35,623 nt of DNA from Tannerellaceae bacterium. Its GTDB lineage: Bacteria; Bacteroidota; Bacteroidia; Bacteroidales; Tannerellaceae. Positions 1-35,623 of the stretch are shown piece by piece. The notes beneath the pieces were generated by a model. The model saw only the letters and a list, made by a program, of their open reading frames with translations. It searched no databases and had not been told where the DNA came from. The translations under genes and the position numbers were made by a program. Location: positions 1-35,623 of the forward strand of contig JAITKB010000089.1 in the NCBI GenBank assembly GCA_031278605.1, given 5' to 3'. How positions within the stretch are numbered: position 1 is the stretch's first letter; each line of letters opens with the position of its first letter.

Positions 1-1297
1 AAGCCTTGTCCTGTCCGGGATATCGGGCATTGATCTCTTCTACCTGTGGACGGAGTACGCGCATTTTGGCCGACGACATATAGGATTTGTACGTGAGAGG
101 GAACAAAATTGTTTTCACAATCAGTGTGAGCAAGAAAATAACCAACCCCATGCTGCTGATATGTGCAGATAGGAAATCGAATATCGGAAGGATAAAGTAC
201 TGATTAACCCAACGGAAAATACTTGCTCCCAGCGGAACCAACTTCTCCAGGTTGAGATCCTCGCCTTCGGGTGCATCTTGGCTGTATTCCCTCAACTGCG
301 AATAGCGGTTCGGACCGAAATAGTAGCGCAAGGAAGTAGGCTCCTTGCCCAGCAAATCAAACGGCAGGGAGCTAAGGGTGCTGAAGTGCTTCAAATAAAC
401 CCCGTTCGTCAATTGTTTAGAGTCGAGCGTTGTGGCCTCAAAACCCTCGTCTGAGATCAATATGGTGGAAAAAAACTTATCCTTATAAGCAATCCAGCGC
501 AACCGATTTGAGATGCGTTCACTTTTGTTGCCGCTCTGACTCAGATTTTCCACATCGTCGGCCACAAATTTATAGTACAAACCTGTGTATTGATCTTCGT
601 ATTTACGTCCTTTTTCCTGTTGCCTCACGAGCTGCTCCCACGTCAGATCGATAACATTTGTATTCGGAGCCAGGACACCGTTCAGACCATGTCCCCGAAT
701 GGTATAATCCAGCAGGTAATCATCGGCCTTCAAGGAATACACAAAGTCCAGCCAACTCCCTTCACCTGCGTTCAGTCTCATGGTGAGACTCAGGGGATCA
801 TCTCCTTTTATCGGCGTAAAATATAAGTCGGCCGTATTGACAATGCGATTGGTAGCCGTTATTAGCGTAAAATTAAGTTTCGACTCATCGCCATCGAAGA
901 GCGTCAGCGGTAGGGAATCGTGGGTAGTATACTCTTTCAGTCTCACGTAAGCCACCTGTCCACCTTTGTTGGAGATACGTATTTCCATTCGTTCATTTTC
1001 AAGCCCGACACGTTCTTCCGTTCCTTCCATTGCTGCGGCAAACACGCCGAATGTGTTTTCCCGTTCGATTATCTGCATGGAATCCGAGAGCGTCTCATCA
1101 TAGGTTTCCCCCTTGGGAGTTCGTTTATCATCATCCTGCAGTTGTATGACTTCCAACTGCCTTATCTTTTCGGCCTTTGCAATAGAATCCTGCAAACGTT
1201 TTGCTTCGAGTTGTTCGGGAGTAGGCCTATTCAGCCAAGTAAAAAGAAATAAGACCAGTCCGATAAGAACGAATCCGGCTACTGTATTTTTGTCCAT
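1..1297 (-). CDS. yidC: YidC membrane protein insertase, N-terminal 432 residues (partial)
   Basis: This protein inserts and folds inner-membrane proteins, alone or with SecYEG. The reading frame starts at ATG 1297 with MDKNTVAGFVLIGLVLFLFTW, a short cytoplasmic tail and the first membrane segment, followed by a charged linker and the large periplasmic beta domain (about residues 60-340). The conserved insertase domain begins near residue 375 (WVNQYFILPIFDFL) and includes VKTILFPLTYKS, where the groove's usual Arg is a Lys, followed by the SSAKMRVLRPQ segment. The window edge removes the remaining membrane segments. The start lies 13 nt downstream of the pyrG stop on the same strand, so the two are probably co-transcribed. 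The pyrG-yidC pairing is common in Bacteroidales (recalled). Identification is secure from domain order and motifs. Confidence 0.95.
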   Translation of the reverse strand, partial: MDKNTVAGFVLIGLVLFLFTWLNRPTPEQLEAKRLQDSIAKAEKIRQLEVIQLQDDDKRTPKGETYDETLSDSMQIIERENTFGVFAAAMEGTEERVGLENERMEIRISNKGGQVAYVRLKEYTTHDSLPLTLFDGDESKLNFTLITATNRIVNTADLYFTPIKGDDPLSLTMRLNAGEGSWLDFVYSLKADDYLLDYTIRGHGLNGVLAPNTNVIDLTWEQLVRQQEKGRKYEDQYTGLYYKFVADDVENLSQSGNKSERISNRLRWIAYKDKFFSTILISDEGFEATTLDSKQLTNGVYLKHFSTLSSLPFDLLGKEPTSLRYYFGPNRYSQLREYSQDAPEGEDLNLEKLVPLGASIFRWVNQYFILPIFDFLSAHISSMGLVIFLLTLIVKTILFPLTYKSYMSSAKMRVLRPQVEEINARYPGQDKA

Positions 1298-1310
1298 GTA
1301 TATTTATGTG

Positions 1311-2924
<1,614 letters not shown>

Positions 2925-2965
2925 TTAATTTGTCTATAACGTTTTTTCTTGACTTCTACGGAGCG

Positions 2966-2973
2966 CAAATTTA
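2966..2973 (-). promoter_or_regulatory. Probable -7 element for pyrG-yidC
   Basis: On the minus strand this reads TAAATTTG, a full match to the Bacteroidota TAnnTTTG element. It sits 54-61 nt upstream of the pyrG GTG, predicting a leader of roughly 45-50 nt. No clear TTTG is seen at the -33 distance. The rest of 2913-3253 holds only the GNAT promoter candidate; I see no other gene or structure there. Confidence 0.5.
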
Positions 2974-3175
2974 ATTATTTTCATCGACTGAGGGCGATGT
3001 CTTATCTTAAAAATTCGGCAAATGCACATTCACACGCCTACCAACAATTCGCTGGGAAATTGCATAAAAGCCATGCAATACAAAGAAATTCGAAACAATT
3101 TATGGTGTGTCGCAGAAGTCTTTTTTGCAGATGGAAATTGCTCTGGTTATCTATTCTTATCCAAACGATTATTCA

Positions 3176-3183
3176 TAACTTTG
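3176..3183 (+). promoter_or_regulatory. Probable -7 element for the GNAT gene
   Basis: TAACTTTG matches TAnnTTTG and lies about 75 nt upstream of the GNAT start. No good -33 TTTG is visible at the right spacing, so support rests on the -7 box and position alone. Confidence 0.4.
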
Positions 3184-3256
3184 CGCTTGATGAAAACTTA
3201 TGATTGTTTTAATGTAATGGAAAAGAGTGGTCTTACGTGTGAAAATCCAAAGAATG

Positions 3257-3772
3257 ATGCTGGCTCTTAAAACGAAATCATTCCGGATTCGTCCTTGGCA
3301 AATGGAGGATATTCCCGACTTAGTGGTACATGCCAATAATTTAAATGTATCAAAGAATGTGCGCGATTCTTTCCCCTATCCTTATACGGAAATTAATGCG
3401 AAAAGCTATATAGAATATGTGGCTTGTAAGAACCCACTGCAGGACTTCGCTATCGAAATGAATGGGATAGCGATCGGGGGGATTAGCGTTTCCCCCTTAT
3501 CCGACATTGAACGATTTAGCGCTGAATTGGGGTACTGGTTGGGCGAATCGTATTGGAATAAAGGTGTGGCTACCGAAACCGTAAGGATTTTTACCGATTA
3601 TATTTTTCAGCATACCGGCATCGTGAGGCTCTTTGCTTGCGTGCTCACGTGTAACCTTCCGTCTGTACGCGTGCTGGAGAAAAATGGATTCCGACGCGTA
3701 GGCGTCTTGCATAAGGCTGCTTTTAAGAATAATCGCTTTGAGGATATGTATTATTATGAACGTTGTATGTGA
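3257..3772 (+). CDS. GNAT-family N-acetyltransferase (RimJ/RimL-like)
   Basis: The 171-residue product transfers an acetyl group from acetyl-CoA to an amine; the substrate cannot be told from sequence. It begins LALKTKSFRIRPWQMEDIPDL, the usual first strand and helix of RimJ/RimL-type proteins. ELGYWLGESYWNKGVATETV is the acetyl-CoA-binding region with its Q/RxxGxG/A-like loop (NKGVAT), and the end (NLPSVRVLEKNGFRRVG) is the classic C-terminal GNAT motif in which the Asn-Ser pair precedes EKNGF. Two adjacent ATGs (3254 and 3257) and an in-frame upstream GTG (3227) are possible starts; I chose the ATG pair because family similarity begins there. It stands alone between pyrG and the trp promoter. 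Confidence 0.85.
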   Translation: MLALKTKSFRIRPWQMEDIPDLVVHANNLNVSKNVRDSFPYPYTEINAKSYIEYVACKNPLQDFAIEMNGIAIGGISVSPLSDIERFSAELGYWLGESYWNKGVATETVRIFTDYIFQHTGIVRLFACVLTCNLPSVRVLEKNGFRRVGVLHKAAFKNNRFEDMYYYERCM

Positions 3773-3799
3773 ATGGGACGAGAAAAGTTCTGGGATATG

Positions 3800-3830
3800 T
3801 TTGTGGATTCTAAAACTATCTATACATTTG
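3800..3830 (+). promoter_or_regulatory. Promoter of the trp operon
   Basis: TTTG at 3800-3803 and TACATTTG at 3823-3830 are separated by exactly 19 nt, a perfect match to the Bacteroidota housekeeping promoter (TTTG-N19-TAnnTTTG). Transcription would start around 3836, about 32 nt before the leader-peptide ATG and about 205 nt before trpB, leaving room for the attenuator. Confidence 0.75.
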
Positions 3831-3867
3831 CGTCAGCAAATTAAGGTTGGATTTTTTTTGATTGTTA

Positions 3868-3930
3868 ATGAAACGAAGTTTTGTATTTTTTTTATGTTGG
3901 TGGCGTTCCTCGATGATTTTTGAGTCGTAA
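3868..3930 (+). CDS. trpL: trp operon leader peptide (tandem Trp codons)
   Basis: A 20-codon ORF reads MKRSFVFFLCWWRSSMIFES and ends in TAA. Codons 11 and 12 are both TGG (3898-3903), a rare codon used twice in a row in a very short peptide placed between the trp promoter and trpB. That is the hallmark of ribosome-mediated Trp attenuation. The Trp codons lie immediately before the 5' arm of hairpin 3905-3935, and the stop codon (3928-3930) sits just before the antiterminator arm at 3936-3945. The ORF has no independent function beyond sensing charged tRNA-Trp (inference). There is no strong Shine-Dalgarno, as is normal in this phylum. Confidence 0.8.
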   Translation: MKRSFVFFLCWWRSSMIFES

Positions 3931-4006
3931 GGAACACGGACTTTCATAGATTAGTTTTTAGAATTGAAGAAAGAGAGGTCTGTCGCACTTGCGGCAGGCC
4001 TCTCTT
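3905..4006 (+). promoter_or_regulatory. Trp attenuator: alternative RNA hairpins
   Basis: Three pairings are visible. Hairpin A pairs 3905-3913 with 3925-3935 (nine pairs, bulge of 2) directly after the Trp codons. The antiterminator pairs 3936-3945 with 3973-3983 (ten pairs including two G-U, one bulged G). The terminator pairs 3971-3986 with 3991-4006 and excludes the antiterminator. A ribosome that finishes the leader and sits at the stop (3928-3930) would cover 3936-3945 and allow the terminator. A ribosome stalled on the TGG codons would leave 3936-3945 free to sequester the terminator's 5' arm. Pairings are read from sequence; the switching is inferred. Confidence 0.7.
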
Positions 4007-4012
4007 GTTAGA
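3971..4012 (+). terminator. Attenuator terminator hairpin of the trp leader
   Basis: A perfect 16-bp stem (3971-3986 with 3991-4006, two G-U pairs) with a four-base loop ACTT lies 35 nt before trpB. The downstream tract is weak (TTGTTAG rather than a run of T), which is a caveat for intrinsic termination. It is too far from the GNAT stop and downstream of the trp promoter, so it belongs to the trp leader. Confidence 0.65.
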
Positions 4013-4041
4013 AAGAGAATCGAGAATTTATACATTAATAT

Positions 4042-5247
4042 ATGGAACAAACAGGTAAAGAAGAACAAAAAATGTATCACGTAAATAATAACGGCTATTA
4101 TGGCCGCTTCGGCGGAGCTTATGTGCCCGAAATTCTTCATCGCTGTGTGACGGAACTGAAGGATACTTATTCCGATGTGCTGGAAAGCACTTCGTTTGGG
4201 AAGGAATTCAATGAGTTGCTGAGGGATTATGCAGGACGACCTTCGCCGCTCTACTTCGCACAGAGGCTGAGTCGGAAGTACGGCTGCCATATCTATCTGA
4301 AAAGGGAGGACCTGAATCATACCGGTTCGCATAAAATAAATAATACCATCGGGCAGATCCTGCTGGCTCGCAGGATGGGTAAAACACGTATCATTGCCGA
4401 AACCGGCGCAGGACAGCATGGGGTGGCTACGGCTACCGTGTGTGCACGGATGGATATGGAATGTGTGGTGTATATGGGGAAAACCGATGTGACAAGGCAG
4501 CATGTGAATGTGCAGAAAATGGAGATGCTGGGCGCGAAGGTTGTGCCCGTTACTTCGGGCAATATGACGTTGAAGGATGCCACCAATGAGGCTATACGCG
4601 ACTGGTGTAGTCATCCTTCGAATACGTATTATATCATCGGATCTACCATGGGGCCGCATCCTTATCCAGACCTGGTGGCGCGATTGCAGTCGGTGATAAG
4701 CCGGGAAATACGCATGCAACTGCTTGAAAAAGAAGGGAGAAACTACCCAGATTATCTGGTGGCCTGCGTGGGAGGAGGAAGCAATGCGGCCGGAACAATC
4801 TATGATTATGTGGACGACAACCGGGTAAGGATTGTATTATCCGAAGCCAGTGGCAAAGGCCTTCACTCCGGTATGAGTGCCGCTACGACACAACTGGGAA
4901 GGCCGGGAATTATTCACGGCTCCCACACCCTGGTGATGCAAACAGACGACGGACAGATTCAAGAGCCTTACTCCATCTCGGCCGGATTGGATTACCCGGG
5001 CATCGGGCCGATGCATGCGCACTTATGGGAAACCAATCGGGTGGAAATGCTTTCGGTAAACGACAATGAGGCGCTGGAGGCTGCTTTTGAACTGACGCGT
5101 TTGGAAGGCATCATTCCCGCATTGGAGAGCGCACATGCTCTGGGAGTGCTGGGCAAATTGCCCTTCCGCGAAGAGGAGGTCGTTGTGCTTACCATCTCCG
5201 GACGCGGAGATAAAGACATGGAGACATACATAACAAATAAAAAATAA
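4042..5247 (+). CDS. trpB: Tryptophan synthase beta subunit
   Basis: TrpB joins indole and serine to make tryptophan using PLP. The 401-residue product has the complete family pattern: [12 protein letters not shown] near residue 21, the PLP lysine in HTGSHKINN (Lys98), [12 protein letters not shown] with the catalytic Glu120, the phosphate-binding loop GGGSNA near residue 240, and the C-terminal SGRGDKD. The start at 4042 gives a short charged lead ([10 protein letters not shown]); an in-frame ATG at 4072 is a possible alternative. It is the first structural gene after the attenuator, and trpE starts 4 nt after its stop. It normally works as an alpha2-beta2 complex with TrpA, which is missing from this operon. 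Confidence 0.97.
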
Positions 5248-5251
5248 GAGC

Positions 5252-6658
5252 ATGAAAAAACATTACGTATTCGGAACAAGAAACAAAAAGACACTGGGCG
5301 ATTTGCATACGCCCGTGAGTATCTATCTGAAGGTCAGGGATATTTATCCCGAATCGGCGATGCTGGAAAGCGCCGATTACCACGGGAACGAGAACAGCCT
5401 TTCCTACATCGCACTCTGCCCGCTGGCACGCATCGAGATAAACGGAGGGAAGAGCCGGGCCGTTTTCCCAGACGGAACGGTGGAACATTCGTCGCTACGG
5501 ACGGAGGATTGTCCGGCGGCTGTGGAGAATTTCCTTGCGCGCTTCAGCGTGGAAGGAGAGGGGAAAGAGGGGTGCGGACTGTTCGGCTACACGGCTTTCG
5601 ACTGTGTTCGCTATCTGGAAAACATTCCCGTAACGGAAGCACATCACGAAGAAAACGATGCACCGGATATGCTGTATATCCTCTACCGCTACGTCTTAGT
5701 GTTCGATCATTTCAAAAACGAACTTACCTTGACGGAACTGCTTGCCGAAGACGAAGCTTCTCATCTGCAGGAAATAGAAACCTTGATAGACAACCGCAAC
5801 TATGCCTCGTACAACTTCCGCCGCATGGGCCGGGAAACCTCTACCGTAACGGATGAGGAATACAAGGCTATGGTGCGTAGGGGTATTAAACATTGCTTGC
5901 GGGGCGATGTGTTTCAGATCGTCTTGAGCCGGCGGTTCGAGCAGGCTTTCCGAGGCGACGATTTCAAGGTGTATCGCGCCTTGCGAAGTATCAACCCCTC
6001 GGCCTACCTGTTTTATTTCGACTTCGGGGGCTTCCGCATCTTCGGCTCTTCGCCCGAGACGCATTGCAAAATCGTGGATGCTCATGCCAGCATCGACCCG
6101 ATTGCCGGAACGGCTTTCCGGTCGGGTTATGCGGATTTGGATAAACAGCGCACCGAGGCCCTGCTGGCCGACCCAAAAGAAAATGCCGAACATGTGATGC
6201 TGGTGGATCTGGCTAGAAACGATCTGAGCCGGAATGCGCACAACGTGAAGGTGGATTTCTACAAAGAGGTGCAATATTACAGTCACGTCATCCACCTGGT
6301 ATCGCGCGTGAGCGGCGATCTAAACCCCGGAAGTAGTCCAGTGAAAACCTATCTGGACACCTTCCCTGCCGGCACGCTGAGCGGTGCACCCAAGATACGC
6401 GCCATGCAGTTAATCACCGAGATAGAGAAGCACAACCGCGGCGCGTACGGGGGATGCATCGGCTTTATCGGTTTCGACGGAAACCTCAACCAGGCCATCA
6501 CCATACGCAGCTTCGTGAGCCGCGGGAACGTACTCTATTACCAGGCCGGCGCCGGCATCGTGGCCCAAAGCAACGACGAACGGGAATTGCAGGAAGTAAA
6601 CTGCAAACTGGGCGCTTTGAAGAATGCCGTAAACATGGCGGAAAAGATTATAAACTAA
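5252..6658 (+). CDS. trpE: Anthranilate synthase component I
   Basis: TrpE converts chorismate to anthranilate with ammonia supplied by TrpG. The 468-residue protein has the N-terminal regulatory segment with the LES of the tryptophan-binding LLES motif (MLESAD, residues 37-42), suggesting feedback inhibition by Trp. The chorismate-binding domain shows FQIVLSRRF, SPETHCKI, PIAGTAFRSG, LVDLARNDLSR, GTLSGAPKIRAM (about residue 373) and GAYGGCIGFIGFDG. Catalytic residues appear intact. PabB is the main alternative, but the operon context and the LES motif favour TrpE. Only 4 nt separates it from trpB and 20 nt from trpG. Confidence 0.96.
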   Translation: MKKHYVFGTRNKKTLGDLHTPVSIYLKVRDIYPESAMLESADYHGNENSLSYIALCPLARIEINGGKSRAVFPDGTVEHSSLRTEDCPAAVENFLARFSVEGEGKEGCGLFGYTAFDCVRYLENIPVTEAHHEENDAPDMLYILYRYVLVFDHFKNELTLTELLAEDEASHLQEIETLIDNRNYASYNFRRMGRETSTVTDEEYKAMVRRGIKHCLRGDVFQIVLSRRFEQAFRGDDFKVYRALRSINPSAYLFYFDFGGFRIFGSSPETHCKIVDAHASIDPIAGTAFRSGYADLDKQRTEALLADPKENAEHVMLVDLARNDLSRNAHNVKVDFYKEVQYYSHVIHLVSRVSGDLNPGSSPVKTYLDTFPAGTLSGAPKIRAMQLITEIEKHNRGAYGGCIGFIGFDGNLNQAITIRSFVSRGNVLYYQAGAGIVAQSNDERELQEVNCKLGALKNAVNMAEKIIN

Positions 6659-6678
6659 ATATATCCAATCGGAAAGAA

Positions 6679-7248
6679 ATGAAAACGACCTTGCTATTTG
6701 ATAATTACGATTCCTTTACGTACAATCTGTTGCATATATTAAAGGAGTTGGGCGAGAACCCAGAGGTGTATCGTAACGACCGCATCACCCTGGAAGAGGT
6801 AGATCGCTTTGACCGCATTGTGCTCTCTCCCGGCCCCGGAATCCCCCAGGAGGCGGGCATCCTGCTTCCTCTGATCCGTCGATATGCTTCAAGGAAAACC
6901 ATTCTGGGTGTCTGTTTGGGCGAACAGGCTATCGGCGAAGCCTTCGGGGCCAGGCTCCTGAATCTTGCGGAGGTGCATCACGGCGTATGCTCAGACATCC
7001 GTGTAGTGGCCAAAGATCCGCTGTTCGATGGTTTATCGCCTGCCTTCCGCGCCGGGCGCTATCATTCCTGGGTTGTCTCCGAAGAGGACTTCCCTTCTTG
7101 CCTGGAGATCACCGCGAAAGACTGCAAAGACGGGTATATCATGGCGCTACGACACAGGACATACAACGTGAGAGGCATACAATTCCACCCCGAATCCATC
7201 CTCACTCCGGAGGGAAAGAACATGATTATAAACTGGCTTAGACTATAA
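6679..7248 (+). CDS. trpG: Anthranilate synthase component II (glutamine amidotransferase)
   Basis: TrpG releases ammonia from glutamine for TrpE. The 189-residue product is a class I amidotransferase: LLFDNYDSFTYNL at the start, LSPGPGIPQEAG for the oxyanion region, the nucleophile Cys79 in GVCLGEQAIG, and His170 and Glu172 in QFHPES. In many relatives the residue after GVCLG is His (GVCLGHQ); here it is Glu, a neighbour of the active site worth noting but not obviously disabling. ATG 6679 is chosen because the protein fold starts there; the frame stays open further upstream into trpE but without similarity. Within the operon it lies 20 nt after trpE and 3 nt before trpD. Confidence 0.95.
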   Translation: MKTTLLFDNYDSFTYNLLHILKELGENPEVYRNDRITLEEVDRFDRIVLSPGPGIPQEAGILLPLIRRYASRKTILGVCLGEQAIGEAFGARLLNLAEVHHGVCSDIRVVAKDPLFDGLSPAFRAGRYHSWVVSEEDFPSCLEITAKDCKDGYIMALRHRTYNVRGIQFHPESILTPEGKNMIINWLRL

Positions 7249-7251
7249 AGA

Positions 7252-8247
7252 ATGAAACAAACACTTTACCGATTATTCGAACATCAATACCTCGGACGGG
7301 ATGAGGCCCGGCAAATATTGCAAAACATCGCCGGGGGCAAATACAACGACGCACAGATTGCAAGCCTCATCACCGTGTTTTTAATGCGGAACATCTCCGT
7401 GGAAGAACTCACCGGCTTCCGCGAAGCCTTACTTGAGATGCGTGTGCCGGTGGATTTGTCGGACTATAAGCCCATAGATATTGTGGGAACGGGAGGCGAT
7501 GGGAAGAACACCTTCAACATCAGCACAGCCGCCTGTTTCACTGTAGCTGGCGCCGGATACCCTGTGGTGAAGCACGGGAATTACGGCGCTACATCGGTGA
7601 GCGGAGCCAGCAACGTGATTGAACAGCACGGCGTAAGGTTTACCTCCGATGCCGGCAAGCTACGCAAATCCATGGACGCTTGCCGGATAGCCTACCTGCA
7701 TGCGCCGATGTTCAACCCTGCCCTGAAAGCCGTCGCCTCGGTGAGGAAAAGTCTGGCCGTGCGCAGCTTTTTCAATATGCTGGGACCGCTGGTCAATCCT
7801 GTTATCCCCGCCTACCAACTGCTGGGGGTATACAGCCTGCCTTTGCTGCGGCTTTACAGCTATACCTACCAGGAGAGTGCCACCCGCTTTGCCGTAGTGC
7901 ACAGTCTGGACGGATACGATGAGATCTCGCTCACGGCCGATTTTAAGGTATCCATGCCGGAAAAGGAAAAGCTGTACACCCCGGAGATGCTCGGCTTTGC
8001 GCGCTGCAAGGAGGCCGATCTGGACGGAGGAGATACCCCCAGCCAGGCGGCCGAAATCTTCCATAACGTGCTATGCAACAAGGCTACCCAGGCGCAAAAG
8101 AACTGCGTAACGGCCAATGCGGCCTTTGCCATCCGGGTGATCTGTCCCAAAAAAAAGATAGAGACCTGCCTGGCCGAGGCCGTCGAATCCCTGGAAAGCG
8201 GATCGGCCCTTGATACCTTCAACCGATTTGTGGAAATCAATCAATAA
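7252..8247 (+). CDS. trpD: Anthranilate phosphoribosyltransferase
   Basis: TrpD transfers the phosphoribosyl group of PRPP to anthranilate. The 331-residue protein has the helical N-terminal domain and the PRPP-binding motif IVGTGGDGKNTFNISTA, then KHGNYGATS, and the anthranilate/dimer region FNMLGPLVNP. Length and motif order match a stand-alone TrpD, not fused to TrpG. Start ATG 7252 is 3 nt after the trpG stop, and trpC follows after 10 nt. Confidence 0.96.
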   Translation: MKQTLYRLFEHQYLGRDEARQILQNIAGGKYNDAQIASLITVFLMRNISVEELTGFREALLEMRVPVDLSDYKPIDIVGTGGDGKNTFNISTAACFTVAGAGYPVVKHGNYGATSVSGASNVIEQHGVRFTSDAGKLRKSMDACRIAYLHAPMFNPALKAVASVRKSLAVRSFFNMLGPLVNPVIPAYQLLGVYSLPLLRLYSYTYQESATRFAVVHSLDGYDEISLTADFKVSMPEKEKLYTPEMLGFARCKEADLDGGDTPSQAAEIFHNVLCNKATQAQKNCVTANAAFAIRVICPKKKIETCLAEAVESLESGSALDTFNRFVEINQ

Positions 8248-8257
8248 AACCTGCCGT

Positions 8258-9106
8258 ATGAATTCCTTTGTCCCACCCTCCTCCCCTTCCAAGGAAAAAG
8301 AGAACATACTCCACAGAATCCTGGCCGCCAAACGCCGGGAAGTAAAGCAGCAGAAGGAAGCCGTGCCCCTGACAGCTTTATGGTCCATGGCCGGCGAACG
8401 TATGGATCGTCCCACGTATTCCATGCGGAGTGCATTAGCCCGTTCGGAAACCGGAATTATTGCCGAGTTTAAGCGCAAATCACCCTCCAGGGGATGGCTG
8501 TTCCCCGGCGCCCTGATCGAGAACGTCCTGCCGGTTTATGTCGGGGGAGGCGCTTCGGCCTGCTCAGTGCTCACCGACGGGGATTTCTTCGGAGGCTCGC
8601 TCCGCGACCTGTGCACAGCCCGCAAACTTGTGAATATCCCGCTTCTGCGCAAGGATTTCATCGTAGACGAATACCAGCTTTTCCAAGCGCGGGCCATGGG
8701 CGCCGATGCCATCCTGCTCATTGCCGCCGCGCTTAGCCGCGAGGTCTGCGCCAGCCTGGCCCGGACGGCGCACAGCCTTCATTTGGAGGTATTGCTGGAG
8801 ATCCACAACGAGGAAGAACTCTCGTGGCTGAACCCGGACGTCGACATGCTGGGCGTGAATAACCGCAACCTCCACACGTTCCGCACCGATACGGCGATCT
8901 CGTTCCACCTGGCTGGGCACATCCTCCGGACATTCCCCCACGAGAACGCCCCGCTGCTGGTGTCCGAGAGCGGCATAAGCGAGGCGCACACCGTCAGGAG
9001 CCTGAAGCAAGCCGGCTACCGGGGCTTCCTGATTGGCGAGACCTTCATGAAGTCGCAACAACCCGGCCAGGCGCTTGCGGGATTTATCAGGGAGCTGAGG
9101 CAATGA
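8258..9106 (+). CDS. trpC: Indole-3-glycerol phosphate synthase
   Basis: TrpC closes the indole ring to form indole-3-glycerol phosphate. The 282-residue TIM barrel carries ILAAKRREVKQQK at the start, the catalytic lysine region IIAEFKRKSPSRG, LLRKDFIVDEYQ, ADAILLIAAAL, the substrate-binding NNRNLHTF, and LVSESGI near the end. It is slightly longer than usual because of about 15 extra N-terminal residues (ATG 8258, first residues NSFVPPSSPSKEKEN). The frame is also open upstream into trpD but nothing there looks native. Its TGA overlaps the trpF ATG (ATGA at 9103-9106), a sign of translational coupling. Confidence 0.95.
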   Translation: MNSFVPPSSPSKEKENILHRILAAKRREVKQQKEAVPLTALWSMAGERMDRPTYSMRSALARSETGIIAEFKRKSPSRGWLFPGALIENVLPVYVGGGASACSVLTDGDFFGGSLRDLCTARKLVNIPLLRKDFIVDEYQLFQARAMGADAILLIAAALSREVCASLARTAHSLHLEVLLEIHNEEELSWLNPDVDMLGVNNRNLHTFRTDTAISFHLAGHILRTFPHENAPLLVSESGISEAHTVRSLKQAGYRGFLIGETFMKSQQPGQALAGFIRELRQ

Positions 9107-9774
9107 TTATCAAGGTGTGCGGTATGCGCCGGATAGAGAATATCCTCCGTGTGGCCCGTCTGGGGGTAGATTGGATGGGGTTTATTCTCTGCCCGGAATC
9201 CAGGCGGTATGTACAGGAAGAGGAGGCCGAGGGCTTGCAGGCGAACCTGCCAAACCCTCCGTTTGCCAAGGTAGGCGTCTTTGTGGATGCCCCGGCCACA
9301 GAGATGACCGGGGCGGCTACCCGCTACGGGTTGGATTACCTTCAGCTACACGGCAACGAACCCCCGGCGCTTTGCCGTAGCTTGCAGCAGGAGGGACTCC
9401 GGCTCATTAAGGCCATCTCCGTAGCCGGGGCAGACGACCTGGAGCGGACTCGGCTTTACGAAGGTCTGGCAGATTACTTCCTTTTCGACACTAAATGCGA
9501 CACCCACGGAGGCTCCGGGCGTACGTTCGACTGGTCTGTGCTGGGCGCCTACCGGGGGGAGACGCCCTTCCTGCTCAGCGGAGGCCTGAGGCCCGAAAGC
9601 CTGGAAGCCATCCGTAGCTTTACCCATCCCCGCCTTGTTGGTTTCGACCTCAACAGCGGTTTTGAGATCGCTCCGGGAGAGAAGGATCTGGAGAAACTCA
9701 CCCCTTTTGTCCATGCCCTGCGCACTACGGTGAATCTGCCAGGGCTTTCTCCGGAAGGTCGTAAGGATCAATGA
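9103..9774 (+). CDS. trpF: Phosphoribosylanthranilate isomerase
   Basis: TrpF isomerises phosphoribosylanthranilate. The 223-residue barrel begins IIKVCGMRR with the catalytic Cys6, contains FVDAP, DYLQLHGNE, the GGLRPES phosphate loop and GFDLNSGFEIAPGEKDLEKL with the catalytic Asp. After the usual end of the family (EKDLEKLTPFVHAL) there are about 17 extra residues (RTTVNLPGLSPEGRKDQ), and the last 7 nt overlap the convergent gene at 9768. In Bacteroides-type operons trpA normally follows here; it does not. The tail may mark the rearrangement that removed it (inference). Confidence 0.93.
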   Translation: MIIKVCGMRRIENILRVARLGVDWMGFILCPESRRYVQEEEAEGLQANLPNPPFAKVGVFVDAPATEMTGAATRYGLDYLQLHGNEPPALCRSLQQEGLRLIKAISVAGADDLERTRLYEGLADYFLFDTKCDTHGGSGRTFDWSVLGAYRGETPFLLSGGLRPESLEAIRSFTHPRLVGFDLNSGFEIAPGEKDLEKLTPFVHALRTTVNLPGLSPEGRKDQ

Positions 9775-10067
9775 AAGATAAAGGTTTGAAACAAGGGGTT
9801 GTCCGACAGTTCTTCGTAAGCCTTGAAGGCGATGCCCACTCCACCGAAGAAGCTCCGGAGGCGTTCATCGGCATAGGGGGAGTAAATTTCCTTTACTTTT
9901 TTCGCTTGCATCCAGGCGGTAAAAGCCGTCATATCCTCTTTGGGTTCCAGGGAGGCATTTTCTACGCCTACCACCTTATCCTTTTCAACATGAAACACCA
10001 CCGCATGGTCTACATGATTCGCATGGGGGTGTTTCCTGGTCTTCAACAATAATGCAATCTTCTTCAT
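9768..10067 (-). CDS. Small protein resembling NifX/NifB-type dinitrogenase-cofactor domain (tentative)
   Basis: The 99-residue product begins KKIALLLKTRKHP and has a strand-rich pattern ending with VKEIYSPYADERLRSFFGGVGIAFKAYEEL. The overall shape (first strand IALLL, a central VFHVEKDKVVGVENAS, a late GxGIxxK helix) resembles the RNase H-like NifX/NafY fold found in non-nitrogen-fixing anaerobes. This is a fold-level impression only; no catalytic residues are known for such proteins. ATG 10067 is preferred; ATG 10085 (adding GNTRN) is possible. It lies 77 nt downstream of the CPBP protease gene on the same strand and overlaps the end of trpF by 7 nt. Confidence 0.5.
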   Translation of the reverse strand: MKKIALLLKTRKHPHANHVDHAVVFHVEKDKVVGVENASLEPKEDMTAFTAWMQAKKVKEIYSPYADERLRSFFGGVGIAFKAYEELSDNPLFQTFIFH

Positions 10068-10144
10068 ATTCCGGGTATTTCCCATATAACGGGAAGCATG
10101 CGGAAGATGATATACGGGAAATCCATAAGGAAGGTTATTGTTCT

Positions 10145-11074
10145 TTAATAATCTCGCAGGGGACTTTGTCTGACGCGCCGAAGACTCCAGCGGTATTTCC
10201 GGGCGAGGTAAAGCCCGGCAATCAGGCTGAGAACCACCAGCAGCAAGGTATCTTTCATGGGATGAATGTGCACCACTTCCAGCACCGCGTCGGTGGGCAG
10301 GGCCGAGGAGCGGTGGGTGGCAAAGAGGGAGAGGAAAATGTTGTTGGCCGCATGTAGCCCGATGCTCAGTTCGATCCCGTCGTCCAGCATGGCAACCAGG
10401 CCGAAAAACAATCCGAACCAGATATACTGGGGCATGATGGCCCAGAAGCCAAACTCGGCAATTTCGGGATTGAACCCGTGCATGAGACCAAAGCACAGGG
10501 CGGGGACGAGGAGGGCAATCCAGCGTTTCCGGGTCAGGGCAGCAAAACCCTGCATGAGGTATCCCCGGAACAAGAACTCCTCGCTTGCGGTCTGAAGGGG
10601 AATCATCACCAGGGAGATAAGGCATAGGGGGATAAAACGTAGGAGGTCGAATTGCACCACATAATCTTCCCGACACAGGAGGAAATCGGCTGCGTAGGTA
10701 ATCGCCATCAGGGCAAACCACACGCCGGCGCCCGTCCATACACGCCCTGTGCGCAGGTTTTTCCTTCCGTTCACCACCTCCGGGAAGGTGCGCCGGTGCA
10801 GTATCTTGACCATCTGAACGGTGAGAAGCAGAGAGATAGCCGTGGAAAGCAACAAGAGGAAGAAGCGGAGGTTGTTCCCCAGGTAAGCTCCGGTGATTGC
10901 CGCATTATCGGCAGGGAGGTTGCCGATGCCGTGTTCCATAAGGTACGGCAGCAGGGAAACGAGAATCAAAGGAATGGAGCCGATCATCGGCCAGAGCAGG
11001 ATAGCGCAAAGAAAGACGACCACATATTTCCATACCTGGTTGGCGTCGTCGAAGGCGCGTTCAAGAAATTTCAT
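10145..11074 (-). CDS. CPBP-family intramembrane metalloprotease (CAAX/Abi type)
   Basis: The 309-residue polytopic membrane protein has about eight hydrophobic segments. It carries the glutamate motif TASEEFLFRG (Glu165, Glu166, Arg170), the first His motif FGLMHG (His199) and the second GLHAANN (His241, Asn245), matching the conserved motifs of the Rce1-like CPBP family. Family members cleave prenylated proteins in eukaryotes; bacterial members are linked to bacteriocin self-immunity or membrane-protein processing, and the role here is unknown. ATG 11074 is chosen because the charged amphipathic start (KFLERAFDD) leads into the first membrane segment; a longer in-frame start at 11134 would lie upstream of the predicted promoter. 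Confidence 0.85.
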   Translation of the reverse strand: MKFLERAFDDANQVWKYVVVFLCAILLWPMIGSIPLILVSLLPYLMEHGIGNLPADNAAITGAYLGNNLRFFLLLLSTAISLLLTVQMVKILHRRTFPEVVNGRKNLRTGRVWTGAGVWFALMAITYAADFLLCREDYVVQFDLLRFIPLCLISLVMIPLQTASEEFLFRGYLMQGFAALTRKRWIALLVPALCFGLMHGFNPEIAEFGFWAIMPQYIWFGLFFGLVAMLDDGIELSIGLHAANNIFLSLFATHRSSALPTDAVLEVVHIHPMKDTLLLVVLSLIAGLYLARKYRWSLRRVRQSPLRDY

Positions 11075-11113
11075 AATCTGTTCGGTTTTAGAATTATTAC
11101 TATTTATCTCAAG

Positions 11114-11121
11114 CAAAGATA
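11114..11121 (-). promoter_or_regulatory. Probable -7 element for the CPBP protease gene
   Basis: TATCTTTG on the minus strand matches TAnnTTTG and lies 40 nt upstream of ATG 11074, giving a short leader. No clear -33 TTTG. Its position argues for the ATG at 11074 over the upstream in-frame ATG at 11134. Confidence 0.5.
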
Positions 11122-11241
11122 GGGAAAATGCCACACATTTAAGGATATACCGCGAACACGGTATTGCGCCCCCTCCAGCCCCCCTCTACCTTTACACACT
11201 CTATGAAAGGAAATGAATTTGTATTGTTTAGATTTATCGAC

Positions 11242-11275
11242 ACAGGGTCGTCCCAAACCAACGGGGCGGCCCTGT
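11242..11275. terminator. GC-rich hairpin after menD
   Basis: A 13-bp stem (11242-11254 with 11263-11275, loop of 8) starts 7 nt beyond the menD stop. On the plus strand it is fully paired with two G-U pairs; on the minus strand, where menD is transcribed, these become two A-C mismatches. There is no T-run on either side. It probably ends or stabilises the menD transcript, but the weak tail makes this uncertain. Confidence 0.4.
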
Positions 11276-11281
11276 TGCCTT

Positions 11282-12955
11282 TCAGCCCCTGCGCAAGGAT
11301 GCGTAGTAGCGAAGGAGGACCTCTGTGTTTTTCTCCTGGGAGGTGAAAACTTCCATCAGCATCGGTTGGTTTCCTTCGGGGGAGACGAAGGGAGGGATGG
11401 CGTCCTGCAATTCCTGTTGATTGGATACGCCCAGGTAGGCCAGGCCCTGGCTCTCGGCCCAGGAGCGGGCGCTTTGGCTGTGGCGCACGAGGATGTGTTG
11501 CCTTGCTTCGGGGGTGGGGACAAACCCCGGCAGGGTGGGAAAGATCCCGCCGCCACCGTTGTTGTTCAGCAGAATACGCAGGCGGGGAGGCAGTCGCCGG
11601 TTCCAGAGGATGTTCATATCGTAGAAGAAAGCCAGGTCGCCAATGACCAGAAAGGTTAGGCCCGGATTGACACAGGCCTGCCCAACGGCCGTAGACAGGC
11701 AGCCGTCGATGCCGCTTGTCCCGCGGTTGGCATGGATGCGAAGGTGGTTCGCCGCGGGGCGGAAGAGTTGGGCCAAACGGACGGAAGAACTGTTGGATAG
11801 TTGCAGGCAGGCGTGATCGTCCATGGCTCTCAGCAGGGCGCCACAGGCTGCGAGGTCCGAATATTCCGCCTCAGGCTCCGGGATACCGAGGGAAGCGGAC
11901 TGCCACCGAAGGAGATACTCCCTGCGGGCGTCGGCACACTCCCCGGGCGGATCCTGGCCGGCTAAGTAGGCGGCAAAATGGGAAGCCTTGCCCACCACCG
12001 TGTCGGTGAGGCATTGATAGGTATCGGTGATCTTCCCGTCGGCCGAAACATGCCAGTGTTCTCGGGGAGGATGGGTGCGGAGGAAGTGCCGGATGTGACG
12101 CGAGAGGAGGTGTCCGCCCAGGGTAATCACAAGGTCGGGAGCGTAAAGCGGGAGGGTTTCCTCAGGTAGGGAACGCAACAGGGCGTCGAAGTTGCCCGGG
12201 AAACGTCGGGGAGGCAGGTTGGCGGGATGTTCGGCCAGGATGAGGCAGCGATGCGTCTGCTCCAGGCAATCGAGAGGGGCCAAGAGCGTGGCGTCGGTCT
12301 GTTGGCCTACAAGAAGCAGGGGGCGACGGAAACGACGGAAGCGTTCGCCCAGGGGATGAAAGGAGGCCCAAAGGGGTTCGTGCCGATGGATCGTCCGGGC
12401 CGGCGGCAGGGGATTGGCCGTATACTCAAAGAGGGGTTCCGACAAAGGGAGGTTGATATGCACCGGTGCGCCCTGGGGGTGAGTGGCTGCCAGGAGGGCT
12501 TCATTCAGGAGACGGTTGCAGTACCATTCGTCCCGGTCGGAGGTGATCTCCGGCAGTTGCACGGACTTTTTCGCCAGGGGGCCGAAGATGCCGGGCTGCG
12601 GAAGGGTCTGTCCTTCCATCTGATCAATCCGGGCCGGGGGGCGGTCGGCGGTGATATACACCAGGGGGAGTTGCTGATAGAAGGCCTCGGCCAGGGAGGG
12701 GGCATAGTTGAGCACGGCGGTGCCCGAAGTACAGCACACGGCAACGGTCTGCCCCGTATATTGCGCGATGCCGAGGGCGTAAAAGCCGGCGCTGCGTTCG
12801 TCTACCACGCTGTGGCAGACAAAGAAGGGGTCGCCGGCCAGGGATTGCACCACCGGGGCGTTGCGTGCACCGGGGGAGAGCACCACCTGCCGCACCCCAT
12901 GGGCTTTGAGCAGGACAAGGAGCTGAAGGATCTGTTGTTTGGAGGAATACATCAT
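11282..12955 (-). CDS. menD: SEPHCHC synthase (menaquinone biosynthesis)
   Basis: MenD is a thiamine-diphosphate enzyme adding a 2-oxoglutarate-derived succinyl unit to isochorismate, the committed step toward menaquinone. The 557-residue product has the normal length. It starts SSKQQILQLLVLLKAHGV, then LSPGARNAPV, the conserved Glu region CHSVVDERSAGFYALG, the TSGTAVLNYAP loop, TADRPPARID, NRGTSGIDGCLSTAVG, and the ThDP motif from IGDLAFFYDMN to LLNNNGGGGIF. Starts at 12955 and 12952 (ATGATG) are both plausible. The start region is duplicated 17 nt upstream, creating a six-codon upstream ORF. Other men genes are not in the window. Confidence 0.95.
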   Translation of the reverse strand: MMYSSKQQILQLLVLLKAHGVRQVVLSPGARNAPVVQSLAGDPFFVCHSVVDERSAGFYALGIAQYTGQTVAVCCTSGTAVLNYAPSLAEAFYQQLPLVYITADRPPARIDQMEGQTLPQPGIFGPLAKKSVQLPEITSDRDEWYCNRLLNEALLAATHPQGAPVHINLPLSEPLFEYTANPLPPARTIHRHEPLWASFHPLGERFRRFRRPLLLVGQQTDATLLAPLDCLEQTHRCLILAEHPANLPPRRFPGNFDALLRSLPEETLPLYAPDLVITLGGHLLSRHIRHFLRTHPPREHWHVSADGKITDTYQCLTDTVVGKASHFAAYLAGQDPPGECADARREYLLRWQSASLGIPEPEAEYSDLAACGALLRAMDDHACLQLSNSSSVRLAQLFRPAANHLRIHANRGTSGIDGCLSTAVGQACVNPGLTFLVIGDLAFFYDMNILWNRRLPPRLRILLNNNGGGGIFPTLPGFVPTPEARQHILVRHSQSARSWAESQGLAYLGVSNQQELQDAIPPFVSPEGNQPMLMEVFTSQEKNTEVLLRYYASLRRG

Positions 12956-12973
12956 TGGGAGGAATACATCATT
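12941..12973 (-). repeat. Tandem 16-bp duplication of the menD start region
   Basis: The 16 nt at 12941-12956 recur exactly at 12958-12973, period 17. Each copy carries ATGATG followed by TATTCCTCC on the minus strand. The shift of 17 puts the upstream ATGs out of frame with menD. Confidence 0.9.
12952..12972 (-). CDS. Six-codon upstream ORF overlapping the menD start
   Basis: Reading from the duplicated upstream ATG (12972) gives MMYSSQ and a TGA at 12954-12952. That TGA overlaps the menD ATGATG, forming an ATGA junction of the kind used for translational coupling. It lies downstream of the predicted menD -7 box, so it would be in the mRNA. Whether ribosomes use it is unknown. Confidence 0.3.
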   Translation of the reverse strand: MMYSSQ

Positions 12974-12988
12974 TGCTTGTTGGGGAAA

Positions 12989-12996
12989 CAAATGTA
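12989..12996 (-). promoter_or_regulatory. Probable -7 element for menD
   Basis: TACATTTG on the minus strand matches TAnnTTTG, 34 nt upstream of the menD start. No TTTG at -33. It would place the transcript start around 12982, just upstream of the mini-ORF. Confidence 0.5.
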
Positions 12997-13081
12997 GGCA
13001 AATTCCCTCAGTGCTCCGGCTTCGCTTCGTCGATAAAAAAACTCTATTGGTCTGTACCATCTTCTTCTCTACCGATTTTGT

Positions 13082-13113
13082 TTTGCCCGTCCCCGACGCT
13101 CCTTTTATTTTTG
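13082..13113 (+). promoter_or_regulatory. Promoter of the tolC-macAB-lytS efflux operon
   Basis: TTTG at 13082-13085 and TATTTTTG at 13106-13113 are 20 nt apart, a good match to the Bacteroidota promoter. The predicted start near 13120 gives a leader of about 29 nt before the TolC-like gene. It is divergent from the menD promoter about 90 bp away. Confidence 0.65.
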
Positions 13114-13148
13114 CTGCAAATCGGATTATGTTATCTACAAAGATCATT

Positions 13149-14456
13149 ATGAAACGGAATCTATCCTTATTACTTGCTTTAGCCCTTGTGTTGCCTTACG
13201 GAGCGGCGGCACAGGAGAAACCCTCCCGGTGGACCTTGCAGCATTGCATCGCCTATGCCCTGGAGCACAACATCCAACTTGGGAAGACAAAGGTGAACCA
13301 ACTCCTGAGTCAGGAGGACACGAAACAGGCGAAAGCCCAGCTCTTCCCTTCCCTCTCGGCTTCCCTGGGGCAGAACCTCACCCATCGCTTCGCCGACAAG
13401 GACCCGACCTACTCCGGGAACTACAACCTGAATGCAAGTTGGACGCTTTTCGACGCCAACAAACGCACCCACGCCGTGAAACAACAGGAATTGCAGGACC
13501 GGGTAAACGAACTGAGCGTGGAGCAAAACGAGCGGGAGATCAAGATCTCCCTGGTGCAGACCTACCTTCAGGTGTTGTACGCCCAGGAGGCGATCGGCAT
13601 CAACGAGAATACGGTGGAGGTTTCCCGTGTGCAACGCGACAGGGCCGAAGAGTTGCTCAAGGCCGGGAGCATCTCCCGCGTATCCTTCGCCCAGATGGAA
13701 AGTCAGTACAGCACCGACAGGTATCAGTTGGTGATGGCGCAAAAAAACCTGGACACGTATAAGCTCCAACTCAAGCAGTTGCTGGAGTTGGATATAATGG
13801 AGGAAATCCTCCTGTCCTCCCCGGAGCTGACCGACGAGGACGTCCTTTTGCAACTGCCCGGAAAAGAGGTGGTGTACGCTGCGGCCCTGGCCGTGATGCC
13901 CGAAGTGAAAAGCAGTGAGCTGAACGTGCGCATCGCCGAGTTGGAAACGAAACGGGCGGCCGCAGGGTATTATCCTTCGCTCTCGCTCAACGCAGGCATG
14001 GGCACGGGAAACACCTCCGCATCCAACGCCCTGGGCCGGCAGTTGCGGGACGGTTTGAATGAAACGATTGGGCTGACTCTTAGCATCCCGATCCTGAGCA
14101 ACCGGACGCATAAGACGGCGGTCAACAAGGCGCGGTTTTCGCTCACGGACAACCGGCTCGAATTGCTTAACACGCAGAAGTCCCTGTTGCGGTCTGTGGA
14201 AACGGCCTACCTGGACGCCACCTCGGCCCAGAACCAATACGTCGCTTCGGCCGAACGTGTGAAGTACATCGCCGAGAGTTATCGCCTCACGCAGGAGCAA
14301 TTCTTCCTGGGGATGAAGAATACGCTGGAGCTTCTCACCGAGAAAAACAACATGCTCACGGCACAGCAGGAAGAATTGCAGAGCAAATACATGGCCATTC
14401 TGAGCATCCAACTCCTGCGGATCTACCAGGGGAAACCCGTGAATGAGAATTACTGA
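13149..14456 (+). CDS. TolC-family outer-membrane efflux channel
   Basis: The 435-residue product is exported by a signal peptide (KRNLSLLLALALVLPYGAAAQ, cleavage after Ala-Ala-Ala-Gln region near residue 21). It starts the mature part with WTLQHCIAYALEHNIQL, the typical TolC first helix, and contains two internally similar long alpha-helical halves with coiled-coil stretches (for example LLSQEDTKQAKAQLFPSLS and a second PSLSLNAGMG segment). TolC-type trimers form a channel across the outer membrane and periplasm. ATG 13149 is chosen because it begins the signal peptide; the frame is open upstream without similarity. The adaptor gene starts 15 nt after its stop. Confidence 0.93.
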   Translation: MKRNLSLLLALALVLPYGAAAQEKPSRWTLQHCIAYALEHNIQLGKTKVNQLLSQEDTKQAKAQLFPSLSASLGQNLTHRFADKDPTYSGNYNLNASWTLFDANKRTHAVKQQELQDRVNELSVEQNEREIKISLVQTYLQVLYAQEAIGINENTVEVSRVQRDRAEELLKAGSISRVSFAQMESQYSTDRYQLVMAQKNLDTYKLQLKQLLELDIMEEILLSSPELTDEDVLLQLPGKEVVYAAALAVMPEVKSSELNVRIAELETKRAAAGYYPSLSLNAGMGTGNTSASNALGRQLRDGLNETIGLTLSIPILSNRTHKTAVNKARFSLTDNRLELLNTQKSLLRSVETAYLDATSAQNQYVASAERVKYIAESYRLTQEQFFLGMKNTLELLTEKNNMLTAQQEELQSKYMAILSIQLLRIYQGKPVNENY

Positions 14457-14471
14457 TTGAAACAACGAAAT

Positions 14472-15695
14472 ATGAAAACAAAACAAAAGATTCTGATTGG
14501 CCTTGCCTTTGCCGGCGGGGTTATTGTTTGCCTGTTGCTGTTCACGGGCAAATCCTCCGGGGCGGGAAGGTACGAATTGGCCACGGCCCGGGCGGAACGT
14601 ACGGCCATCAACCATTCGGTCACGGCCACCGGCACGGTTGAGCCGGTGGTGAAGGTCGAGGTGGGCACCCAGGTGTCGGGCATCATCGACAAGATCTACG
14701 TAGACTTTAACAGCGTCGTGAGCAAAGGGCAACTGATTGCCGAAATGGACAAGGTGAACCTCCAGGCCGAACTCGTATCCAAGGAAGCCGAGCTGGCCAG
14801 CAGCAAAACCGAATATGAATACCAGGAGAAGAACTATGCCCGGAGTAAGATGCTGCATGAAAAGCAACTCATCAGCGAGACGGACTTTGAGACGGCCGTC
14901 TATAATTACGAACGGGCCAAAAGCAGTTACGACCGGATCCTCTCGGAGATGACCAAGGTGAGGCGCAACCTGCAATATGCCATCATCACCAGTCCCATCG
15001 ACGGGGTGGTGATCAACCGCGCCGTGGAGGAAGGGCAAACCGTGGCGGCCGGATTCAGCACGCCGACCCTTTTCACCATTGCCAACGACCTGACCCAGAT
15101 GCGCGTCATTGCCGATGTGGATGAAGCCGATATAGGCCAGGTGGAAGAGGGGCAGAGGGTTGACTTTACCGTGGACGCCTATCCGGAGGATGTGTTTCGG
15201 GGGAAGGTGACGCAGGTAAGGCTGGAGGCGGTCGTCACCTCCAACGTCGTGACCTACGAGGTCGTGATCAGCGCCTACAATCCCGACCTGAAACTAAAGC
15301 CCGGACTGACGGCCAACGTAACCGTCTACACCCTGGAACGACCCGACATACTGACCATTCCGGCCAAAGCCCTCCGCTTCGTGCCCGACGAGAAGATCCT
15401 GGGAGCCATGCAGCTTGCCGTAGAGCAAATGCAAGCCCCGTCCCCGGGGAAGAAAATCGTATGGCAGAGGTCGGGCAACACGCTTCGACCCAAACTCATC
15501 ACCACGGGCGTATCCGGCCTGAACGTAACCGAGGTGATCGAGGGACTCTCCGACGGTGAAGAAATCGTATTGGAACTTCTGTCAACCTCTTCCGCAACAC
15601 CCGCTCCCGGAGGAAACCCCTTCATGATGGGACCGCGGCCGCCGGGTGGCGGAGGAGGACCGGGCGGACCGGGCGGACCGGGCGGAGGGATATAA
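14472..15695 (+). CDS. MacA-type periplasmic adaptor (membrane fusion protein)
   Basis: The 407-residue adaptor links the inner-membrane MacB-type transporter to the TolC-type channel. After an N-terminal anchor (KILIGLAFAGGVIVCLLLFTG, about residues 7-27) come the barrel-sandwich half ATGTVEPVVKVEVGTQVSG, an alpha-helical hairpin (about residues 90-165), the second half ITSPIDGVVINRAVEEGQTV, and a beta-barrel domain. The C-terminus is odd: after residue about 380 it ends in a Pro/Gly run (PRPPGGGGGPGGPGGPGG). A TTG at 14457 is an alternative start, but ATG 14472 is better. It lies 15 nt after the channel gene and 18 nt before the ATPase gene. Confidence 0.92.
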   Translation: MKTKQKILIGLAFAGGVIVCLLLFTGKSSGAGRYELATARAERTAINHSVTATGTVEPVVKVEVGTQVSGIIDKIYVDFNSVVSKGQLIAEMDKVNLQAELVSKEAELASSKTEYEYQEKNYARSKMLHEKQLISETDFETAVYNYERAKSSYDRILSEMTKVRRNLQYAIITSPIDGVVINRAVEEGQTVAAGFSTPTLFTIANDLTQMRVIADVDEADIGQVEEGQRVDFTVDAYPEDVFRGKVTQVRLEAVVTSNVVTYEVVISAYNPDLKLKPGLTANVTVYTLERPDILTIPAKALRFVPDEKILGAMQLAVEQMQAPSPGKKIVWQRSGNTLRPKLITTGVSGLNVTEVIEGLSDGEEIVLELLSTSSATPAPGGNPFMMGPRPPGGGGGPGGPGGPGGGI

Positions 15696-15713
15696 TCCGA
15701 AGGAGACCAGCGT

Positions 15714-16460
15714 ATGAAAAACAAAGAAATCATTCGATTGGAGAACCTCTCACGCAATTTCATCGTGGGGGAGGAGACCGTACATGCCCTGCGAAACGTG
15801 TCTTTCACCCTGGGGGAGGGGGAGTTTGTCACCATCATGGGCAGTTCCGGCTCCGGCAAGAGCACCCTTCTCAACACCCTGGGGTGTCTGGATACCCCAA
15901 CGCGCGGCGAGTATTACCTGGACGGCGTATCCGTGCGCGCCATGGGCAAGAATGCCCGGGCGACCTTGCGCAACCGCAAGATAGGGTTTGTCTTCCAAAG
16001 CTATAACCTATTGCCCAAAACCACCGCCGTGGAGAACGTGGAGTTGCCGTTGATGTACAATTCCGCTTACTCGGCTTCCGCGCGACGGAAAAAGGCCGTG
16101 CAATCGCTCGTGGCCGTGGGCCTGGGCGATCGCTTGAACCATAAGAGCAACCAGATGTCCGGCGGACAGATGCAACGGGTAGCCATTGCCCGGGCCCTGG
16201 TGAACGACCCGGCGGTGATTCTGGCCGACGAAGCCACCGGGAACCTCGACACCCGGACCAGCCACGAGATCCTGGTGCTTCTGCAAAAGCTCCACGAGCA
16301 AGGGCGTACGATCATCTTCGTAACGCATAATCCCGAAATATCGCAGTACAGCAGCCGGAATATCCTTTTGAAGGACGGACGCCTCGTCAGCGACACGCTT
16401 AACCCCCGGATCCAATCGGCAACAGAGGCTCTGGCCGCGTTGCCCAGGGAGAAGGATTAA
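15714..16460 (+). CDS. ABC transporter ATPase, LolD/MacB type
   Basis: This 248-residue nucleotide-binding protein powers the FtsX-like permease encoded next. It has Walker A GSSGSGKST (residues 43-51), the Q-loop in FVFQSYNLLP, the signature SGGQMQRVAIARAL, Walker B VILADEATGNLD typical of the LolD/MacB/FtsE group, and the switch His in FVTHNPE. In E. coli MacB the ATPase and permease are one protein; here they are separate. It is 12 nt upstream of the permease and clearly co-transcribed. Confidence 0.95.
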   Translation: MKNKEIIRLENLSRNFIVGEETVHALRNVSFTLGEGEFVTIMGSSGSGKSTLLNTLGCLDTPTRGEYYLDGVSVRAMGKNARATLRNRKIGFVFQSYNLLPKTTAVENVELPLMYNSAYSASARRKKAVQSLVAVGLGDRLNHKSNQMSGGQMQRVAIARALVNDPAVILADEATGNLDTRTSHEILVLLQKLHEQGRTIIFVTHNPEISQYSSRNILLKDGRLVSDTLNPRIQSATEALAALPREKD

Positions 16461-16472
16461 ACCCATAGCCAT

Positions 16473-17693
16473 ATGAATCTTAGCAATTTATTCCGAATCG
16501 CCCTGAAGGCGTTGTCCAATAACAAAATGCGGGGTTTCCTCACCATGCTGGGCATCATTATCGGGGTGGCCTCGGTCATCACCATGCTGGCCATCGGCCA
16601 GGGGTCCAAGCTCGGCATACAGGAGCAGATCAGCGAGATGGGGGCCAACATGATCATGATACAACCCGGAGGGGATATGCGCGGGGGCGTACGTCTGAGC
16701 GCCTCGGACATGGAAACGCTCAAGATGGTTGACTATGAAAACCTGCGCAGCGAGGTGCGGTACATCTCGGCCATATCCCCCACGGTGAACGCTTCCGGCC
16801 AACTCATCTACGGCGGCAACAACACGCCCACGACCCTTTACGGCGTGAGCGCCGATTACCTGGACATACGGCGTTACAGCATCGACGACGGGAGCATGTT
16901 CTCCGAGCAGGACATTGCCTCGGCCGCCAAGGTGTGCGTGGTGGGGAAAACCGTGGTCGACAACCTCTTCCCCAACGGGGAAAATCCCATCGGGGCCGTC
17001 CTGCGCTTCAATAAGATCCCCTTTCGCGTCATCGGATTGCTCCAAAGCAAGGGCTACAACAGCATGGGCATGGATCAGGACGACCTCGTCCTGGCCCCTT
17101 ATACCACGATACAGAAACGCATCCTGGCCATCACCTACCTTCAGGGCCTGACGGCTTCGGCCCTCGGCGAGGAATACTCCGAGGCGGCCATGGAGGAGAT
17201 CGCCGAGATCCTGCGCCGCAACCATCGGTTGAAGGAGGGCGACGAGGACGACTTCACGATCCGCTCCATGGAGGAGCTGAGCGCCACGATTTCCTCGGTG
17301 ATGGACATGCTGACGCTATTGTTGGGCAGCATTGCCGGCATTTCGCTCCTGGTGGGCGGCATCGGCATCATGAACATCATGTACGTATCCGTGACCGAGC
17401 GTACGCGTGAGATCGGTTTGCGCATGAGCATTGGCGCCAAGGGAAGCGACATCCTGGCACAGTTTCTCACCGAGGCCATTCTCATCAGCCTAACGGGTGG
17501 GCTGATCGGCGTGATACTCGGCGGAGGGCTATCCTGGATGACTCGCAGCCTGTTCGGCCTGGCCAGCTACATCCAACCCTGGAGCGTGATCCTGTCCTTT
17601 GCCGTTTGTTCGCTAACGGGTATATTCTTCGGCTGGTATCCTGCCCGGAAAGCCGCCGGGTTGGACCCCATTGAAGCCATACGCTATGAGTGA
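16473..17693 (+). CDS. MacB/FtsX-like ABC transporter permease
   Basis: The 406-residue permease has the MacB layout: one membrane segment near residues 20-43 (GFLTMLGIIIGVASVITMLA), a periplasmic MacB_PCD-type domain of about 220 residues (IQPGGDMRGG, GVSADYLDIR, VVGKTVVDNLFP), then three membrane segments in the C-terminal FtsX domain, including LLGSIAGISLLVGGIGIMNIM and VTERTREIGLRMSIGA. Such transporters push periplasmic substrates (macrolides, peptides, lipoproteins) through TolC by a mechanotransmission cycle; the substrate is unknown. Its last 8 nt overlap the kinase gene. Confidence 0.94.
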   Translation: MNLSNLFRIALKALSNNKMRGFLTMLGIIIGVASVITMLAIGQGSKLGIQEQISEMGANMIMIQPGGDMRGGVRLSASDMETLKMVDYENLRSEVRYISAISPTVNASGQLIYGGNNTPTTLYGVSADYLDIRRYSIDDGSMFSEQDIASAAKVCVVGKTVVDNLFPNGENPIGAVLRFNKIPFRVIGLLQSKGYNSMGMDQDDLVLAPYTTIQKRILAITYLQGLTASALGEEYSEAAMEEIAEILRRNHRLKEGDEDDFTIRSMEELSATISSVMDMLTLLLGSIAGISLLVGGIGIMNIMYVSVTERTREIGLRMSIGAKGSDILAQFLTEAILISLTGGLIGVILGGGLSWMTRSLFGLASYIQPWSVILSFAVCSLTGIFFGWYPARKAAGLDPIEAIRYE

Positions 17694-18768
17694 GGGGCTT
17701 TCTTCGTCCAACCCCCCCGGCAAACGGATCGAGTGGCTGGTGCATGTGGTGGGATGGGGCATCCTGTTGACCTTCCCTTTCCTGTTTACGGGAAGGAACA
17801 CGGGGGCCGAGATACTCACCCTGAAGCGTTACCTGGGGTTCCTCTTCGTTGTCGGTTCCTTTGTCATCGTCTTTTACTTCAACTACCTGTACCTGGTCCG
17901 GCGTTTTTTGTTTATCAAACAGGTTTGTCGTTTCCTTTTGATCAACTTTTTGGCGACGCTTTGCCTCACGGTGGGGGTGCACCTGCTCCTGTGGGTGTTT
18001 CTTCCCGAGGACCCTTCCGCGACGCCTTTTCCGAAGGCCGATTGGAGTGTGCTGCGTCTCCTGGCGGCGAACATGGTGGCGTATTTTTTTGTGATCACCA
18101 TCGCCATCGCCTACAAGGCAACGAGCAGTTGGTACACGGTGGAGGCCGAGCGCAAGGAGTTGGAACGAAGCCATAGCGAAGCCGAGCTTCAAAACCTCAA
18201 GAGCCAACTCAACCCACACTTTTTGTTTAATACGTTGAACAACATTTATAGCCTCATTGCCTCCAGCCCGGAGCGCGCCCAGGAGGTGGTGCACGAGCTG
18301 AGCCGGTTGTTGCGTTACGTTTTGTACGAAAGCAGCCAGGCCTTTGTGCCCATAGGGAAAGACCTGGACTTCATTCGCAACTACGTAGAACTGATGCGTA
18401 TCCGTTTGCCCGGTCATGTATCGGTGGAGGTATCGTTGGTTTGCTCCACGGCGGACCTGCCGATTGCGCCTTTGCTGTTTATTGCCCCCATTGAGAACGC
18501 TTTCAAGCACGGGGTGAGCAACAACCGCCCTTCGTTTATCCGGATCGAGATAGAGGCTTCGAACCACGAGGTCCACTGCCATATCGTCAACAGTTACTTC
18601 CCCAAGAGCGAGAGCGACAAGAGCGGTTCGGGCATCGGGCTTATCAACCTGGATAAACGTTTGAACCTGATTTACCCCGGCCAATACGCTTTCAGCTACC
18701 GGCGCATGGGGGAAACCTATCATTGTACATTAAACCTGCACTTGAAGAAAAGTCCATCTCGTGTATAG
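17686..18768 (+). CDS. LytS/YehU-type sensor histidine kinase
   Basis: The 360-residue membrane kinase probably senses an envelope or substrate signal and controls the efflux genes. Four membrane segments lie in residues 16-140 (for example YLGFLFVVGSFVIVFYFNYL and LLAANMVAYFFVITIAIAYK), followed by a short coiled linker and the His_kinase domain: LKSQLNPHFLFNTLNN with the phospho-acceptor His178, the N-box FIAPIENAFKHGVS and the G-box SGSGIGLINLDKRL. ATG 17686 overlaps the permease stop by 8 nt; an in-frame TTG at 17671 is less likely. The usual partner, a LytTR response regulator encoded immediately downstream, is absent: a terminator and a repeat array follow. Confidence 0.93.
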   Translation: MSEGLSSSNPPGKRIEWLVHVVGWGILLTFPFLFTGRNTGAEILTLKRYLGFLFVVGSFVIVFYFNYLYLVRRFLFIKQVCRFLLINFLATLCLTVGVHLLLWVFLPEDPSATPFPKADWSVLRLLAANMVAYFFVITIAIAYKATSSWYTVEAERKELERSHSEAELQNLKSQLNPHFLFNTLNNIYSLIASSPERAQEVVHELSRLLRYVLYESSQAFVPIGKDLDFIRNYVELMRIRLPGHVSVEVSLVCSTADLPIAPLLFIAPIENAFKHGVSNNRPSFIRIEIEASNHEVHCHIVNSYFPKSESDKSGSGIGLINLDKRLNLIYPGQYAFSYRRMGETYHCTLNLHLKKSPSRV

Positions 18769-18798
18769 TATAGACTGACTGGTGTTTTTTTGATCTCG

Positions 18799-18836
18799 GA
18801 AGGACGCATTCGATAAAGGATGCGTCCTTCGTTTTT
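18799..18836 (+). terminator. Intrinsic terminator of the efflux operon
   Basis: A perfect 11-bp stem (18799-18809 with 18820-18830) with a 10-nt loop is followed by GTTTTTC. It lies 30 nt after the kinase stop and marks the end of the operon. Confidence 0.85.
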
Positions 18837-18846
18837 CGCTCGAAAG

Positions 18847-19098
18847 GGTCGATCACACAGTGAGCTTCGCCCAAAAAACTGTTTTCAAGGTCGATCACAC
18901 AGTGAGCTGCGTTCAAAAAACTGTTTTGGAGGTCGATCACACAGTGAGCTGCGTTCAAAAAACTGTTTTGGAGGTCGATCACAGTGTGAGCTTCCTTGAA
19001 AAAACTGTTTTGGAGGTCGATCACAGTGTCGGCTCCCTTGAAAAAACTTTTTTGGAGGTCGATCACACAGTCGGCTCCCTTGAAAAAACTTTTTTCAA
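18847..19098. repeat. Tandem array of six 42-bp repeats
   Basis: Six units start at 18847, 18889, 18931, 18973, 19015 and 19057, each exactly 42 bp with no spacers. Each begins GGTCGATCACA and contains a run of six A and a palindromic core: AAAACTGTTTT in units 1-4, A6-C-T6 in units 5-6. Units 2 and 3 are almost identical; 1 and 4-6 diverge gradually. Because 42 is a multiple of 3, both strands stay open (14-residue repeats, for example VDHTVSCVQKTVLE on plus), but I do not think either is a gene. It fills the space between the efflux terminator and the prfB promoter. Nothing else is seen in 18769-19288 apart from these. Confidence 0.95.
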
Positions 19099-19205
19099 CC
19101 GAGCCGACACGGTGAGAAAGGTTTGTCGGGATTTTTTTTGAGGACCAATGCACGGCACGCACGGATCCCCGGAGATCGGTTGCCGCTTCATTGGGGTTTT
19201 TTGCG

Positions 19206-19213
19206 TATGTTTG
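19206..19213 (+). promoter_or_regulatory. Probable -7 element for prfB
   Basis: TATGTTTG matches TAnnTTTG, 75 nt upstream of the prfB ATG. A TTG at 19180-19182 is a poor -33 candidate (23 nt spacing). Predicted leader about 70 nt, A-rich just before the ATG. Confidence 0.5.
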
Positions 19214-19288
19214 CACAAAGGTTATCCGAAGAAACGGGTGACGAACGGATCTTTCCAATTAAAAACAACAAAAAAAACAATCAAACCG

Positions 19289-20411
19289 ATGATCACATCA
19301 GACCAACTACACCAGGTGTTGGAGCGCGAGCAGGCGCTGAGGGGGTTCCTTTGACGTGGATGGCAAAACCCTCCGCCTGGAAGAAGAAGAATTGCGCACC
19401 CAGGACCCCACATTCTGGGAAGACGCCAAAAAAGCCGAAGCACAAATGAAAATTGTAAAGGATCTCAAGAAGTGGATCGAACTTTACAACGAACTGCACG
19501 CCGCAACCCAGGAACTCCTCCTGGCCTACGAATACGCCAAAGAAGGCGTCCTGGAGGAGGACGAAGTGGACGAAGCCTATGACAAAGCCCTCACGCAACT
19601 CGAACAGCTGGAGTTTCGCAACATGCTTCGCCAGGAAGCCGACCGCCTGGGCTGCGTGCTGAAGATTAATTCCGGCGCCGGCGGCACGGAAAGCCAGGAC
19701 TGGGCCTCCATGCTGATGCGTATGTACATGCGTTGGGCCGAAGCCAACCAATACAAAATCACCCTCAACAACCTCCAGGACGGCGACGAGGCCGGTATCA
19801 AAACCGTCACCATGCAGCTCGAAGGCGATTATGCCTACGGCTACCTCAAAGGCGAAAACGGCGTGCACCGGCTGGTGCGCGTATCCCCCTACAACGCACA
19901 GGGCAAACGCATGACCTCCTTTGCCTCCGTATTCGTCGCCCCGCTGGTGGACGATACCATCGAAATCGACGTCAACCCGGCCGATTACACCTGGGATACC
20001 TTCCGCTCCGGAGGCGCCGGCGGGCAAAACGTAAACAAAGTGGAGACCGGCGTGCGTCTACGTTACAACTACAAAGACCCCGACACGGGTGAAACACGCG
20101 AAATCCTGATAGAAAACACCGAAAGCCGTTCGCAAATGGACAACCGCGAAAACGCCATGCGCCTCCTTCGCTCCATGCTCTACGACCTCGCCCTCCAAAA
20201 ACGGATGGAGGAACAACAAAAAATAGAGGCCGGGAAAAAGAAAATAGAATGGGGCTCCCAAATTCGCAGCTACGTGTTCGACGACCGAAGGGTGAAAGAC
20301 CATCGCACCAACCACCAAACCTCCGACGTGAACGGCGTCATGGACGGCAAAATAGACGAATTCATCAAAGCCTACCTCATGGCGTTCGCCCGGGAGGAAG
20401 ATCGGAAATGA
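19289..20411 (+). CDS. prfB: Peptide chain release factor 2 (with +1 programmed frameshift)
   Basis: RF2 terminates translation at UGA and UAA. The first 21 codons (ATG 19289, MITSDQLHQVLEREQALRGF-L) run into an in-frame TGA at 19352-19354; a +1 shift at CTT-TGA-C resumes with GAC at 19353 and continues 352 residues to 20411, giving about 373 residues, the usual RF2 size. The C-terminal part has the stop-codon recognition tripeptide as SPY (residues 199-201, in VRVSPYNAQGKRMTSF) where E. coli has SPF, and the peptidyl-transferase GGQ (residues 244-246, in SGGAGGQNVNKVETGVR). The frameshift lets RF2 adjust its own synthesis. Its 3' end overlaps the convergent methyltransferase gene by 35 bp. 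Confidence 0.96.
19340..19355 (+). promoter_or_regulatory. RF2 programmed +1 frameshift signal
   Basis: AGGGGG (19340-19345, Shine-Dalgarno-like) is followed by TTC, then the slippery CTT (19349-19351), the TGA stop (19352-19354) and C. This is the same order and spacing as the well-known prfB site (AGGGGG-NNN-CTT-TGA-C). When RF2 is scarce, the slow UGA promotes slippage of the peptidyl-tRNA-Leu by one base. Confidence 0.95.
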
Positions 20412-21162
20412 AACGGCGACGGAACTCGGCACACACAATGGCCGTGGCAACCGCAACATTGAGCGATTCGGAGGTTGTCCGCCCCAAAGGATAAGAAGGG
20501 ATGCGGAGCCTGTGACCAATCAAGGCTTCAATCTCCGCGCGAATGCCGTTGCCTTCGTTGCCCATGACAAGAATCCCCGACCGGGAAAGCCCGGCGCCAT
20601 AGAGATCCTCGCCCCCCGGGAAAGCGCCGTAGAGGGGAATGGAACGGCTAAAAGCCTCCCCCAGGTACGACCCCAGCGAAGTATAATGCACCCTGACACG
20701 CGACAAAGCCCCCATGGAAGCCTGTACGGCCTTGGGGGCAAAGGCGTCGGCCGTATCGGCGCTGCATACGATATGTTCGACGCCAAACCAGTCCGCCAGG
20801 CGAACAATGGTCCCCAGATTCCCCGGATCCTGCACGCCGTCGAGCGCCAATAGCAGGTTCGAAGAAGCGTCGGCGCAGCCGAGATCATAAGACGGACACT
20901 TGAATACGGCAATCACATCCTGGGGAGTGGCGAGAAAACTAACCTTGCGTATCTCGTCGCCCAAATCAACACATAACTCCCCCGCAGGGATGTCCCCACG
21001 GGTAGCCATCCAGGAAGGTTTCGCCAACATCCACTCACACTCAAAAGCCCCCATCAGGTCGGCAACCAACTTATTCCCCTCGGCAACAAAAGCCCGGTGG
21101 AGCTTCCGGTATTTCTTCGCCTCGAGGGAACGAACGTACTGTATTCTCTTTCTGCTTAACAT
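20377..21162 (-). CDS. TrmH/SpoU-family RNA 2'-O-ribose methyltransferase
   Basis: The 261-residue SPOUT protein methylates ribose 2'-OH in rRNA or tRNA using S-adenosylmethionine. The N-terminal substrate-binding domain begins SRKRIQYVRSLEAKKYRKLH and includes FVAEGNKLVADL. The trefoil-knot domain has the three family motifs: DGVQDPGNLGTIVRLADW (with the conserved Asn and Arg), VMGNEGNGI, and SESLNVAVATAI. It is closest in type to RlmB/TsnR-like proteins, but the target nucleotide cannot be assigned. The last 35 nt overlap the 3' end of prfB on the other strand. A TACATTTG -7 box is 21-28 nt upstream of the ATG. Confidence 0.9.
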   Translation of the reverse strand: MLSRKRIQYVRSLEAKKYRKLHRAFVAEGNKLVADLMGAFECEWMLAKPSWMATRGDIPAGELCVDLGDEIRKVSFLATPQDVIAVFKCPSYDLGCADASSNLLLALDGVQDPGNLGTIVRLADWFGVEHIVCSADTADAFAPKAVQASMGALSRVRVHYTSLGSYLGEAFSRSIPLYGAFPGGEDLYGAGLSRSGILVMGNEGNGIRAEIEALIGHRLRIPSYPLGRTTSESLNVAVATAIVCAEFRRRFISDLPPGRTP

Positions 21163-21182
21163 CTTTACCTTTTATTTACAAA

Positions 21183-21220
21183 CAAATGTAGGAGATTTTC
21201 TCTGTTTTAAATTACATTTG
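21183..21220. promoter_or_regulatory. Divergent promoter pair for the methyltransferase gene and tamL
   Basis: Two copies of TACATTTG face away from each other: minus strand at 21183-21190 (start predicted about 14 nt before the methyltransferase ATG) and plus strand at 21213-21220 (start predicted about 16 nt before tamL). They are only 22 bp apart, so polymerases would compete. Neither has a clear TTTG at -33. Confidence 0.55.
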
Positions 21221-21242
21221 CGTACATAATCAGTCATGAATC

Positions 21243-23561
21243 ATGAAGGGAGTTTCCCGTTGTTTTTACATCATTATCTATATCTATGGAGCCGGACTGC
21301 TGCTTTCCTGCAGTTCGGTGAAGTTTGTGGGAGAAGGAGAATATCTGCTCGACCGGGTGAGCATAGCATCGGACCTGCCCCGCTACCAGACGGCCGAACT
21401 CAAGCCCTATCTTCGCCAACAACCCAATTTCAAAGCCTTCGGCCTGATGAAATGGCAGTTGTACGTCTACGGATGGTCGGGCAAAAACCCCAATCAATGG
21501 CTCAACAAACAACTCCGGAAAATGGGCGAAGCCCCCGTTATCCTAAACACCCAATCCGTGGAACAATCCGCCGAAGAACTGAAACGCCTGCTGACCAACA
21601 AAGGATACCTCAACGCCCAGGTGACGGCCTCCATAGACACCACCCGCCGCAAGAAAGCCACCGTGACCTACCATATCACCGGCCATAAACCCTATGTCAT
21701 CCGGAATTACAAGACGCCCCCCCTCCGCACATGGCTCGATACCGCCTTTCGCTCGGCCCCGGGCGATAACCTCCCGGTGATAAGGGAAGGCGACCTCTTC
21801 GACCGGGACCTGCTGGATAAAGAACGCCAACGCATCACCACCTCCCTGCGCCGAAACGGATATTATGCCTTCAACAAAGACTACCTGGGCTATCAGGCCG
21901 ACAGCTCGCTCGGCCAAAACCTGGTGGATCTGGAAATGATCCTGCGCCCCTATCGCCGGGTGACGCCCTCAGGCAGCGTGGAAGAACTCCCCCATCGTCC
22001 ATATTATATCAGGGAAGTAACGACCCTGACGGATTACGATCCCCTGCGACTGGATGGGAACGAAACATTTACGCCAACCGATACCGTTCATGCCGGAGAT
22101 CTCGCCGTCATTTACGGCAAAAACGGCCATATGCTCCGCCCCGAGGTGTTGCGCAGAAGCAATTACCTGATACCCGGGGGGAAATTCAACGAACGGAACC
22201 TGGAACAAACCTACTCCTCGTTCGCCTCCCTGCGAGCCTTGCGCAACGTCAATATCCGCTTCAATGAAATAGAAGAAAACGATACGATGAAGCTCAACGT
22301 CACCATCCTCACCGCCCCCGCCAGGCTTCACGGCTTTGGCGTCGACATGGAAGGCACCAATTCCGCCGGCGATTTGGGCTTCGCCTCCAGCATGAATTAT
22401 CAACACCGCAACCTGTTCAAAGGCTCCGAGGTCTTTTCCGTAAAAATACGGGGCGCCTACGAATCCCTATCCGGCAATAAAGAATTCGGCTGGAACAACT
22501 ACTGGGAAATAGGAGGAGAAATGTCGCTCTCCTTTCCCCTATTCCTCTTTCCATTCGCCACCGAGAGTTTCCGCAAAAAGATTCACGCCTCCACAGACTT
22601 CAGCGTGAGCTACAACCGCCAGACGCGTCCGGAGTACGAGCGTGCCGTGCTCTCGGGGAAATGGGGATACAAATGGCAAAGCCGGGGCAATTCCCAAGCA
22701 CGACATTCCTTCAGTCTGATAGATGTAGATTATTTGTTCCTCCCCCGCATGAGCGAAGATTTCCTGAATTCACTCCCTGCCGCTACACGACAATATAATT
22801 ACATTGAACAGTTTATCGTCAGCAGTGGATATGCTTATACGTTCAACAACTACAACCCGCAATACCGGCAACGCAATACACATTCCCTGCGCACCTCCGT
22901 AGAACTTGCCGGCAACCTGCTGTACGCACTATCCCATCTGGGCAACGCCCCAAAAGATCCGAACGGACAATACAAACTGTTCGGAATAGAATACTCGCAA
23001 TATGCCAAATTCGATTTCGACTTCAGCAAGGGAATTATCCTGGACAACCGAAGTCGCCTGGCATTCCACGCGGGAGCCGGTCTGGCCGTTCCTTATGGGA
23101 ATGCCGATCAGATCCCCTTCGAGCGACGTTACTTCTCCGGAGGCGCCAACAGCGTACGCGGTTGGTCGGTACGTTCGCTGGGACCGGGCAGCATGTCGAA
23201 AGATTCGGCGGATTTCATTCGTCAATCCGGAGATATTCGTTTGGACATCAATCTGGAGTATCGCACCAAGTTGTTCTGGAAATTTGAACTCGCCGCCTTC
23301 GCCGACGCCGGGAACATCTGGACAATACGCCCCTATGCCACACAAAAAGACGGGAACTTCCACCCTTCCCGTTTCTTCCGCGAAATAGCCGTCTCCTACG
23401 GTTTGGGTCTTCGTTTGGATTTTGACTTCGTGCTTTTCCGCATGGATACCGGCTTCAAGGCATACGACCCCCAGGAACGGGGTGCGCGTCGCTGGGCTAT
23501 TTCCCGCCCCAATTTCGACCGTAATTTCGCCTGGCATTTCGCCGTGGGCTATCCGTTTTAG
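21243..23561 (+). CDS. tamL: TamL: lipid-anchored BamA/TamA-family outer-membrane protein
   Basis: TamL is the Bacteroidota form of the translocation-assembly protein TamA, which works with the inner-membrane protein TamB. The 772-residue product starts with a lipoprotein signal ending LLLSCSS (lipid-modified Cys23), the feature that separates TamL from TamA. POTRA-like domains cover about residues 30-340 (EELKRLLTNKGYLNAQV is a typical POTRA helix-turn). The C-terminal half is a 16-strand Omp85 barrel, with the lid-loop motif-like YFSGGANSVRGWSVRSLGPG and a final aromatic YPF. tamB is not adjacent. The gene converges on the LtaS-like gene with a 32-nt gap and no visible terminator. Confidence 0.88.
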   Translation: MKGVSRCFYIIIYIYGAGLLLSCSSVKFVGEGEYLLDRVSIASDLPRYQTAELKPYLRQQPNFKAFGLMKWQLYVYGWSGKNPNQWLNKQLRKMGEAPVILNTQSVEQSAEELKRLLTNKGYLNAQVTASIDTTRRKKATVTYHITGHKPYVIRNYKTPPLRTWLDTAFRSAPGDNLPVIREGDLFDRDLLDKERQRITTSLRRNGYYAFNKDYLGYQADSSLGQNLVDLEMILRPYRRVTPSGSVEELPHRPYYIREVTTLTDYDPLRLDGNETFTPTDTVHAGDLAVIYGKNGHMLRPEVLRRSNYLIPGGKFNERNLEQTYSSFASLRALRNVNIRFNEIEENDTMKLNVTILTAPARLHGFGVDMEGTNSAGDLGFASSMNYQHRNLFKGSEVFSVKIRGAYESLSGNKEFGWNNYWEIGGEMSLSFPLFLFPFATESFRKKIHASTDFSVSYNRQTRPEYERAVLSGKWGYKWQSRGNSQARHSFSLIDVDYLFLPRMSEDFLNSLPAATRQYNYIEQFIVSSGYAYTFNNYNPQYRQRNTHSLRTSVELAGNLLYALSHLGNAPKDPNGQYKLFGIEYSQYAKFDFDFSKGIILDNRSRLAFHAGAGLAVPYGNADQIPFERRYFSGGANSVRGWSVRSLGPGSMSKDSADFIRQSGDIRLDINLEYRTKLFWKFELAAFADAGNIWTIRPYATQKDGNFHPSRFFREIAVSYGLGLRLDFDFVLFRMDTGFKAYDPQERGARRWAISRPNFDRNFAWHFAVGYPF

Positions 23562-23593
23562 GTATGTAAGAGAAATAAAACGACTAAGCAAAC

Positions 23594-25441
23594 TCAACGG
23601 TGTCCCAAATCATCGTATAGCGTTTGAAGGATGGCCTTACCGTATTCTATGCGCGTAGGGCCTTCTTCTTTGGGGTGGTGGAAGAAGGAGCGATTGCCGT
23701 CGTTGTCGTAGACGGAAACGCCGCTTGGATCTATATAGCCGAAGCCGTTACTGAACGTATAGAAGGCAAAGGGAGGGTAATGCCCGTTGAAGATGTCTTT
23801 GCTGAAAAGAAACTCCTGATGCGGAATGTCCAACTGACCGAACAAAGTGGCCGCCAGGTCCGTCTGGCTGAGAATCGTTTCTATCTGCAGGGGTTGCTTC
23901 ACGGCGCCTCCCAGCCAGAGCATGGGGATGTGATAGCGCGCCGGCTCGTACTCCTTCAGGTGTTCGGGATAACGAAAGCCATGATCGGCAATGAAGATGA
24001 TCAACAGATTCTCCCATGCCGGCGTCTTTTTCACCCGGTCGATAAAATCCCCGATGCAACTGTCTGTAAAAGCCACCGAATTAAGGTAGGGATGAGTGAA
24101 GCGGCGGCAAGGTACCTCGAAAGGTTCATGGCTGCTCAGGGTCAGGAAGGTGGAAAACAGGTGCGCGGAAGTGTCCCCCTTCTCCTGCAGCAAGCGAAAG
24201 AGATGGCGAAACGTAACATCGTCGTTTGCCCCCCATTTACTGAGCCGTTCGCCCCTTGGGAAGTTCGCCCGGGAGGTAATCCTGCCATAGCCGGAACTGT
24301 AGAAGTAACTGCGCATATTGGTATAATCAATATCCCCCCCGTACAGCATTTCGGCGGTATATCCTTCCCGTATCAGGCTCCCGGCCAGGGACGGAAGGTT
24401 ACGGCTTTTGGCGGGATACTTCATGATAGAGGTGGTGGGTTGTGCCGGATAGCCGTTCAGGACAGACACCAGCCCCCGATCGGTCCGGAAGGAATTGGCA
24501 TACATGTTCGTAAACAACACGCCTTCGCGGCTGAGGCGGTTCAGGGCCGGCGTAACATCCTTCACCCCCCCCGTAGCCCCAACGGCATTGGCCGAAAAAC
24601 TTTCCAAGATAACCAGCAGGATGTCGGGACGTTGGGTGCAAAGCAGTTCCACCTCCGGGCGATACACACTGTCGGCCGGCAAAGAAGGCAGCAAGTTATG
24701 GAATAACTTTCGGCGTTTTTCTTCAGGAAAGAATTGAAACTGCGAAGCAAAGTCCTGCTGCTTGAAAAGCGAAGCCGTCAGACTGAATACGGGGTTGACG
24801 GCCGAATGATTCAGAAACTGTTTGTTGCTGAAATAAACCATACCAATGTTCGCCGTCGAAGTGGTCACGATTCCCCACACCGGCAGAAAAAGCGTTCCAC
24901 CCGCCACAAGAAAGGCCAAAGAAGCGAAGGTTTTCTTCCTTACCGGCGGCGTATCGGGCATCAGGGGGACAATCAGGGCGTTGAACATCCCGATCGCAGC
25001 GAAAGCGTAAACCACCACCAGGATGATCTGCTTTATAAGCAATCCTGCGGGGACGCTGCCGGCCGCTCCGGAGGGAAACTGTATGTAAAACAATACCGTG
25101 GCGTCCAAACGGAATCCCCAGAAAGTATACAAGGCAACATCGGCGGCAAAAACCATCGCCACCAGCGTTGCTGCGATTCCGAAGTAAACCCGCAATGCCT
25201 TCCGCACACAGGTTCCCGGCATCCATATCGACAGGATCACGCCCAGAAGCGGAACGATCGTGAGGTATCCGGCAATGGTACAATCCAGACGCAAGCCGTA
25301 GCGGATAACCTTCAGCCATTCAAGCGCCGTGCATCCCTCGGCCAGGTTGTAATGGTAGAACATAAACAGAGGCTTTTGGACGGCCAATACCGCGAGCCAG
25401 CCAATAAAGACAAGCAGGAGGAAAAATAAGCGTTGCTTCAT
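23594..25441 (-). CDS. LTA synthase-family sulfatase (phosphoglycerol transferase-like)
   Basis: The 615-residue protein has five N-terminal membrane segments (residues about 5-215) and a large periplasmic sulfatase-fold domain. Catalytic features of the LtaS group are visible: ILLVILESFSANAVG with the metal-binding Glu, the nucleophile Thr (about residue 320) in NSFRTDRGLVSVLNGYP, KWGANDDVTF, and FIADHG with metal-binding Asp-His. In Gram-positives LtaS polymerises glycerol phosphate; in Gram-negatives relatives (OpgB-like) add phosphoglycerol to glycans. The substrate here is unknown. It follows the ABC-F gene by 19 nt on the same strand and is probably co-transcribed. Confidence 0.88.
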   Translation of the reverse strand: MKQRLFFLLLVFIGWLAVLAVQKPLFMFYHYNLAEGCTALEWLKVIRYGLRLDCTIAGYLTIVPLLGVILSIWMPGTCVRKALRVYFGIAATLVAMVFAADVALYTFWGFRLDATVLFYIQFPSGAAGSVPAGLLIKQIILVVVYAFAAIGMFNALIVPLMPDTPPVRKKTFASLAFLVAGGTLFLPVWGIVTTSTANIGMVYFSNKQFLNHSAVNPVFSLTASLFKQQDFASQFQFFPEEKRRKLFHNLLPSLPADSVYRPEVELLCTQRPDILLVILESFSANAVGATGGVKDVTPALNRLSREGVLFTNMYANSFRTDRGLVSVLNGYPAQPTTSIMKYPAKSRNLPSLAGSLIREGYTAEMLYGGDIDYTNMRSYFYSSGYGRITSRANFPRGERLSKWGANDDVTFRHLFRLLQEKGDTSAHLFSTFLTLSSHEPFEVPCRRFTHPYLNSVAFTDSCIGDFIDRVKKTPAWENLLIIFIADHGFRYPEHLKEYEPARYHIPMLWLGGAVKQPLQIETILSQTDLAATLFGQLDIPHQEFLFSKDIFNGHYPPFAFYTFSNGFGYIDPSGVSVYDNDGNRSFFHHPKEEGPTRIEYGKAILQTLYDDLGHR

Positions 25442-25460
25442 TTGTGTTTTTTTAGCGCAT

Positions 25461-27215
<1,755 letters not shown>

Positions 27216-27249
27216 TTATGCAATTATTTTTTCGCACATAAAAAAGAAA

Positions 27250-27257
27250 TATATTTG
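27250..27257 (+). promoter_or_regulatory. Probable -7 element for the porin-glnK-amtB cluster
   Basis: TATATTTG matches TAnnTTTG, 49 nt upstream of the porin ATG. The -33 region is T-rich (27226-27232) but lacks an exact TTTG. Confidence 0.5.
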
Positions 27258-27305
27258 CAGCGGATTACAACATAATAATACAGTAACAAACAAAACAAAT
27301 TCAAA

Positions 27306-28022
27306 ATGGCAAAAAGATTGGAAATTACATTTACTAAAGTTATTCTACTGATGGCCTTGCTTTTTCCCTTCAGCGCAGCGGCGCAGGAGAAAGCCGGGTT
27401 TGGGATTTCGGCTGGAGCCGATTTCGTCAGTAGCTACGTGTGGCGCGGCATTTATCAAACAGGCGTGGCAATACAGCCGGGCGTAACGATGTCGGCCGGG
27501 AATTTTTCTCTGGGGGTATGGGGATCCACCGATTTCTCCACATGGGCAAAAGAGTTCGACATCGCCCTGGGATACGAAGCCGGAGCTTTTAGCTTCGGAT
27601 TAACCGATTACTGGTGGGCTGGCGAAGGAAGCCCTTACAGAGATTACGCCAACTCTCACTTTCTGGAAGGAAACATAGGATTCAACTTCGGCGAATCTCT
27701 CCCACTGAGCCTGTCCTGGAGCACCATGTTCGGATACAATGGAGATAAAGACGTGGAAGACCAACAGCAGTATTCTACATTCATCACCGCCGGATACGAT
27801 TTCCGCGTAAAAGATGTGGCGTTCACCGCCGGCATCGGTATTTCCCCCTGGACAGGGCTTTACCACAAGGCCGGAACAGAAGGATTCGTCCTCTCCACCC
27901 TGTCATTGAAGGCCATGAAGGAAATAAAAATAACAGATTCCTTCACCCTGCCTGTCTTCGTGGAAACGATCATTGCACCCAATCAAGACAACGTATTCCT
28001 GGTATTCGGGATATCCCTGTAA
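27306..28022 (+). CDS. TorF-family putative porin / outer-membrane beta-barrel protein
   Basis: The 238-residue product has a signal peptide (VILLMALLFPFSAAAQ, cleavage near residue 27) and alternating beta strands ending in aromatic residues typical of an outer-membrane barrel (VSSYVWRGIYQTGVAIQPGV, FSLGVWGSTDFSTW, FSFGLTDYWW, final VFGISL). The VSSYVWRG start of the mature domain is characteristic of the Gcw_chp/TorF group. Such genes are often found with P-II and ammonium-transporter genes in Bacteroidota (recalled, not checked). The location suggests uptake of a small nitrogen compound, but the substrate is inferred from context only. Confidence 0.75.
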   Translation: MAKRLEITFTKVILLMALLFPFSAAAQEKAGFGISAGADFVSSYVWRGIYQTGVAIQPGVTMSAGNFSLGVWGSTDFSTWAKEFDIALGYEAGAFSFGLTDYWWAGEGSPYRDYANSHFLEGNIGFNFGESLPLSLSWSTMFGYNGDKDVEDQQQYSTFITAGYDFRVKDVAFTAGIGISPWTGLYHKAGTEGFVLSTLSLKAMKEIKITDSFTLPVFVETIIAPNQDNVFLVFGISL

Positions 28023-28054
28023 GGTCGAACGGCTTTTGATGTAATTATATATAA

Positions 28055-28159
28055 ATGTTCAGGTTATCGAAGGAAAGTATGGAGAATTGCCTCAACGAAG
28101 TATTCCACGGCAATTTCTCCGTACATCCTTTCCTGAAAAAAAAAGGATCAAATAAATAA
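28055..28159 (+). CDS. Candidate 34-codon small ORF before glnK
   Basis: An ATG at 28055 opens a 34-codon frame (begins MFRLSKESMENCLNEVFHG, ends FLKKKGSNK) with TAA at 28157-28159, 12 nt before the glnK ATG. It fills most of the 149-nt gap between porin and glnK and overlaps the long hairpin 28069-28132. It may be a real small protein, a leader peptide coupled to the hairpin, or a chance frame. No ribosome-binding sequence is seen and I do not recognise the peptide. Confidence 0.25.
   Translation: MFRLSKESMENCLNEVFHGNFSVHPFLKKKGSNK
28069..28132 (+). promoter_or_regulatory. Long stem-loop in the glnK leader
   Basis: Arms 28069-28091 and 28109-28132 pair over 23 positions with two mismatches, a few G-U pairs and one bulged T; the inner 11 pairs (GGAGAATTGCC side) are perfect apart from the bulge. 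The loop is 17 nt. A second, small hairpin (28125-28131 with 28142-28148) could compete with the outer part. There is no T-run after it, so it looks like an mRNA processing, stability or control structure between the porin and glnK rather than a plain terminator. Confidence 0.6.
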
Positions 28160-28171
28160 CACTGTCTAAAG

Positions 28172-28528
28172 ATGAAAAAGATTGAAGCTATTATTCGCAG
28201 GATTAAGTTCGAGGACGTAAAGGAAGCGCTCCTCGCAGCAGACATTGAATGGTTTTCGTACTACGACGTACGCGGGATAGGAAAAACCCGGCAGGGACGC
28301 GTGTATCGCGGCGTAGTGTACGACACCAGCAGTATCGAACGCATTCTGATTTCGGTGGTTGTCCGGGACAAGAACGTAGAGAGGACCATCAACGCCATCC
28401 TCAAAGCCGCACAAACCGGCGAGATTGGCGACGGGCGTATCTTCGTAATACCCATACAGGACGCCGTGCGTATACGTACCGGAGAAAGAGGCGATATTGC
28501 TCTGTACAATGCAGAACAGGAAAGGTGA
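28172..28528 (+). CDS. glnK: P-II nitrogen regulatory protein
   Basis: P-II senses ATP/ADP and 2-oxoglutarate and blocks AmtB when nitrogen is plentiful. The 118-residue product begins KKIEAIIRRIKFEDVKEAL and has the T-loop from DVRGIGKTRQGRVYRGVVY. Compared with E. coli GlnB/GlnK the T-loop is one residue shorter, but both tyrosines (Tyr45 and Tyr50, equivalents of 46 and 51) are kept; Tyr51 is the uridylylation site in E. coli. The B-loop TGEIGDGRIFV and C-loop region are normal. Its position directly before amtB identifies it as the GlnK type. Confidence 0.93.
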   Translation: MKKIEAIIRRIKFEDVKEALLAADIEWFSYYDVRGIGKTRQGRVYRGVVYDTSSIERILISVVVRDKNVERTINAILKAAQTGEIGDGRIFVIPIQDAVRIRTGERGDIALYNAEQER

Positions 28529-28592
28529 ACGCCTCCCGGTATTATCATTATTATTAACAGGAAATACAAACAAACAGTAAACCGTATAGAAT

Positions 28593-29861
28593 ATGGAAAC
28601 AACAAACACTTTTGCCGATCTGGCATTATCGCTCGACACCGTATGGATGCTGCTCGCCGCCATGCTCGTTTTCTTCATGCAACCCGGATTCGCCATGGTC
28701 GAGGCCGGATTTACACGCACCAAAAACACAGCGAACATTCTTATGAAGAATATGGTGGACTTCTCCTTCGGCTCGTTGCTTTTCTGGGCCATCGGATTCG
28801 GCCTTATGTTCGGAACGGGAGGTTTTGTGGGGACGCCCCACTTCTTTTCTTTCGACTTCATAGACATGGAACTACCCAAAGCCGGCTTCCTGATATTCCA
28901 GACCGTTTTCTGCGCCACGGCTGCCACCATTGTTTCTGGCGCCATGGCCGAACGCACCAAATTCTCTATTTATGTGATTTATACTATCTTCATCAGCGTA
29001 CTGATATACCCCATATCCGGTCATTGGACCTGGGGGGGAGGATGGTTGATGAATGACGCCGAAGGTAGCTTTATGACCACTACCTTCGGCGCTACATTCC
29101 ATGATTTTGCAGGCTCGAGCATTGTTCATTCCGTAGGCGGATGGGTAGCTTTGGCCGGCGCCTTCGTCCTGGGTCCTCGCCTGGGCAAATACGGCAAAGA
29201 CGGCAAATCGCGCGCCATACCCGGACACAACCTCACGGTGGCCAGCCTGGGGGTCTTTATTCTTTGGTTCGGATGGTTCGGCTTCAACCCCGGCTCTCAG
29301 TTGGCCGCTTCGGGTGAGGCCAATCGCGTGGCCATCTCGCATGTATTTCTCACCACCAACCTGTCGGCTGCCGCCGGTGCGGTACTTTCTCTTTTCACCT
29401 CGTGGATCAAATACCGCAAGCCTTCGTTGTCGCTCACGCTGAACGGCGCTCTGGCCGGGCTGGTCGGCATCACGGCGGGTTGCGATGTGGTGAATCCCGT
29501 TGGCGCGGTCATTATCGGCGCCATCTGCGGGGCGGCCATGGTGTATGCCGTTTCGTTCATCGACCTGGTGCTGAAGATAGATGATCCCGTAGGCGCTTCT
29601 GCCGTACATGGCGTATGCGGATTTATCGGAACGGTACTTACCGGGTTGCTCGCTGTGGAAGGCGGATGGTTCTTCGGAGGAGGAAGCGCATTTTTCCTGG
29701 CTCAACTCTTTGGCGCCGTAACCATCGGTCTATGGGCCATAGCCGCCGGCTTTGTCCTGTTCAAGGGATTGGACCTTCTCTTCGGACTACGCGTATCCAA
29801 ACGGGTAGAAGAAGAAGGATTGGACATATACGAACACGGCGAGACAGCCTATAATAATTAA
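28593..29861 (+). CDS. amtB: Ammonium transporter
   Basis: The 422-residue inner-membrane protein conducts ammonium. It has eleven membrane segments, starting with DTVWMLLAAMLVFFMQPGFAMVEAGF, and shows the family landmarks: GHWTWGGGWL, DFAGSSIVHSVGGW with the first pore His, and VGASAVHGVCGFIGTVLTGL with the second. The C-terminal tail (ISKRVEEEGLD-like, here VSKRVEEEGLDIYEHG) is the segment that contacts P-II in other Amt proteins. It starts 64 nt after glnK and is likely co-transcribed with it. Confidence 0.97.
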   Translation: METTNTFADLALSLDTVWMLLAAMLVFFMQPGFAMVEAGFTRTKNTANILMKNMVDFSFGSLLFWAIGFGLMFGTGGFVGTPHFFSFDFIDMELPKAGFLIFQTVFCATAATIVSGAMAERTKFSIYVIYTIFISVLIYPISGHWTWGGGWLMNDAEGSFMTTTFGATFHDFAGSSIVHSVGGWVALAGAFVLGPRLGKYGKDGKSRAIPGHNLTVASLGVFILWFGWFGFNPGSQLAASGEANRVAISHVFLTTNLSAAAGAVLSLFTSWIKYRKPSLSLTLNGALAGLVGITAGCDVVNPVGAVIIGAICGAAMVYAVSFIDLVLKIDDPVGASAVHGVCGFIGTVLTGLLAVEGGWFFGGGSAFFLAQLFGAVTIGLWAIAAGFVLFKGLDLLFGLRVSKRVEEEGLDIYEHGETAYNN

Positions 29862-29875
29862 AGGACACAAAAAAA

Positions 29876-29925
29876 GGGGGGGAGGGAGCGTACATTATTT
29901 ATATATATCTTTGCGCTCATCCCCC
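29876..29925 (+). promoter_or_regulatory. glnN promoter inside an inverted repeat
   Basis: A -7 element TATCTTTG (29906-29913) lies 95 nt before glnN. It sits in an AT-rich 23-nt loop flanked by GAGCG (29886-29890) and CGCTC (29914-29918), and outside these by a G-run (29876-29882) and five C (29921-29925). Read as RNA the same arms could act as a terminator after amtB; read as DNA they bracket the promoter core like an operator. Both are possible. Confidence 0.45.
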
Positions 29926-30007
29926 GTCTTTTAAGGATAAAACAACACAGACAATCAGGTATTACAATTTTATACAATCCAAATTATCAACAACAAAACA
30001 AAACAAA

Positions 30008-32194
30008 ATGAGTACATTAAGATTCAGAGTAGTGGAAGCGGCTTTTGAGAAAAAAGCCATTGACGTGGCATTGCCCGAAGGGAAACAATCGGATTACTTC
30101 GCCTCCAAGGTTTTCAACCGTGAGAAAATGTTCAGGTATCTCTCCCCGGAAGCTTTTGCCAAGGTAGACGACTCGATTGAAAACGGAACCCCTCTGGACA
30201 TGACTACTGCCGATGCCGTGGCCTCCGGTATGAAACAATGGGCCCTGGCCAACGGTGCGACACACTACACTCACTGGTTTCACCCGCTTACCGAAGGGAC
30301 GGCCGAGAAGCACGACACCTTCCTCGACCCCGACGGAAAAGGGGGACTGATAGAAAAATTCTCCGGCAAACTCCTCGTGCAGCAAGAGCCGGACGCTTCC
30401 AGTTTCCCCAGCGGAGGTATACGCAATACCTTTGAAGCAAGGGGATATACCGCCTGGGATCCCTCCTCGCCGGCATTCATCGTAGGCGATACGTTGTGTA
30501 TCCCTACCATCTTCATTTCCTATACGGGCGAATCGCTCGACTATAAAGCTCCTTTGCTGAAAGCGCTCGAAGCCGTGAACCGGGCTGCCGTAGACGTATG
30601 CCGGTATTTTAATCCCGATGTAAAAAAGGTCTATGCCTACCTGGGATGGGAACAGGAATATTTCCTTGTAGATGAAGGTCTCTATGCCGCCCGTCCGGAT
30701 CTGCTGCTCACGGGACGCACCCTGATGGGACACGAAAGCAGCAAGAACCAGCAATTGGAAGACCACTACTTCGGGGCCATTCCCATTCGCGTGCTGGGAT
30801 TTCTGAAGGAGTTGGAGATCGAAGCGCTCAAGCTGGGCATCCCATTGAAAACCCGGCACAACGAAGTAGCCCCCAACCAGTTTGAGGTAGCCCCTATCTT
30901 TGAAGAATGTAATCTCTCGAACGATCACAACCTCCTCGCCATGGCCCTGATGCGCAACCTGGCTCGCAACCATGGTTTCCGGGTTCTTTTGCACGAAAAA
31001 CCCTTCAAGGGCATCAACGGTTCCGGCAAACACAACAATTGGTCGCTCGGCACCGACACCGGCATCCTGCTGATGGCGCCCGGCAAGACACCGGAAGACA
31101 ACCTGCGCTTCATCACCTTCGTAGTAAACGTATTGAAGGCTGTTTACCGCCACAATGCTTTGCTGAAGGCCAGCATCGCTTCGGCCGGTAACGCCCATCG
31201 CCTGGGCGCCAACGAAGCGCCGCCGGCCATCATCTCCAGCTTCCTGGGCGCACAAATCACCAAAGTGCTGGAGGAATTGGAAAACACGGAAGCCGGCGAG
31301 GTGAGCGTAGCCGGCAAACAGGGTTTCCATCTGGACATTCCGCGCATCCCCGGACTGCTGCTGGATAATACCGATCGCAACCGCACTTCGCCCTTTGCCT
31401 TTACCGGCAACCGGTTTGAATTTCGTGCCGTAGGTTCGGAGGCCAACTGTGCCGCCGCCATGCTGGCGCTGAACGCCGCCGTAGCCGAGCAACTCAAAAT
31501 CTTCAAGGCCGAAACCGATGCGCTCATCGCCACGGGGAAAGACAAATATGCCGCCATCCTTGAAGTCATACGCAAAGACATCCGCGAGAGCAAGGCCATC
31601 CATTTCGACGGGAACGGATACACCGAAGAATGGAAGGCCGACGCCGCCAAACGGGGATTGGACTGTGAGACCAGCGTACCGCTTATCATCGACGCCTACC
31701 TTTGGGAATCCTCCGTAAAGATGTTTGAGTCCACCGGCGTGATGACTCACCTGGAGCTGGAAGCGCGTAACGAGGTGAAATGGGAGACCTACACCAAGAA
31801 GGTACAGATCGAGGCACGCGTACTGGGCGACCTTGCCATGAACCATATCATTCCCATTGCCACGCGCTACCAGTCCTCTCTCATCGACAATGTTTACAAG
31901 CTTCGCGATCTTTTCCCCGCCGATAAGGCCGCCGGGATGTCGGACCACAACCTGGAGATTATTGAGGACATCAGCAAGCATATCTCCTTCATCAAGGAAA
32001 AGACGGACGAAATGGTAGAAGCACGCAAGGTAGCAAACCGGATAAGCGCCGAACGGGAAAAGGCCATTGCCTACCACGACACGGTAGTCCCCATGTTCGA
32101 CGAGATACGATACCACATCGACAAATTGGAACTCATCGTAGACGACGAATTATGGACCTTACCCAAATACCGGGAACTTTTATTCATTCGATAG
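30008..32194 (+). CDS. glnN: Glutamine synthetase type III
   Basis: GSIII makes glutamine from glutamate, ammonium and ATP. At 728 residues it matches the GlnN first described from Bacteroides fragilis rather than the ~450-residue GSI. Landmarks include the N-terminal GSIII domain (LRFRVVEAAFEKKAIDVALP), HWFHPLTEGTAEKHD, GWEQEYFLVD with metal-binding Glu, TRHNEVAPNQFEVAPIFEE, and LHEKPFKGINGSGKHNNWS with the catalytic loop. It lies 146 nt after amtB with its own promoter and completes the ammonium uptake and assimilation set with AmtB and GlnK. A terminator follows. Confidence 0.97.
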   Translation: MSTLRFRVVEAAFEKKAIDVALPEGKQSDYFASKVFNREKMFRYLSPEAFAKVDDSIENGTPLDMTTADAVASGMKQWALANGATHYTHWFHPLTEGTAEKHDTFLDPDGKGGLIEKFSGKLLVQQEPDASSFPSGGIRNTFEARGYTAWDPSSPAFIVGDTLCIPTIFISYTGESLDYKAPLLKALEAVNRAAVDVCRYFNPDVKKVYAYLGWEQEYFLVDEGLYAARPDLLLTGRTLMGHESSKNQQLEDHYFGAIPIRVLGFLKELEIEALKLGIPLKTRHNEVAPNQFEVAPIFEECNLSNDHNLLAMALMRNLARNHGFRVLLHEKPFKGINGSGKHNNWSLGTDTGILLMAPGKTPEDNLRFITFVVNVLKAVYRHNALLKASIASAGNAHRLGANEAPPAIISSFLGAQITKVLEELENTEAGEVSVAGKQGFHLDIPRIPGLLLDNTDRNRTSPFAFTGNRFEFRAVGSEANCAAAMLALNAAVAEQLKIFKAETDALIATGKDKYAAILEVIRKDIRESKAIHFDGNGYTEEWKADAAKRGLDCETSVPLIIDAYLWESSVKMFESTGVMTHLELEARNEVKWETYTKKVQIEARVLGDLAMNHIIPIATRYQSSLIDNVYKLRDLFPADKAAGMSDHNLEIIEDISKHISFIKEKTDEMVEARKVANRISAEREKAIAYHDTVVPMFDEIRYHIDKLELIVDDELWTLPKYRELLFIR

Positions 32195-32230
32195 GGACTC
32201 AACAGTTTTGTTGATTGTTTTGTGTTTGCA

Positions 32231-32268
32231 GGGAGAGGACGTTGAAACAGACGCATCCTCTCCCTTTT
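32231..32268 (+). terminator. Intrinsic terminator after glnN
   Basis: Nine perfect pairs (32231-32239 with 32256-32264, GGGAGAGGA/TCCTCTCCC), loop of 16 nt, then TTTT. It lies 36 nt after the glnN stop. On the minus strand the stem is preceded by four A, so it could also serve the convergent gene. Confidence 0.8.
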
Positions 32269-32305
32269 CATTGGATATGGCCGGCTGGGGCGGCGGATTC
32301 GCTGC

Positions 32306-35170
32306 TTATCCGCCGAATCTCCTGCCGCCGCCGCCCGGAGGAGGACCGCCGGGTGCGCCGGGTGCGGGGCCTCTCGGGGCGTCGGAGCGTGAGGCGCCGC
32401 CTTTAAAGATGCTGAAGCGGTAGATGAAATGCACCATGAAATAACTGTTCAGCGTATTGTATTCCGAATCGGTATATCCCGTGGCGGTTACGCTTCGGGA
32501 TATATTGCTGCGCTGTTGCAGCAGGTCGTAGATTTTCAAACGCAAGGTTCCCTGGTTTCCTTTCAGGAAAGATTTGGAGGCTGAGGCGTTCCACATCAGT
32601 TCTTTTTGCTGGAATCCGCTGGAGTAGCCGGCGTTGGTGGAGTAGGTTATATCGCTTTCCAGTTTAAAGGCCAGGGGTAGATACAGGATGGTTGTGCCTC
32701 CGAAGCCGTAGTTGAACGTATTTTGGTTGTTGTCCGGCTGCAGGGAGTATTGGCTGTTGTTGTATCGTATATTCCCGTTCAGTCCGAGGTCGATTAGGTC
32801 GGAGCGGTAGTTGAGGCCGGCGGTTTCCATCAGGACGAGGTTTTGGTTGGCGCTTTTTTCGCCGTCGACCAAGGCATTGCTGTTGTTGTAGGAGGCCATG
32901 GTCATGGAGTTGACGGTGAATTTTTTGTTTCGGAGCGGCGTATTCATCATAAAGCGCAGGTTGGCGCTGTAATTGCCGTCCACGTTGGCGTAGGTTGTCC
33001 GGCGTATGCCGGCCGAGATGTTGGTCACGTCCGAGACGATGTCGTTCAGGGTATAATCGCCGTTGAACATCAGCATAAAGGCGGTTTGCTGTTCCGGGAG
33101 GAAACGCTGGAAACGTACGGAGAGGTCGTTCACGTAACGTGGCGAGAGGTTGGGATTCCCGATAACGGTATTGTTGGGATTCGACACATCGGCAACGGGT
33201 TGAAGCTGGGTCATGGAAGGCTCGCGGGTGCGTCCGTTGTAATCTACGCGCAGGTTGGTTTGCCGGTTGAAGAGGTAGTTGAACTGGGCCATGGGCGAGA
33301 AATTCAGCACCGAGCGGGAGAGTTCGGAGAACACTTCCTCGCCTACGAAGTTCCGGCTTTGGCTGTAGGAGGGATCCAGGTTCAGCCCCAGCGTATAATT
33401 GTATGTCGCTCTTTGCGCTTTAAAGCTCAGGCTGGCGCGTTGCGTGGTAAAATCGTTGCGATAGCTTTTGCTGTAAGCCGTATCTAAGAGATTGTATGCT
33501 CCGGAGGCATCCGGGGCGTAGGTGTATTTCAGCGCTTCCTGTCGTTGGCGACTGAAGCGGTAGGTGGCCTGCAGGAAATTGTTTCGCCCCAGGGGTTCTA
33601 CCAAGGAGACGTAGACGCGGTAGTTGTATCCCGTATTCTTGTATTGGTATTGCTGGTCGATCAAGAGGTTGCGGTAGGTGTTTTCTTCGCCGAAATACTG
33701 CGTATTGGAATAGTTGAGGCCGTCTTCGTCGGAGAGGTTGTACCCGCCGGAGAAGGATGCGCTCACCACGCGTCCTTTCGCATTGAGTTTGCGGCTTACC
33801 TCCAGGGTTGCGTTGAGGTTGTATCCCACGCCTTCGGAGGAGCTTTGTGCGTCGCCCACGTTGAGCGTATCTTTACTTCCGGTGTGCGCCGGGTCGTATC
33901 CTTGGAGGGTGAGGTAATCGCCGCTTTCCCGGCTACGGCTTTCGCTGTACGTAAAGTTTGGGCGGAAGATCAGGTTGGTGAGCGTATCCGGCTTCCATTC
34001 CATGCGGAGGTTGGCTCCCAGGTTGTTGTTTATCCGGTTGCGCACATCTTCCTGGTCGGTATATTGCGTGGTATCTCCCCGGAGGAGGCGTTGCTCGAAA
34101 CTTTTGTTGGTGGCGTGGTTATCGGAATAGGAATAGCGCAGGTTTCCATTCAGCATGAGGGTTTTTCCGATTTCCTTGCCGAAATTCAGTCCGGTATTTC
34201 CCGAAGCGGTAATTCCGCTGTTGCCTCCCGAGAAGCGAAATCCCCCGGCTCCTCCTCCTCCCCCCTGGAACATGGTGGAAGCCAGGTCGGCGAAGCCCAT
34301 ATTGTTGGTATTGTTGAGTCCTCCCATGAGCGTAACCTGGTCGTTGTCGACAAAGCGGTTTACCATCAGGTTCCCTTCGTAGCGTTCCCGGCTTCCGTAT
34401 CCTGCGAAGGCGTTGCCGAACCATCCTTGCTTCATCCCCGGTTTCACGGTGAGGTTGATGATGGTTTCTTCTTCCCCGTCGTCAAATCCCGTCATGCGTG
34501 TCATATCGCTTTTGCGGTCCACCACTTGTAATTTATTGATCATATCGGCGGGCAGGTTCTTGGAGGCCACGTTGGGGTCGTCGGAGAAAAATTCCTTTCC
34601 GTCTACCATTATTTTTTTCACTTGTTTTCCATTCACGGTGATGGTTCCTTCGCTGCTCACTTCCACGCCCGGCATTTTTTTGAGCAGATCTTCCAGCACG
34701 GCGCCTTCGGTCACTTTATAGGAATCGGCATTGTATTCGATGGTATCGTTCCGCACCACCACCTCGGCCGCTTTTCCTATCACTACGGCTTCGCCCAGGG
34801 CCACGGCTGCATCCCGGAGTTCAATTTCCCCCACATTCACCGGATTATTCCTGCCCGTTATGCGCAGGGGCTGGTAATAGGGTTCATAGCCCACGAACGT
34901 AACCGCCAGGAGATAGGTCCCGGCGGCGATGTCTTTGATGGCGAAGCTACCGTTGCGGGCGGTCGCCACGCCATGTACCAATGTACTGTCGGTTACATTC
35001 AGCAGCCGGATGGTTGCCTGTTCCACGGGGCTTTTTGTTCCCTCTTCGAGCACGAAGCCTTTCACTTCCACCACGGGTCTCCCGGTGGGATTACCCCTTT
35101 GCGCCGACAGGCCAAGGCATGTCATCATTCCCGCACAGATAAGTAACAAAAAGTTTGTTTTGAGTTGCAT
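32306..35170 (-). CDS. TonB-dependent-receptor-like outer-membrane beta-barrel protein
   Basis: The 954-residue protein has a signal peptide (QLKTNFLLLICAGMMTCLGLSAQ), a carboxypeptidase-regulatory-like beta-sandwich (VEVKGFVLEEGTKSPVEQAT to TFVGYEPYYQPL, residues about 30-115), a plug-like domain (VVVRNDTIEYNADSYKV, DLLKKMPGVEVSSEG, GKQVKKIMVDGKEFF), and a large barrel of the OMP_b-brl_3 type. It ends in a Pro/Gly-rich tail (PRGPAPGAPGGPPPGGGG plus RRFGG) after the last strand (YFMVHFIYRFSIF), which is unusual because these barrels normally end at the strand. No SusD partner is adjacent; the substrate is unknown. ATG 35170 begins the signal peptide; the open frame further upstream is a repeat array. 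Confidence 0.87.
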   Translation of the reverse strand: MQLKTNFLLLICAGMMTCLGLSAQRGNPTGRPVVEVKGFVLEEGTKSPVEQATIRLLNVTDSTLVHGVATARNGSFAIKDIAAGTYLLAVTFVGYEPYYQPLRITGRNNPVNVGEIELRDAAVALGEAVVIGKAAEVVVRNDTIEYNADSYKVTEGAVLEDLLKKMPGVEVSSEGTITVNGKQVKKIMVDGKEFFSDDPNVASKNLPADMINKLQVVDRKSDMTRMTGFDDGEEETIINLTVKPGMKQGWFGNAFAGYGSRERYEGNLMVNRFVDNDQVTLMGGLNNTNNMGFADLASTMFQGGGGGAGGFRFSGGNSGITASGNTGLNFGKEIGKTLMLNGNLRYSYSDNHATNKSFEQRLLRGDTTQYTDQEDVRNRINNNLGANLRMEWKPDTLTNLIFRPNFTYSESRSRESGDYLTLQGYDPAHTGSKDTLNVGDAQSSSEGVGYNLNATLEVSRKLNAKGRVVSASFSGGYNLSDEDGLNYSNTQYFGEENTYRNLLIDQQYQYKNTGYNYRVYVSLVEPLGRNNFLQATYRFSRQRQEALKYTYAPDASGAYNLLDTAYSKSYRNDFTTQRASLSFKAQRATYNYTLGLNLDPSYSQSRNFVGEEVFSELSRSVLNFSPMAQFNYLFNRQTNLRVDYNGRTREPSMTQLQPVADVSNPNNTVIGNPNLSPRYVNDLSVRFQRFLPEQQTAFMLMFNGDYTLNDIVSDVTNISAGIRRTTYANVDGNYSANLRFMMNTPLRNKKFTVNSMTMASYNNSNALVDGEKSANQNLVLMETAGLNYRSDLIDLGLNGNIRYNNSQYSLQPDNNQNTFNYGFGGTTILYLPLAFKLESDITYSTNAGYSSGFQQKELMWNASASKSFLKGNQGTLRLKIYDLLQQRSNISRSVTATGYTDSEYNTLNSYFMVHFIYRFSIFKGGASRSDAPRGPAPGAPGGPPPGGGGRRFGG

Positions 35171-35240
35171 AAAAGTTTCTGTTGTATTAAAAATTCTATA
35201 ACGATAGACACCGGGAGAGGTTTGAGGTTTAAATTCCCGG

Positions 35241-35252
35241 CCGCAATTGCGG
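35241..35252. promoter_or_regulatory. 12-bp perfect palindrome upstream of the outer-membrane protein gene
   Basis: CCGCAATTGCGG lies 71-82 bp upstream of the ATG at 35170 and is a possible operator. No regulator is identified and no clear TAnnTTTG is seen in this leader, so the promoter itself is not placed. Between 35171 and 35331 I see nothing else. Confidence 0.3.
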
Positions 35253-35331
35253 ATTATTAACAAAAACAGTTCCTTCCGAAACCCAGGGAAGCCTCCGCAG
35301 TTTTTCTCCTCTCCAAAAACGTGGGAAGATT

Positions 35332-35623
35332 GGGGCCACAGAAAAAATTCTACCCCAATTCCAAAATGGAAATAGGGCTGGAAAAAAAAATCTACCCCCA
35401 TTCCAAAATGGAAATGGGGCTGGAAAAAAAATTTTACCCCAATTCCAAAATGGAAATGAGGCTGGAAAAAAAATTTTACCCCAATTCCAAAATGGAAATC
35501 GGGCTGGAAAAAAAAATTTACCCCAATTCCAAAATGGAAATGAGGCGGAAAAAAAATTTTACCCCAATTCCAAAATGGAAATCGGGCCACAGAAAAAATT
35601 CCAGCCCTTCCCCAAATGGAAAT
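35332..35623. repeat. Tandem array of about seven 42-bp repeats, continuing past the window end
   Basis: The core ATTCCAAAATGGAAAT recurs at 35358, 35400, 35442, 35484, 35526 and 35567: period 42 four times, then 41 because one T is lost in the fifth unit. A degraded copy follows near 35608. Each unit holds an inverted repeat TTCCA-AAA-TGGAA, a GGCTGG box, an A-tract of 8-9, and ACCCC. The first and last visible units differ in the same way: both carry GGCCACAGAAAAAATTC in place of the usual centre. The minus strand is open across the array (14-residue repeats such as FHFGIGVKFFFQPH) but I do not read it as protein. Confidence 0.95.

Follow-up and report, generated by a model that had tools for sequence, protein, structure and literature searches.

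A probable ribosome-mediated tryptophan attenuator ahead of trpB in a Tannerellaceae genome, with antiterminator pairings that may depart from the Escherichia coli scheme

Introduction

What decides whether transcription continues from the leader into trpB at this Tannerellaceae locus, and do the parts of the putative switch pair as they do in Escherichia coli? In the E. coli trp scheme, hairpin 1 competes with an antiterminator, which takes the ascending arm of the terminator. A sequence-only reading of the locus had proposed a Trp attenuator whose antiterminator does not overlap hairpin 1 and is blocked by a ribosome resting at the leader stop codon. Leaders of a related sort are already on record in the phylum. 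The Bacteroid-trp leader RNA, to which that reading did not refer, is catalogued as Rfam family RF01692 (Weinberg et al. 2010, PMC2864571). In F. psychrophilum, strong indications of leader-peptide attenuation have been described upstream of amino-acid operons (PMC9723704), and a Bacteroid-Trp RNA ahead of the trp operon has been likened to the E. coli leader (PMC6414381); the available portions of these two accounts do not describe an antiterminator wiring.

Materials and methods

The window, that is the whole stretch of 35,623 nucleotides that was analysed, is contig C69; the genome to which it belongs measures 2.36 Mb and has a rated completeness of 84.5%. Regions upstream of trpB were collected from 80 named loci and further relatives, turned to the coding strand and deduplicated; one locus (L024) was too short and nine duplicates were dropped, which gave 138 regions. 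Two of the 106 loci with a leader carrying adjacent Trp codons (a WW leader) gave no terminator row, leaving 104 loci and 105 rows, from which one extra ORF of L046 and the loci L144, L135 and L141 were left out before the tests on 101 leaders. Covariation counts were made on 93 leaders, the other eight being without the arm motif. For an out-of-sample set, 395 genomes of the phylum gave 46 RF01692 matches at E <= 0.01, and 32 of these were used; one member, L170, is on a contig equal in length to that of L012, apparently the same one, and is therefore not independent. The pairing segments called 2 and 4 below were first spotted by eye in the same leaders that served for most tests, and only the 32-locus test used others. 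Switching was modelled by folding the growing nascent RNA with assumed ribosome footprints masked, as equilibrium calculations.

Results and discussion

The trp operon and its leader ORF

All features described for the window lie on its forward strand. The gene trpB (4042..5247; TIGR00263 at 571 bits against a cut-off of 392) is the first structural gene of an operon trpB-E-G-D-C-F, identified from ORFs and NCBIfam matches, the last ORF of which ends at 9774. The genes after trpB are best matches to trpE, trpG, trpD, trpC and trpF, with trpE and trpF scoring below the curated cut-offs of their best models. The closest trpB in the named collection belongs to a Tannerellaceae MAG (81%), and many of the next-best are from Parabacteroides. 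In the stretch 9103-10739 of the window, no trpA follows trpF, the next listed ORF being on the opposite strand, and a trpA match is present on another contig (G000:C134:16285-17022).

A promoter-like sequence of the Bacteroidetes type, TTTG-N19-TACATTTG, occupies 3800..3830 (TTTG at 3800-3803, TACATTTG at 3823-3830) and follows the consensus of that phylum. Its TAnnTTTG form was found within 75 nt ahead of the leader start in 89 of the 101 homologues, as compared with 1-9 in 20 shuffled sets. Downstream is the leader ORF, MKRSFVFFLCWWRSSMIFES, of 20 codons (3868..3930), with adjacent TGG codons at 3898 and 3901 and a TAA stop at 3928-3930. Short ORFs with adjacent Trp codons precede trpB in 106 of the 138 deduplicated upstream regions, an approximate count which takes in chance ORFs (e.g. 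L144) and leaves out L104, in whose genome an RF01692 match over the cut-off sits some 340 nt ahead of trpB. In ten shuffled sets the number of such ORFs was 0-6, and a chance ORF was rejected on that comparison. By eye, the typical leader peptide reads MxxxLVNTYWWWRLLQLxxS. The 32 upstream regions lacking a WW ORF include one masked locus (L049) and, by eye among those listed, cases where trpB lies close behind another gene. A short ORF with a run of the regulatory codon stands before a biosynthetic operon, as in known attenuators.

Hairpin 1 and the putative terminator

Folding of the transcript 3836-4010 was compared with 200 dinucleotide shuffles; the real sequence had a z of -4.1 and no shuffle was as good. 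Hairpin 1, formed by segments 1 and 2, spans 3905..3935 (3905-3910:3930-3935 plus 3913-3918:3923-3928) and sequesters the antiterminator strand described below. The 1:2 pairing exceeds 95% of shuffles in 47/101 homologues, and an outer stem before the TGG run passes the shuffle test in 55/101 and fails it in the window copy.

The putative terminator hairpin (3971..4006) is a 16-bp stem with arms 3971-3986:3991-4006. The leader ORF, the TGG pair, both hairpins, the terminator stem and the promoter-like sequence were found by sequence inspection and folding where the sequence-only reading had placed them. A terminator-type hairpin at or above the score used was present in 103/105 leader rows, and 86/101 leaders have a T-rich tail of at least 6 T in 8 after the stem. 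In the window copy the stem is strong and sits between leader and trpB at the orthologous place, but the U-tract behind it is weak: no stretch of 8 has more than 5 T, which is true of 15/101 leaders, this copy included. No terminator was picked up here by a simple scan for which a T-rich tail was obligatory. A translational switch was ranked low, given the 35 nt between the end of the hairpin and trpB and the T-rich tails in those 86 leaders.

The weak U-tract is also what a remnant that no longer regulates in this genome might display. The score of the window copy against RF01692 (22 bits, cut-off 49) and two loci of the same genus (L087 and L131) without a WW ORF could be read in the same way. 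Against such decay speaks the window copy itself, which has kept its promoter, ORF, WW pair and stop position intact, together with both alternative structures, and whose modelled switch is strong; we regard loss of function here as very improbable. As a separate observation, a hairpin resembling a terminator seems, by eye, to persist upstream of trpB in L087 and L131, where the Trp-Trp leader ORF is missing, a possible decay of the switch in those two loci.

A probable divergent member of the Bacteroid-trp kind

At the gathering threshold, Rfam gave no match in the window. In a permissive search the window copy was recovered as RF01692 at the 22 bits mentioned above, below the family threshold, and it was the sole RF01692 match of its own genome at E <= 10. 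Ten of 16 trpB loci tested pass the RF01692 cut-off. Over-cut-off matches occur in 33 of 100 genomes (its own counted among the 100), five of 17 in the same genus, and all 33 lie shortly upstream of a trpB match. The window copy shares with RF01692 its orthologous position ahead of trpB, in the leader of a trp gene, an ORF with Trp codons and a long hairpin around and after the TGG run. A new RNA class was rejected, since both the permissive search and the orthologous loci point to RF01692. The window copy is an ortholog that the RF01692 model misses and is not filed here as an RF01692 hit; the element is most likely not of a new kind but of one already known in the phylum.

The RF01692 model, with 131 positions, ends inside the ascending arm of the terminator and comprises neither its loop nor its descending arm. 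It thus stops short of the part that would decide termination, in addition to missing divergent orthologs such as the present one. The comparisons below suggest that this catalogued, little-studied RNA family works as a complete attenuator.

A proposed conserved antiterminator directed at the terminator loop and descending arm

Comparison of the homologues revealed a conserved strand, segment 2 (GUCGUAAG, 3924..3931), which holds the leader stop codon and forms the 3' side of hairpin 1 in the window copy. Its target, identified by covariation, is segment 4 (CUUGCGGC, 3988..3995), comprising the terminator loop and the start of the descending arm. The helix 3924-3931:3988-3995 exceeds 95% of shuffles in 96 of the 101 homologous leaders. 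When leaders are anchored at the TGG run, the motif GTCGT(A/G)AG starts 15-22 nt past the last TGG in 100/101; with the preceding A included, at least 7 of 9 letters match in 86/101, and the leader stop overlaps the motif in 66/101. On the other side, the terminator loop with the first arm bases is typically CTT(A/G)CG(A/G)C or CTCACGAC.

With the register set by the arm alone, segments 2 and 4 form standard pairs in 688 of 744 cells, as compared with 166-217 of 558-651 when slid. One position varies: among 93 leaders, the segment 2 base and its loop partner (3929 with 3990 in the window copy) are A-T in 58, G-C in 30, G-T in 2 and other in 3. By parsimony on a 65-tip TrpB tree, the two covarying bases changed 5 and 4 times, with 4 branches shared, and when partners were swapped between species, mean pairing was 6.93 of 8 (maximum 7.06 in 500) as against 7.24 for the real partners. 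In the usual terminator stem the covarying loop base has no partner, and the stem therefore does not explain the covariation. Scanning of leaders against the two targets gave a mean z of -2.20 for the loop and descending arm (56/101 at p<0.05) and of 0.03 for the ascending arm, where sequestration of the E. coli type was found in 2/101 at p<0.05 and is not a conserved feature; in the window copy alone, the ascending-arm helix had a p of 0.12.

That the clearest covariation falls on a base left unpaired by the terminator stem would also be expected if segment 2 bound the loop of an intact terminator as a pseudoknot, stabilising or pausing it, instead of acting as an antiterminator. The five adjoining arm positions are likewise of little help against this, as segment 2 is nearly invariant there and pairs are mostly kept by wobble, with little covariation. 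The pairing nevertheless runs on into the descending arm in 85-93 of 93 leaders at those five positions, the arm part still pairs in L155, L156 and L157, which are distant elements of different sequence, and the top of the stem and the 8-bp invasion are mutually exclusive. The pseudoknot was accordingly judged improbable, and the loop and descending-arm pairing is treated below as an antiterminator.

The inner helix of the window copy

The antiterminator of the sequence-only reading was a 10-pair helix of 3936-3945 with 3973-3983, the latter being part of the ascending arm of the terminator. This helix does form (3936-3941:3978-3983 plus 3942-3945:3973-3976) when 3930-3990 is folded alone, at -10.4 kcal/mol, and under modelling it is highly probable when the ribosome is stalled and also, as far as 3993, when no ribosome is present. 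Related inner pairing exceeds 95% of shuffles in 3/11 leaders of the same genus, the strongest being L002 (-14.0), and the window copy stands at 6%. If this helix were the only antiterminator, it would be independent of hairpin 1 and blocked only by a ribosome at the stop. The homologues speak against that scheme: the inner helix exceeds 95% of shuffles in just 11/101, against 96/101 for the conserved helix, and the independent-hairpin scheme was set aside on this contrast. Moreover, in the window copy 3924-3931:3988-3995 encloses 3936-3945:3973-3983, so that both make one composite antiterminator, and with no ribosome and the inner helix alone open, the terminator needs 5 rather than 10 descending-arm bases to prevail. 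An antiterminator confined to the inner helix is thus unlikely, and 3936..3945 is best described as an inner, lineage-limited extension of segment 2.

The absence of overlap between hairpin 1 and the antiterminator holds for this inner half only. The conserved strand 3924-3931 lies within hairpin 1, and hairpin 1 and the antiterminator therefore compete and are mutually exclusive, as in E. coli; switching without such competition, as had been proposed, is not borne out. The idea that the antiterminator strand would lie under a ribosome resting at the stop was sound and fits 3924-3931 better, given the overlap of stop and motif noted above. As for conservation, which the sequence-only reading had named as a test of its scheme, the TGG pair is kept in most loci, and the base-pairing of 3936-3945 with 3973-3983 in few.

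In L002, the nearest relative found by TrpB (81%), segment 2 is altered, the conserved helix is lost, P(2:4) is 0.28 and the modelled switch fails, yet the inner helix is strong at the -14.0 given above. For this reason the balance between the antiterminator halves may be shifting within this lineage.

Modelled switching and proposed mechanism

With a ribosome at the Trp codons of the window copy, the modelled probability of the 2:4 pairing is 0.98-1.00 at 3993-3997; with a ribosome at the stop it is 0, and the terminator reaches 0.95 at 3995. With no ribosome, hairpin 1 stands at 0.97-1.00 and the 2:4 pairing at no more than 0.02, while the terminator rises from 0.59 at 3995 to 0.99 at 3997. 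With the stem out to at least 4001, the terminator prevails under all modelled ribosome states, so antitermination must be kinetic. Over the 101 leaders, mean terminator onset comes after 9.3 descending-arm bases with the ribosome stalled, 4.9 with it at the stop and 4.6 without a ribosome. A stalled ribosome delays onset relative to one at the stop in 97/101 leaders, with 3 ties and 1 leader in the opposite order, and relative to no ribosome in 99/101, with 2 ties. Shuffling of segment 2 brought the stalled onset to a mean of 5.7 instead of 9.3 bases, although 184/303 shuffled controls still reached P>0.5. Covariation and modelling together thus describe an antiterminator with mutually exclusive pairing, which a ribosome at the Trp codons would release and one at the stop would block.

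From these structures we infer ribosome stalling, termination and a response to tryptophan as follows. When Trp-tRNA is low, the ribosome would stall at TGG 3898/3901, mask the 5' side of hairpin 1 and free 3924-3945. As the terminator region emerges, 3936-3945 would bind the ascending arm, the loop and descending arm would be taken by 3924-3931, and this composite antiterminator would hold back the terminator so that trpB to trpF are transcribed. When Trp-tRNA is ample, the ribosome at stop 3928 would cover 3924-3931, or depart and let hairpin 1 re-form over it; the terminator would then fold and transcription stop near 4006. In this gut-type bacterium, such a device would act to stop synthesis of the tryptophan enzymes when tryptophan is plentiful.

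Conservation of the WW leader and the alternative structures make a Trp attenuator ahead of trpB, as first proposed, the best reading of the locus. We consider it very likely that the element attenuates transcription of the trp operon by way of the ribosome and has its orthologs in the Bacteroid-trp leader RNAs; it is real and probably works.

Comparison with E. coli and reach of the wiring

Trp codons, competition between hairpin 1 and an antiterminator, and a terminator before the first structural gene are all features shared with E. coli trpL. The target of the antiterminator differs: it is the ascending arm in E. coli, whereas in the Bacteroidales type it is mainly the loop and descending arm. 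In a single test on E. coli trpL (K-12 MG1655), z was -1.6 for the ascending arm and +1.8 for the loop plus descending arm (p 0.07 and 0.99, respectively). Comparison with relatives, based on sequence, therefore suggests that the on and off parts pair differently both from the E. coli switch and from the scheme proposed earlier for this DNA. We lean towards a model for the Bacteroidales, and for part of a second family of the same class, in which the antiterminator would attack through the loop, which emerges first and could serve as a toehold, and through the descending arm, the stop-codon strand being complementary both to segment 1 and to the loop. This is a specific and testable wiring, unlike the textbook one.

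Among open-licence texts without their supplements, no title or start of an abstract concerned a loop or descending-arm antiterminator in Bacteroidetes trp leaders, and the accessible parts of PMC4833913, PMC7366714, PMC2965389 and PMC2395257 do not describe this wiring; with that scope, this is weak evidence of novelty.

All 32 RF01692-matched loci of the out-of-sample set have a WW leader; four weak RF01692 matches (L158, L159, L163 and L164) yielded none. Pairing of the segment 2 type with the loop and descending arm reached p<0.05 in 5/32 by pair count and 16/32 by energy, the latter made up of 13/22 in family f46, 2/3 in f42 (of the same order) and 1/7 in f43, f45 and f47 together. The test of the wiring was thus mixed: outside the order, some members of one family had it, and scarcely any of three further families did.

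Other leaders

Ten Trp leaders at nine loci ahead of trpE-like or TrpB-like genes were also considered on raw duplex energy; six had duplexes of -11 kcal/mol or stronger, in differing registers, and four did not. L155 (reverse strand) has two tandem Trp leaders, each with a terminator hairpin, ahead of what looks by eye like a trpE gene. A leader with three Trp codons (WWW) and a terminator hairpin precede the TrpB-like genes (PRK12391/TIGR01415) of L156 and L157, where the sequence is different and the complementarity of segment 2 to the loop and descending arm is strong.

At hisG (L150), no leader of the run types sought turned up. On contig C22 (L151) of the genome that holds the window, a leader ORF, MTNNFLHNILFVVVLLSLSR, at 102-164 lies ahead of an ilvD ORF starting at 262. 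The segment after its stop, GGAGAAAGG, is by eye the perfect complement of the ascending arm of the downstream terminator, CCTTTCTCC, so that a leader with wiring resembling that of E. coli appears, by eye, to be present in the same genome as the trpB leader.
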